From Paludibacter jiangxiensis (GTDB lineage: Bacteria > Bacteroidota > Bacteroidia > Bacteroidales > Paludibacteraceae), in contig CAMBSB010000017.1 of NCBI GenBank assembly GCA_945870155.1, positions 1 through 54,444 on the forward strand: a stretch of DNA of 54,444 nucleotides, read 5' to 3'. This document shows, piece after piece, positions 1 through 54,444 of the stretch (positions are counted from its first letter, which is position 1; every line of letters begins with the position of its first letter). The notes below the pieces were generated by a model that did no database searches, had not been told where the DNA came from, and saw nothing but the letters and a program-made list of their open reading frames with translations. The position numbers and the translations under genes are program-made.

Positions 1-2782
1 CTACCGCCCAAAAGTCGGTAAAGCGCTTTACAGTGTTGTTAATATCATTTCCAACAATACCCTGAAAGAATGCCGTTAAATCAAAGCCTTTCCAATCCAA
101 TACAATGTTCAATCCGTATTCAAAATCAGGATGTGGATTTCCAATCCAGGTTCTGTCTTTTTCATCAATAACATTATCGTCGTTCAGGTTTTTATAGCGG
201 ATACGCCCAATATCTTTTCCCGTTTGAGCAGCATGATTATCCACTTCTTCCTGCGATTGAAACAAACCATCGGCTACATATCCGTAAAATGAATTAATTG
301 GTTTTCCTAATATATTATCCGTTGTACCGTTTCCGCCATAATTATTTACCACACTTTCAGGCAGTTTGGTAATTTTATTCCGATAGCCCGAAATATTTCC
401 GGTTACATCATAATTTAGTCCGAACGACGTTCTACCTCTGTAACCCAATGAAAATTCGATACCTTTATTTTCCATCGAAGCTCCATTTACCCAGTGGTCG
501 CCACCTTCGCCAATGGCTCCCAAATAAGGCGGTTTTACCAAAATATCTTCGGTTTGTTTAAAATACCATTCAAAACTTCCGTACATGCTTTGATTGAATA
601 AACCAAAATCGAGACCGATATTTGTTTGAGTAGTTGTTTCCCATTTAATTTTATCGTTGGCACGCTGGTTTAACTGATAACCCGAAGGCAACATGCCTGA
701 GTTTTTGCCTGCAATATCGTAAGCAGTTCCGGTATTGACACCTGCACCTGTTTCGCCAATGTAGTTGGCCACTATTATTGTGCGATTGGCATAATTATCA
801 ATTTCCTGATTTCCTGTTTGTCCCCAACCGGCACGTAGTTTCAAATCAGAAATAATGTTTTTTGAGTTTTGCATAAAACTCTCCTGACTTATGCGCCAGC
901 CTGCCGAAAAAGCAGGAAATGTTGCATAACGATTCTCTTTCCCAAAACGCGAAGAGCCATCGCGGCGTAAAGTAACCGAAGCCAGATAACGGTCGCTGTA
1001 AGCATAATCAATTTTACCAAATGCAGAGCTTAAAGCCGAACCTGTAGACCCACCAGTGGCATACATTTCGCCAACACCTGCCGAAGGCCACATATAGTCG
1101 GGATTTTCAAGTTCGAATGTTCTTCTTTCGGTTGAAAAATTTATGTCCTTTTGTTTTATCATTTCAACACCGGCAAGCAGATTGAACTGATTCTTGTCGA
1201 TTTTAAATTCGTAGGTAGCTGTATTTGTCCAGTTCCATTTCAAAGATTGACTTTGAATCATTTTTGCTGAAGTAAGGTCGGAGCCCAATCGTCCTCCAAA
1301 GCTATAAGTAAGCACACGTTGATAATAGTTGGAATAATCTACTCCAAAAGTACTGCGAACATGCAGGTTTTTAATTGGACGGATATCGATGTAGGCGTTT
1401 CCGAAAGTGCGCCAATAGCTGTACGGATTATCTTTGTTGGCATCCAGAATGCGGGCAGGGTTATCTCTGTCGCGCATTCCCGATGTTACACTTCCCCACG
1501 CTCCATCTATTGTTTTGAGTGGCATTATTGGTAATGATAGAATCGACAAATCGAGTACTCCACCGGGAGACTGAAGTTCGCCGGTATGATTTATGGTAAA
1601 GTTTTCACCAATCGTAATCATATCGCCCAGCAGTTTGTACGACGAATTCATACGTGCCGAGATACGGTTAAAGTTGGATTCTTTTATTGTTCCCTGATTA
1701 TCGTAATAACCAAGCGAGAAAAAGCTATTGGTTTTTTCGGTTCCGCTGCTAACCGATAGGTTGTACGATTGCGCCAATCCGGGACGGGTAATTGCGCTAA
1801 ACCAGTCGGTATCCGACGATAACATGGTGTTTGTACCATCGCGAGCATCGATAAATTTTGGCACTTTTATGCCGCCCAATACCGCATTGCCATTATCGTC
1901 GTAACTATAATCGTAGGTATAACCAAGTTGGTTGGTATTTGGATTCACGCCACTGTTTATCATGGCTTGCCATTGAGCCTCACCAAACTGTTTGGTATTG
2001 AGCATGTCAATTACTTTTCCGTAGCGGGCAGTAGTTACATAACTATCAAAATTTACGCGGGTTTTGCCTTCTTTTCCTTTTTTGGTGGTAATGATAATAA
2101 CACCATTTCCGGCACGCGAACCATAAATGCTGGCAGCCGAAGCATCGCGCAACACCTGTATGCTTTCAATATCAGCCGAGTTAAGTTCGTGCATTCCACC
2201 TTTTGTGGGTACACCATCAATTACATAAAGCGGATCGTTGCTGTTGAGTGTACCAATACCCCGAATGCGTACAGTTGCTGCTCCGCTCGGATTTCCATCG
2301 GCACTCACATTTACACCCGGAATCCGTCCTTGTAACGATTTTATAGGATTGTTTTCGGCAGCTTTCATCATTTCGCCTACATTTACAACCGAAATTGCTC
2401 CTGTAAGGTCGGCTTTCTTTTGCGTTGTATAACCCGTAACCACAATTTGTTCAAGTAATTTCGTGTCGGGCTCCATAATTACTTTCAGCGAAGTTTTATT
2501 TTTAACTGAAACTTCGGTGGTTTTCATCCCAATCATTGAAAAAGCCAATACTACATTATCCGATGTGGGTTTAATTGTAAAATGGCCATCTAAATCGGTA
2601 ATTGTTCCGCCCGAAGTCCCTTTTACTTGTATACTTACTCCTATTAACGGCTCACCATCCTCGGAGGAAGTAACCACGCCACTAATAACTTTGCTTTGTG
2701 CAAACAAAACTAATGTTGTTACCGCAAATATTGCCGTCAACATTAATCGTCTGAAAAGATTCTTTTGTTCTTTAAAAGTCAT
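1..2782 (-). CDS. SusC/RagA-type TonB-dependent outer-membrane receptor, 3' end cut by the window
   Basis: The reading frame is open from an ATG at 2782 to base 1, about 927 residues, so the C-terminal end of the barrel is missing. The first 29 or so residues are a signal peptide ending in LVLFAQ. Next comes a carboxypeptidase-regulatory-like domain (about 30-110, with GEPLIGVSIQVKG and GTITDLDGHF). The plug follows (VVTGYTTQKKADLTGAIS, then VRIRGIGTLNSNDPLYVIDG and the SIQVLRDASAASIYGSRAGN segment), then the barrel. Such proteins import oligosaccharides across the outer membrane with a SusD lipoprotein partner. Their usual length is about 1000-1100 residues. No SusD is visible in the window for this gene; it would be expected just beyond base 1. 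It was not matched to a specific substrate. Confidence 0.95.
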   Translation of the reverse strand, partial: MTFKEQKNLFRRLMLTAIFAVTTLVLFAQSKVISGVVTSSEDGEPLIGVSIQVKGTSGGTITDLDGHFTIKPTSDNVVLAFSMIGMKTTEVSVKNKTSLKVIMEPDTKLLEQIVVTGYTTQKKADLTGAISVVNVGEMMKAAENNPIKSLQGRIPGVNVSADGNPSGAATVRIRGIGTLNSNDPLYVIDGVPTKGGMHELNSADIESIQVLRDASAASIYGSRAGNGVIIITTKKGKEGKTRVNFDSYVTTARYGKVIDMLNTKQFGEAQWQAMINSGVNPNTNQLGYTYDYSYDDNGNAVLGGIKVPKFIDARDGTNTMLSSDTDWFSAITRPGLAQSYNLSVSSGTEKTNSFFSLGYYDNQGTIKESNFNRISARMNSSYKLLGDMITIGENFTINHTGELQSPGGVLDLSILSLPIMPLKTIDGAWGSVTSGMRDRDNPARILDANKDNPYSYWRTFGNAYIDIRPIKNLHVRSTFGVDYSNYYQRVLTYSFGGRLGSDLTSAKMIQSQSLKWNWTNTATYEFKIDKNQFNLLAGVEMIKQKDINFSTERRTFELENPDYMWPSAGVGEMYATGGSTGSALSSAFGKIDYAYSDRYLASVTLRRDGSSRFGKENRYATFPAFSAGWRISQESFMQNSKNIISDLKLRAGWGQTGNQEIDNYANRTIIVANYIGETGAGVNTGTAYDIAGKNSGMLPSGYQLNQRANDKIKWETTTQTNIGLDFGLFNQSMYGSFEWYFKQTEDILVKPPYLGAIGEGGDHWVNGASMENKGIEFSLGYRGRTSFGLNYDVTGNISGYRNKITKLPESVVNNYGGNGTTDNILGKPINSFYGYVADGLFQSQEEVDNHAAQTGKDIGRIRYKNLNDDNVIDEKDRTWIGNPHPDFEYGLNIVLDWKGFDLTAFFQGIVGNDINNTVKRFTDFWAV

Positions 2783-2857
2783 GATACTAAATTTAAGTTT
2801 TAATAAGTTTGTCAGCTAGATTTATTTTTTGTGAAATTTTGATGTTCGAACACGGTG

Positions 2858-2865
2858 CAAAATTA
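2858..2865 (-). promoter_or_regulatory. Possible Bacteroidota -7 box upstream of the SusC-type receptor
   Basis: Read on the minus strand the site is TAATTTTG, which fits the -7 consensus TAnnTTTG. It lies 76 bases upstream of the receptor start. The nearest upstream TTG is 24 bases away rather than the usual 19, so this assignment is weak. Confidence 0.3.
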
Positions 2866-2995
2866 TATCCGAAAGTAAGAATCTTCTGTCAATTTTGTTG
2901 CATCATCGTGTAATTTTGATACACATTTATTTATACGCAAAAAAAAAGTAGCAGCCATTCTTAAATATTTTATACTTAGATATGCGCTACAGTAC

Positions 2996-3018
2996 AGTAT
3001 CATGCTTGTTATGATACT
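2996..3018. repeat. Perfect 8-bp inverted repeat in the intergenic region
   Basis: AGTATCAT and ATGATACT flank a 7-base spacer. It could be an operator or a small hairpin. It is not followed by a T run on either strand, so it is not an obvious terminator. Function unknown. Confidence 0.5.
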
Positions 3019-3116
3019 ATATTATACGAATATGAACCCATTTTAGAGTTATCTTTTATTTATAGCTATTACTTTTTTATAATTACAAAATAAGAAAAGC
3101 ATCACTATTAATCATA

Positions 3117-3402
3117 ATGAAGAAATCCGTTTTTTATGCCCTAATTCTTTTTACAATTATAATTTATGCCAAAGCGTAGTCAGTATTGGTTAAATCCGAA
3201 AGTTTCACCAAGAAAGGTCGCTGGATGGTCTGGAGTCATGAATATCACCGGACAATTGGATGCCGCAGTTGGTTTGGTTGCGGATGTTTGTAAAAAACAC
3301 AAAGCGAATCCAGGTCAAGTTTTCAAAAAGGATTTGAAAGAGTATCTGGGAATAATTATAGATGCAGAAATAGGGTTGGATTTTGAAAAAATCCAACCCT
3401 AA
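3117..3402 (+). pseudogene. Relic of a secreted FAD-dependent oxidoreductase (internal deletion, stop and frameshift)
   Basis: An ATG at 3117 starts a signal peptide (MKKSVFYALILFTIIIYAKA) that runs into a TAG at 3177-3179. Beyond the stop, the same frame reads VKSESFTKKGRWMVW, resembling the start of PUL-associated secreted FAD-dependent oxidoreductases, where an ESF.EKG.W segment follows the signal peptide. At about 3225-3237 the sense passes to the next frame, which reads NITGQLDAAVGLVADVCKKH. This resembles the C-terminal GQ.GTAVG.AA.LCKK segment of the same family, which lies hundreds of residues downstream in intact members. So the two ends of one gene appear fused around a large deletion, with a nonsense codon and a frame change. 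Recognition of the family is from memory of its motifs. A free-standing 78-residue gene starting at 3166 is the alternative, but it is less likely. Confidence 0.65.
3372..3400. terminator. Strong stem-loop, possible terminator downstream of the GH29 gene
   Basis: AGGGTTGGATTTT and its exact complement form a 13-bp stem around a GAA loop. It overlaps the end of the oxidoreductase relic and lies about 110 bases downstream of the fucosidase stop. Neither side has a long T run, so intrinsic termination is possible but not certain. Confidence 0.45.
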
Positions 3403-3512
3403 AAACTGATGTTTAATAAAAATACAAAACGGAATACAGTCGATTATTCAAAAAATTCAAACTAAAAATAATTTTTCGTTCAAATTAGGATGCCAAAAGT
3501 ATCATAATTCAT

Positions 3513-5009
3513 TTATCGTTTTTTATCCTTATAAATCACATTCAATTCCGTTATCGAAGGTGGTGCTGTTGCTTTGACCACCCGGAGTTTAAGTTTCGGT
3601 GTTTTGTAAGCTGAGGGGAAATTTATGACTTTACAATCACCCATAGTTTCTTCGCTCATGTAGATTGTTTTCCAAGCGTTATTCGTCAAAATATCAATGC
3701 AATACGACTGAATACGGTTAGTGCGGAAAGTAGAAAACTGATCTTTCGACTGCTTAATGTCTGGAAACTCAAATATGGATACTTTATTGAAAGACAGCTT
3801 TTCGTCTAACACAATTTCCAATTCGGCAAGTGTGTCGGCAGCTGCCCAACGGGTTTGCATGCCTCCGTCGACTGCCAATTGTGCACCATATTTTGAATTG
3901 TTGTTGTTCAAAACTGAAGTAGCGTTGGCAGGCGCATTTATCGAAATAAATTTCCCGTTTCGGGGCAATGGCGCATCTTTTTTAATTTGAAGTCGTTTGC
4001 CTAATTCAATTATAGCGTTCGCTTCGTGTTCGCGAATTTGTCCGGTTTGGTCGGGCGGAATATTTACTACAAGTGTATTGTTGTTATCTGTACACCAATA
4101 AAATAACTCTTCCAATTCGTCCAAATCGCGTACCGGAATCAACTCTTTTTTCTGAAACCAGTTCCATCTGTTGCTCAGGCAAATAGTATGCTCGAAAGGC
4201 ATATAATACGATTCGCCGTTGTTTAAATACTGTTTTTTGTCTGCTTTGTGTGCAATTTTCGGGTCCCACAAACGGAAGTCGCCCGGGAAATAATGAAACG
4301 TGTATTTATTATCCACAATCATGGAATCGGGCAAAGCAAATTTCCGGCTGCCCGGCTCAATGGCAATTGTGTGATTTACGCCCACAGCACAATAAGGTTG
4401 TAGCTTTTTCACATGTTTGTAAAGTCTGTCCAAGTCCCAGTCAGCCACTTTGCGGTCCCAGCCACCGTCGAACCAAAGTTCACAAACCTGTCCGTAATTA
4501 GTCAGCAATTCTGTGAGTTGATTGACCATATAATCCACATATTTCGATTTGTCGGGGTCTTTGTACGAAGGTTGATTACGGTCCCACAGCGAATAATAAA
4601 CACCAAACTGCAATCCGTACTTTTTACAAGCTTTTGAAACTTCAGCCACCACATCTGTTTTTACAGGCGACGAGGCCACATCGTATTCGGTATATTTACT
4701 ATCCCACAAACAAAAACCATCGTGATGTTTTGTAATCAGTAAAACGTAACGAAATCCGGCCTCTTTGGCTACACGCACCCATTGGTCGCAGTCCAAATTG
4801 GTAGGATTATATAATGATGCCGGCGTTTTTCCGTCCGACCATTCGAGATTCGAAAAAGTGTTTACCCCAAAATGGACAAACATGCCATACCCGCGCTTAA
4901 TCAATAATTCTTGGGTTTTGTTGGGTTTATTGGATGGAGTAATAACTTGAGCAATTGCAACTTGAAATGCAAGTACCAGAATAGCAAGTGTTAGTTTAAT
5001 TGTTTTCAT
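3513..5009 (-). CDS. Secreted GH29 alpha-L-fucosidase
   Basis: The protein has 498 residues with a signal peptide (residues 1-20, ending AIA). The GH29 catalytic barrel is clear: RGYGMFVHFGVNTFSNLEWSDG (about 39-60), ITKHHDGFCLWDS (about 92-104) and CELWFDGGW (176-184), whose Asp181 matches the family nucleophile. The acid/base residue cannot be assigned by eye. After the barrel a sequence of about 120 residues resembles a galactose-binding beta-sandwich. The enzyme should remove terminal alpha-L-fucose from glycan side chains, probably in the periplasm, since no T9SS sorting domain or lipobox is seen. It lies 59 bases downstream of the GH16 gene, so the two are probably cotranscribed. Confidence 0.93.
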   Translation of the reverse strand: MKTIKLTLAILVLAFQVAIAQVITPSNKPNKTQELLIKRGYGMFVHFGVNTFSNLEWSDGKTPASLYNPTNLDCDQWVRVAKEAGFRYVLLITKHHDGFCLWDSKYTEYDVASSPVKTDVVAEVSKACKKYGLQFGVYYSLWDRNQPSYKDPDKSKYVDYMVNQLTELLTNYGQVCELWFDGGWDRKVADWDLDRLYKHVKKLQPYCAVGVNHTIAIEPGSRKFALPDSMIVDNKYTFHYFPGDFRLWDPKIAHKADKKQYLNNGESYYMPFEHTICLSNRWNWFQKKELIPVRDLDELEELFYWCTDNNNTLVVNIPPDQTGQIREHEANAIIELGKRLQIKKDAPLPRNGKFISINAPANATSVLNNNNSKYGAQLAVDGGMQTRWAAADTLAELEIVLDEKLSFNKVSIFEFPDIKQSKDQFSTFRTNRIQSYCIDILTNNAWKTIYMSEETMGDCKVINFPSAYKTPKLKLRVVKATAPPSITELNVIYKDKKR

Positions 5010-5021
5010 TTGATAAGAATT

Positions 5022-5048
5022 CTGCCCCCTAACCCCCTAAAGGGGGAA
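5022..5048. repeat. Dispersed GC-rich palindromic element, copy 1
   Basis: The element reads CTGCCCCCTAA followed by the palindrome CCCCCTAAAGGGGG and GAA. It fills most of the spacer between the GH16 and GH29 genes. Near-identical copies occur at 9705, 9817 and 49427, with diverged versions at 11529, 22547 and 33102. It lacks a T run, so it looks like a REP-type or mobile palindromic element rather than a standard terminator. Confidence 0.85.
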
Positions 5049-5068
5049 TAAGAGATTAATATGTCATT

Positions 5069-5929
5069 TTATTGATACACCCGCACATAATCCACTTCGT
5101 AGGTTATCGGAAATTTTCCATCGTCGGGCGTTCCGCCATTGGAGCCCAATGCTAAATTCAGAAGTAGATATATGGGTTTTGTAAACGGGTTTGAACCATC
5201 TGCATTGATAGTTTCGCTTAGCAAAGTGCTGTTATAAAGCACATCGTCCACATAAAGTCTGATTTCGGTCGGAGTCCAGTCCATGCGCCACACATGGTAC
5301 TTCTGAGGCCACTTTTTATCTTTTACAAGCAATTCAGATAAGGGTTTTCGATAATTATCCCAAATAGGATTAAAACGACCTTTACCACTCCATGCCACAT
5401 TTGCTAACACAACTGGCTCTCCTTTGTATCGGTAAAACTCCATCATGTCAATTTCGCCACTTGCGGGCCATTCTTTGCCCGAACCGAGCAACCAAATAGC
5501 GGGCCAAGAACCCATGGCGGTATCTATGCGTGCACGAACTTCGAAGCGACCGTACAGCCATTGCTTTTTACGTGCAGTAGTAATGCTCGAAGCTGTATAT
5601 CGAACAAATTCACGGTTTGTGCGCCAGTCTTTGCTGTCGGCTACAAAGTTTGGATTCCGAAAATCTGCTTTTCGGCCTTCAATCAACAAACGACCATCAC
5701 TACAATTTGAATTATCAGCTTGGTACCATTGCAATTCGTGATTGCGTTTAAAACCCTGCTCATAGTTCCAAATTGTAGAATCGGGCTTACCAGTGTAATT
5801 AAACTCTTCGCTGAAAACCAATTTCTTTCCATCAACGATTTGATGAATTTTTTTGGAAGGTTTGTATGGATTGATAGCTGATGTAAAAAAGGAAGTAACT
5901 ACAAGTGAAAGAAGTACGAATTTTCTCAT
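5069..5929 (-). CDS. Secreted GH16 endo-beta-glucanase-like glycosidase
   Basis: The protein has 286 residues, with an N-terminal signal peptide (MRKFVLLSLVVTSFFTSA) and no sorting domain. The GH16 jelly-roll is complete: FSEEFNYTGKPD, HELQWYQ, GRFEVRARI, GSWPAIWLLG, then the catalytic motif GEIDMMEF with Glu159 (nucleophile), Asp161 and Glu164 (acid/base), and finally WRMDWTPTEIRLYVDD and YEVDYVRVYQ. The family cuts internal beta-1,3, mixed-linkage or galactan bonds. The neighbouring GH128 suggests beta-1,3-glucan. It is a paralogue of the GH16 at 33444-34604, which carries a T9SS domain, so the two probably work in different compartments. A canonical promoter lies directly upstream (5951-5981). 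Confidence 0.93.
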   Translation of the reverse strand: MRKFVLLSLVVTSFFTSAINPYKPSKKIHQIVDGKKLVFSEEFNYTGKPDSTIWNYEQGFKRNHELQWYQADNSNCSDGRLLIEGRKADFRNPNFVADSKDWRTNREFVRYTASSITTARKKQWLYGRFEVRARIDTAMGSWPAIWLLGSGKEWPASGEIDMMEFYRYKGEPVVLANVAWSGKGRFNPIWDNYRKPLSELLVKDKKWPQKYHVWRMDWTPTEIRLYVDDVLYNSTLLSETINADGSNPFTKPIYLLLNLALGSNGGTPDDGKFPITYEVDYVRVYQ

Positions 5930-5950
5930 GGTATTATCATTAATATTCTA

Positions 5951-5981
5951 CAAATGTAAAATTTTTATTCTGTTCTCCAAA
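5951..5981 (-). promoter_or_regulatory. Canonical Bacteroidota promoter for the GH16 gene
   Basis: On the minus strand TTTG (5981-5978) is followed after exactly 19 bases by TACATTTG (5958-5951), matching the Bacteroides -33/-7 form TTTG-N19-TAnnTTTG. The -7 box ends 21 bases before the ATG, leaving a leader of roughly 15 bases. The GH16-GH29 pair therefore probably has its own start site. Confidence 0.75.
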
Positions 5982-6020
5982 AAAACTACAGCCGGCATTC
6001 GCATTGGAATAACCGGCTGT
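5979..6020 (-). terminator. Intrinsic terminator after the small T9SS protein gene
   Basis: On the minus strand ACAGCCGG and CCGGCTGT form an 8-bp stem around a 17-base loop (6020-5988), followed by AGTTTTTTTGG. It lies about 150 bases downstream of the stop at 6167. Its T run runs into the -33 box of the next promoter, so transcription appears to end and restart here. Confidence 0.7.
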
Positions 6021-6166
6021 TTTCTACTGATTCTACTGAAAATAGAAATTTAACAACAAAACAACCAAGGCTTTATAAACCTTTGAAACCTAAAAAACAA
6101 ATTTACGGAGAAAGATTGCACTCTATTTAGCAGCAATATACTCGAAACATGAATAATTTTCAACAA

Positions 6167-6943
6167 CTACTTAATTAATTTTAATGTTTTGGTAAGCCCA
6201 TTTGAGCTTGTAGCCTTAAGCACGAAGATATTATTGGTTTGATTTGACAAATCAATTTCTACTGATTTAACATTCAAGGAATTAGTGGAATGTACTAATC
6301 GTCCTTCTAATGTAAATATTTTGTAACTAGAAATTGAATTTTGGCTGTTCAACTCATATTTTCCATAATCCAGTGTACTTATAGTAATATCATTAATGGC
6401 TGATGTTGATTTGACTGAAGTTCCCAAGTCTTCATAAACACGAAAATCATCAACCTGTATCGGATTTGTTTTGGCATATTGATAAATATATACTACAGTA
6501 GAAGATTGACCTTCGGGCACTGAAAATGAAACTGACCGTTTTGTCCAAGTCGGACTTGTTACATTACCTGTAGTTATATTTGCTAACGCCCCAACTTTAA
6601 CTACTATTGAATGGTTGATAGCACTCTTTGTATATACTTCAAAAACATAGTTTTTACCAGCAGTTAAAAGCAAGGTTTTTCTCATGTACCAATTTAATGC
6701 ATTTCCAACTACACCATTTGCAAATTGTGATCCATTAGCTGCGGTAGATCCAACATGATTAGCGGTATTCCATGCATTTGAAGTTCCAACCCAAATATCG
6801 TACAAAGCGCCGCCAGCACCAGTTGCCATATTCTGATTTTCAGTATACGATTCGAAATCGTCAAACCAAACGTTAGTTTGAGCATTAACCAACGAAGAGA
6901 ATGAAAATAGCACAAATGCTATTAATAGTAAGTTTTTTTTCAT
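6167..6943 (-). CDS. Secreted carbohydrate-binding-like protein with T9SS sorting domain
   Basis: The protein has 258 residues. Residues 1-22 are a signal peptide ending VNAQ. Residues about 23-165 start with WFDDFESYTENQN and contain a jelly-roll-like pattern ending in IQVDDFRVYED, as in CBM4/9-like or other beta-sandwich carbohydrate-binding modules. No catalytic motif is visible. Residues about 185-258 (ISSYKIFTLEGRLVHS, FVLKATSSNGLTKTLKLIK) fit a Type IX C-terminal sorting domain, so the protein should reach the cell surface. It follows the GH128 gene by about 125 bases and is followed by a terminator. Its likely role is glycan binding, inferred from fold pattern and context. Confidence 0.8.
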   Translation of the reverse strand: MKKNLLLIAFVLFSFSSLVNAQTNVWFDDFESYTENQNMATGAGGALYDIWVGTSNAWNTANHVGSTAANGSQFANGVVGNALNWYMRKTLLLTAGKNYVFEVYTKSAINHSIVVKVGALANITTGNVTSPTWTKRSVSFSVPEGQSSTVVYIYQYAKTNPIQVDDFRVYEDLGTSVKSTSAINDITISTLDYGKYELNSQNSISSYKIFTLEGRLVHSTNSLNVKSVEIDLSNQTNNIFVLKATSSNGLTKTLKLIK

Positions 6944-7069
6944 GATTTTTAAATTTTAAAAATGGTGATTAAATTAGATTTGTTTTTGTAATGTAAAAGT
7001 AACAACAATACAAAAAATCGAGGTTGACTCATCATTCAAAAAGGATTAGAATACGACCAAAATTGATCT

Positions 7070-9778
7070 TTATTTTTTCATTAGTTTCAATGGCGCAAAT
7101 CCATTGCATTTAAACACGTAGAAACCTGTGGGTAGTTGTTCGACGTTGATGGTTTTGCCATTAATAATGTGTTGTAATACCGTGCGGCCCTGAGCATCGT
7201 AAATGGCTATTTTTTGGCCTTCGGCGCTGCCTGAAATATTCAGTTCGTTCAGCACAGGATTTGGATAAATACTTATACCCTGATTGGTCGTATTTTCAAC
7301 ACCCGATGGAGCATTTACGGTAATGGTATACTCTTTTACTGTAATGCGTGAAGCATAGTCGCGACCGCGAACTTGAATGCGATAATTACCAGGATTTGTG
7401 TAGGTAAATTGTTCGCTATAATTTGTCGAAACTAATGTGTCGTTTCCCTGAAAATTATACCAACGGTAAAATGCTTCTTTGTTTTCTTTGGTTAACATAG
7501 CGCCTGTCATAGTTACTGTTAGTGGTGCATTTCCAATCAGTGGTATCACTTTCATGTCAAAAACGCCTAATGTGGGGTCAATACCAGCAACCGGTTCCCA
7601 ATAAGCTGATTTGTTTTGAGTTATGTCGGACGATGACAACATAGTTAAAAGCGTACCTGCAGCTATACTATTGCCTAATGGATTAATATATTTGCCAGAG
7701 GCAATATTTTTCAGTGCAAAGTAATTAGTTCCTGTCATAGCAACCATTTCCCACAGTTGGTTGCTACTTTGATTCTCGGCTTCCACCACTACTGAATCAT
7801 TCCGCACACTCAGGGTTAATGAATTACTGTTTACTTTTATTTTATAGATATTTCCGCTGGTTTTAGTCATGAGGAAAACTTCGTTTGTCGGAGCAGAAGT
7901 AGTGCTTGCACCACCAATAAAGGCAGTATTCACTTTCCCTGCGGTAGTAGAAATTTGTATTCTTCTGCGATTAGTACCATCAGTGTTGCGCGACACAAAA
8001 CTAAAGTAGTTTGAATCGTATTCAACCGTAGTTGGCAGAGTTGCAGCCAATTCTTGTTTCGCTTTCGATATCTTTGTTCGGTAAATCAGCGGGTTGCCGC
8101 GGCTCGGTAAACTTTCTAAATCGCGATAGAAAATACCTCTGGGTGACAATACTGTTTTTGATGGAGCCGAACTTAGATATTTTTCGAACGAATAGCAGAG
8201 TGAGTCTACCTTGTTTTCAGGATTAGACCAAGCAAACAGCGCATAGCGTTCGATAAATGGCGCAGCATTCATTTTGTTTACAAAGTCTTTTTGCCCATTG
8301 TATAAGGTTAGCATATTTTCGTTGGCAGTAACGTTCCATGATGCTCCGTAATTAAATTCGGTTACCCAAATCGGAATTTGATATTTGTCCCACAACGGTT
8401 TGTAAATCGTATTTACATAGTTATCGCCCGTACGCTTTTCGTAAGAGTGCATGCACATATAATCAACGCGATAGCCCTTAGCCAGTGCTTTGTCCATAAA
8501 TTTATACAGCGAATCTGTTCTTACGAATGCCGGCGAACCTAAGCGCAAACCTGTTAGCATTAACTTAGGCCAACTATTTAAAATTTGGTCCATAGTCATG
8601 TTTGCTTGTTCTTTACCATCGGGTTCGTTAAATGCCAGAAAATGCGTAACGTCCGGTTTAGTTTTTAAAGTCTCTGCATTCACATCCAAATTCCATGTTC
8701 CCCATTGCATGGGTACATATTCTTTATCCGTAAAAGAGCTTGTTCCGGCACCCCAATTGTAATACCAACCGGTATTAAAATCAGTAAAATTACCACCAAT
8801 TCCTTTTTTTGTAATCCAACGCCACGGCGCTACCTTTACAAATTGAACGGTATCGTTTTTACCGTTAATTTTTCCATTTACAACAATATCGCTGTCTTCG
8901 GCTATGTAAACTTTAGTATTTCCACTGCCATTCTGATTTTGTGAGATGGTAGCCATGTAGCCTTTTTTGAGTATAAACGAAGCTGCTTTGTTTGTTCCAT
9001 TTACACCAATATTGCCTGTTGCACTGGTGCTGTAGCTTACTCTGAAATATTTATTGGAGCCGGTCAGATTGGCTCCCGAAAATAAATAGAGTGCTTTAAT
9101 CGAAGAGCGATGCGGTATAAGCACAGCTCCGTCGTAATATTGTGTTATCCTGCAATTACTTGCAGGAATAGATGCCACACCATCTATCGAAATTTGCTTG
9201 GCATAGCGGTCGATAACTTGCTGTGCTGTAAGGGAATGAAAATACACCCACGCATCTTCGCCTAAGATGTTGATTTTTGTATCTGCCGAAATGGCATCGC
9301 TTTCATACAAATGCAATTGTGAATTACCACTCAAAATAACCGAAGGTGATGAAACAAAACCTGTAAGCAAAATAGCACTATCGAGCGTGATGCTTGTAGC
9401 CGATTTGAATCCGCTAACTCCCGCATAATCGGTACGAATATTGGTTTTTTTAAATTTTAAATAACCTGTTCCCGCATCAAATACACCTTTCACCTCTTTG
9501 TCGGTACCAATTGAGGCAGTTGCACCAAAGTACACATCCCGGTTGATAGGCACAGCAGAAACTAAGTTGCCGGTAAAGGCTTGGCTTGTCCCTTCGTCGA
9601 GCCAGTTCGATTTATTAAACAAGGATATTTTATCAATATTTCCTGTCCAACTAATTTGCTGAGCTGATGCGAAAACGGAAATGAAAGCAATAATAAAGAG
9701 AAGCCTGCCCCCCAACCCCCTAAAGGGGGAGTTTGGGCTTGGCGTATAGAAAGTTAGTATGATATTAATGATTTTCAT
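7070..9778 (-). CDS. Secreted multidomain GH128 endo-beta-1,3-glucanase with lectin-like, PKD and T9SS domains
   Basis: The protein has 902 residues. Residues 1-40 are a signal peptide containing an odd PSPNSPFRGLGGR insert. Residues about 41-310 are a beta-rich N-terminal region of unknown function. Residues about 325-550 are a GH128 catalytic domain, with GWYYNWGAG, FLAFNEPDG (Glu385, probable acid/base) and WVTEFNYGAS (Glu474, probable nucleophile). Residues about 640-750 resemble a ricin-type or similar ligand-binding domain (NQLWEM, GKYINPLG). Residues about 755-825 form a PKD-like domain (FTYTNPGNYRIQVRG). The last 70 or so residues are a T9SS sorting domain (IYPNPVLNELNISG, GFYVFKCNG). 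GH128 enzymes cut beta-1,3-glucan, so this suggests laminarin- or fungal-type glucan. The gene sits two genes after a SusCD pair. Confidence 0.88.
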   Translation of the reverse strand: MKIINIILTFYTPSPNSPFRGLGGRLLFIIAFISVFASAQQISWTGNIDKISLFNKSNWLDEGTSQAFTGNLVSAVPINRDVYFGATASIGTDKEVKGVFDAGTGYLKFKKTNIRTDYAGVSGFKSATSITLDSAILLTGFVSSPSVILSGNSQLHLYESDAISADTKINILGEDAWVYFHSLTAQQVIDRYAKQISIDGVASIPASNCRITQYYDGAVLIPHRSSIKALYLFSGANLTGSNKYFRVSYSTSATGNIGVNGTNKAASFILKKGYMATISQNQNGSGNTKVYIAEDSDIVVNGKINGKNDTVQFVKVAPWRWITKKGIGGNFTDFNTGWYYNWGAGTSSFTDKEYVPMQWGTWNLDVNAETLKTKPDVTHFLAFNEPDGKEQANMTMDQILNSWPKLMLTGLRLGSPAFVRTDSLYKFMDKALAKGYRVDYMCMHSYEKRTGDNYVNTIYKPLWDKYQIPIWVTEFNYGASWNVTANENMLTLYNGQKDFVNKMNAAPFIERYALFAWSNPENKVDSLCYSFEKYLSSAPSKTVLSPRGIFYRDLESLPSRGNPLIYRTKISKAKQELAATLPTTVEYDSNYFSFVSRNTDGTNRRRIQISTTAGKVNTAFIGGASTTSAPTNEVFLMTKTSGNIYKIKVNSNSLTLSVRNDSVVVEAENQSSNQLWEMVAMTGTNYFALKNIASGKYINPLGNSIAAGTLLTMLSSSDITQNKSAYWEPVAGIDPTLGVFDMKVIPLIGNAPLTVTMTGAMLTKENKEAFYRWYNFQGNDTLVSTNYSEQFTYTNPGNYRIQVRGRDYASRITVKEYTITVNAPSGVENTTNQGISIYPNPVLNELNISGSAEGQKIAIYDAQGRTVLQHIINGKTINVEQLPTGFYVFKCNGFAPLKLMKK
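9705..9738. repeat. Dispersed GC-rich palindromic element, copy 2, inside the GH128 signal-peptide region
   Basis: The core CCCCCTAAAGGGGG preceded by CTGCCCCCCAA is identical in design to copy 1, but here it lies in the coding sequence. Its translation gives PSPNSPFRGLGGRL within the signal peptide, without breaking the frame. Confidence 0.85.
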
Positions 9779-9816
9779 TCTTAAAATGCTAATTAAAAAT
9801 TCAAAAATGCGTCTTT

Positions 9817-9843
9817 CTCCCCCTTTAGGGGGTTGGGGGGCAG
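9817..9843. repeat. Dispersed GC-rich palindromic element, copy 3, inverted relative to copy 2
   Basis: This copy reads CTCCCCCTTTAGGGGG followed by TTGGGGGGCAG, the reverse complement of copy 2. It occupies the 78-base spacer between the GH128 start and the preceding stop codon at 9857. Copies 2 and 3 face each other across the GH128 start codon and could pair in RNA. Confidence 0.85.
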
Positions 9844-9856
9844 GATAGTTCTGTCT

Positions 9857-11392
9857 TTATTTCACTTCCACCTTCAACGTTTCGGCAGCTTCGGCAGTAA
9901 TTACACGAAGCAAATAAATACCTTTGAGGCCTGAAGTTGAAATTGAAGTTGAGTTTTTACCGGCATTCGACAACAAGTTTTGCTGATACAAAATGCGTCC
10001 GCTAAGGTCAACCAATTGGAAATTGGTTTTCTGAGCATTTGCCAGGTTGTAGTTTACTTGCATCATGCCATTTGCATTGCTTATATAAACCGAATTCAAA
10101 GCATTTTTAGTCTCATTTATTCCGCTCGGAGCAGGTGAATAAGCACCTGTCATGTCGTATGTTAATGATCCAAACGTAAAATTGGTAACACCAGCTTCAC
10201 TGTCTTTACCAAAACGGATAAATGGTACAGGTTCTACTTTTGCAATGCGCAAATCGTCGAACCACATATTTGCCCAACCTGGTTTTTGTGTATTCGACCA
10301 ACCATTGTGGAAAGTAATCAAAATATCCCTATCTCTTATAACATCAAACGGATATTCGCGGTAACCAAAATTACGGTTATCAGGAACTAAAATCTGTGAT
10401 ACCAAAATTACAATGTGTGGGTCAGTTCCAATATAAGCCGGAATACTATCGGGTCTGCCATCTTTATACTTAACAGCTGGTCTATTTGGATCAGTACCAA
10501 GCATAGTAACACTTCCTTTGTACGCTTCGCCTGATGCTTTCGTTTTCGACCAAAAACTTAATTTGTATTTTCCGGCAGAAAGTCCTTTTTTAAGTATTTT
10601 CAATTCGCCGGTTGTTCCGTTCTGGAACCAAAACGATGTCAAGCCTACTTTTACATTCGCTTTGGTAGTATCAATACCCATTTTACACCAAGTACTTTGA
10701 GTGATATCCCAGTTGCCCGATAAGTTAGCATACAAAGTTGCATTATTTGCCACATGTGGTGCTGTAGCTAAGTCTTTAAAATCTTCGAAAAACTGATCTT
10801 CCTGAAGCACTTCAATGTCTTTATAATAAGCTGATGAACTTACTAAACCGTCAGCATCGGCGGTACCCACTTTTACACCATCGCGGTAAATATGAGCTTT
10901 ATCAGTATTATCTACAGCAACCCGGTAGGTATGCATACCACGGTTATCCAAATTGTTAACAATTACCTCTTTCGCTGTTGAAGGAGAATAGGTCATATTA
11001 TAGATAGCCGTTGTATCGATATCAATCTTAAAACGTTTTCCGGGTGTTCCCTGCATTTCTAAGAAAAATCCGTTTTTCATGGATTTGGCCACAGCTATTT
11101 TGGCTTCAACCGTATAAGGTCCATTAGCCACAAAGCCCGAGTCGGATGTAGCATACCAGGTTACCGGAATCCATTGAGCACTTTTAGTAACGATATTGTA
11201 TCCTTCGGCCTGTTGTGTGTAAGTAACACTATCAGTAATAGTAGCTTGTTGAACAAACTTTGAGGCTTTTGGATTACCTTGCCCGTTGTATTTTGGAGTT
11301 CCTAAATCTTTAGGAGTCAGTTGGGCATTTACTGTTTGAAATTGTAGAAGGCTAATAATTGCAATTAGCGCCATGAGTAATTTTAGTTTCAT
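9857..11392 (-). CDS. Surface glycan-binding-like protein with T9SS sorting domain, encoded after SusD
   Basis: From the ATG at 11392 (chosen because MKLKLLMALIAIISLLQFQTV is a good signal peptide; an upstream ATG at 11440 adds 16 unlikely residues) the protein has 511 residues. Residues about 45-180 resemble a LamG/concanavalin-like sandwich (YTVEAKIAV, GMHTYRVAVDNTDKAHIYRDG). Residues about 190-395 resemble a second carbohydrate-binding sandwich (GKYKLSFWSKTKASG, MWFDDLRIAKVEP). The C-terminus (FQLVDLSGRILYQQ, GIYLLRVI) is a T9SS sorting domain. No hydrolase motif is seen. Its place directly after SusD matches that of SusE/F-type surface glycan-binding proteins, so such a role is inferred. 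Confidence 0.8.
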   Translation of the reverse strand: MKLKLLMALIAIISLLQFQTVNAQLTPKDLGTPKYNGQGNPKASKFVQQATITDSVTYTQQAEGYNIVTKSAQWIPVTWYATSDSGFVANGPYTVEAKIAVAKSMKNGFFLEMQGTPGKRFKIDIDTTAIYNMTYSPSTAKEVIVNNLDNRGMHTYRVAVDNTDKAHIYRDGVKVGTADADGLVSSSAYYKDIEVLQEDQFFEDFKDLATAPHVANNATLYANLSGNWDITQSTWCKMGIDTTKANVKVGLTSFWFQNGTTGELKILKKGLSAGKYKLSFWSKTKASGEAYKGSVTMLGTDPNRPAVKYKDGRPDSIPAYIGTDPHIVILVSQILVPDNRNFGYREYPFDVIRDRDILITFHNGWSNTQKPGWANMWFDDLRIAKVEPVPFIRFGKDSEAGVTNFTFGSLTYDMTGAYSPAPSGINETKNALNSVYISNANGMMQVNYNLANAQKTNFQLVDLSGRILYQQNLLSNAGKNSTSISTSGLKGIYLLRVITAEAAETLKVEVK

Positions 11393-11528
11393 AATAAGAA
11401 TTTTTAATTGAGTTAGACTAATGTTGTTTTCGTAGTGCAAAGTAGCATCTATTTAATCGATAAAAAGTTTAGTATGGGTACAAATTAGTCGAAAATATGA
11501 CCAATAGTAAAAAAACACCACTTTAACT

Positions 11529-11565
11529 CACCCCCAACCCCTCTCCTTGAGGAGAGGGGAGTAGT
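11529..11565. repeat. Diverged dispersed palindromic element, copy 4
   Basis: CACCCCCAA is followed by a 9-bp stem (CCCCTCTCC / GGAGAGGGG) with loop TTGA at 11538-11559, then AGTAG. It lies in the spacer after the SusD stop. The layout (C-run, AA, C-rich palindrome) matches the other copies, but the stem sequence differs. Confidence 0.75.
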
Positions 11566-11583
11566 GGAATGCAATTAACAAGG

Positions 11584-13275
11584 TTATTCCCAACCTTTAT
11601 TTTGCAGCAAGTTTCTGTTTTTATAAATCTCGGATAATGGAATTGGATAATAATACATTTTATCATCCCATACCCGATCAGTTGTAGTATATGTACTGTA
11701 AGTAAACGTTACCGGAGTAGTGTTATTTTTTTCAATTTTGGTTCGCTTAATGGCCACTGTTTCTGGTCCTATCATCCAACGACGAATATCCCAGAACCGA
11801 TGATCTTCGAAGGCTAATTCTACACGGCGTTCATTTCTGATTTTGGTTCTGAAATCTTCTTTGGAAATGGTATTAGGGATAGCAATAAGGGCTACGCCAG
11901 TTCTTTTACGTACCAAATTTATGGCTTCAACAGCTGAAAGCGTATAGGTAGCATCTTTATAACTTGGAGTTGCAAAAGCTTCGTTCATAGCTTCGGCATA
12001 ATTCAACAAAATTTCGGCATAGCGAAAAATCACCCATACGTGACGGGATGAAGTTGTACCCGATGGTTTGAAACTTATGTTTTTATCCAAGTATTTTTTC
12101 AAATAATAACCAGTGGTTGTTGCGCCCGATTTAGGTAATCCGCTATTTCCTCCTGTAAATGCCTCTACACGCTCGTCGTAAGCCCAAAGGGTATTATTCA
12201 AAACTACTGTAAATCCCAAACGAGGATCTCTGTTAATATACGGATTGGCAGTTTGAGTAGGGTCATTCCAGTTAAAGTAAGTGCCATCGAGTGCGTTTCC
12301 GGTTCGTTTAATTTCGTAAGCATCTACTAAATTCTGAGTCGGAACAGTTCCCGATTTGCCACCCTCAAAACCAATCGGATAATTCAATGCTTCGAAAGTA
12401 CCTGAGTTTGCTTCGCGACGAGCAAAGATTAATTCGGGCAATGCAATATTATTCGGAATTTTATCGTAACCAATCAACTGATTGACTTTATAAACCACCG
12501 CCGAGTCGATTATTGCTTTTGCTGCCTTTGCTGCATCTACCCACTTTTGGTTTTCCGAAGTTGGATTGTGCAATTTGCTGGCTCCATACAAAAGTACTCT
12601 CGATTTTAGTGCCAAAGCTGTAGTACGAGTAACGCGTCCGGTTTCAAGGTCGTAATTTGCATCGTAGGTCTTTGGAAGAAACTTTGCTGCTTCATCGCAC
12701 TCGCTAACAATAAATTCAGAGATTTTATCGTAGGTTTCTCGCGAAACACTATTCGCTTCTTGCTCATTTAAAACTTTGGTAATCAGCGGAACACCACCAT
12801 AACGTTTCATTAATTCGAAATAAAAATAAGCCCTTAAGAAACGCACTTCGTATTGCAAATTGTCGTATTTTTTCATCGCTTTGTCGTAGCCCGATTGGTA
12901 CTTGTTTTCTTCAAAAGTTTGACCTACGCCTTTTTCTAAAAATAAATTTGCAGCCCGAATTCCTTTGTAATTTATTGCCCACACATCGTCCACAGTATTG
13001 ATTGCACTCCATGTTCCGTTATAAAAAGTGTGTACATTGGACGATGGCCAAACATATTCTGCTTCGTCGGTACCTGCACCTCGCATAGCACTACCAACGC
13101 TCCCAAAATCTGAATCCAGGTAGGAATATACATTTGTTGCCATTTGCGTTGAGCGTGAGTAGACTGTAAAAACCTGATCCTCATCGTATGACGATGTTTC
13201 GTCGTAACTCAAAAAATCGGTACATGAGCTTAAACTAACTATCAAGCATAAAAGTGATAATATTTTTGTTTTCAT
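11584..13275 (-). CDS. SusD/RagB-type glycan-binding lipoprotein (second pair)
   Basis: The protein has 563 residues and a lipoprotein signal ending LSSC (Cys18), followed by TDFLSYDE. That acidic stretch fits surface export of lipoproteins in this phylum. SusD-family features include the helical repeats with YEVRFLRAYFYFELMKRYGGVPLI (about 140-165), a TRTTALALKSRVLLYGASKL segment and the C-terminal FRTKIRNERRVELAFEDHRFWDIRRW segment. It caps the SusC barrel and captures oligosaccharide at the surface. It starts 29 bases after the SusC stop at 13305, so the two are cotranscribed. Confidence 0.95.
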   Translation of the reverse strand: MKTKILSLLCLIVSLSSCTDFLSYDETSSYDEDQVFTVYSRSTQMATNVYSYLDSDFGSVGSAMRGAGTDEAEYVWPSSNVHTFYNGTWSAINTVDDVWAINYKGIRAANLFLEKGVGQTFEENKYQSGYDKAMKKYDNLQYEVRFLRAYFYFELMKRYGGVPLITKVLNEQEANSVSRETYDKISEFIVSECDEAAKFLPKTYDANYDLETGRVTRTTALALKSRVLLYGASKLHNPTSENQKWVDAAKAAKAIIDSAVVYKVNQLIGYDKIPNNIALPELIFARREANSGTFEALNYPIGFEGGKSGTVPTQNLVDAYEIKRTGNALDGTYFNWNDPTQTANPYINRDPRLGFTVVLNNTLWAYDERVEAFTGGNSGLPKSGATTTGYYLKKYLDKNISFKPSGTTSSRHVWVIFRYAEILLNYAEAMNEAFATPSYKDATYTLSAVEAINLVRKRTGVALIAIPNTISKEDFRTKIRNERRVELAFEDHRFWDIRRWMIGPETVAIKRTKIEKNNTTPVTFTYSTYTTTDRVWDDKMYYYPIPLSEIYKNRNLLQNKGWE

Positions 13276-13304
13276 CTGTATGAAATTTATGTTTGAATTA
13301 TTTT

Positions 13305-16100
13305 TTAAAATGTAAGATTAACGCCTAAATGAACTGAAGCAGACAGTGGGAGTACTGTACCATAAGCTTCAGGGTCAACTATCTTCAAATTATCAATGGA
13401 GAACAAATTCATGCCTCTCACATAAAGTTTTGCTTTTGAAATAAATGTGCTGGCTAATACATCTTCCGATAATTTATAATACAATTCGCAGGTACGCAGT
13501 TTCACAAATGAACGATCGCGCAGCCAAACTGAGTTGGTATTGTAGTTGTTATCATTTTGAAGTGTGGATAATCTCGGGAACAAGGCATTTTGATTATCCG
13601 GAGTCCAACGATTTTCGTAGTAATAGTTCGAAATGTTTGTGTTATTGCGCAATGGCCAAAACATACTGCTAGTATTAAGTACAGCGCTGTAGTTTCCTAC
13701 TCCCTGAAAGTTGGCATCCACGCCCAATCCTTTGTATTCGAAATTGAAATTGACCGAGAAATAGATTTCGGGACTTACCGTGTTGTAACCCAATGGAACT
13801 CTATCCTGCTCATTAATTTTACTATCGTTATTTTGGTCTTTAAACTTAATATCGCCCGGAACAACAGTTGATAATAACTGCACAGGACTTGCCGCAATAT
13901 CTGCAGCATCTTTAAAGTAGCCGATGCCCTCATAGCCAAACGACTGATTTACAGCCTTACCGGTTTGTTTCAAATAATCGTAAGGTACAAAACCTTCGTT
14001 GCGGTTAACGATTATACTTTTGGTATACGTAAATTGAGCGCCAACATTATACTTAAAATCACCTTTGTCGTTGTTAATATTTAGTCCGATTTCAAGTCCT
14101 TTATTATCAATAATTCCGTCGTTGGACATGGAAGCAGTTGCACCTAATACGCCGGACACTGTACCCGAAGTACTTACCAAAATATCTGTTCTTCTATCGT
14201 AATATGCTTCAGCCACCAAATCAATTAAGTTCCAGAAACGACCTTCGATACCAATATTGGTTTTGTGCGACTTTTCGTATGTTAAACCTGTTGTAGCTAA
14301 TCGCAACTCGGTCATACCTGCTGTTGAGGTATAATTGTCAGAAAAAAAGTAAGAACCACCTGTACCATAAGTTTGCTTGTACAATTCATTGGAAGTGGTA
14401 TAATCGTTACCAACAACTCCGTAAGATGCACGTATTTTAAGAAAATCAATAGCTTTCACATTTTTCAAAAATGATTCATTTGAAATTACCCATGCCGAAC
14501 TAACTGCAGGAAACAAACCTATATTATTTCCAGACTCCAGTCGGTTAGTGCCATGCCCGGTAAGCGATAAGTCGACAAAATAACGGTCGTAAAAACCCAA
14601 ATGCGTATATGCATTGATGCGTTCGCGGTTTTGGGTCGAAAATTGACCATTGCCAACATACTGATCATGCATAAACATCAGTTGTGAATTTATTTTTATT
14701 TTTTCCCAATTTCGTTCGTACTGAATTTTACCAAAAGCGCCAAAACTTCTCCACTGACTACCCAGCGAACTTGAGTAAGTTGGCGAAGAATTTGTACCTA
14801 CAGGTGTCGAAACTTTATTTTTCAGCGTATCAAGTGCAACATCAAACTGGGCTGTATTCTTTTGATAACGATAGGTTTGCGACATTGATTCCCAATAATC
14901 TGCTGAATTATCAAAGCCTACGCTTAACTCAGCGGACAATCCTTTTGTTAATACGGAAAGATCTTGCGTTACCGTCCAGTCTGCTAAAAGCGTTCGTTGA
15001 TTGGTTTTGCCATAACCTCTGGCAGATATCATTGCAACCGGATTATTTGTCCAGGTATCGCTTCCGCCCCATTCATTGGTCGAAGTTTTAACCGGGAAAG
15101 CAGCAGCCGGCGTATTGTACAAACGAGTCATAATATCAGCGATTTGCGTTCCCGGTCTGTTCGATTCGGATATTAACCCAAGCAATTTCACACTAAAATT
15201 GGTGGTTTTGCTCAGTTGTACATCCAAATTGGTGCGGATATTCAGTTTTGAATATTTATTTTGCGACGAAAATGAAGAAACAATATTCCCGGGTTTTATA
15301 TAGCTATCGTGGTTTTGTAAATTGATAATGGTATTGTAACGCACCACTTTGCTACCCCCATTGATGCTGATGTTGTAGATATTCGACATAGCATTGTCTT
15401 TCAATACTTCATCCAACCAATTTACGTTTGGATAATAATCAGGGAAACGACCCGATTTAAAAGCTTCAATTTCATTGTTATTATATCGAGGGGCAATGCC
15501 ATCGTTGGTAAGTGCTTCATTAACAGCTTTGGCGTAAGTTTGAGCATCAGCGAACTCCGGTTTACGACTTTGTTGCAAAAAAGCCTGATCGTACGAAACT
15601 ACAATTTTGGTTTTTCCAACTACACCTGTTTTAGTTTTTACAAGTAGTACGCCATTGGAACCTCTAAAGCCATACAAAGACAAGGAAGCAGCGTCTTTGA
15701 GAATGGTTATCGACTCAATTTCTTCTTTTGTCAGGGTATTCAGCGGTCGTTCGAAACCATCTACCAAAACCAATGGATTAGTACTGTAAAAACTTCCTGT
15801 GCCGCGTATATTAAAGCTTGTATTTATGTTGAATTCAAGTCCATCGTTTTGCAATGTTGTTAAACCCAACCCACGACCATACAAGGCGTTCGACGTATTC
15901 AGTGCCGAACTTTTCATGATTTCATCGGAAGTGATGACAGATGAAGAGGCTGTGGATTCCTTTTTTGTTTGAGAAATCCTATTGCCCTGCTCTACAAGTA
16001 CTTCTTGTTCGTTTGTAGTTAGTTGTTGCGCAAATACAAAGCCATTAAAGCATAAAAATAGGACTACAACAAATAAGTGCAAATTATATTTAATGTTCAT
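13305..16100 (-). CDS. SusC-type TonB-dependent receptor lacking the N-terminal regulatory-like domain (second pair)
   Basis: The protein has 931 residues and a signal peptide ending FVFAQ (about residue 25). Only some 30 residues separate this from the plug (SSVITSDEIMKSSALNTSNAL, then FNIRGTGSF, PLVLVDG and SITILKDAASLSLYGFRGSNGVLLVKT). The carboxypeptidase-regulatory-like domain found in most SusC proteins is therefore absent, and the protein is about 100 residues shorter than its neighbour. The C-terminus ends in VHLGVNLTF, a normal barrel strand, so the gene is complete. It forms an import pair with the SusD that follows. Confidence 0.94.
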   Translation of the reverse strand: MNIKYNLHLFVVVLFLCFNGFVFAQQLTTNEQEVLVEQGNRISQTKKESTASSSVITSDEIMKSSALNTSNALYGRGLGLTTLQNDGLEFNINTSFNIRGTGSFYSTNPLVLVDGFERPLNTLTKEEIESITILKDAASLSLYGFRGSNGVLLVKTKTGVVGKTKIVVSYDQAFLQQSRKPEFADAQTYAKAVNEALTNDGIAPRYNNNEIEAFKSGRFPDYYPNVNWLDEVLKDNAMSNIYNISINGGSKVVRYNTIINLQNHDSYIKPGNIVSSFSSQNKYSKLNIRTNLDVQLSKTTNFSVKLLGLISESNRPGTQIADIMTRLYNTPAAAFPVKTSTNEWGGSDTWTNNPVAMISARGYGKTNQRTLLADWTVTQDLSVLTKGLSAELSVGFDNSADYWESMSQTYRYQKNTAQFDVALDTLKNKVSTPVGTNSSPTYSSSLGSQWRSFGAFGKIQYERNWEKIKINSQLMFMHDQYVGNGQFSTQNRERINAYTHLGFYDRYFVDLSLTGHGTNRLESGNNIGLFPAVSSAWVISNESFLKNVKAIDFLKIRASYGVVGNDYTTSNELYKQTYGTGGSYFFSDNYTSTAGMTELRLATTGLTYEKSHKTNIGIEGRFWNLIDLVAEAYYDRRTDILVSTSGTVSGVLGATASMSNDGIIDNKGLEIGLNINNDKGDFKYNVGAQFTYTKSIIVNRNEGFVPYDYLKQTGKAVNQSFGYEGIGYFKDAADIAASPVQLLSTVVPGDIKFKDQNNDSKINEQDRVPLGYNTVSPEIYFSVNFNFEYKGLGVDANFQGVGNYSAVLNTSSMFWPLRNNTNISNYYYENRWTPDNQNALFPRLSTLQNDNNYNTNSVWLRDRSFVKLRTCELYYKLSEDVLASTFISKAKLYVRGMNLFSIDNLKIVDPEAYGTVLPLSASVHLGVNLTF

Positions 16101-16178
16101 AATATTTTAAATTAGATGTATTAACAATACTTTTGTTCGGTAACTTATTGAATCTTCAAATCTTCAAATATGTATTTT

Positions 16179-18041
16179 TTACCAGCCCGGATTCTGTGTT
16201 AACCCGTAATCTTTGTAAATTTCAGCTATTGGAAATGCTGCCATATACCATTTTGGATCGAAGTTTTTTACACCACCATCACCATCTTGCCATGCGCGTT
16301 TGAAAAGCGTAAATTTATGATACGAATAGCGGTTTGGCACAGCAACACCATTGCGGTACACACGTTTAATACGCAAACCCGACAACTGTTTGCGGAAATC
16401 ATTTTCGCGTTTCCATCGTTTCATGTCGAACAAGCGAACTCCTTCCAACCCAAATTCGCGCGAGCGTTCGTCCAGGATCTCCTCCCTTAAATTTTCTTTA
16501 GTCCATACTTTTCCAGTATAAGCATCTTTCAATCCTTTCAACCCAACGCGGGCACGCACCTGATCAACCCAAGTGAAAGCATCTTCCATACGTCCAGCCT
16601 CGTTAAGTGCTTCGGCATAACTCAGATAAATTTCGGCTAAGCGCAAATAAGGCCATTGTGCTGGCGCTCCTATCGAGGTAGCATTGGTTCTGTCTAAAAT
16701 AAATTTAAATATGGTCATGCCAGATGCTGCTGCACCGGATTCGAGTTGATTACCACGTTCACGTCCACCCATCCACAATTCTGATTTACGTCCCTGAAAA
16801 TCAACATTGTTTACTAAAATTGTTTCGTATAAACGCGGATCGCGATTGGCATATGGATCTAAAAATACGGTGTCGCCGGGTCCTTTAATTTGTTTGATTG
16901 CCAAAGTATCTTTGTCCCAAATCGTTTTATCGAACGGCGTACCATCAGCCATAGGGAATAAGTTACTATATTCGAGGGTAGGAGTAGCAGCCCCATACGA
17001 GCCTAATGACTGCAAGCAATAATAATTGGCATTCCAGTAATCGGGCACACTATAACGTATACGTGTTGAAATAAGCATTTCGGTTGTGCCACGTGTAAAA
17101 TATGACTGACGATAGTTGGATACCAAACTGAATCCACCTTCGGCATCCAGGGCATTTTTATCAAAAAACACCTGACAAGCAGCCACCACATCGTTCCACA
17201 TTGTTTCGTCTTTACCACCAAACCAAATCTGTCTTTTCTCGATTGATTCATACGTTTTAGCCGTATAATAGGGCACAACATCGTTAAATAACGGACTGGC
17301 TGCAAAAAGTAACATTCTTATTTTCAATCCCTGAGCTGCACCACCCGTAAATCGTCCATCCCATTTGGAAACATCGGCAGCTGTTAGTTTCCAAGGTAAA
17401 ACAGCAAGCGCTTCGTCGCATAAATCGGTTATAAATTTGAGCGTTTCTTTAGCAGTGGCACGCGGAATTTCCAAATCGTCCTGTGTGGTAAATGCCTTTT
17501 TAATCAAAGGTAAACCACCAAAATGACGGTACATATCGGCATAATGCGTGGCAATAATCATTTTGGCTTCGCCTTTCAGGCGTGCTTTTGAAGCATCATC
17601 CATATCGGGTACTCTGTCTACATTTTCGAGAAAAATATAGGCACTGCGAATACCCATCCAACTACCTTCTAAGGTGTAATTATAAACACTACCATTGCCT
17701 TCTTCCGAAGCATTGTATTTACCTGAATAATATTGTTTGTTCACATTATCCCACGATAAATAACTCTGAAAGTTATCGCTAAGAGACTCGGGAAGCCCCA
17801 TGCCCATAGCATTTCCACGATCGCTCCAATCCCAATTTAAGCCATAGAATAATGTAGAATAACTATTCCACAGAAACTGTTCTGCCAATTGTGCTTTCGA
17901 AAACACGGTATCGATGGTAATATCCTCTCCGGGCATTTTATCCAAGAAATCGTTACCGAATTTAAAATCATCGGTACACGAGGCAATTGCTATTGCTAAG
18001 AAAAGCCCCAATAATATCTTATTTATTTTTTTCATATCCAT
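16179..18041 (-). CDS. SusD/RagB-type glycan-binding lipoprotein (first pair)
   Basis: The protein has 620 residues from ATG 18041; MKK at 18035 is an equally plausible start. The lipoprotein signal ends AIASC (Cys22), followed by TDDFKFGNDF, acidic as expected for surface export. SusD hallmarks are present: AKMIIATHYADMYRHFGGLPLI, LKIRMLLFAASPLF, YLRLAEIYLSYAEALNEAG and LREEILDERSREFGLEGVRLFDMKRW. The C-terminus PIAEIYKDYGLTQNPGW is typical. It is divergent from the second SusD, so the two pairs probably bind different oligosaccharides. It begins 13 bases after the SusC stop at 18055. Confidence 0.95.
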   Translation of the reverse strand: MDMKKINKILLGLFLAIAIASCTDDFKFGNDFLDKMPGEDITIDTVFSKAQLAEQFLWNSYSTLFYGLNWDWSDRGNAMGMGLPESLSDNFQSYLSWDNVNKQYYSGKYNASEEGNGSVYNYTLEGSWMGIRSAYIFLENVDRVPDMDDASKARLKGEAKMIIATHYADMYRHFGGLPLIKKAFTTQDDLEIPRATAKETLKFITDLCDEALAVLPWKLTAADVSKWDGRFTGGAAQGLKIRMLLFAASPLFNDVVPYYTAKTYESIEKRQIWFGGKDETMWNDVVAACQVFFDKNALDAEGGFSLVSNYRQSYFTRGTTEMLISTRIRYSVPDYWNANYYCLQSLGSYGAATPTLEYSNLFPMADGTPFDKTIWDKDTLAIKQIKGPGDTVFLDPYANRDPRLYETILVNNVDFQGRKSELWMGGRERGNQLESGAAASGMTIFKFILDRTNATSIGAPAQWPYLRLAEIYLSYAEALNEAGRMEDAFTWVDQVRARVGLKGLKDAYTGKVWTKENLREEILDERSREFGLEGVRLFDMKRWKRENDFRKQLSGLRIKRVYRNGVAVPNRYSYHKFTLFKRAWQDGDGGVKNFDPKWYMAAFPIAEIYKDYGLTQNPGW

Positions 18042-18054
18042 ATAAAATTAAAGA

Positions 18055-21000
18055 TTAAAACGAAGCATTTATACCAACATTCATAATACGCATGGTAGGA
18101 TATGTTGGGCGACTACTTGTTTGCGTTTCGGGGTCGGCAATTTTCAGATAATCAAAGGTTAGTACATTGTAAGCATTTCCAAAAACACGGAATTGAGAAA
18201 TTCCCATTTTTTTGAAAAATGGAATACTTAGCGTTTTGGATACTTCGATAGTTTTCAGACGAAGATAACTGGCATCTTTGAGCCACAAATCCGAATTGAA
18301 ATCGTAATTGTTGGCAACAGCTGCAAACGAAGGTCGTGGCAATGTAGCTGTAGTAGCTGTTTCTGGCGTCCATCGGTTATCGTATTGCGATTGCATCAAG
18401 GAGCGATTCCCTGTAGCACCTAATGGTACACGGAAGGTTTCTTCCAACAGGCGCGATGTCATGGTAGCACCCACCCAAAGCATACTAAACGAGAATCCTT
18501 TGTAATTGGCACCAAGTGTTATACCACCATTTAGGGAAGGATACACAGGATTACCCATTGCAGCATCATCGTTAGCATCAATCAAGCCATCGCCGCTCAG
18601 GTCGCGGTATACGGCATCGCCGGGCATTAATGATCCGGGATGTTTAGCTATAGGCTGTCCGTTATCGGTCATGCCATCGTAGTAAAAACCAATAAATTTT
18701 TTACCGAAATACTGTCCTACCGATTTCCCGGTTCGCCATTGATATTCGTAGGGCGATAATACTTCATCCTGATATACGATTACGTTTTTGGTGTACGACA
18801 AATTCATATTTACATAATAATCTAATTTCCCAATTTTATCTCGCCATTTTAGCGTCAGTTCTGTACCTTTATTATCCACAACTCCCAAATTGAGTACCGG
18901 CAGGTTCATAGCTAAAAAACCGGGATCACGCTTTTTGCTGGCTAATATTCCTTCGCGATGTTCGAAAAACACATCCACCGAAAGCGCTAATTTATTTTTG
19001 ATAAATGACATGTCAACTCCGTAATTTTGTTTGTACGAAGTTTCCCAAGTAATGAGTGGATTTCCAATTTTACCTTCGGCAACTCCGGGTAATAAAGAGG
19101 TAACATTGACGCCAAAATTATAGCCTTTGGCACCCGTAACATAGCTGTCGGGCAAATAAAGGAAACGATAACTATCGTTGGCTTTATCATTACCAACTAC
19201 ACCATAGGATGCTCTGAGCTTCAAGAAACTAATAAACTGCTGACTTTTCATAAATTGCTCTTCAGAAATTATCCAGCCAGCCGAAGCCGATGGAAATAAA
19301 CCAAAGCGAAGTTTGGGGTCGTTTGGAAAGTTTTCGGAACCATTATAACCCATATTCAAATCGAGCATGTAGCGGGTTTTGTAATCGTAGGTTACGCGAC
19401 CAACCAAACCTACATAACCTGTAGGGATTTCGGTATACGATACCGGATAATATGAGCGCGATTGATTGTACAAAGCCAATGCAGAAACATTGTGGTTGCC
19501 AAATGAACGCGAATAATCAAGACTTGCCTCGGCATACCAATTTCGTCCTTTTGAGAAGCTTTCGCCATAAGATAAAACGCCTTCGTCACCATTTTTAACA
19601 AAAACTATGTCATTCATTTCAGAAGCAGGCGTGTTTGTTATCCATGTAATATCTTTTTTGTACCAGGGTTTGAAATTTTCAATAGAAGACGACCTGTTTT
19701 TGGAATGGTTATAAATGCTATTATATGCTCCTTTAATTTTTAGTGACAGGCCTTTTGTGATAAAATCTAATTTTTGTTTTAACTCAACATCAATATTCAA
19801 GTCGTTGCGTGTGGTGTTAATAAAACCTTTTCCATAATAAGAGCTTAAACCATCGTTCCCATTTATAGGTACATATAAACTATTGTTTGTTATCCATTTT
19901 CCATCCACAATTCCTGCTCCAACTATGGGCGTTGCCCAGTATAAATAACGGAAGAGTTGTGATTGATCATCTACTTGTGGTTGGTTTCTGTTTTCAAGTC
20001 TTCCACCCAGATTAATCTTCATGGTAGTAGTTGAAGTGAAATCAATATCTAAGTTTGTTCGGTAATTATATCGTTTAAAATAAAAATTTCCATTATAGCG
20101 AGAATCGTAGTTTTCGAACATACCATCCTGAAACAACGAACCAAGGGAGGTAAAATAACGAACACGTTTGGTACCACCTGTGATATTAACATTGGTCTGG
20201 CTTTGAGGAGCCGTTTTCTTAAACAACATATCCATCCAATCTACATTCGGATATATCAACGGATTGCTGCCTGTGCGAAATGCTTCTTTGGCTTCGTCCG
20301 AAAAAACAGGAGCTCTGCCATCGTTTTTCAACGCTTCTTCGTAGTAACTAACCCATTTGTTAGCATCTGCAAATTCAACCATGCGTGTAGGTGTTTGGTA
20401 GCCGTACGAAGTGGTAACACTTACTTTGGCTGTGCCTTCGTCGCCACGTCGGGTAGTAACGAGAATTACACCATTGGCACCGCGTACACCGAATACGGCA
20501 GTTGCCGAAGCATCTTTCAGTACACTCACGCTTTCTATTTCGTTGGGGTCGAGGTTGAAGAAACTTCGTTCCACACCATCCACCAAAATAAGCGGACTTG
20601 AATTAGCTGTAGTGAGCGAACCTATACCACGAACAAAAATTTCAGGATTATCAGCTCCGGGCTGTCCCGAATACTGAACGGAGGAAACACCACTTAAATT
20701 ACCCGCTAAAATATTCCCGATATTGGGCGAAGGCGATTTAAGTAATTCGGCAGTGTTAATTGAAACTACTGCGCCGGTCATGGTTACTTTTTTCTTTTGT
20801 CCGTAACCAATAACTTGTACTTCAGATAAGTTTTGTGCGTTCTCTTCTAAAGTAATCTTGAGCAGTTGCTGTCCTTTAATTTTTACTTGCTGAGCCACAT
20901 AGCCAATATAGCTAACATTCAGCACTTCGCCATCAACACGGTCTCTTATGGCAAAATTTCCATCAATATCTGTGATGGTGCCGGTGGTAGAGCCTTTTAC

Positions 21001-21141
21001 AGTTACGTTTACACCTATTAAAGGCTGTCCCGAAACGTCTATCACTTTCCCTTTTACATCGAACTTGCCTTGAGCAACAAGTAGTGCGGGCAACAAAAGA
21101 AACAAGAGTGTACTAAAACTCAGTTTTTTGTGAAATCGCAT
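18055..21141 (-). CDS. SusC-type TonB-dependent receptor, full length (first pair)
   Basis: The protein has 1028 residues. It has a signal peptide (ending LLVAQG), then a carboxypeptidase-regulatory-like domain (about 25-110: VKGKVIDVSGQPLIGVNVTVKG, GTITDIDGNFAI). The plug follows (VQVIGYGQKKKVTMTGAVVS; FVRGIGSL; PLILVDGVERSFFNLDP; SVLKDASATAVFGVRGANGV) and then a complete barrel ending MNVGINASF. It imports oligosaccharides across the outer membrane with the SusD encoded downstream. A possible -7 box lies at 21180-21187. This gene probably begins a transcript that continues into the second SusCD pair, given spacers of 13, 78 and 29 bases. Confidence 0.96.
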   Translation of the reverse strand: MRFHKKLSFSTLLFLLLPALLVAQGKFDVKGKVIDVSGQPLIGVNVTVKGSTTGTITDIDGNFAIRDRVDGEVLNVSYIGYVAQQVKIKGQQLLKITLEENAQNLSEVQVIGYGQKKKVTMTGAVVSINTAELLKSPSPNIGNILAGNLSGVSSVQYSGQPGADNPEIFVRGIGSLTTANSSPLILVDGVERSFFNLDPNEIESVSVLKDASATAVFGVRGANGVILVTTRRGDEGTAKVSVTTSYGYQTPTRMVEFADANKWVSYYEEALKNDGRAPVFSDEAKEAFRTGSNPLIYPNVDWMDMLFKKTAPQSQTNVNITGGTKRVRYFTSLGSLFQDGMFENYDSRYNGNFYFKRYNYRTNLDIDFTSTTTMKINLGGRLENRNQPQVDDQSQLFRYLYWATPIVGAGIVDGKWITNNSLYVPINGNDGLSSYYGKGFINTTRNDLNIDVELKQKLDFITKGLSLKIKGAYNSIYNHSKNRSSSIENFKPWYKKDITWITNTPASEMNDIVFVKNGDEGVLSYGESFSKGRNWYAEASLDYSRSFGNHNVSALALYNQSRSYYPVSYTEIPTGYVGLVGRVTYDYKTRYMLDLNMGYNGSENFPNDPKLRFGLFPSASAGWIISEEQFMKSQQFISFLKLRASYGVVGNDKANDSYRFLYLPDSYVTGAKGYNFGVNVTSLLPGVAEGKIGNPLITWETSYKQNYGVDMSFIKNKLALSVDVFFEHREGILASKKRDPGFLAMNLPVLNLGVVDNKGTELTLKWRDKIGKLDYYVNMNLSYTKNVIVYQDEVLSPYEYQWRTGKSVGQYFGKKFIGFYYDGMTDNGQPIAKHPGSLMPGDAVYRDLSGDGLIDANDDAAMGNPVYPSLNGGITLGANYKGFSFSMLWVGATMTSRLLEETFRVPLGATGNRSLMQSQYDNRWTPETATTATLPRPSFAAVANNYDFNSDLWLKDASYLRLKTIEVSKTLSIPFFKKMGISQFRVFGNAYNVLTFDYLKIADPETQTSSRPTYPTMRIMNVGINASF

Positions 21142-21179
21142 AATTATTAAAATTAGATTATTGTTGATTTTTTACTTTA

Positions 21180-21187
21180 CAAAAGTA
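21180..21187 (-). promoter_or_regulatory. Possible -7 box of the first SusCD operon
   Basis: On the minus strand TACTTTTG fits TAnnTTTG, 38 bases before the SusC ATG. The bases immediately upstream read CCACCC, the same as at the promoter-like site 26680-26687. No TTTG is found 19 bases upstream, which fits an activator-dependent promoter. Confidence 0.45.
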
Positions 21188-21226
21188 GGGTGGAGTTTTA
21201 CAAAACACTCCTAAAATAAGTTCAAT

Positions 21227-22357
21227 TTAGTTGACAATTGAACCAAAAGTCCATTTATCATACCATTTTAATACTGGTTTCCCGTTTTCGAACAAAATAG
21301 GCAGCCAAATATACCGACCATCGATAGGCATTTTTGGTGTCCAGCGGTCGGCCATAAAAATATAGAGGTCTTTTTTGCCTTCCACTTTCTGAATATAAGT
21401 TCCTTGCGAATGAAATGTCAGGTTTGCATTTTCGCCCACACAGGGATTTCCCAATTCTGTCCATGTTCCAAATAGTGAGTCGGCAACTGCCATACGCGCT
21501 GCATTGGGTGTCCAGCCTGTGCAATCGGATGTAATCAGAAAATATTTTCCTTCTTTTTTCAATAGGGTAGGGGCTTCGTTATGCTTACTGGCTAAAATGC
21601 GCACATAGCGTCCGGAGTGGCTTTGATAGTCGTCCGAAAGTTCTGCAATTTGCAGTGTTTGATTTTCTTCGGAAGCAAAAATATGGTAAGCTTTTTTGTT
21701 GTCGTCTACAAAAATGGTCATGTCGCGAGACATTTGTCCGCCCACCAAATCGCGTCGCACGTACATTCCATTTTCAACCGCCTCACGCAATCGCTGCCGC
21801 TCCGATTTTGGAATATCAGCAAGGGTAAGCGTATCGTTTTTTTGTTCTTGGGTAAAATTCAATGGATAAATTCCGGCATTGGGTCGATACGAACGAACGT
21901 ACTCAAAATTGCCTGTAGGACTATCGCATACAGCCATTGCCACACGAGCGGCTTTGTAGCCTTGTCCTTTCAGTTCCAAGTGAAACCAAAGGACATACTT
22001 CTGTGATTTTTCATTGTATACAACCTTTGGGCGTTCCATAATACATCCCTTTGTTATATCCGAACTGTCGTTGTCGGTTACAACCGGCAACACCACACCT
22101 TCGAACTTCCAGTTTACCAAATCGCGCGACGAATAACAGTTTATGCCCACATTGGCTTCGTTTGATGTCTCATCTTTGTGTTCACCGTACCAATAATAAA
22201 CGCCTTTGCGAAATAGTATACCGCCACCATGCGCATTAATGTGAATGCCTCTGTTGTCTTTCCACAGTTCTCCTGGCACAATAGCATTTGTAATGCGACC
22301 GGTAGAACAGGCAAGCGGTATAATACATACAACAGCTAGTAGTCTGAATAGTTTCAT
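21227..22357 (-). CDS. GH43 lipoprotein, exo-beta-1,3-galactanase-like
   Basis: From the ATG at 22357 (an ATG at 22375 adds six residues) the protein has 376 residues with a lipobox IPLAC (Cys17). No acidic residues follow the Cys, so it is probably periplasmic-facing. The five-bladed propeller motifs are HINAHGGGILFRKGVYYWYGEHK at the first blade, IMERPKVVYN (probable general acid Glu), QMSRDMTIFVDD and SDCTGWTPNAARMAVAD. INAHGGG and ERPKV are the form I recall for subfamily GH43_24 galactan beta-1,3-galactosidases, in which the usual catalytic-base Asp of GH43 is absent. Subfamily 34 is the alternative. It follows the 52-residue protein by 10 bases, so they are probably cotranslated. Confidence 0.8.
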   Translation of the reverse strand: MKLFRLLAVVCIIPLACSTGRITNAIVPGELWKDNRGIHINAHGGGILFRKGVYYWYGEHKDETSNEANVGINCYSSRDLVNWKFEGVVLPVVTDNDSSDITKGCIMERPKVVYNEKSQKYVLWFHLELKGQGYKAARVAMAVCDSPTGNFEYVRSYRPNAGIYPLNFTQEQKNDTLTLADIPKSERQRLREAVENGMYVRRDLVGGQMSRDMTIFVDDNKKAYHIFASEENQTLQIAELSDDYQSHSGRYVRILASKHNEAPTLLKKEGKYFLITSDCTGWTPNAARMAVADSLFGTWTELGNPCVGENANLTFHSQGTYIQKVEGKKDLYIFMADRWTPKMPIDGRYIWLPILFENGKPVLKWYDKWTFGSIVN

Positions 22358-22367
22358 TTTGGTAAAC

Positions 22368-22526
22368 TTACGCAAAAGGTGTTTTATTGAAATGATCAGG
22401 ACTTGACATAATATTTAGACTTTCATCCGGACCTATAGGTGGTACAGATTCCAATGCTAAAGATATTTCGTTATCGAGTACGATTAGCTCTATTGCCGGT
22501 GATTTGTATGATTTTTTGATTTCCAT
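22368..22526 (-). CDS. Small 52-residue protein of unknown function
   Basis: From the ATG at 22526 (MEIKKSYKSPAIELIVLDNE; an ATG at 22556 adds ten unlikely residues from the spacer) the protein has 52 residues. It has no signal peptide, no membrane segment and no Cys. The pattern is a basic start, a SPAIELIVLDNEISLALES block, a PPIGPDE turn and a tail with FNKTPFA. I recall similar short proteins (SP.IE...LDNEISL.L.S.PP.GP) scattered through Bacteroidota genomes, but cannot verify this here. It lies between the 1334-residue T9SS protein (stop 22593) and the GH43 gene (start 22357), all on one strand. A peptide precursor, chaperone-like or leader role is possible. None is shown by the sequence. 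Confidence 0.6.
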   Translation of the reverse strand: MEIKKSYKSPAIELIVLDNEISLALESVPPIGPDESLNIMSSPDHFNKTPFA

Positions 22527-22546
22527 GATATTATTATTTTTTAAAA

Positions 22547-22584
22547 CTGCCCCCAACCCGTCAGCTGACGGACTGGGAGACAGC
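22547..22584. repeat. Diverged dispersed palindromic element, copy 5
   Basis: CTGCCCCCAACCC is followed by CGTCAGCTGACG (a perfect palindrome) and ACTGGGAGACAG. It sits between the repeat-protein stop (22593) and the small gene. The C-run with AA and the flanking CTG/CAG resemble the other copies, but the core differs. Confidence 0.6.
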
Positions 22585-22592
22585 TTTACTTA

Positions 22593-25500
22593 CTATTTAA
22601 TGATTACTCTTGTTGAATTAGTATTACCCACTTTTACCACATAAACGCCTGCGGCAAGTTTGAAGTTTGAAGTTTGATAGTTTGAAGTTATTGCTCCGTT
22701 CTCAATTAACTGACCCATGGCATTGTAAATAGCATAACTGCTTTTTACAGGTGCACTTATTACAATCTGATTAGCTGCATTTACAAATACCTGTGTATTA
22801 AGTTTGCTAGCATTATCAATGCCTGTGGCAACACCCGGAGCACGGAACAATAAGCTGAAACGGTCGGTAGAAGCAGCTGTAATCGGTGCACTGAAGTTAT
22901 AAGCCACACCATCGGTAAGTTCAAATTCAGTTGTTGGATTTAGCTTGTCGATAAGCATTATACGAGTTCCGGCTTCGAAGTTTGTCATTTCGCTGCGCGA
23001 GATGCTGAAATCACCTGCTGTTAGAGTTCCAAAACCAATTGGAATTTCAGTGTCATATTCTACATCATTCATGCCATTGATAACCAATTTTTTAGCATCA
23101 GCCACAGTGTAAATATCGGCTATATCGGTAGCATTGTTCAACATTTTTGGCGAATCGTAACTATCGTAGTTGTCGGAAGCATTGGCATCGAATACCAGCA
23201 AAGCCTCATCTGCTCTTGTACCGTTTGAAACTTGCAAGCGTAGTTTTTTGCGATCTAAATTTTGAGCTGCAGGTGCTTTAAGCGCATTGCCTGTTTCATG
23301 CGAACGCATATCGTCGGTAAATTGGATAGTTGTAGTTTGTTTAGCCAACACCCAGAAACCTTGCATTGGTGGTATTATGCCGGTGGTTCCTAGTGGCACA
23401 GCATCGCCTGTAAATGCATTATAAGTTTTGAACGACCAGCCACCAGTGTTGCCATTTCCTACTTTGGTACGATACCAGATGCTTGGTTCAATTTTAGCCA
23501 CATTGGCATCGGTAAATGCTTTTGTCCAATTCAAATGCGATGGGTATGGATTACCAATCAGATTATAACCTTTACCCGAAGTTGCTGCAGGTGTATAAGT
23601 TAGATTAACCGTAACATTTCCTGTATTTAAACTTCCACCACTTTGAGTTGTAAATGTAATAGGAGCATCAGCAGCACCAGGCAATGCAATATAACCTTTA
23701 CCGGCTGTTAAGCCCGCACCAACACTTACTGGAACCCAACCCAAATTTGAGAGTGATTCATCCCGACCATAATAGGTATAACCTGCTGGTGCAATCGCAT
23801 TGCTTACCGGGCTCGAAACATAATAATTACGTGTATTGGCTAAATATTGCTCTACAGCAGTTGTTCCGGTTACTACAAGCGAACCAGTTCCTTCGGGTTT
23901 GAAGGTGGAAGTACTTGAAGCGTCACTTTTCAGTGTAAGGTTAGTAAGTGTAAGTGTTTGACCGGTTGGTACGGTCAATTTAGCACCACCGTTAACGGTA
24001 ATGGAACGAACAGTTTTGCCTGTATTTATAACTAATTCGCCAGAAGTAACAGTAATATCGGTATTTGCCAACTGCACATCCGATAAACCAGCATCGGTGA
24101 TATTTCCACCAGTATTATTATTGGCGGCAGCAGTAATGCTAAATGCATAAGCACTTGATGTAGCTGCATTGTAATTTGTACCTGCTGCGGCACTTGCCAC
24201 TACCTGATAAGCACCGGCATTGGTTGGCGCTATTTCAGACGAATATCCACCACCATCAGTGCTGGTATATAATAAGGTTGGAGTACCGCCATCACCATTA
24301 TAGCTAACTGTAGCCGGACCTTGTGCCGAACCATTATAGGTAAAGCTTTGTGTGCCCGAAACACTAAGCGTTGGGTTGGCTTTGGTAATGGTTATTGTAC
24401 CTGTTGGCTTATTAATCCAATAGTTACCATAAGTAGTGGATAAACCCGCATCGTAGGTTATAGTAACTCCGGATGTACCCGCTGCCGTGGTATTTGTATA
24501 AGTGGTGGTGTATGTGGCTGTACCACTTATGATACCTGAATTATCGCTACCTACAAAGCCTGTTGGTGTATATGTACCTGCAGCTGTAACTGCCGAAGCA
24601 GCTGTGCCATACGTTACTGTTTGATTACCAGCGGTAATGTTCAATTGTCGTTGATTGATTTGTGCCCAATAAGTTTTGTTAGCCAAACTATAGTTTGATG
24701 CTAAACCTCCATTAGTGCCATTTACGAGTGTGTAAACGATTGTTCCTGTTTCTCCATATACATTAGGAGATGATAAGGTGCATGTGGCAGTAGCAGTAAC
24801 CGTTTCGGAGCCTACAAAGCCCGTAATTGTACCTTTAGTTATTGTTCCTGAAGTGGTATTCCCGTTGTAATCTTTTGCAGCAATGGAATAACCGGAAACG
24901 CTTAATGCTTTAGCAGTAATTGTAGCAGCAGAAGTGCCTTGAATTGTAAGGGTATAATTAGCAGCTTCTGCTCCAGTTAAACTCAATCCGCTATAGGTTA
25001 CTGTGGTTGCACTTGTTACATTTTTAGAGTTATAAGTTCCAACAGGTGTACCCGTAATACTTACCTCATCACCTATATATGGCTTTCCATCACTAGTTGT
25101 TCCTGTTCCAGTTGCTTCAGAAGTAAGTAATGCTTTGGCATCTGTTACAATCGCAGAAGTAGTTCCATCATAGATTTTGCTTGCTGGAACTGATAGACCA
25201 GTCATGGTCAATGCTTTGGCAGTAATTGTTGCAGACGAAGTTCCTTGAATTGTAAGTGTATAATTTGCAGCCTGTGCTCCTGTTAAACTCAATCCGCTGT
25301 AAGTTACTGTTGTTGCACTTGATACATCTTTGGAGTTATAAGTTCCAACAGGCGTACCAGTAATGCTTACCGCATCACCTGTATAAGGTTTTCCATCGCT
25401 TGAAGTTCCTGTTCCAATTGCTTCAGTAGCTTGAAGGGCTTTGGCATCTGTTACTACCGCAGTAGTAGTTCCGTTATAGATTTTACTTGCTGGAACAGTT

Positions 25501-26597
25501 AGCCCAGACATGGTCAATGCTTTTTGAGACACTGTTCCTGAACAAGACAGCGTCTGGTTATTAATAGTTATATTGGCTGCGTTATATGTAGCTGCAGGAG
25601 CTGTAGCTTTCATTCTTATATAAACTGGTGTAGAAGCAATAGTGCCTGAAGATGGTGAAATTGATACAGATGATTGAAAGCCTGAACCTGATGTCAATGA
25701 AACTTCAAAATTAGAGGGAGGAATTACAAGAACTGATGAAAGCAAAGAAGAACCAGACACGGTAAAGCTCTGTTCTGCCGAAGTACTACCATAAGTTGAT
25801 GTAAAAGAGCTTAAAGTTCCACCAACTGTTATGGAAGATGATGATGATTCAAAATTAGCCATTAGTGTTCTGTCAGAAGTAGCTGTAAATGTATAAGTCG
25901 CACTTGTAGAAACCGTCGAACCGCCTTCTGTCCAGTTTACAAAATAATAACCACTGCTGGGAGTGGCAGTAAGCGAAACAGATGTTCCCGGATCTTTAAG
26001 GCCTGTACCGCTTACGCTTCCATAAGAAACATTGTTTGCAGAAGCTGCAACATTCCATTGTTGTCGCTGTAACAAAATATCATCAACATATACATTGCCT
26101 GTAGCATATACGTAAACAGTAAAATTCACATTTTCAGTAGCAGTTGCTGTAAAAGTATAACTTCGTTTTTGCCATGCACCAGTACCAGCGACACTTCCCT
26201 TGTTTTGAGTTCCTAGTGATGTCCCACTGAAACTGATTGTACTAGCTTTGTTTGAAACTCCTAGTGTATAAATACTAAAAATGTAAGTTTGTCCCGATGT
26301 TACACCTACTTGTTTAGTCAAATAGCAATTTCTAGGATCACTAGAAGCAGTAGACCCAGTCATATTTACATATTTAGTGCCACTACTTCCAGTTCCACTA
26401 GCAATAACTTGACTAGACCCACTAGTAGAACTTGTATTTAAATACCCATTTGCAGTTGCTGTGGTACCTACAGTTCTACTCTCAAAGTCATCACTGAATA
26501 CTGTAGTTAAAGTCTGCCCCTTCACCGGTACTGCAATCCCTAAAAGCAGCATCCAAAAACCTGTTAAAAATAAGGTGTAATAAATGTTTTTCTTCAT
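22593..26597 (-). CDS. Large secreted repeat protein (CBM-like, YDG/MBG-type repeats, T9SS domain)
   Basis: The ATG at 26597 is chosen because it gives a signal peptide (MKKNIYYTLFLTGFWMLLLG); an ATG at 26699 adds 34 residues with no signal character. The protein has 1334 residues. Residues about 30-180 form a carbohydrate-binding-like sandwich (FSDDFESRTVG, VYVDDILLQRQ). Residues about 182-255 form a bacterial-type repeat (SLTATPSSGYYFVNWTEGG). After a short Ig-like part come two tandem copies of a 102-residue YDG-type repeat (KALTMSGLTVPASKIYNGTT / KALTMTGLSVPASKIYDGTT), a third diverged copy and MBG-like domains. A T9SS sorting domain ends the protein. No catalytic motif is seen. It is probably a surface adhesin or glycan-binding scaffold. 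Confidence 0.82.
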   Translation of the reverse strand: MKKNIYYTLFLTGFWMLLLGIAVPVKGQTLTTVFSDDFESRTVGTTATANGYLNTSSTSGSSQVIASGTGSSGTKYVNMTGSTASSDPRNCYLTKQVGVTSGQTYIFSIYTLGVSNKASTISFSGTSLGTQNKGSVAGTGAWQKRSYTFTATATENVNFTVYVYATGNVYVDDILLQRQQWNVAASANNVSYGSVSGTGLKDPGTSVSLTATPSSGYYFVNWTEGGSTVSTSATYTFTATSDRTLMANFESSSSSITVGGTLSSFTSTYGSTSAEQSFTVSGSSLLSSVLVIPPSNFEVSLTSGSGFQSSVSISPSSGTIASTPVYIRMKATAPAATYNAANITINNQTLSCSGTVSQKALTMSGLTVPASKIYNGTTTAVVTDAKALQATEAIGTGTSSDGKPYTGDAVSITGTPVGTYNSKDVSSATTVTYSGLSLTGAQAANYTLTIQGTSSATITAKALTMTGLSVPASKIYDGTTSAIVTDAKALLTSEATGTGTTSDGKPYIGDEVSITGTPVGTYNSKNVTSATTVTYSGLSLTGAEAANYTLTIQGTSAATITAKALSVSGYSIAAKDYNGNTTSGTITKGTITGFVGSETVTATATCTLSSPNVYGETGTIVYTLVNGTNGGLASNYSLANKTYWAQINQRQLNITAGNQTVTYGTAASAVTAAGTYTPTGFVGSDNSGIISGTATYTTTYTNTTAAGTSGVTITYDAGLSTTYGNYWINKPTGTITITKANPTLSVSGTQSFTYNGSAQGPATVSYNGDGGTPTLLYTSTDGGGYSSEIAPTNAGAYQVVASAAAGTNYNAATSSAYAFSITAAANNNTGGNITDAGLSDVQLANTDITVTSGELVINTGKTVRSITVNGGAKLTVPTGQTLTLTNLTLKSDASSTSTFKPEGTGSLVVTGTTAVEQYLANTRNYYVSSPVSNAIAPAGYTYYGRDESLSNLGWVPVSVGAGLTAGKGYIALPGAADAPITFTTQSGGSLNTGNVTVNLTYTPAATSGKGYNLIGNPYPSHLNWTKAFTDANVAKIEPSIWYRTKVGNGNTGGWSFKTYNAFTGDAVPLGTTGIIPPMQGFWVLAKQTTTIQFTDDMRSHETGNALKAPAAQNLDRKKLRLQVSNGTRADEALLVFDANASDNYDSYDSPKMLNNATDIADIYTVADAKKLVINGMNDVEYDTEIPIGFGTLTAGDFSISRSEMTNFEAGTRIMLIDKLNPTTEFELTDGVAYNFSAPITAASTDRFSLLFRAPGVATGIDNASKLNTQVFVNAANQIVISAPVKSSYAIYNAMGQLIENGAITSNYQTSNFKLAAGVYVVKVGNTNSTRVIIK
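24912..25523 (-). repeat. Two tandem 306-bp coding repeats in the large surface protein
   Basis: Units 25523-25218 and 25217-24912 each encode 102 residues with the same order of motifs (KALTM, PASKIY, GTPVGTYNSK, TVTYSGLSLTGA, NYTLTIQGTS). A third, diverged unit begins at 24911. The unit length is a multiple of three, so copy number can change without a frameshift. Confidence 0.9.
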
Positions 26598-26679
26598 ATC
26601 ATTATCATTTAAAGCGTTATTAATTTTACAATAATTTGTACCCATTCCAATTGTGGTTTTTAAACGGAATTGTACGCTG

Positions 26680-26687
26680 CAAATATA
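26680..26687 (-). promoter_or_regulatory. Possible -7 box of the large repeat-protein operon
   Basis: On the minus strand TATATTTG fits TAnnTTTG, 82 bases before the ATG at 26597. It is preceded by CCACCC, as at the SusC site 21180-21187, and by a TATTTGAAT motif 35 bases upstream. No TTTG stands 19 bases upstream. The shared motifs suggest common regulation. Confidence 0.45.
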
Positions 26688-26796
26688 GGGTGGGATCAAA
26701 AAATAAAAGTTGAGCTATTATTCAAATAGGGGGAATTGGGGTTCAAAAATAATTCATTTTGATTTCATAGGGTTGAAACTCATTCTTTAGATACAT

Positions 26797-26810
26797 GGGG
26801 TTAAAACCCC
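26797..26810. repeat. Perfect palindrome GGGGTTAAAACCCC
   Basis: A 14-base palindrome with possible stem GGGGTT/AACCCC and a 2-base centre, in the spacer downstream of the beta-helix gene's stop-side neighbour. It has no adjoining T run. It may be a small repeat or a weak hairpin. Confidence 0.45.
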
Positions 26811-27018
26811 ACGCATGGGAAATCGGCCGTCGCGCTCCGCCTTGAAGAGAAGAGAAGAGATGAATTACCTTATTTCAAATTCAAATTTCAATTTAAAAAG
26901 TATTATCATTTTGAATTATAGTTTATATACAGCCACATTAGAGGCTAATTTCGCTATAACTTCAGTGTTTGAGATAAAAATGGCTCAATTTGGTTCGTAA
27001 TTCGATTATTGTCAGAGT

Positions 27019-29382
27019 TTATTTTACTACTACAAACTTTTTGGTGACTGAAACGCCCTCATTACTTATTTTTAAAAAATAAAATCCATTTTCAAAGGCA
27101 TTATTAATTGTAATATTAAAACTGTTTTCTCCAACATTACAATGTGTCATTTCGGTGTGAAGTGTTTTGCCCTCCATATTTAGAATTTCTATTTTAGAAG
27201 TACTGTTGTATTGAGAAGTATAATTAAACATCAGATTCTTGTACACCGGCTGAGGGAAAATTATCAGTTTGTTATTTTCTATTGCCGATAAGTCAATATT
27301 TGAAGTTTCCTTTGCCGGATTGCCGTTGTATGCACCAATATTCGGAAGTTGAGTGTTGATAGAGAATTGGTTACCGAACATGTCTTTTGAAGGAAATTCG
27401 CTCACATCTTTGAAAATGCCTTTCCCTGCTTCCGGGAATGGAGGCTCCTGAAAAATCTTCCCACCAAGTAACGCAGGGCTGTTGACACTTAATTTATAGC
27501 CATCAGGATTGAATACCCCTTTGTTTGCAAAAAGTGGATTCCCGAATTTTGGAGCAACATCTTTATTTGTAAAAGCAGTTCTTACATTGCCAAAATATAA
27601 ATTGTTCGAAACATACAAATTACTACCTGTTTCGATATTTACATCCACAAGCTGACCAATAACAGCCGTGCCATCGGCATAAAAAATATTATTGAAAATA
27701 TAAGTATTTTTTCCTTCAATAGAGATATCCGGAGTTAGTCCGTTGGAAACGTAAATGCTGTTATTGTACACATAATTGCCTTCGGAATTTATTTTGTTGT
27801 TTGTGCTTGGCGAATAGGCATAAGGCGACACCCAAATCGAACGAGCGTTGTCTCTCAAACCATCGTTGACACTTACATTGAATCGATAAACGGAATTGAT
27901 ATTATTACCGAGAATTTCGACAAAACCGCCCTGACTATCTTCGCTGTAATTGTATTGAAGAATCACATTTCTGTTATTAAAGTCAATGTGCATGCCGTAG
28001 GAATCGGCTGGTCCGCGTACATGTAACGAACGGTTGAACTGAGCTATAACATTTCTGGAATTATAAAACCAGGCTCCACTACCACGGGCCACCATGCGGA
28101 CGTCAACATTAGAACCTGTATTTTCGAAGGTGTTGTGTTCGAGTAAGCAGTTGTAAGTACCGCCAGGCATAATCCCCGACCCACCCGTATTATAGGTGTG
28201 ATTGTTCCTAAACACAAAATTCATATTTCGGTTAAGGGAGTCGTTACCAATTCCGCTATCACCTCCACCATGACCGCCTACCATACCAAATTTGCCTGTG
28301 AGCGTAATGTAGCAATTTTCGACCAATACGTCCCTGATATTTTTTTCTTTTCCTGCCACCATATTTTTTTCTGAAAAAAATCGGATACCATGCACTTTTA
28401 TAGCGTCAAAGTCGATACCTTCGGTATTCACCGCAAATACTTTCCGAACAATTAACTCTTCAAAATGAATGTTGCTCATTACTTCATTTCCATTGTTGTG
28501 AACTGAAATTCCGTACGATTCTTGATCGGAAATACCTATTTTGGAAACTTTTCGGTCGTTGGTAGCTTCAATATTTTTCAAATGTATGTTACTCGTATTA
28601 TTGATGTAAATTGCACAAACATTATCGCCTCCTACTGCCGTTGAGCCATTGATAACAGGGAAATTTCCTACTCCGTATTTGCCATAAAATATTGGATATT
28701 CCCGTGTTCCCGAACTATTTATCCGCAACTGTCCAACAAACTCATCGCCTGACTTAAACAAGATAGAGTCACCTTGATTAAGTAGCGTGGAATTTACTTT
28801 GTCTATTGTTTTCCAGGCATGAGCTGAATCGGCACCTGTGTTGGTGTCATTGCCGGTTGTAGAACTTACATAATAGGTTTTTCTTTGTGAATTACCCGGA
28901 TTCGTGTTTTCAGTACTTATAAGTATGAGTTTGTCAACGTACGGACCAGCCACCCCGTTGGCAGCTTTTAATTCTATGGTATTGATTCCTGCCACCAGTT
29001 CAACATCAATATTTAAATTGCCTGCTGCTCCCTGATAACACCATACTGCTGCCGGAAAATTTTGAGTGCCAATAGATATGCTATTGACGATAATTTCAAG
29101 CGGTTGAATACTTACATTAAAATAAGCAATACGCAACTTGTAGGTTCCTGTTTTCGAAATATTGATAGTGTTGAATCGCACGCCATTTCCTACATTGGAA
29201 AGGATCCGTACGAATGCCATACCGGAAGCATTGCTACAACCCTGTGCCACATCAGATGAACCTAATAATTCACCTGTTTCGGCTTCTTGCTGCCATACAG
29301 TAATCTGACTTGAGATACGAAATGAAAAGAAAAAGATGACAAATAGCAAAAAATGTGTTTTTTTCATTGTTGTTTTGTTCAT
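27019..29382 (-). CDS. Secreted right-handed beta-helix protein with N-terminal CBM-like module and T9SS domain
   Basis: The protein has 787 residues from ATG 29382; MKK at 29367 is an alternative start with a clean signal peptide. Residues about 28-155 resemble a CBM6/35-type module (TVWQQEAETGELLGSS, GTYKLRIAYFN, NTIELKAANGVAGPYVDKLIL). Residues about 170-640 are a parallel beta-helix (KTYYVSSTTGNDTNTG, then repeated N-rich rungs such as NIHLKNIEATND and GGTYNCLLEHNTFENTGSN). The last 80 or so residues (LIIFPQPVYKNLMFNY, GFYFLKISNEGVSVTKKFVVVK) are a T9SS sorting domain. Beta-helix proteins in such loci are often polysaccharide lyases or hydrolases, but no catalytic set can be assigned. A decayed partial duplicate lies at 33195-33350. 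Confidence 0.82.
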   Translation of the reverse strand: MNKTTMKKTHFLLFVIFFFSFRISSQITVWQQEAETGELLGSSDVAQGCSNASGMAFVRILSNVGNGVRFNTINISKTGTYKLRIAYFNVSIQPLEIIVNSISIGTQNFPAAVWCYQGAAGNLNIDVELVAGINTIELKAANGVAGPYVDKLILISTENTNPGNSQRKTYYVSSTTGNDTNTGADSAHAWKTIDKVNSTLLNQGDSILFKSGDEFVGQLRINSSGTREYPIFYGKYGVGNFPVINGSTAVGGDNVCAIYINNTSNIHLKNIEATNDRKVSKIGISDQESYGISVHNNGNEVMSNIHFEELIVRKVFAVNTEGIDFDAIKVHGIRFFSEKNMVAGKEKNIRDVLVENCYITLTGKFGMVGGHGGGDSGIGNDSLNRNMNFVFRNNHTYNTGGSGIMPGGTYNCLLEHNTFENTGSNVDVRMVARGSGAWFYNSRNVIAQFNRSLHVRGPADSYGMHIDFNNRNVILQYNYSEDSQGGFVEILGNNINSVYRFNVSVNDGLRDNARSIWVSPYAYSPSTNNKINSEGNYVYNNSIYVSNGLTPDISIEGKNTYIFNNIFYADGTAVIGQLVDVNIETGSNLYVSNNLYFGNVRTAFTNKDVAPKFGNPLFANKGVFNPDGYKLSVNSPALLGGKIFQEPPFPEAGKGIFKDVSEFPSKDMFGNQFSINTQLPNIGAYNGNPAKETSNIDLSAIENNKLIIFPQPVYKNLMFNYTSQYNSTSKIEILNMEGKTLHTEMTHCNVGENSFNITINNAFENGFYFLKISNEGVSVTKKFVVVK

Positions 29383-29420
29383 AAAAGTTGTTTTGGACTT
29401 TATAGAGTGGACTTATGTGC

Positions 29421-30380
29421 TTAAAGTTTTATATTAACAATACTACCATTAGCATCAAAAATACGTAAAATGTATGAATTGTTTTTTGGAGCAACAAGTT
29501 CGTATGAATTATTGGATATTGTTCCATTATACGCTCTTTGTAAAAGTTGTCCCTGCATGTTATAAAGAGCCAATTCTAAATTTCCGCTTAAATCTGAATT
29601 TATAGAAATTTTTACCTTGTTTTCATCAATACGTGAAACATTGACATTCTTTCTCAAAAGGGATACATCATCTATATTGCTAATTATATTCGATAGCTGA
29701 TTTTTTATACTGATCATTCCGGAAACGGAAGGATGCCCTGCCATTTTGTTAATGTTAGTAAGCTGTATATTTTCTACATTATAATACTTACATATTAATT
29801 TTTGTGCGTCTGCTATTTCTGATTTTAATTCCGTATTTACCAAATTGATAATTTTTTCGTTTGGATATTTTTTAATGAGGTAAGATAGCATGTAAGCAAA
29901 AGCCGGTCGAAAACTTTTCAAATCGTCGTCTGTCCAATCGCTATATTTGTAACTGCCTAAAGGAGAGTTTGCCCAACTGTCATTAGTTCCACCGAAAATA
30001 ATAATAAGATTCGGATTTCCTAAATTTCTCATTCTGGTAACAAAAGATGAAGCGGAGCTGTTTCCGCCACTATATCCTGTATTACAAATAGTTGAGCCGG
30101 AATAGGAATTATTATATTCCAATACAAATCCTTTTTCTTGTATAAACTGATACCACCATGTTTGCTCAACAGTTTTAACATCGTTATCATTTTGAGAACG
30201 GGGATACCAATAAGAGTTTGTATTTGGAGTTAAAGAATTTATAAAGGTTGAATATGAATCTCCTAATATGCTTACCTTATAAGTATTTATATCTTTTACT
30301 AACTTCGGGCTTTCTTTATCAATACAAAACCCCGAGACGAATGAGACGAGAAAATAGATTACAATTATTGTTTTTTTCAT
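29421..30380 (-). CDS. Secreted SGNH/GDSL-type hydrolase (probable carbohydrate esterase) with T9SS-like C-terminus
   Basis: The protein has 319 residues and a signal peptide ending VSGFC (about residue 19). The SGNH blocks are visible: VSILGDSYSTF (Ser42 nucleophile), NNSYSGSTIC (block II Gly), IIFGGTNDSW (Asn133) and KMAGHPSVSG (His216), in the expected order and spacing. The last 75 or so residues (LELALYNMQGQLLQRA, NNSYILRIFDANGSIV) look like a T9SS sorting domain. It probably removes acetyl or other acyl groups from a glycan at the cell surface. It is 12 bases after the GH106 gene and 38 bases before the beta-helix gene, so these are probably one transcript. Confidence 0.85.
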   Translation of the reverse strand: MKKTIIVIYFLVSFVSGFCIDKESPKLVKDINTYKVSILGDSYSTFINSLTPNTNSYWYPRSQNDNDVKTVEQTWWYQFIQEKGFVLEYNNSYSGSTICNTGYSGGNSSASSFVTRMRNLGNPNLIIIFGGTNDSWANSPLGSYKYSDWTDDDLKSFRPAFAYMLSYLIKKYPNEKIINLVNTELKSEIADAQKLICKYYNVENIQLTNINKMAGHPSVSGMISIKNQLSNIISNIDDVSLLRKNVNVSRIDENKVKISINSDLSGNLELALYNMQGQLLQRAYNGTISNNSYELVAPKNNSYILRIFDANGSIVNIKL

Positions 30381-30392
30381 TTTAAGAATATA

Positions 30393-33176
30393 TTATAATA
30401 TTGGGTGAATTATTAGTTTTACCGGCCCAAGCAATCCACTTGGCATAGGTTTCCAATTGCTATAATTGGAACTTTTATAGTTTATATCCACAAAATTTAT
30501 TTCCTTAAAAATACGCCATTCCACTCCTCTGCGGTCTAAATCGGCGATGGCATTGGCTGGAAGATTAGTAATTTCAATCTGCAAGGTATTTTCTCCTTTT
30601 TTCAGATATTTGCTAATATTGCACTCGAACGGAACCGACCAAAGTGTTGCCACGTTTTTACCATTAACAATAATCCGTGCACTTTCACGCACATCGCCCA
30701 AATCGAGAACCCATTGCTCTGAACCAAATTTTTCAACTGTGAAAGTTGTTTTGTAAATTCCTGTTCCTCGATTGATTTTTGCTGCCGGATAGTTTAAATC
30801 TGTCCACGAACCCAACGAATCGAACTGATAAACACCTTCAATTACAGGTTCACTTCGTTCGAAATGTAAGTTCCAATTGGTTTTTAAATCAATAATTTGC
30901 ATTGGGGTTTGTAAGTATTTCCATTCCTGAACATCAACATTCTGTTGTGAATACGTTTTAAGAATAAGCGAAACTCCCGATTTCAATTGCAGATAAACCT
31001 GCGTTTTACCGTTCAGCTCACGTAATTTGGCTTGGCCTATTTCGCCAGTCAAAGGATCGTAAATAATAGCTGATTTTGCAGTAACCGAAAGTGTGATCCA
31101 ACTATCCACATCTTTTTCCTGCAACGAACTTATGAAATAATGAAATCCATCGGCATTGGAACGGCGCAAAGCATGCAATCCAAATTTTGTTTTCATTTCT
31201 TCCGGTTCTTTTCCCACGGCTTGCAACGTTTCTTCGTAGTCTTTTCCGGTAATAATTTGCCCTTTTTTAAATGGTCGAACCGTTGTTTTATCAAAACCGG
31301 ATTTGTTATCCAGTTTTTTCAACAGGGATTTCAACTCGCTTCTCCGGCATTTTAATCGGTCGAATCCGGGAACATCATCGGGGAAATTTTCCATAAAAAC
31401 AACTTTCGCTCCTTGTTCTATCAGTTTTGTGATATGTTTCAAAACTTCCAACGGCATTTTATGCACTGCAGCTAGAATAAGGGTTTCGTAACTAATTCCG
31501 CCTTCGGTAACAATCTTTCCATTTTCGCAAGTGGCGGAGAGAATAAACCGATCGGAAATATAATCGACATCGTAACCACTTTTGTAAATCGACTGCACCA
31601 TGTGGATAAATTTAGGCATACGTTTGTCCATGTTGTGAATGTCGAATTGCAACAATCGTCCCTTTTGTTCGTGCCAACTATCGTAGACCGGCAAATAAAT
31701 AAGAAAATCATTATCCGGTTTGCCCATTTGTAAAAACGACTGACAACGGGTGATGTATGAGAACATCGCTGGTGCATCATTCCAAATAGTATTGTTTGGC
31801 GTCATATTTACCGAGGCGTAAAATTGCCATCCCGGCCAAGCAGCTTCTTTGGGCGAATAAGGCGTTCCATGAAAATAACAATGATTGACACCAGCCGAAA
31901 ACAACAAATCCAAGTCAGGTTTGCATTGCGAAAGCGAGGTGCGGAAATGCTCGGTGAGCCATGTTAATGATTCGGACGATACATAAGGTTTTCCTGAAAT
32001 ATGGGCTGCAGAAGAAGCATATTTTAGCATCGATAACTCCGAATCGTTTTTACGAACCAAAGAGTCGTTGCGCAAACCTTTGATGCCAAAGTCCGACAAG
32101 CCAAATCCTTCGCATTCGGGAACGTCAACGGTAGCGTACAAATCAATTAGGTTTCCGGGTGAACCGTGCGCCTGATTACGGGTTTTACTTCCGTGCGCGT
32201 GTGCCCAGTTTGTCCATTGTTGCGTGAAATTTTCAAGTAGTAATTCCGATAATGTTTCGCGATAATCAGAAATTAAACGCGCCGTTCCTTCAGTTCTTTC
32301 TTTTGCTAAAAATGCGGGCAAATGATTTTCCAGTTTGTATCCTCTGCGCATGTAAAATTGCTCAAAAAAGTCTTCTGTCCAATCTGCACCATACACTTCG
32401 TACGAATCGTTGAAAAAATTATGCGGATACGGCGTTTTGGTTGTTGCAAAAGCTTTTTCGAATCGATCAAAGTAATTTTTCACTGCTTTTTTTGAGCAAT
32501 GATCCATTACGTAACCTTCGCCGCCGGGAGCAGCCCGTTTTACCTTTTGAAAAGTTTTTCCACAAAAAGCAGCAATAATTGTCCAATTGCCTTTCGGAGC
32601 TTTCCAAATCAATTTCCCGTCTGCACCAACTTTTGATGTTAAATCCAAACTTTTGTTATTTGAATTATAAGCCATTACTCTACTGAGTTTAGCTTTTCCC
32701 AACTGATTTTTATCGATGGGAATAATAATAGACGAAAAAACTTCTCCACCTTTCACACTGTATTCGTTGGTCAACAGTTTGGATGCAGCATCTTCAATGC
32801 TAACTTCCGGACCGCCAAACGGCCAGCCTGTTCCATTGTTCATATCGGTTTGCATGCCCAGCCGACTGGTTTCCGCGGTGGTATGTTGCAACATTTCCAT
32901 CCATTTCGGCGAAAGAAACGGAATGTCGTTGGCTTCATTTTTTTGCAAACCATAAATAGACGTAATTTCAACTGCTCCCATTCCGGCACGAGCGTATTCT
33001 TCCAGATTGTAAGTCAGATTGGCTTTATCAACCGCACTTCCCAACCACCACCAGCGCGTTCCCGGGCGCATTTCGTTTGAAATGGTTGGCCAGGAGACTT
33101 GCACCCCTACCCCCTGAAGGGGGAGTAAAGAAGTGCAAAGTATGGAGAATAATACGAATTTTTTCAGTGTTTTCAT
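30393..33176 (-). CDS. GH106-type glycosidase, probable alpha-L-rhamnosidase
   Basis: The protein has 927 residues. The signal peptide region (residues 1-27) contains an unusual LLPLQGVGVQ segment, which is the translation of the dispersed palindromic element. The catalytic part begins with NEMRPGTRWWWLGSAVDKAN and continues through GMGAVEITSIYG, GMQTDMNNGTGWPFGGP, FFNDSYEVYGADWTEDFFEQF and PYVSSESLTWL. This is the usual arrangement of GH106 (Glyco_hydro_106) proteins. The C-terminal 170 or so residues form a beta-sandwich (GIYKTTFTVEKFG, LDLGDVRESARIIVNGK, GLLGPVKLI). There is no lipobox or sorting domain, so it is probably periplasmic. Characterised members release L-rhamnose, but the family is broad. 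Confidence 0.82.
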   Translation of the reverse strand: MKTLKKFVLFSILCTSLLPLQGVGVQVSWPTISNEMRPGTRWWWLGSAVDKANLTYNLEEYARAGMGAVEITSIYGLQKNEANDIPFLSPKWMEMLQHTTAETSRLGMQTDMNNGTGWPFGGPEVSIEDAASKLLTNEYSVKGGEVFSSIIIPIDKNQLGKAKLSRVMAYNSNNKSLDLTSKVGADGKLIWKAPKGNWTIIAAFCGKTFQKVKRAAPGGEGYVMDHCSKKAVKNYFDRFEKAFATTKTPYPHNFFNDSYEVYGADWTEDFFEQFYMRRGYKLENHLPAFLAKERTEGTARLISDYRETLSELLLENFTQQWTNWAHAHGSKTRNQAHGSPGNLIDLYATVDVPECEGFGLSDFGIKGLRNDSLVRKNDSELSMLKYASSAAHISGKPYVSSESLTWLTEHFRTSLSQCKPDLDLLFSAGVNHCYFHGTPYSPKEAAWPGWQFYASVNMTPNNTIWNDAPAMFSYITRCQSFLQMGKPDNDFLIYLPVYDSWHEQKGRLLQFDIHNMDKRMPKFIHMVQSIYKSGYDVDYISDRFILSATCENGKIVTEGGISYETLILAAVHKMPLEVLKHITKLIEQGAKVVFMENFPDDVPGFDRLKCRRSELKSLLKKLDNKSGFDKTTVRPFKKGQIITGKDYEETLQAVGKEPEEMKTKFGLHALRRSNADGFHYFISSLQEKDVDSWITLSVTAKSAIIYDPLTGEIGQAKLRELNGKTQVYLQLKSGVSLILKTYSQQNVDVQEWKYLQTPMQIIDLKTNWNLHFERSEPVIEGVYQFDSLGSWTDLNYPAAKINRGTGIYKTTFTVEKFGSEQWVLDLGDVRESARIIVNGKNVATLWSVPFECNISKYLKKGENTLQIEITNLPANAIADLDRRGVEWRIFKEINFVDINYKSSNYSNWKPMPSGLLGPVKLIIHPIL
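33102..33130. repeat. Dispersed GC-rich palindromic element, copy 6, inside the GH106 signal-peptide region
   Basis: CACCCCTA is followed by the palindrome CCCCCTGAAGGGGG and AGTAAAG. It lies in the coding sequence and translates as LLPLQGVGVQ in the signal peptide, keeping the frame. It is the second coding copy in the window. Confidence 0.8.
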
Positions 33177-33194
33177 TATTCTTATTTAAATTCA

Positions 33195-33350
33195 TCGTAG
33201 AATAACATCCTTATTTAAATTGCCTGCTGCTCCCTAATAACACCATACTGCTGCCGTTTCGGCTTCTTGCTGCCACACAGTAATCAGACTTGAAATACTT
33301 AAAGTCAAGAGGAAATTTAAAACCAGTAAAACGAAAAGTTTTTTTTTCAT
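33195..33350 (-). pseudogene. Decayed partial duplicate of the beta-helix gene's N-terminal region
   Basis: From ATG 33350 the frame reads a signal peptide (MKKKLFVLLVLNFLLTLS) then SSLITVWQQEAET, joined directly to AAVWCY and a TAG stop (33234-33236). Beyond the stop, GAAGNLN continues in frame. These segments match the beta-helix protein at 27019-29382 (ITVWQQEAET and PAAVWCYQGAAGNLNIDV), except that the part equivalent to 29055-29276 (222 bases, 74 codons) is gone and a CAG codon has become TAG. The homology ends near 33195, and nothing of the beta-helix follows. The fragment lies between the GH106 and second GH16 genes. Confidence 0.85.
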
Positions 33351-33443
33351 TGGAATATGTATGATTTTAAAAGATTACTATCAACCGGGATAAAATATAA
33401 TTAGGCAATTTAGCAATGATTTTGAATCACATAGCCTTACATA

Positions 33444-34604
33444 TTATTTTTTTATAATTAATTTACTCACTTCAATTGCATTTCCAACTTTTAGTTTCAG
33501 CAAATAAACGCCATTTTTTAATCCCGAAAGCGAAAAAATATCCGAATTTGAGATACTGTAAGGTGGCACATTTTCTAAAACTCTTCCAAATAAATCAGTT
33601 ATTTCAATAGAATTAATTGTTTCCGGATGTTGAACCCGAATGTAGTTTGAAGCGGGATTGGGATAAACCACACACTTGTTTAATTCAGATGCTATTGGTT
33701 TTATATCCGAAGAAATTGATTTCTGATAAACACGAATGTAATCTACTTCGTATTTCAAAGGGAAAGTTGTTTGCGACGGGTCGCCACCGTTTGAACCTAT
33801 GGCAAGGTTTAATAAAAAATAATGCTTTTGCAAAAAAGGATTTTGTGGTGTTATTCCGGTAGCATTAATGGTTTGATTAAGCAATGTGTAGTTAATCAAT
33901 TCATTATCAAGGGATAAATTTATGCTATCTTTGTTCCAGTCCATGCGCCAGGTATGAAATTTGGCTACCCAATTCGCATCTTTGCCTGTAAAATAGCTGA
34001 GCGGTTTTTTGGAACTATCCCATTTTGCCGACCAGCGTGTGCTTGTTCCCCAAGCTACATTTGCCAAAATGGTTGGCACATCGGATACCCGGTAAAATTC
34101 CATTATATCCACTTCGCCATTCGAAGGCCATTCGCCGGTTTCGCCTAATGTCCAGATAGCAGGCCAAGAGCCTTTAGAAGTATTTATGCGAGCACGAACT
34201 TCAATTCTGCCAAATTGATATTTTACCAAGCCCGGGCTTTTAATACAGGCCGAAGTATAATCGGCATATTGCCGATTTTTCTTCCAATCGGTGCTTCCGG
34301 CCACATAATTTGGGTTTAGTTTACGTTCGCGTTTGGCTTCGAGTATCAATGTGCCATTTGCGCAATTGGCATTGTTGGACTGATACCATTGCAATTCTTC
34401 GTTGCGTACAAATCCATTTTCGTATATCCAATAGGCTGCGTTTGGCTTACCTACTGCATTAAACTCATCGCTCCACACCAAATTCATTCCGGAATATTCC
34501 GTTGGTATTTGCGAATCGGGCTGGTACGGGTCGGGCTGCACAGCGAATAAATCGAAAGTAAAAATCAGTGTGAATAATAGAAATATGAATATTTGTTTTG
34601 GCAT
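33444..34604 (-). CDS. Secreted GH16 glycosidase with T9SS sorting domain
   Basis: From the ATG at 34604 (MPKQIFIFLLFTLIFTFDLFA gives the signal peptide; the ATG at 34622 adds six residues) the protein has 386 residues. The GH16 domain (about 35-285) contains LVWSDEFNAVGKPN, EELQWYQ, GRIEVRARI, GSWPAIWTLG, the catalytic GEVDIMEF, WRMDWNKDSINLSLD and YEVDYIRVYQKS. The last 85 or so residues (CVVYPNPASNYIRVQ, IEITDLFGRVLENV, GVYLLKLKVG) are a T9SS sorting domain, so this paralogue of the GH16 at 5069-5929 should be surface-attached or released. It probably cuts beta-1,3-containing glucan or galactan. It starts 30 bases after the GH30 reading frame ends. Confidence 0.93.
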   Translation of the reverse strand: MPKQIFIFLLFTLIFTFDLFAVQPDPYQPDSQIPTEYSGMNLVWSDEFNAVGKPNAAYWIYENGFVRNEELQWYQSNNANCANGTLILEAKRERKLNPNYVAGSTDWKKNRQYADYTSACIKSPGLVKYQFGRIEVRARINTSKGSWPAIWTLGETGEWPSNGEVDIMEFYRVSDVPTILANVAWGTSTRWSAKWDSSKKPLSYFTGKDANWVAKFHTWRMDWNKDSINLSLDNELINYTLLNQTINATGITPQNPFLQKHYFLLNLAIGSNGGDPSQTTFPLKYEVDYIRVYQKSISSDIKPIASELNKCVVYPNPASNYIRVQHPETINSIEITDLFGRVLENVPPYSISNSDIFSLSGLKNGVYLLKLKVGNAIEVSKLIIKK

Positions 34605-34634
34605 AATATTTTGATGAAACACGCGTGTATAATT

Positions 34635-36056
34635 CTACATTGTTAAGGTATTAAATGATTTTTCGGGCAATTCTACATTCAACATCTTTGCACCTACTTT
34701 TATTTTTAAACTGACTGGATTATTGGAAGTATTTATTGTTACTAACACAATTTTACCGTCAGGCGTTACAAATGATAGAACATCTCCATACCGCCCTTTA
34801 GTCTGGAGTTTCACCGAACCGGGTACAACATAATAACTCAAATGCTTGAAAATGTAAAATTCCGGCGTTTAGGTTACTTTTTTGGTCATTTTATCTATCG
34901 TTACCTGAGCATTTTGCCTCCAACCCCAAGAGCTTTCGCCGGTAGTGTCCAAAATCATGTTCCAATACATGTACGACTTCACGCCTCTATCCACATACAA
35001 TTTTATTTCTTTGAATGTGCTTTCAGCCGATTTCCAATCAAACGATCCATTTCCACAAGGCGTTTCTGTTTGCATCAAATTTTGTTCGGGGTATTTTTTG
35101 GCAACTGCCACCAAAGCATCTTTGCCTTCGTACTGAAATCCAACACCCGAAATATATTTCCGAACATTGGATTGCGAAAGTACAGAATCGAACACTGCTA
35201 CATTGGCATTGTTGATAGTGCTAAACCAAATTTGGGAAGAAATTTTATCTTTCACAAACCGAGGGCCTAAATACATGGATATAAAATCGCGCATGCCACG
35301 AGCTGTCCAACTGCAATTTGGCCATTGGTTATACGTGTAAGGTTCGTTCTGTATATGTACGGAATGTATATTAATCCCTTGTTTGTTGTAGGCCGTTACA
35401 AATCTGGCAAGATAAAGTGCATAAGCCGATAGGTATTCTTTTTTTTGTATAAACTGGTCGCCCGATTTTACTGCTTTCTGCTCAGTTAAGTCATTGAAGG
35501 TATTCGGTTTATTCGCATAATGATTGTTGGTTTTCATCCAAGTTGGCGGACTCCAGGGCGATGCCCATATTTTGAGGTCGGGTCTGTGTTTGATAGCCGC
35601 TTTGATGTACGGAATAAGAATACTTTTATCTCTTTCGATACTAAAGTTTTTCATTTTAAAATCGCCTTCGGTTTCATTCAGCGAATACCATGTAAATGAA
35701 TAGTCGTTCGCCCCGATTGGCATACGGCAAATATTATATTTTAGTCCCTCGTTGGGGTCAAAAAATGCCTGCATCACTTTGTCGCGCTCCTTGAAAGGTA
35801 AAGTTTGCAAAGCCTGCCACCCCAATTCGTTGAAACAACCGCCCCAGCCTTCCATTGTTTGTTGTTTCTGGTCTGTTAGCACTTCAATATCAACTTCGTC
35901 TGTTTCTTTAAAGTCGGTAAGTTTTATTGATTCATTTTTCACCCACCTATTTTGATCCGTACTGCTCACCCAGTCAGCTTTTTGGGAAAATGCATTTATT
36001 ACAGCGCAGAAAATAAGTGCTAATTCTATGACTACTTTTTTGTTTTGCATTATCAA
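34635..36056 (-). pseudogene. GH30 glycosidase gene interrupted by one in-frame stop codon
   Basis: One frame of 474 codons runs from ATG 36056 (or 36050) to the stop at 34635, broken only by TAA at 34869-34871 (codon 396). Upstream are a signal peptide, GWGGCFNELGW (about 70-80), NICRMPIGANDYSFTWYS, WASPWSPPTWMKTNNHY, HIQNEPYTYNQ (Glu238 acid/base) and MQTETPCGNGS (Glu331 nucleophile). The barrel is thus complete. After the TAA the same frame continues with PEFYIFKHLSYYVVPGSVKL and the GH30 beta-sandwich strand set (GKIVLVTINTSNNPVSLKI). In intact relatives a Tyr is usual near this position (VTYNPEFY), so TAT/TAC to TAA is the likely change. The catalytic domain resembles beta-1,6-glucanase-type GH30. 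It may be a recent pseudogene, a read-through gene or a sequencing error. Confidence 0.85.
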
Positions 36057-36091
36057 TAATATTTTTTCACATCCAATTTATAATTATTTAC

Positions 36092-36655
36092 TCACTTAGA
36101 AGTCATTTTGCCCCTTAGTTTATGTTCCTTTTCGGCATTCCAATACGCACAATCGAGTTCTATAAATACGGAAGAATACGGAATGGTCGATTCGGTTTTC
36201 AGCACCAAAACTTCGAATAAGCTGGAGGCCGAATCCAGTTTTGCAAACACATCGTTGTGAAGAAGCGTATTCTGTTGGTAGTTTTTGAGCGAAACAGCTA
36301 TAGATTTTTTCAGGTTATCGACTCCGGGCGATAAATCTTCGGTTATTTGTGCAAATTCCAAATCGGTAAATACAATTGGTTTAACGTGGGTCGAAGTTGA
36401 AATACTGCCCATAACGTACCGCAACACTTCGGGTAATTGCTCACCAGTATTGATTATAGTCATGCCTTGAGCACTTTGTAACGGAAATGCTTTGTCCACT
36501 ACCAGCACCCAATTGCGATGCCCCAACAAGGGCAATTTTTGCTGAAATTCATCTTGCCAGCTGACTGGTTTTGTAGCATTAAACTGGCAACTCGTAAGTA
36601 AAATAGTAACTGCAAAAAGTGTGAAAAACCTGAACTTAATTTGTTTAGCCTGCAT
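36092..36655 (-). CDS. RbsD/FucU-like mutarotase-type lipoprotein
   Basis: The protein has 187 residues with a lipoprotein signal ending LLTSC (Cys23). No acidic residues follow the Cys, suggesting the periplasmic side. The mature part resembles the RbsD/FucU sugar pyranase/mutarotase fold: LLGHRNWVLVVDKAFPLQ (45-61) corresponds to the GHGN..I.ADAGFP start with its catalytic His (here His46), and VLKTESTIPYSSVFIEL (151-167) corresponds to the TGE.TPYANIIL end with its conserved Tyr (here Tyr160). Typical RbsD/FucU proteins are cytosolic and about 130-150 residues. A lipid anchor is unusual. It sits 1 base after the GH116 stop and 35 bases before the GH30 frame. Interconversion of sugar anomers released by these enzymes is an inference. 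Confidence 0.65.
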   Translation of the reverse strand: MQAKQIKFRFFTLFAVTILLTSCQFNATKPVSWQDEFQQKLPLLGHRNWVLVVDKAFPLQSAQGMTIINTGEQLPEVLRYVMGSISTSTHVKPIVFTDLEFAQITEDLSPGVDNLKKSIAVSLKNYQQNTLLHNDVFAKLDSASSLFEVLVLKTESTIPYSSVFIELDCAYWNAEKEHKLRGKMTSK

Positions 36656-36656
36656 A

Positions 36657-39218
36657 TTATATTTTTAATTGAATGGTTTTTTGTTCACCTTCGTTAATAT
36701 TGAGTTTTACTTTGGTTGGTTTTGGGTTGCCTTTCAGCGAAAACTGTTTTAGTATAAGGTTTTCTTTCAGCACTTTAATAGTTGCTTGATGGTTGGCAAC
36801 TTTGCATGTTCCATACGCATAACCATTACTCCAAAAATAGGTTCCGGGCTGCGAAGTGATGGTCATAGACTGCTCCACACCCGAATAGCTAAATTCGCTC
36901 AACGCAATGAGCGTTGCCCAACTTGCCATCGAACGAGCGTAGTGATGACCACATTCGGGTTCGCTAAATGGGTTGCGTTTGGCACCATTGTGGCGGTCGC
37001 GTATAGCTTGAATTACTTTCAGCGCATCTTCTTTTTCACCCTCGTAAATCATTTCTACAGCGGCCGCATATTCAAAACCGGTCATTACTTCGGCAAAATA
37101 AGGAAATGGCACTTCCAAACGCCCTTTTGGCCACGAAGCCATCAATAATCCCGCTTCATTGCCCATGGTGTACGAACGCATATTGTTGAAATGTGCCGAA
37201 AAATCGGGCATAAAATTATTCGTCATCACGCTTTTCGAAGCTGTTTGAATGTTGGTTTTATCGGCTAAATAACCCAAACCGCACACATGAGCCATGTATT
37301 GCCCCACCAACTGATCCACCAAACACCCGCTGCCTAATTGGAACGCAGGAACATTTGTTGCCGGATTTGACATGTCCAAAAACTCGAATGTTTTTGGGCT
37401 GGTAATTTTATGTTCGTAATACGAACCATTGAACAAATTGGCATCCATCCATTTCGAACCTTTGCTGAATAAATCAGCACATTTTCGGGCAAATTCCTTA
37501 TCCTTCATGGCAAGAGCCATTTTTTCGGCTGACTTCAAAGCGCCCAGATACCAGAATCCCATTTGCGGATTGGGTCCAAAATAATTCACATCCATGGTGT
37601 TGTGCTGACTGCCTTCCATCACGCCGTCCTGATTACCATCCCAGCCTTTTTCGGTCCAGGCAAAAGCCAATACTTTTTTTACCTGACTGTAATTATTTTT
37701 CAAAAATTGAGCGTCGCCGGATAATTGCCAGTCGCGGTAGAATTTCATAATGCAGCCCATTTGTCCATCAGCAGCCGATGCCGAATTTTTATTGGCAATG
37801 GAAAGTGGCAAGTCGGCTCTGAAATTCATTAATCCGTTTTCTTTGGTAGCGTAATTAAATTCCACATCGCGCATGGTTCGGGCTAAATCGCCAAACAAAA
37901 AAGGCGTTGCCGCTTCGTAATTCCACACGTGTGTGCAACTTCCCTTGCACGAACCCATTTTGTCCATCACGCCTTCCCAACCCATTAAATGGCCACTTGG
38001 CAAGCGGAAAACAGTTTGCGAACGCAGTACAGCCAAGTTAAACAAGGCTGCTTCTTTTACCACATTCGGGTACGAAGATGCAGCAATGGCATTCACAAAA
38101 TCGAGCGTTTGCGATTCCAATTGAGTCAATTTTGGCAGCACTTTTTCGGCCACATCCCAAGCGTTGCTAAATTGCTGACTGTAATAATTTCCAACAAAAT
38201 TGGTGTCAGTCCAATTATACCTGTTAGGGAAATTCCAGCTAATAAAAAACGAAAAAGTAGCCTTCGAACCTGCTGCAATCGTCTTTTTTACCGACAACGA
38301 CGCCATCGGGTCATCTTCGTTTTGTGCGAATTTTTCTGTGAGTTCGCCATCAGCTGAAAAATCATCCCAAAAACTCAACAAGGCATTACTCCAATTGTCT
38401 TTTTTGGAAGCAGTTCGGTAAGTTACTCCGGCATTTTCCTGAGTTGTTAAAGCCATTGTTCCGTAGGCAGCACTCGTAGAATCCACTCCTTTCGAATCAA
38501 AATAAATACCTCTGAAATTTTCCGAAACCCGATAGGCATTTCTATTCTTTTTAGCTCCAACGGGAATCACATCGCCTTTCCAGTCGGAAGTATTTTGCTG
38601 TCCGTTTTTACCAATAAAATTCCGAATAGAGCCACAAACAGCCACATCGATAGCTTTGTTGGAAGTGTTCGAAATTTCGTAAGTTAGTATGGCAATGGGC
38701 AATCCGCTATTGTCGGCATCGGTGGGAATAAGCGGATTAAAACCTTTGATTTTCACTTTCACAGGTAGGGATTTATCTTCCAAATTTACTTGTCCAAAAG
38801 GATAAGCCCCATCGAAACTTGCTGACTCAAACCGCGGCAGCCCATGATGATCCACCGGACGTCCTTCGTAATGTAAATACTCATCGTCGTAAAGTTTTCC
38901 CATCAACGCCTTTGTTTGGGTTTTGCCATCCTGCTGTTTTACATAAATCGCAAAAAACGGTGCATTATTGCCCGTTGTTACGGAGCTAAAACCTTTGGCG
39001 GGCACATTCATCAGTTCCCAATCGCGCAATTCACCCCGACCACCAAGCGATACCGTTCCGGTACCAATTCCACCCAATGGCAATGCAATTTGTTTTAATG
39101 ATGTAGCATCATAATGCTTAATAATTGGCCAATCTTTGGGTGACCATTGTGCGAAAGTAGATGTATAATTTAGACTTACAACAAATAGAATTGAAAGATA
39201 AAAGATGATTTTTTTCAT
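36657..39218 (-). CDS. Secreted GH116 beta-glucosidase-like enzyme
   Basis: The protein has 853 residues and a signal peptide ending TSTFAQ (about residue 23). The N-terminal beta-sandwich begins with QIALPLGGIGTGTVSLGGRGELRDWEL, the standard start of the GH116 N-terminal domain. The (alpha/alpha)6 catalytic domain (about 390-770) contains GSCTHVWNYEAATPFLF and GSQHNTMDVNYFGPNPQMGFWYLGAL, which should hold the family's nucleophile Glu and acid/base Asp. The C-terminal 75 or so residues form a small sandwich. Family members remove beta-linked glucose (also xylose or N-acetylglucosamine) from aryl, lipid or oligosaccharide substrates. It has no sorting domain and is probably periplasmic. It is 25 bases after the GH2 gene at 39244. 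Confidence 0.9.
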   Translation of the reverse strand: MKKIIFYLSILFVVSLNYTSTFAQWSPKDWPIIKHYDATSLKQIALPLGGIGTGTVSLGGRGELRDWELMNVPAKGFSSVTTGNNAPFFAIYVKQQDGKTQTKALMGKLYDDEYLHYEGRPVDHHGLPRFESASFDGAYPFGQVNLEDKSLPVKVKIKGFNPLIPTDADNSGLPIAILTYEISNTSNKAIDVAVCGSIRNFIGKNGQQNTSDWKGDVIPVGAKKNRNAYRVSENFRGIYFDSKGVDSTSAAYGTMALTTQENAGVTYRTASKKDNWSNALLSFWDDFSADGELTEKFAQNEDDPMASLSVKKTIAAGSKATFSFFISWNFPNRYNWTDTNFVGNYYSQQFSNAWDVAEKVLPKLTQLESQTLDFVNAIAASSYPNVVKEAALFNLAVLRSQTVFRLPSGHLMGWEGVMDKMGSCKGSCTHVWNYEAATPFLFGDLARTMRDVEFNYATKENGLMNFRADLPLSIANKNSASAADGQMGCIMKFYRDWQLSGDAQFLKNNYSQVKKVLAFAWTEKGWDGNQDGVMEGSQHNTMDVNYFGPNPQMGFWYLGALKSAEKMALAMKDKEFARKCADLFSKGSKWMDANLFNGSYYEHKITSPKTFEFLDMSNPATNVPAFQLGSGCLVDQLVGQYMAHVCGLGYLADKTNIQTASKSVMTNNFMPDFSAHFNNMRSYTMGNEAGLLMASWPKGRLEVPFPYFAEVMTGFEYAAAVEMIYEGEKEDALKVIQAIRDRHNGAKRNPFSEPECGHHYARSMASWATLIALSEFSYSGVEQSMTITSQPGTYFWSNGYAYGTCKVANHQATIKVLKENLILKQFSLKGNPKPTKVKLNINEGEQKTIQLKI

Positions 39219-39243
39219 TGATAATAAGTTCTAAGAACGTAGT

Positions 39244-41025
39244 TTATTTATCTTCGTAGTATGCTTTCATCACGTACCATGCTTTTTTGCGTTGTCCTTT
39301 GTCCGAAACAAGTCCTTTGCGGTTCCAGCCATCCTGATTTTGTTTGTGCCAACGGTTTGGAGAGCGGAAGTCAAATAACAGCCAGGGCACTGTGCCGCGC
39401 AAGTTCGGGATATTGTTAAACATTTTCAGATTATCGAGGTACAATTTCTCCATCATTTCTTCGCTCCACGAAGCAGGAACATTGGCGTCGCCATGCTGAC
39501 CATATACCGCCTCGGCACCGAACTCCGAAAATATCAGCGGTTTGCCGGCAGCCACATTCCATTTCGTTTGTTCCGGGGCTGTTTTGTAGGCATCGTACCA
39601 TCCCATGTATTTATTCACACCTACTACGTCTAAATAATTGACCAGGCTATCCTTGAGTATAAATGTATGTGTTGAGTTGTCGTAGCCCATATTGTTGAAT
39701 GCACCGGCAACCAAACGGGTACTATCCAACGAACGTGTCAATTCGGTTAAACCAATAAGCATTTTATCGCGAGCAGCCGATGCTTTTGTTTCGTTCTGAA
39801 TACTCCATATTACGATAGCTGCTCTGTTTTTATCTCTGTAAATCATTTCGCGAAGCTTTTTTTGCGCTTTGACCATTACCACTTCGTCGGTAAATTTTAT
39901 GCCTTGCCACACCGGAATTTCTTCCCAAATCATCAAACCCATTTTTTCGGCCATACGCACAATGCGTTCGTTTTGAGCATAATGAGCCGTACGAATAAAG
40001 TTACAACCCAGCGCTTTGGCTTCCGACAAAATTACAGCTGCATCTGCATCCGAATAAGCGCGCCCCATGCGTTGCGGAATTTCCTCGTGAAAGTTTACTC
40101 CTTTCAGAAATATAGGTTTTCCATTGAGTAGAATATTAGTGCCTTTTGTTTCAATGGTTCGAAAACCAATTTGTTCAGTAATTGTGTCCTTGTCGGTTGT
40201 AAATGTTACATCGTACAATTTGGGCGATGCAGGTTCCCATAATTGTGGTTTGGCGGCAATCTCAAAAATGGCTAAACCTGTGGAGTCTGTTGTTAGCTTT
40301 TTACGAATTTTCAGTTCCGGAATTCGGATTTCAACATTTTGTTGGGCAGTAGCACCTTCCAGTTTTACAGTTCCGGCAATGATGTTTTTTGTTCCTTTTT
40401 TGAGTTGAACCGTATAATCGTTGATATACATATTGGGAGTTTCAATCAGAAAAACATCGCGGGTAATACCGCCATAATTCCACCAATCGAAATTCATTGC
40501 CGGTATATAATCCACACGGCGATTGTTGTTGGTGAGTACCACCAAATCGTTTTCGCCTGCTTTGGCCATTTTGGTTATGTCGAACTGAAAAGGCAGAAAT
40601 CCACCTTCGTGTTCGCCTATAAAATTTCCATTAAGCCACACTTTGGTTATGTAATTTGCCCCGGCAAAATAAAGAAACTGCCTGCTGTCAGCCGTTTTAC
40701 ACACCGTGATTTTGCGCTGATACCACACATTCCCTTCGTAATACATCAGTTCGGGCAGTTGCGAATTAAAGTCGCTGGGAACATCCAGTCTAAAGCCATC
40801 ATTAAAGGTATATTCCTGTGGCTTTCCGGTAGCAGATTGCGGTTTGTTTTTAAAAATACTATTTGCCTCACCCATGCAAAACACATCGATAAGCGCATTC
40901 CATTTACCATTCAGCAATTGTGCATTATTGCGCGAATAAGGATTTGACAGCGGAGTTTGTGCGGAAATGGATATGCTTAAAATCAGGCACAGTAAAAGAA
41001 ATAAATCTTTTTTAAATGTAATCAT
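39244..41025 (-). CDS. Secreted GH2 glycosidase, beta-glucuronidase/galactosidase-like
   Basis: The protein has 593 residues and a signal peptide ending SISAQ (about residue 23). The GH2 plan is complete: sugar-binding domain (about 30-195, VWYQRKITV, KVWLNGNFIGEHEGGFLPF), Ig-like domain (about 200-290) and a TIM barrel (about 295-590). The barrel contains FLKGVNFHEE, NFIRTAHYAQNERI, VIWSIQNET (Glu412 acid/base) and PLIFSEFGAEA (Glu501 probable nucleophile). The length and the SEFGAEA motif resemble beta-glucuronidases, but specificity cannot be fixed. No C-terminal extra domains are present. The gene is 16 bases downstream of the sulfatase stop. Confidence 0.9.
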   Translation of the reverse strand: MITFKKDLFLLLCLILSISISAQTPLSNPYSRNNAQLLNGKWNALIDVFCMGEANSIFKNKPQSATGKPQEYTFNDGFRLDVPSDFNSQLPELMYYEGNVWYQRKITVCKTADSRQFLYFAGANYITKVWLNGNFIGEHEGGFLPFQFDITKMAKAGENDLVVLTNNNRRVDYIPAMNFDWWNYGGITRDVFLIETPNMYINDYTVQLKKGTKNIIAGTVKLEGATAQQNVEIRIPELKIRKKLTTDSTGLAIFEIAAKPQLWEPASPKLYDVTFTTDKDTITEQIGFRTIETKGTNILLNGKPIFLKGVNFHEEIPQRMGRAYSDADAAVILSEAKALGCNFIRTAHYAQNERIVRMAEKMGLMIWEEIPVWQGIKFTDEVVMVKAQKKLREMIYRDKNRAAIVIWSIQNETKASAARDKMLIGLTELTRSLDSTRLVAGAFNNMGYDNSTHTFILKDSLVNYLDVVGVNKYMGWYDAYKTAPEQTKWNVAAGKPLIFSEFGAEAVYGQHGDANVPASWSEEMMEKLYLDNLKMFNNIPNLRGTVPWLLFDFRSPNRWHKQNQDGWNRKGLVSDKGQRKKAWYVMKAYYEDK

Positions 41026-41041
41026 TATTGATTGAATTATC

Positions 41042-42457
41042 CTATTTTACACCAACTTTCACCGTCGGCATTTGCGCGTGCATTTTCTTTTTCCAGGCTT
41101 CGAGCTCTTTTTTGAGCCGAGCGGCAACAGCAGGTTCGTTGTCGATCAGGTTTTTGTTTTCCGAAATGTCCGTTTTCAGATTGTAAAGTTCGTACGAATT
41201 TGTTTCGATGGTATGAATTAGTTTCCAATCGCCATTGCGTACGGCGCTGTAGGGCGTGGCTCCTTCGGTATGGTAATGGGGATAATGCCAGTAAAGCGAT
41301 TTGCGTTTAAGTTTGCCGGTTTCTGAAACTATCAGCGGTTTAATATCTACGCCATCAATGCCTTTCAGCACTTTTTTATCCACTTTTAGTATTGCCATAT
41401 CAATGAGTGTAGGCATATAGTCGATACTCATTACTGGTGTGTTGTTGGTTCGGTTTGGGGCTACTTGCTGTGCCGATTTTATGATAAGCGGCACACGCAC
41501 ACCACCTTCGTAACGTTCGCCTTTACCATGTCGGAGTGGCGAATTGTTGGTTACTTTTTGTTTGGTATTGCTTATTAATCCGCCATTGTCCGACGTTAGA
41601 ATAATTATGGTGTTCTCGTACAAACCAAGACTTTTTAGTTGCGCCACCACTTTGCCAACCGCATCGTCAATATGCTCTACCATAGCAGCGTAAGTTGGAT
41701 TCTTTTGCAGTTTTGTCGAGTCGACCAAAGCTTTGTATTTATCAATTTTTTCCTGTCGGGCTTGTAGTGGAGTATGTACATTGTAAAACCATAGATTCAG
41801 AAAGAACGGTTTGGATTGGGATTGTTGGATGTAACTACAAGCTTCGTTTGCCAATCGCTCATCGAGATATTCGCCTTCAGGACCATCTTTTAATCGAGGA
41901 TTTCCATAGGGTACAAAATAACCATTAAAGCCTGCTTTTTTATTCAAATTTGGTGAACCTTTCGAAAAGCCTCCGATGTTTATGTCGAATCCCTGATTTT
42001 CGGGCCAGTACTTTTCATCTTCACCCAAATGCCATTTGCCTATGTGTGCGGTTGAGTAGCCGTTTGCTTTAAAAACCTCGGCAAGCGTTGTTTCTTCCAA
42101 CGGCAAATACATAGTCCAGTCCGGAATTTGCAGTTTGGCTTTTGGCATTTTATGTCCCTCAATCCAATCGGTGAGATGGAGTTTGGCGGGATATTTACCA
42201 GTTATAAGTGCTGCACGCGTAGGCGACGATACCGTACAAGCCGAATATGCATTGGTAAATCGCACACCATCTTTAGCAAAATTATCGATTTGAGGTGTAC
42301 GATGAAAATCGCTGCCATACACGCCAAGATCTTTCCAACCCATATCGTCGACAACAATTAACACCACATTGGGTTTTTGTTGCTGCTGCGCAATAATTGC
42401 CGGATTGCTAATACAAAGCAATGATAAAGAACTAATTGGGAAAAGGGAATTTTTCAT
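41042..42457 (-). CDS. Secreted S1-family sulfatase (serine-type)
   Basis: From the ATG at 42457 (signal peptide MKNSLFPISSLSLLCISNPA; an ATG at 42529 adds 24 residues read from the heptamer repeats) the protein has 471 residues. It contains NVVLIVVDDMGWKDLG with metal-binding Asp residues, then the formylglycine motif SSPTRAALITG (Ser77 followed by X-Pro-X-Arg), IGKWHLG, and TIIILTSDNGG with metal-binding Asp-Asn. The Ser-type motif requires an anaerobic sulfatase-maturating enzyme, which is not seen in this window. It removes sulfate from a glycan or monosaccharide, probably in the periplasm. Its location between two GH2 genes suggests sulfated galactose- or uronic-acid-containing oligosaccharides. 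Confidence 0.93.
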   Translation of the reverse strand: MKNSLFPISSLSLLCISNPAIIAQQQQKPNVVLIVVDDMGWKDLGVYGSDFHRTPQIDNFAKDGVRFTNAYSACTVSSPTRAALITGKYPAKLHLTDWIEGHKMPKAKLQIPDWTMYLPLEETTLAEVFKANGYSTAHIGKWHLGEDEKYWPENQGFDINIGGFSKGSPNLNKKAGFNGYFVPYGNPRLKDGPEGEYLDERLANEACSYIQQSQSKPFFLNLWFYNVHTPLQARQEKIDKYKALVDSTKLQKNPTYAAMVEHIDDAVGKVVAQLKSLGLYENTIIILTSDNGGLISNTKQKVTNNSPLRHGKGERYEGGVRVPLIIKSAQQVAPNRTNNTPVMSIDYMPTLIDMAILKVDKKVLKGIDGVDIKPLIVSETGKLKRKSLYWHYPHYHTEGATPYSAVRNGDWKLIHTIETNSYELYNLKTDISENKNLIDNEPAVAARLKKELEAWKKKMHAQMPTVKVGVK

Positions 42458-42468
42458 TTTATAATTAG

Positions 42469-42545
42469 AATAAAGAATAAAGAACAAAGAATTAAGAACA
42501 AAGATAAAAGAATAAAGACAAAAGAACAAAGATAAAAGACTAAAA
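42469..42545. repeat. Tandem array of eleven degenerate 7-bp repeats
   Basis: The plus strand reads AATAAAG, AATAAAG, AACAAAG, AATTAAG, AACAAAG, ATAAAAG, AATAAAG, ACAAAAG, AACAAAG, ATAAAAG and ACTAAAA without interruption. It begins 12 bases upstream of the sulfatase start, so on the sulfatase strand it is a pyrimidine-rich leader and promoter region. Seven is not a multiple of three, which would matter only if translation began upstream of it. Confidence 0.9.
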
Positions 42546-42552
42546 TATCAAC

Positions 42553-42688
42553 TTCATTATCACATCAACACATCATCACGTCAACACATTATCACATCAC
42601 CACATCACCACATTATCACATCAACACATTATCACATCAACACATTATCACATCATCACATTATCATATCAATACATCATAACATCAA
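42553..42688. repeat. Tandem array of about seventeen 8-bp repeats
   Basis: Units follow CACATYAN on the plus strand (for example CACATCAA, CACATTAT, CACATCAC), with the outer units more diverged. The array ends one base before the stop codon of the GH2 gene (TGA at 42692-42690). It is separated from the heptamer array by seven bases. Together they fill the whole spacer between the GH2 and sulfatase genes. There are no spacers, so it is not a CRISPR array. Confidence 0.92.
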
Positions 42689-42689
42689 C

Positions 42690-45131
42690 TCATTCGCAGA
42701 TAATCTTCACCTCTTGCTGCAACAATTTTCCTCCCGACACACTCAACACCACTTCGCCGGCAGCGTCGCCCGACTCAATTATCGCTACCATTTTTCCATT
42801 GAAGGCATTCATATAATTGGAACCGAACGAAGTTTGGTCAATCGCATTTCCGTTGCAAACAGCTTTTAGTTTTCCAGCTTCGCTTACTTCAAAGAAAAGC
42901 AGATTTGAAGCTCTCGGACATAAATTTCCATCTTTATCCACCACTTCCACGGTTACAAATGAGAGGTCTTTACCACCCGATTTAATGGTTGTTCTATCGG
43001 CAGTAAGGCGAACAGAAAGTGTTTTGCCGGCTGTTTTGATAATTTGTTCGGCCACAGCTTTGTTATTTTCGTCGTAAGCTACCACTTTTATTTCGCCCGG
43101 CTGATACACCACATCTTTCCACATCAACCGATAGCGGGTGTATTTGTTAGCTTTGTCCTTTTGCTTAATGCCCATGCTTTTACCGTTTACAAAAAGTTCG
43201 GCTTTGGGGTAATTTGTGTAACAAAACACAGGTACATTCTGCCCAAGTCGGTCGTGCCAGTTCCAATGTGGAAGCACGTGAAGCATGGGTTTAGCGCTCC
43301 AATTACTTTGATAAAGAAAATATCGGTCTTTTTTCAAACCGGCCAAATCCACAATCCCAAAGTATGAACTTCGTGCTGGTGTGCCTTCGTTGTAAGGTGT
43401 GGGTTCGCCCAAATAATCGAAACCTGTCCACACAAATTCGCCCAACACAAATTCATTTTCGTCCTGCGCTTCAAACTCCGTGTCGGGAGTTGTTGCCCAG
43501 CCCGGATATTCCATATCGTAGCTCGAAACCTGATAATCGTCGTACCATGCCCCACGAAAATCTTTAACAGGAAATTTGTATTCGCCACGCGAGCTTACTG
43601 TCGAAGCTGTTTCGCTTGCTAAAATCACAAAATTCGGATATTCGGCATGTTTCTTTTTATAATCCTGAGGTTTGTAGTTAAAACCAACAACGTCGATTAC
43701 ATCGGCTAAACCGTTTTTAATGGCAGCAGTATGTCCGTTGAATCCTGCAGTAGTAGGGCGAGTAGGGTCTTCTTCGCGACAAGCATCAGCTAATTTACGC
43801 GCAATTTCTTTTCCTTCGGGCATGGATTGTTCATGTATTTCGTTGCCAATGCTCCACATAATTACGGATGGGTGATTGCGGTCGCGGCGCACCATAGCAC
43901 GAATATCCCGCTGCGACCACTCTTCGAAATAATTGCCGTAGCCATTCTTGTTTTTGCCATGTTTCCATTCGTCAAAAGCTTCAACATCAACCAACAAACC
44001 TATGCTATCGCAAATTTGCAATTGTTCGGGCGAAGGTGGATTGTGAGAAGTTCGAATGGCATTGGCCCCCATTTCTTTCATCATTTCCAACTGACGAAGT
44101 GTGGCGCGGTAATTTACGGCAGCTCCAAGCGGACCTAAATCGTGATGCATGCAAACACCTTGTATTTTTACCTGTTTTTCGTTCAAGAAAAAGCCTTTGT
44201 CTTTGTCGAAACGAATGGTACGACAGCCAAAAGTGGTTTTATATTCGTCGGTAAGCACATTATTTAGATATACTTTCGAAATAGCAATGTATAAATTGGG
44301 TGATTCTATACTCCAGAGTTGTGGGTTTTTTATTTTTAATTGTTGATTAAATGTCAGTTTCTCAGATGCTTTTTGAGTGGCTGACACGCTGCTTACTCTT
44401 TCACCCGCTTTCGTATAAACTTCGGTTACCAGTTTTACGGTTGCGTTTTCAGAACTTGCATTGATTTCAGTTTTTATAGTTACATCGGCACTTTTTGCTG
44501 ATATTTTTGGAGTAGTAATATAGGTGCCCCAGTGTGCAACATGCGTTTGAGCAGTTTTTACCATTCGTACGTTGCGATAAATACCGGCTCCGGAGTACCA
44601 ACGAGACGATTCGGGTTTATTTTCCAATCGAACGGCCAGCACATTTTCTTTTCCAAATTGCAGATGTTTGGTTAGGTCGAATGTAAACGATGAATAGCCA
44701 TAAGGTTGCTGGCCAACGAACACACCATTGAGGTACACTTTTGCCAAACTCATAGCACCATCAAATTCGATGGAAATGCGTTTGTTTTTGTCAGCTTCGG
44801 TTACGGGTAGTACTTTCCGATACCAACCAATGCCAAAAGTGGGCAAAGCACCTGTACGACCAGTACGTAGTTGTGCAGTGGTTTCTCCATCGGCCTTTAC
44901 CTGTACAAACTGACGATCGATATTCATATCGAAATTCCCCAAAATTGCCCAATCGTGGGGCACAACAACTTGCTGCCACTGCGAGTCATCGTATTTTGTT
45001 GCTTGTGCGTCAACGACATCGACATTTATAAACCGCCAACCTTTATCGAGCAATTGAATATTCCGTGTGCTTTGAGCACATGCTGCCTGAACAAGCAACA
45101 GTACGAAAAATGAGCCTACCAATTTTTTCAT
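42690..45131 (-). CDS. Secreted GH2 beta-galactosidase-like enzyme
   Basis: The ATG at 45131 is chosen (MKKLVGSFFVLLLVQAACAQ is a signal peptide; an ATG at 45221 would add 30 residues and cover promoter sequence). The protein has 813 residues. It has a sugar-binding domain (DKGWRFINVDVVDAQ, VVVPHDWAI, GIGWYRKVL, AKVYLNGVFVGQQPYGYSSF), an Ig-like domain, and a barrel with GVCMHHDLGPLGAAV, AIRTSHNPP, IMWSIGNEIHEQ (Glu431 acid/base) and VILASETAS (Glu507 probable nucleophile). The C-terminal part (about 590-813) fits the DUF4982-type plus Ig-like tail of many Bacteroidota GH2 beta-galactosidases. It is divergent from the hybrid regulator, with a 190-base shared upstream region, and is a probable target of that regulator. 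Confidence 0.92.
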   Translation of the reverse strand: MKKLVGSFFVLLLVQAACAQSTRNIQLLDKGWRFINVDVVDAQATKYDDSQWQQVVVPHDWAILGNFDMNIDRQFVQVKADGETTAQLRTGRTGALPTFGIGWYRKVLPVTEADKNKRISIEFDGAMSLAKVYLNGVFVGQQPYGYSSFTFDLTKHLQFGKENVLAVRLENKPESSRWYSGAGIYRNVRMVKTAQTHVAHWGTYITTPKISAKSADVTIKTEINASSENATVKLVTEVYTKAGERVSSVSATQKASEKLTFNQQLKIKNPQLWSIESPNLYIAISKVYLNNVLTDEYKTTFGCRTIRFDKDKGFFLNEKQVKIQGVCMHHDLGPLGAAVNYRATLRQLEMMKEMGANAIRTSHNPPSPEQLQICDSIGLLVDVEAFDEWKHGKNKNGYGNYFEEWSQRDIRAMVRRDRNHPSVIMWSIGNEIHEQSMPEGKEIARKLADACREEDPTRPTTAGFNGHTAAIKNGLADVIDVVGFNYKPQDYKKKHAEYPNFVILASETASTVSSRGEYKFPVKDFRGAWYDDYQVSSYDMEYPGWATTPDTEFEAQDENEFVLGEFVWTGFDYLGEPTPYNEGTPARSSYFGIVDLAGLKKDRYFLYQSNWSAKPMLHVLPHWNWHDRLGQNVPVFCYTNYPKAELFVNGKSMGIKQKDKANKYTRYRLMWKDVVYQPGEIKVVAYDENNKAVAEQIIKTAGKTLSVRLTADRTTIKSGGKDLSFVTVEVVDKDGNLCPRASNLLFFEVSEAGKLKAVCNGNAIDQTSFGSNYMNAFNGKMVAIIESGDAAGEVVLSVSGGKLLQQEVKIICE

Positions 45132-45165
45132 AAGTATCAAAAATATTTCGTTAAATGTAATACTG

Positions 45166-45173
45166 CAAAAATA
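45166..45173 (-). promoter_or_regulatory. Possible -7 box for the GH2 beta-galactosidase gene
   Basis: On the minus strand TATTTTTG fits TAnnTTTG, 34 bases before the ATG at 45131. A TATTTGAAT motif lies 35 bases upstream of it, the same motif and distance as at 26680-26687. No TTTG lies at 19 bases. Confidence 0.4.
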
Positions 45174-45252
45174 TACCATCATTTGCAATTTTACTTCTAA
45201 AATGAATTCAAATACTTCCATTATAAACTCATTTGAACATCACAAACCTTAT

Positions 45253-45286
45253 TTTGTTATATTTTGAGATAAAAGTTTTATCTTTG
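45253..45286 (+). promoter_or_regulatory. Possible promoter of the hybrid two-component regulator
   Basis: TATCTTTG (45279-45286) fits the -7 consensus and TTTG (45253-45256) lies 22 bases upstream, slightly longer than the usual 19. The -7 box ends 35 bases before the ATG at 45322, which gives a reasonable leader. Confidence 0.5.
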
Positions 45287-45321
45287 AACACAATTGTTAT
45301 TACCTTAAAATATAATATCGA

Positions 45322-48300
45322 ATGATGCGTATACTACTCATTCTAATTTTCTTTCTGCATTCAGTTTATGGGTTTGGTTTTGATAAACAGGCCATTTCCT
45401 TTAAAAAATTTCCATTTAAAGAGTCACTCCCGAATAGTATAGTTAAACGGGTTTTTCAGGATTCAAGAGGTTACGTGTGGCTTGGAACCGAAGCTGGCAT
45501 TTGCCGATACGATGGTTATAAACTCATTACAATAAAGTCAAACATAGAACATCCAAACCTGCTTACCAGTGGAAATATTCTTTGCATTGCCGAAGATAAA
45601 AATCACCGTATCTGGTTTGGTACCGACCGTGGAGTAAATATCTTAGACGAAAACAATCAACTGATTTCCCTTTTTCCGAAACACAAAGTACAGGACTTAC
45701 GCATAAATAGTATTTTGTGTGATAAAAATGGTGATATGTGGATAGGCAGCGAAAACGGACTATATGTTTACGACTCCAAAAAAGGAACTCTCAAAAGTTA
45801 TATCTACACAAATGACCCGAAATCATTGCCGGGAAATAATATAAACCAGGTTTTCGAAGATAAGGCCGGTATAATATGGATTGCGCTCTGGACTGATGGA
45901 CTCTGCCGGTTTGATGACAAATACGAAAGCTTTGAGCAACTCCCAACACTTGGAAAAACAAATAATCCATTTACAATTTTCGAAGATAATGAAGGTGCGC
46001 TTTGGGTTGGAACCTATGGCGATGGCCTTTTTCGCATCGATTTCAGACAAGGGAAGACCTTGCCATTTTACACGCAATACTTAAACACGAAAAATCCTTT
46101 TAGCATTTCCGAAAATTCTATTTACAGCATTGCTCAGGATAATATTTCCGGTAATTTGTGGGTGCTTTCGCAAATGGGATTAAGTGTTATTCCGGATCGA
46201 AAAAAAGTGGTTTTTGAGCGAATTAACGCGCTCGAATTATTTAACGACGCCACTAACTACCTGAATCACATTATGAAAGACCGCCAGGGCAATATATGGA
46301 TAGCCACCAGTAACGATGGTGTATATCTGGCAAATCTGAATCGTCCGTTGTTCCAATCCAATACCTTAGACGAGATAAAAAATAAATATGGTGTAGTTTC
46401 GGTACATTCGATTTTCGAAAACGACGGCAAAATATGGTTAAGTTTATTCAATTTTGGTGTAGTGGTGGTGGATAAAATAACGCAAACAATTGATAAAAAC
46501 ACACCACTTACTACCTTATTTAATAACATTACTCAAAATCAGTCGAACTCAATCAATAGTTTTTGCATAAATAAAGCAGATGGCTCTATCTGGATAGGAG
46601 GAAATGGGGTTTTAGGTCGAATTTTGAAAGTAAATAATAGTTATAAATACGAAGATATCGAACTGAGAAATAAGTATTTAACTAAAAAGAATCGACGGAT
46701 ATTCGGGCTTTATTCCGATTCCAAAAACCGAATATGGATAGGCGCTCGAAACGGTGTATTTTTGTTCAACAAAGGAAATGTGGCTCTCATTTTACCTGAA
46801 TTAAATAATGTAAAAGCGATTGTAGAAGACAAAAACGGCAATTTTTGGATTGGTTCGCCCAGCAAAGGTGTTGTCAGACTTTATGAAACAAAGCCCAATC
46901 AGTTTATTTCCAAACAATTCACGCTCGCAAAGGGAAATATTAACACCGACGAAATAAATTCGATGGTAGTAGATATGAACGGTACCGTTTGGGCAGGAAC
47001 TAATAACGGTGGCTTGAACAGATACGATGAACAAAGTCAGAAATTTTATTCGCAAAACAAACAGTATTCGATACTCGACGAAGACATTGTGAATATTGTT
47101 GTAGAAAATAAAAACTTTATGTGGCTTGCTACCAACAATAAAGTGGTGAAAGTGGATTTGATGAACAAGTCATCCATGCTATTTTCGGCCAACGACAATA
47201 TAAAAATAAGTTCGTTCAGGGCAGGAGCAAGTTATCACGACAATTCGGGTAAAATCTATTTTGCCGGAGGAAATGGTTATTGTGCATTTTACCCGAATCT
47301 GAAACGCCAGAAGCAAAATGTAAACAAGGTAGTACTTAGCGACATTGAAATTTACAACAAATCTATTTTCAACGACTTAGAACCCGATGTTTACAATCCA
47401 TTCGAACGAATACTGCATCTTGATTACAATCAACGCAATGTTGGATTTGAGTTTTCAGCACTCAATTACACTTCGCCATCGAATATATATTACGCCTACA
47501 AACTTTCGGGAGTAGACAAAGATTGGGTAAAAGTAGACAGCAAACGGCGCTATGTAAATTACAACAGTTTAAGTAAAGGCACTTACATATTTCAGGTAAA
47601 AGCAACCGACGAAAATGGCGTTTGGGTAAACGAACCAACCTCGCTCACCATAAAAGTAGAGCCAGCTCCCTACGAAACATGGTGGGCTTATACGTTGTAT
47701 TTAATTATTTTAGTGCTAATTCTTTATTTTACTTACCGCAATGTTTCGAACCGTATTGTGCTCAGACGCGACATCCTTATTTCGCGTATCGAAAAACAAA
47801 AATCGGAGGAGTTAACTCAAATCAAACTTCGATATTTCACGAATGTTTCGCACGAATTACTTACGCCACTTACTATTATTTCGTGCCTGATTGAAGATTT
47901 CAATAGCAATTTCCCCAATCAGTTTAAGCAATATTCGATTATGAAATCGAATGTTTCGCGCCTTAAACGCCTATTGCAACAAATTCTCGATTTCCGAAAA
48001 GTGGAAAGCGGAAATATGAAATTAAGCGTAAAACAGGCTGATTTAGTGGCTTTTATAAATAATATTTGTTGGAATAATTTTGAACCGCTGGCAAAAGAAA
48101 AACAGATTAAGTTTTCGATAACTGCTCCCGAAAAACTAATGGCTTGGTTCGACGAGGATAAAGTGGATAAAATTCTGTTTAATATTTTATCCAATGCTTT
48201 TAAACATACGCTGCCTAAGGGAATAATTAATGTGGTAATTCAAACCGAACAGAAACAAGACCTTGACTATGTGAAACTATTTATAAGCGACACGGGTATG

Positions 48301-49356
48301 GGTATTTCGCAGGATCGAATTCCGTTTATTTTCGAACGCTTTTTTGGCGACGAAATTGGCATTGAGTCCAATGGAATAGGACTTTCGTTAACCAAAGAGT
48401 TGGTTGAGCTACACAAAGGCATTATCTCGGTGGAAAGTGAAGTGAATAAAGGGACAACTTTTGTGGTTGAAATTCCCATCGATAGACAGAAATATGCTGC
48501 TAACGAGCGTGAAGGTGGTGTGGAAGAAACGCAATTATTCCCCATTAAAGTGCTCGAGGGTTCCGAACCTTATGTGCTTGAAGGTGAGGCTAGTTCGCCA
48601 AACTCGGATATTATGGTGCTTATTGTGGAGGATAATGCCGATTTACTCATGGTGTTGGCAAATTCACTATCGCGGCTATACAAAGTGCTGAAAGCTAGCA
48701 ACGGTCTGGAAGCGCTCAAAATAATGAAAGACAATGAGGTGGATTTGATTATAAGCGATGTAATGATGCCTGAAATGGATGGTATAACGCTCTGTAGAAC
48801 CATTAAAGAGGATATTGACTACTCGCATACGCCTGTGTTGCTTCTCACAGCTAAAAATCAGATTGCCGACCGTATTGAAAGCTATAACGCCGGTGCTGAT
48901 GCCTATATTTCGAAACCATTCGAAATGGAAGTGCTTGTTGCCCGTATCAACAGCCTGATTCAGAACCGACAAAAGCGCAATAAGGAATATCAATCTTCGC
49001 TCACCATTCACCCAAAAGAAACCGAAAACGAATCGTTGGACGGCATTTTTTTACGTCAGGCTATAGCAGTAGTGGAAGAGAATCTGGCAAATTTCGATTT
49101 TACACACGAGCAACTGATTGATGCCATGAATACTTCGAAATCCACGCTTTACCGAAAAATAAAATCACTCACAGGCTTATCGCCAAGCGAATTTGTGCGC
49201 AACATCCGCCTAAAACATGCTTGTATTATGCTGAAAAACGAAACCGGCAATGTGTCGGATATTGCATACGCAGTAGGCTTCAACGACCCTAAGTATTTCA
49301 GCACCTGCTTCAAAGCCGAGTTTGGGGTTACACCAAGGGAATTTGGGAAAGTATAA
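45322..49356 (+). CDS. Hybrid two-component system regulator (sensor kinase, receiver and AraC-type DNA-binding domain in one protein)
   Basis: The protein has 1344 residues, the usual size for PUL regulators. It has a signal peptide (MMRILLILIFFLHSVYG). Two periplasmic beta-propellers follow (about 25-690, with repeated GYVWLGTEAGI, RIWFGTDRGV, GDMWIGSENGL and GNIWIATSNDGV units), then a Y_Y_Y domain (about 700-780) and one membrane span (about 787-807). The cytoplasmic part has HisKA (NVSHELLTPL, His844), HATPase (NILSNAFKH, DTGMGIS, GIGLSLTKEL), a receiver (LIVEDNADL, ISDVMMPEMDG, Asp1146) and an AraC-type helix-turn-helix (RNIRLKHACIMLK, DIAYAVGFNDPKYFSTCFKAEFG). It senses a glycan breakdown product in the periplasm and activates PUL promoters. 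It is divergent from the minus-strand enzyme operon. Confidence 0.97.
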   Translation: MMRILLILIFFLHSVYGFGFDKQAISFKKFPFKESLPNSIVKRVFQDSRGYVWLGTEAGICRYDGYKLITIKSNIEHPNLLTSGNILCIAEDKNHRIWFGTDRGVNILDENNQLISLFPKHKVQDLRINSILCDKNGDMWIGSENGLYVYDSKKGTLKSYIYTNDPKSLPGNNINQVFEDKAGIIWIALWTDGLCRFDDKYESFEQLPTLGKTNNPFTIFEDNEGALWVGTYGDGLFRIDFRQGKTLPFYTQYLNTKNPFSISENSIYSIAQDNISGNLWVLSQMGLSVIPDRKKVVFERINALELFNDATNYLNHIMKDRQGNIWIATSNDGVYLANLNRPLFQSNTLDEIKNKYGVVSVHSIFENDGKIWLSLFNFGVVVVDKITQTIDKNTPLTTLFNNITQNQSNSINSFCINKADGSIWIGGNGVLGRILKVNNSYKYEDIELRNKYLTKKNRRIFGLYSDSKNRIWIGARNGVFLFNKGNVALILPELNNVKAIVEDKNGNFWIGSPSKGVVRLYETKPNQFISKQFTLAKGNINTDEINSMVVDMNGTVWAGTNNGGLNRYDEQSQKFYSQNKQYSILDEDIVNIVVENKNFMWLATNNKVVKVDLMNKSSMLFSANDNIKISSFRAGASYHDNSGKIYFAGGNGYCAFYPNLKRQKQNVNKVVLSDIEIYNKSIFNDLEPDVYNPFERILHLDYNQRNVGFEFSALNYTSPSNIYYAYKLSGVDKDWVKVDSKRRYVNYNSLSKGTYIFQVKATDENGVWVNEPTSLTIKVEPAPYETWWAYTLYLIILVLILYFTYRNVSNRIVLRRDILISRIEKQKSEELTQIKLRYFTNVSHELLTPLTIISCLIEDFNSNFPNQFKQYSIMKSNVSRLKRLLQQILDFRKVESGNMKLSVKQADLVAFINNICWNNFEPLAKEKQIKFSITAPEKLMAWFDEDKVDKILFNILSNAFKHTLPKGIINVVIQTEQKQDLDYVKLFISDTGMGISQDRIPFIFERFFGDEIGIESNGIGLSLTKELVELHKGIISVESEVNKGTTFVVEIPIDRQKYAANEREGGVEETQLFPIKVLEGSEPYVLEGEASSPNSDIMVLIVEDNADLLMVLANSLSRLYKVLKASNGLEALKIMKDNEVDLIISDVMMPEMDGITLCRTIKEDIDYSHTPVLLLTAKNQIADRIESYNAGADAYISKPFEMEVLVARINSLIQNRQKRNKEYQSSLTIHPKETENESLDGIFLRQAIAVVEENLANFDFTHEQLIDAMNTSKSTLYRKIKSLTGLSPSEFVRNIRLKHACIMLKNETGNVSDIAYAVGFNDPKYFSTCFKAEFGVTPREFGKV

Positions 49357-49627
49357 TAAATGCTTATTTAGTTTATATTTTTAAAAGAATATAAGAATTT
49401 TTTCTAAATACTCAGCCCTCCAAGCCCTGCCCCCTAACCCCCTAAAGGGGGAAATATTAGATGGAGTTATAAAGCGTTTTTTAATTTTAAATGAATAAAT
49501 TAAATATCATTTTATGACATATTAAGTGTAATTTTGATTATAAATTTACTACAAAATCAAAGTTACACACATTTGGATTTGTGCTGAGTTGCGTTTTTTC
49601 TAAAACACTTTAGTTAACCATCCTTAA
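49357..49627. other. Intergenic region containing a palindromic element
   Basis: These 271 bases after the regulator stop carry no supported gene. They contain the dispersed palindromic element at 49427-49453 and otherwise AT-rich sequence. No -7 box was recognised in front of the following mannosidase relic, in line with its loss of function. Confidence 0.6.
49427..49453. repeat. Dispersed GC-rich palindromic element, copy 7
   Basis: The sequence CTGCCCCCTAA plus CCCCCTAAAGGGGG plus GAA is identical to copy 1 at 5022-5048, about 44 kb away. It lies 71 bases after the regulator stop. There is no T run, so a terminator role is doubtful. Confidence 0.85.
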
Positions 49628-51075
49628 TGTTGGTCGCTGGATTGGACCCGATGGAAAATCGATTATTGCTGCATTAAATGGAGGTAATTATGCTGGTGAT
49701 CATAAAAATCTATATTCTACAGATCAAAAAACATTGGAACGATTAAAAGCTAACGAACAAAAATCGGGACTTCCAATTGATTATTACTATTTGGGTGGTG
49801 GTGATAAAAATAATGCTGACCGTGGCGGACAAATCCAAAAAGTGAACCTTGAAACACTTGAAAAATCTTTAGCAACATCTGGTCCCATTAAAGTAATTTC
49901 AGGACAAGCCGACCTAATGTTCAGGGCTATTACCGATAAGCAAGCAGCAAAACTTCCTACATGGAATAGTGAATTGCAACTTATTGAACATTCCACAGGC
50001 GTGCTTTCATCGCAAGCTTATACCAAAAAATTAAACCGTGATGCCGAACTTTTGGCTGATGCCAGTGAACGTGCAGCTGTTTCGGCACTTTTACTTACAG
50101 GCGCAACATATCCACAACAAACCTTGAATAATGCATGGGGATTGATGCTTCGCAATCAGTTTCACGATAACCTACCCGGAACAAGTATACCAAAAGTGTA
50201 CGAACACAGTTGGAACGATGGCATTATTGCTTTGAATCAGTTTGCCGGTGTGTACAAAGATGCTATTGGCGCTTTAGTTCAAACATTGAATACTGACGTG
50301 ACAGGTGTTCCTATCGTTGTTTATAATCTGCTATCAATTTGAATTTAAAACTATTGTTTTGAAATTTACTGGCGCTAAGTCATTAATTGCATCAACACAA
50401 CCATTGACACTTAAATACGATACCGATATTTTCAGTTACAATAGCTATCGCGAAGATGGATATGATGATCGGAATCCTCGAAACGAAGGTCACTGTGGAA
50501 CCATGGATGGTAAAGGCGGAACATATCCTGCCGAAATGATAGGAGATACGGTTCGCATGGGAAATGTAACATTCGCTATTGGTTCGCGCAAAGTGAGCGA
50601 TTACAATGCAGTAGCATGTCTGGGGCAAAACGTAGATTTACCCAAAGGAACAAAAGTGCTGCACTTATTGGCTGCAGCCGATGAAGATATGGATGTTGTG
50701 TTTAAGTCGGGCAACAAGGAATTACCACTCTCCATTGGTGGTTGGACAGGTTACATGGGCTCGTGGGACAATCGTGAATTCGAAGGTTTTGTAGCCGAAT
50801 TATCGTATTCGTTGCGTAACAAACTGAAAACCATTCATCCGGCTTACATTCGCAATCAACGCATTGCATGGTCAACTTCGCACCACCATTTGCCAACCGA
50901 AGATGCATTGTATCAATATAGTTATCTTTTTGCCTATCGCTTAGAAATTCCTGAAGGAGCAACAAGAATTACATTGCCCAATTCACGCTTTGTTCGTATT
51001 GTAGCCATGACCGTGGGTGATGAAGGAAATGCCAAAGCATTAAAGTCGCCTTTTGAGGATTTGAAACGGGATTAG
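49628..51075 (+). pseudogene. Relic of a GH38 alpha-mannosidase (N-terminus lost, internal deletion and frameshift)
   Basis: Homology begins near 49628 without a start codon (GRWIGPDGKSIIAALNGGN), preceded by an in-frame stop at about 49613. It continues to 50342 (YYYLGGGDKNNADRGG; NNAWGLMLRNQFHDNLPGTSIPKVYEHSWND; GVPIVVYNLLSI, then TGA). The C-terminal part follows in another frame from about 50340 to 51075 (KFTGAKSLIASTQPLTLKYDTDIFSYN; WSTSHHHLPTEDALYQYSYLFAY; NSRFVRIVAMTVGDEGNA). Between LSI and KFTG, intact GH38 enzymes have a longer sandwich region that is missing here. The N-terminal catalytic Asp segment is also missing, so no active enzyme is possible. The preserved LRNQFHDNLPGTS and SWND segments identify the family. 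It may be a relic of an alpha-mannan or N-glycan function. Confidence 0.88.
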
Positions 51076-51122
51076 AAGTTTAATAAATGAAATCATAGAA
51101 ATTCAAGCGTATTCAGAAAAGT

Positions 51123-51153
51123 TTTGTTTTTCAATATACTTTATGTAACTTTG
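51123..51153 (+). promoter_or_regulatory. Canonical Bacteroidota promoter for the DUF6377-type gene
   Basis: TTTG (51123-51126) is followed after exactly 19 bases by TAACTTTG (51146-51153), matching TTTG-N19-TAnnTTTG. The start codon follows at 51248, giving a leader of about 85 bases. Confidence 0.75.
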
Positions 51154-51247
51154 CGATACGATGATAGACAATTAATAGATAATTTTTTATAAGTATTGTC
51201 ATCGCAAATGTATCTTTAAGTAATAATTCGGAAAACTAAAACTTCAA

Positions 51248-52936
51248 GTGATATCAAACTTCTTTTTTAAACTTATCAAAAATCAGTTCGTTTTAATTGT
51301 ACTTTTACTAATTATATCTAACGGGATGTTTTCTCAGGAAGATATTTCGACACTTTTGTTGAAATTGGACAGTACTATTGAAAATTCCGATGTATATACT
51401 AAAGAAAGAGAAACGCGTATTACAAATTACAAAAAAAAAATACAAAATGTAACTTCTTTTTCTCTGGGGGAATATGAATTAAATTCACATATCTACAATG
51501 AGTATAAGCCATATATTTGTGATTCAGCGATCCATTATCAAAATAGGAATATCGAAGTAGCCATTTTTTTGAGAGATATCCAGAAGGAGTATCAAAGCAA
51601 ACTTGAGCTTGCCTATTTAATGGGTTCAATCGGACTTTACAAAGAGGCTGTAGATTTGTTGGCGAGCATTGAACTGCCTAAAATCCCTACCTCTCTACTT
51701 GTTGAATACTACAATACACAGTTAAAGGTTTATGGTGAACTTGCATTTTATACCCAAGATAAACGAAAATCACAAGATTATTGGAAAATTTTTGATAAAA
51801 ATCTGGCTTCACTTAAAAAATTAGTAACTCCAAAAAATCATTTGTATCTGCAACTGAAAGAAGATAGTGCCCGCAATGCAAACTCATTCGATGAAGCATT
51901 AAAAATTAATGATTTATGGCTTGCGAAAACGATTGTTGGTACTCCGGAACATGCATTTGTTACTTTTCGTAGGTCACTTATTTTTCAATTTCAAGGCGAT
52001 AAGGAAAAACAAAAATACTTTCTCACTCTTTCGGCTATATCTGACATACAATCAGCAATAAAAGATCAGGCATCGTTAATGATGCTTACCCAGATTTTAT
52101 TCGAAGAAGGTAATATCGAAAGGGCTTACAAATATATTCGTTTTTCATGGAATGCTACCATGTTTTATAACGCAAAACTAAGAAGTTTGCAAAGTTCACC
52201 ACTTTTGTCTCTAATTGACAAAACCTATCAGGCTAAGATTGAAGATCAAAAAGCTAAATTGCAAAACTACCTTTTGTTAATTAGTTCGCTGACCATTTTT
52301 ATTGCCTTTGCGTTGCTAATTATTTTCAAGCAAAATCGAAAATTGTCGTCAGCCAAAAAAGACCTTCAAAACGCGAATGACGATCTTAATCATCTTAATT
52401 CAGAACTGAATAAACTTAACGATGAGCTAACTGAAGTTAATCAAGTCCTATTTTCAACAAACAATGCATTGACTGAATCGAACAAGATTAAAGAAGTTTA
52501 TATTGGTCGTTTTATTGAATTATGCTCCATATACATTAATAAAATTGATGATTTTAGAAAAAAAATTAACGCTAAAATTAAGGATGGTAATATAAAAGAA
52601 GCTAGTTTACTAACACAATCGCAGGATATAATGGACGAAGAGTTTGAGGAGCTTTATGCGAATTTTGATAATGCATTCTTACAATTATTCCCTAATTTTG
52701 TTGAAAAAGTAAACGAACTGCTCAATGAAAATGATCGATTCCTTTTGAAAAAGGGTGAATTACTTAATCCTGAGTTACGGATAATAGCACTAATGCGACT
52801 GGGAATTAGCGATGGTAGTAAAATCTCCCATTTCTTGCGCTATTCCTTAACTACAGTGTATAACTATCGTACAAAAACTAAGAATAGAACTTTTCTACAA
52901 AAAGAGGAATTTGACAACAAAATTCTTCAAATTTAG
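51248..52936 (+). CDS. Membrane-anchored regulator-like protein (DUF6377 type)
   Basis: The protein has 562 residues from a GTG at 51248; no in-frame ATG precedes it before a stop, and a downstream ATG would remove the signal segment. An N-terminal hydrophobic segment (FVLIVLLLIISNGMF) is followed by a helical, TPR-like extracytoplasmic region (about 30-335). A single membrane span (about 340-362, YLLLISSLTIFIAFALLIIF) and a coiled coil (about 365-415, repeated ND.LN.LNSELNKLN) come next. The cytoplasmic C-terminal part ends in a helix-turn-helix-like segment (ELRIIALMRLGISDGSKISHFLRYSLTTVYNYRTKTKNR). This is the plan of DUF6377 proteins, often found beside SusCD loci. It probably controls the GH5 gene or neighbours. 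No kinase motifs are present. Confidence 0.75.
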   Translation: MISNFFFKLIKNQFVLIVLLLIISNGMFSQEDISTLLLKLDSTIENSDVYTKERETRITNYKKKIQNVTSFSLGEYELNSHIYNEYKPYICDSAIHYQNRNIEVAIFLRDIQKEYQSKLELAYLMGSIGLYKEAVDLLASIELPKIPTSLLVEYYNTQLKVYGELAFYTQDKRKSQDYWKIFDKNLASLKKLVTPKNHLYLQLKEDSARNANSFDEALKINDLWLAKTIVGTPEHAFVTFRRSLIFQFQGDKEKQKYFLTLSAISDIQSAIKDQASLMMLTQILFEEGNIERAYKYIRFSWNATMFYNAKLRSLQSSPLLSLIDKTYQAKIEDQKAKLQNYLLLISSLTIFIAFALLIIFKQNRKLSSAKKDLQNANDDLNHLNSELNKLNDELTEVNQVLFSTNNALTESNKIKEVYIGRFIELCSIYINKIDDFRKKINAKIKDGNIKEASLLTQSQDIMDEEFEELYANFDNAFLQLFPNFVEKVNELLNENDRFLLKKGELLNPELRIIALMRLGISDGSKISHFLRYSLTTVYNYRTKTKNRTFLQKEEFDNKILQI

Positions 52937-53110
52937 TAATTATATCATTGCTTTTTATACAAAGTCAACTTTCAAACCTACTTGTTATACTACTTTTTGA
53001 ACACACGACCTTCGTTTTATCTATCAAATAATCAGCTATTTATGTCGATTAAATGCAATGGTTTACATACTTATTTACATCACTGCTGATTAATGGTTAC
53101 TTTTATTCTT

Positions 53111-53118
53111 TACTTTTG
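53111..53118 (+). promoter_or_regulatory. Possible -7 box for the GH5 gene
   Basis: TACTTTTG fits TAnnTTTG, 29 bases before the ATG at 53148. No TTG lies 19 bases upstream, so it would depend on an activator or be a chance match. Confidence 0.35.
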
Positions 53119-53147
53119 CTGTGTCGAAAATCACACGAATGCTAAAG

Positions 53148-54444
53148 ATGAAAAAAACACTTTTATTTTCGCTACTACTATTTTGCCCATTTATTTTACA
53201 ATCACAAACAACTTATGTTCGTGCTTCAGGCAAGCAGATTGTTGATCCAACTGGCGCAAACCTTATCATCAAAAGCATAGGCACAGGCAACTGGATGTTG
53301 CAAGAAGGCTATATGATGCAAACTTCAGGTGTCGCAGGAACTCAATGGGAGTTTAAGAAGAAACTCACCGAAACAATAGGCCTTGAAAAAACTAACCAGT
53401 TTTATACTGCTTGGCTCGATAATCATTTCAGACGCATAGATGTAGATTCAATGGCTCGTTGGGGCTTCAACTGTGTGCGACCGGCTTTGCATTATAAAAT
53501 TTTTACACTACCAATTGAAGATGAACCAATACAAGGGCAACACACATGGATCGAAAGTGGTTTTGCCCGATTGGATAGTTTGATTGCGTGGTGTGCAGCC
53601 AACAAAATGTATGTGATGCTCGATATGCATGGTGCGCCCGGAGCACAGGGAAAAGATGCAGGCATCTCAGATTATGACGTTTCAAAACCTTCACTTTGGG
53701 AAAGCGAACTTAATAAAGCCAAATTCGTAGCGTTGTGGCGAAAAATTGCAGAACGCTACGCCACAAATAAATGGATTGCTGGTTACGATTTACTCAACGA
53801 AACAAACTGGACTTTTCCAGAAGGGAATAATTCGCAATTGCGAGCGTTGTATGGACGTGTAACAACTGCAATTCGCGAAGTGGATAAAAATCACTTGATA
53901 GTGATAGAAGGAAATGGTTTTGCTAACGATTTTTCGGGACTTACACCCGCTTGGGATAACAATATGTGCTACAGTTTTCATAAATACTGGACTGTTAATA
54001 ATACTGCTGCAATACAATGGGTGCTTGACCTACGCAACAATACTAATTGTCCTATTTGGTTAGGAGAATCGGGCGAAAATTCTAATCGTTGGTTTACCGA
54101 TTGCATTGAACTAATGGAGAAAAACAACATTGGTTGGTCGTTTTGGCCTATAAAAAAATCGGGCATCAATAATATCCTCAAAGTTACGACCAATAGCGAT
54201 TACACGGATTTAATAAACTATTGGAAAGGAAACGCCGCTAAGCCAACTGTAGATAAAGCATTTCAGGCAGTTATGACTTTTGCAAATAATCATAAATTGG
54301 AGAATTGCGTTATACAACATGATGTGATTGATGCAATGATTCGTCAGCCACAAACTACAGAAACAAAACCCTATAAATCAAACAATACTGCCAGTACAAT
54401 TTTTGCTGTGGATTACGACTACGGTCGTGCTGGTTATGCCTACA
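53148..54444 (+). CDS. Secreted GH5 glycoside hydrolase, 3' end cut by the window
   Basis: The frame is open from ATG 53148 (an ATG at 53139 adds three residues) to the last base, 432 residues. The signal peptide is MKKTLLFSLLLFCPFILQSQ. The catalytic barrel has GTGNWMLQEGYM, WGFNCVRPALHY (conserved Arg), MLDMHGAPGAQG, GYDLLNETNW (Glu218 acid/base), YSFHKYW and IWLGESGEN (Glu307 nucleophile), in the order expected for GH5. After about residue 415 a new domain starts (TIFAVDYDYGRAGYAY), resembling a CBM6/35-type module at its beginning. Specificity is uncertain: beta-1,3- or beta-1,4-glucanase and exo-glucanase are all possible. The gene follows the DUF6377-type gene by about 210 bases. Confidence 0.9.
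   Translation, partial: MKKTLLFSLLLFCPFILQSQTTYVRASGKQIVDPTGANLIIKSIGTGNWMLQEGYMMQTSGVAGTQWEFKKKLTETIGLEKTNQFYTAWLDNHFRRIDVDSMARWGFNCVRPALHYKIFTLPIEDEPIQGQHTWIESGFARLDSLIAWCAANKMYVMLDMHGAPGAQGKDAGISDYDVSKPSLWESELNKAKFVALWRKIAERYATNKWIAGYDLLNETNWTFPEGNNSQLRALYGRVTTAIREVDKNHLIVIEGNGFANDFSGLTPAWDNNMCYSFHKYWTVNNTAAIQWVLDLRNNTNCPIWLGESGENSNRWFTDCIELMEKNNIGWSFWPIKKSGINNILKVTTNSDYTDLINYWKGNAAKPTVDKAFQAVMTFANNHKLENCVIQHDVIDAMIRQPQTTETKPYKSNNTASTIFAVDYDYGRAGYAY

Follow-up and report, generated by a model that had tools for sequence, protein, structure and literature searches.

A lipid-anchored RbsD/FucU-fold protein paired with a GH116 enzyme, a candidate periplasmic pyranase/mutarotase in Bacteroidota

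Results

An RbsD/FucU-like lipoprotein gene lies beside a GH116 gene

The window, the whole stretch of 54,444 nucleotides of Paludibacter jiangxiensis DNA analysed here, contains a short gene for a lipoprotein of the RbsD/FucU type, with the following genes around it.

36092..36655, minus strand: RbsD/FucU-fold lipoprotein gene, 187 aa, from the ORF, Pfam, the AF2 model and structure matches
36587..36655, minus strand: lipoprotein signal peptide with lipobox Cys23, from the sequence and the family tally
36657..39218, minus strand: GH116 (subfamily-4-like), 853 aa, from Pfam and a PDB search, with a Sec-type signal judged by eye
34869..36056, minus strand: GH30 catalytic part, ending at an in-frame TAA, a loosely linked neighbour

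The ORF, the lipobox, His46 and Tyr160 described in the original prediction are all present beside GH116, and the RbsD-like ORF starts 1 bp after the GH116 stop. The prediction had also assigned a three-gene unit with GH30 to 36092-39218; this span holds only the RbsD-like gene and GH116. The GH30 ORF ends at the TAA at 34869-34871, giving 395 aa against 485 aa in the nearest relative, L005. By eye, rather than by computation, the bases past this stop look open in the same frame. To collect the family we ran a pattern search that gave 262 matching stretches in species genomes, from which 80 loci were kept. GH30 is present in two of these, L005 and L075, and we therefore rejected a conserved unit with GH30, which probably lies outside the conserved pair.

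The protein has the RbsD/FucU fold

The single-chain AF2 model of the 187-aa protein has a pLDDT of 92.6. A structure search with this model returned 21 PDB matches at E<=0.001, all of the RbsD/FucU type, with target-normalised TM scores of up to 0.74. Seventeen of these chains carry titles that name RbsD, FucU, ribose pyranase or fucose mutarotase; three more (3e7n) are titled ribose transport system and one (2ob5) 'Atu2016, putative sugar binding protein', and these four we take to be RbsD/FucU proteins as well. The predicted structure is thus RbsD/FucU-like, as had been proposed.

In sequence, PF05025 (RbsD_FucU) matches the window protein weakly, at 16.5 bits (cut-off 25) and E 0.011, below the gathering score. 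Across the 45 members scanned, comprising the window protein and 44 of the 80 loci, PF05025 was matched at E<=0.1 by all 45 (best 7.6e-9) and the NCBIfam D-ribose pyranase model by 24 (best 8.3e-6). For the window protein an NCBIfam scan gave no match, a PHROGs scan gave none, and PDB sequence searches with the single sequence and with a profile found no related entry. A profile-profile comparison of the family with 15 canonical RbsD/FucU rows gave an E of 2.6e-6 and a probability of 88.6 in local mode, and 9.7e-6 and 62.7 in global mode. Given the PF05025 matches in every member scanned and the 21 PDB matches, the resemblance is no chance motif.

We also calculated a tree, omitting the fragment L081 and cutting the canonical row L107 to its RbsD/FucU part; neither change was made in the profile comparison. 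The RbsD-like lipoproteins fall on a separate side of a branch from canonical RbsD/FucU with an SH-aLRT of 99, although the program flags a meeting of long branches there. Judged from sequence, the family is a separate branch of the RbsD/FucU superfamily.

Active-site residues are retained

Within the predicted active site the following positions could be aligned with canonical proteins.

36518..36520, minus strand: His46, at the position of the GH-motif His20 in E. coli RbsD
36494..36496, minus strand: Asp54, at the position of Asp28 in E. coli RbsD
36257..36259, minus strand: His133, whose register with RbsD His106 is inexact in the profile alignment
36170..36178, minus strand: Tyr160-Ser161-Ser162, where 13 of 15 canonical rows also have the Tyr

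His20, Asp28 and the Tyr of the C-terminal motif in RbsD are presumably active-site residues. In the family alignment of 81 rows, the window protein plus the 80 loci, His46 and Asp54 are kept in all 80 rows with letters there, an invariance that is partly built in because both sit inside the search patterns. His133 and Tyr160 fall outside the patterns and are kept in 81 of 81 rows. A Phocaeicola protein found without the patterns keeps all four, and among the rows 41-63% identical to the window protein these residues and Lys153 are invariant. Homologues therefore retain the predicted His and Tyr; the TPY motif that had been expected around Tyr160 is IPYSS instead. Two residues after the Tyr, at Ser162, all 81 family rows have Ser where all 15 canonical rows have Asn. 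The Tyr position itself is Phe in two of the canonical rows.

Most members are probably anchored facing the periplasm

The N-terminus, MQAKQIKFRFFTLFAVTILLTSC, ends in the lipobox-like LTSC with Cys23. The lipobox column is Cys in 66 of the 81 family rows, where the Cys of one row (L056) looks to be an accident of the alignment, and this tally upholds the predicted lipid anchor and location outside the cytoplasm. An acidic cluster after the Cys is described as the surface-export signal of lipoproteins in the available part of PMC5080379. In the window protein Cys23 is followed by QFNAT, which has no acidic cluster and so gives no sign of surface export, and at least two acidic residues in the five positions after the Cys were observed in one of the 66 lipobox rows. 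As most members carry a lipobox and lack the export signal, they probably face the periplasm. Eight relatives look cytosolic, with no signal as judged by eye. Six of these group together, and five of the six lie near a Glyoxalase_4 gene and carboxyltransferase/decarboxylase-type genes, not sugar genes.

The pairing with GH116 is conserved

GH116 is the direct neighbour of the RbsD-like gene in 37 of the 80 loci, upstream in 35 and downstream in two, and the predicted pairing is thus a recurrent one. The median gap from an upstream GH116 is 4 bp. Two further loci contain a non-adjacent GH116, and 41 have none, three of which lack any upstream gene while others sit on short contigs. SusC and SusD were found together in 21 of the 39 GH116-linked loci (with a Pfam check on L039). 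A separate search identified the order FecR-SusC-SusD-GH116-RbsD-like lipoprotein in Phocaeicola massiliensis, with a GH116 69% identical to that of the window.

A search of relatives that included the window's own genome gave matches in 3 of 100, one being an ordinary FucU-like gene. In the phylum sample, own genome included, the RbsD-like gene was found in 2 of 395 genomes, both with the single protein and with a profile (at most eight candidates per genome scored); these are the own genome and G113. Canonical RbsD/FucU occurs in 10 of 247 phylum genomes and GH116 in 13 of 296, the latter thus occurring also without the RbsD-like gene. The own genome additionally has an ordinary FucU-like gene, its only PF05025 match at E<=0.001.

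The GH116 partner resembles an exo-beta-D-arabinofuranosidase

The nearest solved relative of the window GH116 is the exo-beta-D-arabinofuranosidase ExoMA2 (8ic6/8ic7; E 1.9e-128, 432.9 bits), whereas the best glucosylceramidase/beta-glucosidase PDB entry reached E 4.5e-17 and 64.5 bits. The same structures were the top PDB match for the GH116 of L016, L039 and L115. The available part of PMC10509167 gives Glu431 as the ExoMA2 nucleophile, Asp557 as the acid/base and His446 and Arg483 as recognition residues. The window enzyme aligns with these as follows.

37974..37976, minus strand: Glu415, aligned with the nucleophile Glu431
37590..37592, minus strand: Asp543, aligned with the acid/base Asp557
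37929..37931, minus strand: His430, aligned with His446, a residue that differs in the beta-glucosidase
37818..37820, minus strand: Arg467, aligned with Arg483, which also differs in the beta-glucosidase

Counterparts of all four are present in the 37 GH116 rows with letters there, six of the 43 rows being gapped fragments. Among 12 phylum GH116 proteins from outside the own genome and G113, the four residues are kept in eight, not kept in three and unreadable in one, and are therefore marks of the subfamily, not of the pair. Among the 35 linked GH116 ORFs longer than 700 aa, 30 carry a twin-Arg motif within their first 70 residues. GH127, named beta-L-arabinofuranosidase, is directly upstream in L015 and L017. 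This affinity suggests that GH116 probably releases five-membered-ring sugars, with a beta-linked furanose, for example D-arabinofuranose, as the likeliest. GH172 and GH183 gave no match in the own genome, and we did not adopt a D-arabinan pathway of the known type here. Across 38 genomes (the own genome and those of 37 of the 39 linked loci, all but L061 and L081), GH183 occurs in 10 and GH172 in 18.

Discussion

The computed fold, lipobox, gene pairing and GH116 affinity lead us to favour, if only by a little, the interpretation that the window protein is a periplasm-facing, lipid-anchored RbsD/FucU-fold pyranase/mutarotase for sugar released by GH116, most likely a beta-furanose. Anomer or ring-form conversion is our best guess for its activity, and the two proteins, presumably co-transcribed, may act in sequence. 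An oligosaccharide or glycoside would enter the periplasm, probably via the SusC/SusD pair. GH116, exported by its Sec or Tat signal, would act as a retaining enzyme and release the terminal sugar, for which D-arabinofuranose or another beta-linked furanose is the likeliest identity. Its RbsD-like partner, putatively an oligomer, would convert the fresh beta-furanose to the pyranose or another anomer, which would be the form accepted by an inner-membrane transporter or the next enzyme. Several observations count against this explanation: the canonical Asn is replaced by Ser throughout the family, 41 of the 80 relatives are in loci without GH116, some of them next to the pyranosidase families GH106, GH78 or GH29, five of the eight cytosolic-looking relatives lie near non-sugar genes, and GH116 also occurs without the RbsD-like gene.

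The alternative that fares best is a general periplasmic mutarotase for any locally released monosaccharide, with no furanose preference and with GH116 merely its commonest partner. The varied neighbours would fit this. Next to or close by the RbsD-like gene there are also GH106 (L011, L021), GH78 (L071), a GH88-like gene (L036), GH29 (L058), gluconolactonase (L074) and Gfo/Idh/MocA (L010, L070, L023). In Flavobacterium L016 the pair is surrounded by GH2, an MR_MLE dehydratase, gluconolactonase, a PfkB kinase and a KDPG-type aldolase, a set that reads like an oxidative hexose route. We consider such a role unlikely, as direct GH116 adjacency in 37 loci exceeds what it would need, although much of this adjacency may be one inherited cassette. 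It is less probable again that the protein is a non-catalytic lipoprotein, whose fold holds a sugar or passes it to a transporter. The Ser in place of Asn and the lipid anchor would suit binding, but invariance of His46, Asp54, His133, Lys153 and Tyr160 at 41-63% identity would be more expected of catalysis. Conversion of glucose anomers after GH30 and GH116 act on beta-glucosides, glucosyl-lipids or beta-1,6-glucan seems very improbable, despite the adjoining GH30 domain (also in L005 and L075) and a nearby GH16 in the window, given the GH116 scores of 432.9 against 64.5 bits, the rarity of GH30 and its in-frame stop. We therefore rejected the glucosylceramidase substrate. Taken as a whole, the fold, anchor, location and GH116 pairing of the original prediction stood, with sugar-form conversion still the best guess, and its GH30 unit and glucosyl substrate did not.

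Returning to the furanose pyranase that we favour, a wider and more tentative possibility is that a branch of RbsD/FucU, mainly in Bacteroidota, moved to the periplasm and became a lipid-anchored pyranase dedicated to turning the furanoses of exported GH116 into importable pyranoses, in a SusC-SusD-GH116-pyranase cassette also present in a Phocaeicola. Sugar ring-form conversion is usually regarded as spontaneous or cytosolic. If our interpretation is correct, furanoside uptake in Bacteroidota would include a step outside the cytoplasm in which a dedicated enzyme changes the ring form, and the compact four-gene cassette would make this testable. A role would also be suggested for one subgroup of GH116 whose members might otherwise receive the annotation beta-glucosidase or glucosylceramidase. 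We found no report of a lipoprotein RbsD/FucU in the literature, judged mostly from titles and the openings of abstracts, and GH116, RbsD, mutarotase and pyranase are not mentioned in the available part of PMC10115798.

Comparison with known systems

The window protein shares with D-ribose pyranase (RbsD) and L-fucose mutarotase (FucU) of PF05025 the fold, the GH-motif His, the Asp and the C-terminal-motif Tyr. Unlike these proteins, its family has longer termini, Ser for Asn, a lipid anchor and a GH116 neighbour, and lies on its own side of the tree, with the window protein itself under the Pfam cut-off. The cytosolic location of RbsD and FucU is also not shared, the eight signal-less relatives being exceptions. 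A periplasmic exception to spontaneous or cytosolic conversion is NanM, the sialic acid mutarotase of E. coli; according to the available part of PMC10017367, it acts on the anomer that a retaining sialidase sets free, and this conversion may aid uptake. The proposed role would be similar, acting in the periplasm on a sugar just freed by a retaining exo-glycosidase and ahead of the transporter; NanM differs in being a soluble beta-propeller of unrelated fold acting on another sugar. ExoMA2, of GH116 subfamily 4, is the closest solved relative of the window GH116, which keeps its nucleophile, acid/base and two recognition residues. The available part of PMC10509167 describes ExoMA2 as having no signal, acting intracellularly and being encoded in a GH183/GH172 cluster, whereas the window enzyme carries a signal in a genome where neither family was matched.

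A probable lipid-anchored branch of the RbsD/FucU superfamily

The RbsD-like gene begins one base after the stop of the GH116 gene, in the following arrangement:

36092-36655, minus strand: RbsD-like lipoprotein ORF, 187 residues, lipobox-like LTSC at Cys23
36657-39218, minus strand: GH116 gene, adjoining the RbsD-like ORF
34869-36056, minus strand: GH30 ORF, ending at an in-frame TAA
30393-33176, minus strand: GH106 alpha-L-rhamnosidase (NCBIfam BT4145 equivalog, 1516.9 against a cut-off of 1300)

The Pfam family RbsD_FucU matches the lipoprotein weakly, at 16.5 bits (cut-off 25). An alignment of three rows, the protein with a close (66% identical) and a more distant (49%) relative, served as query for a single scan of the species genomes (patterns PLLGHRNW and [IV]LVVDKAF), which matched 343 stretches, 262 of them coding for relatives; the best 80 of these were analysed. 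All 45 members scanned (the window and 44 of the 80 loci) matched RbsD_FucU at E<=0.1, the best at 7.6e-9. With these 45 sequences as input the structure was predicted at pLDDT 92.6, and every one of its 21 PDB matches at E<=0.001 was of RbsD/FucU type, headed by B. subtilis RbsD. Seventeen are chains with such titles; of the remaining four, which we take to be of the same type, three belong to a ribose transport entry from Salmonella and one is titled 'putative sugar binding protein'. The predicted model gives solid support to the RbsD/FucU fold originally proposed.

Across 81 rows (window plus 80 loci), Gly45-His46-Arg47-Asn48-Trp49, Asp54, His90, Asp98, Glu100, His133, Lys153, Tyr160, Ser162, Tyr171, Trp172, Glu177 and Arg181 are invariant where rows have letters, although the Gly45-Trp49 block and Asp54, unlike the later residues, owe part of this to the scan patterns, which contain them. 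A Phocaeicola relative from plain tblastn (37%) retains GHRNW, the Asp, the second His and PYTS. In E. coli RbsD, the aligned counterparts of His46, Asp54 and Tyr160 are the GH, D and Y positions. Two residues past the Tyr, Ser occupies 81 of 81 family rows and Asn 15 of 15 canonical RbsD/FucU rows; the Tyr itself is Phe in two of the canonical rows. A tree built from the 15 canonical rows and 80 family rows (window and 79 loci, fragment L081 left out) sets the family on one side of a branch with SH-aLRT 99, though with a program warning about long branches meeting. We class the family as a separate branch of the superfamily and rejected filing it as RbsD or FucU proper, because the window's lipoprotein lacks the Asn, a sufficient Pfam score and, judged by its signal, a cytosolic location. 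An ordinary FucU-like gene is also present elsewhere in the genome.

Cellular location

At the lipobox column 66 of the 81 rows have Cys and one has Ser, the other 14 being gapped, in agreement with the proposed lipid anchor; the Cys of L056 is seemingly an alignment accident. At least two acidic residues within five positions after the Cys occur in one of the 66 Cys rows, and the available text of PMC5080379 gives the Bacteroidetes surface-export signal as K-(D/E)2 or Q-A-(D/E)2, which suggests that the lipoprotein probably faces the periplasm. Thirty of the 35 linked GH116 ORFs longer than 700 aa carry a twin-Arg motif within their first 70 residues, and the window GH116 and others of its type appear Sec-exported. 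Judged by these signals and the lipobox, both partners are expected outside the cytoplasm.

Inspection by eye shows no signal in eight rows (L009, L020, L022, L056, L066, L068, L082, L084) and a Sec-like signal without lipobox in five others (L061, L076, L078, L080, L083); the start is unreadable in L038, L077 and L081. Six signal-less rows from gut or rumen cluster in the tree. Five (L020, L056, L068, L082, L084; Bacteroidales) lie near carboxyltransferase/decarboxylase-type genes and a Glyoxalase_4 gene, the latter confirmed by Pfam in L020, L056 and L084; it may encode methylmalonyl-CoA epimerase.

Pairing with GH116

Among the best 80 of 262 relatives, 39 loci hold a GH116 gene. In 35 it is the next gene upstream, on the same strand (median gap 4 bp, range -77 to 149), in two (L061, L076) the next gene downstream, and in two (L005, L081) it is non-adjacent. 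The predicted pairing is thus borne out by direct neighbours in 37 loci. GH116 is so sparse in the phylum (14 matches in 296 genomes) that chance adjacency would be negligible; many pairings may stem from one inherited cassette, so the 37 adjacencies do not count as independent events. The other 41 of these 80 loci are without GH116, and some have GH106, GH127, GH78, GH88-like, GH29, gluconolactonase or Gfo/Idh/MocA neighbours.

SusC and SusD occur in 21 of the 39 GH116-holding loci (Pfam check on L039), with SusD immediately upstream of GH116 in 13. In Phocaeicola massiliensis (OY726067.1), FecR, SusC, SusD, GH116 and RbsD-like genes are consecutive, the GH116 being 69% identical to that of the window. 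This cassette (locus L115, 64352-82915) adjoins ETF and acyl-CoA dehydrogenase genes; the 140-kb record is labelled a plasmid and may be a chromosomal piece. At L054 (7132-9944) the GH116 adjoining the RbsD-like gene is broken into two ORFs of 684 and 248 aa.

The partner enzymes and their substrate

The original prediction placed the protein in a three-gene unit with GH30 and GH116, and named a glucosyl-lipid or beta-glucoside substrate as one alternative to beta-1,6-glucan. GH30 is present in two of the 80 loci (best 80 of 262), which does not uphold the unit. The window GH30 has 395 aa against 485 for the GH30 of the nearest relative, L005, and its stop may be a nonsense change or an assembly error. 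Among solved structures, the window GH116 is closest to the exo-beta-D-arabinofuranosidase 8ic6/8ic7, at E 1.9e-128, while the top glucosylceramidase/beta-glucosidase entry reaches 4.5e-17; this speaks against a glucosyl substrate. The same chain is the best for the GH116 of L016, L039 and L115. The observation of an RbsD/FucU-like lipoprotein was confirmed, and its interpretation holds for fold, anchor and GH116 pairing but is not supported for the GH30 unit and the glucosyl substrate.

The available text of PMC10509167, which defines GH116 subfamily 4, assigns catalysis to Glu431 and Asp557 and traces the difference in recognition from the beta-glucosidase to His446 and Arg483. Their window counterparts are Glu415, Asp543, His430 and Arg467, matched through the PDB alignment, in which the chain numbers are 4 higher. 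The full set of four is present in 37 of 37 GH116 rows with letters (43 rows, six of them gapped fragments). Other genomes of the phylum gave 12 GH116 proteins, of which eight also keep the four residues, three do not and one is unreadable, so we read the residues as marking the subfamily, not the pair, and as no proof of the sugar.

A possible ring-form step in the periplasm

In Flavobacterium L016 an MR_MLE dehydratase gene is followed by the pair and then by a lactonase, PfkB kinase, KDPG-type aldolase and sodium symporter; this looks like an oxidative route whose first enzyme could depend on ring form. The clusters of L016, L038 and L045 share GH2, MR_MLE dehydratase, GH116, RbsD-like, gluconolactonase, PfkB kinase, KDPG-type aldolase and SSF symporter genes, and look like an oxidative sugar pathway, the Pfam basis being the L016 run plus one gene of L038. 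GH183 and GH172 had no match in the P. jiangxiensis genome, which counts against a D-arabinan route of known type there.

The sugar released by a retaining GH116 would be a beta-furanose, which a pyranase could quickly bring to the pyranose and to the anomer suited to uptake or to the next enzyme. The compact cassette makes such a periplasmic step directly testable. The role would be analogous to that which the available text of PMC10017367 describes for NanM, the periplasmic mutarotase of E. coli, with sialic acid.
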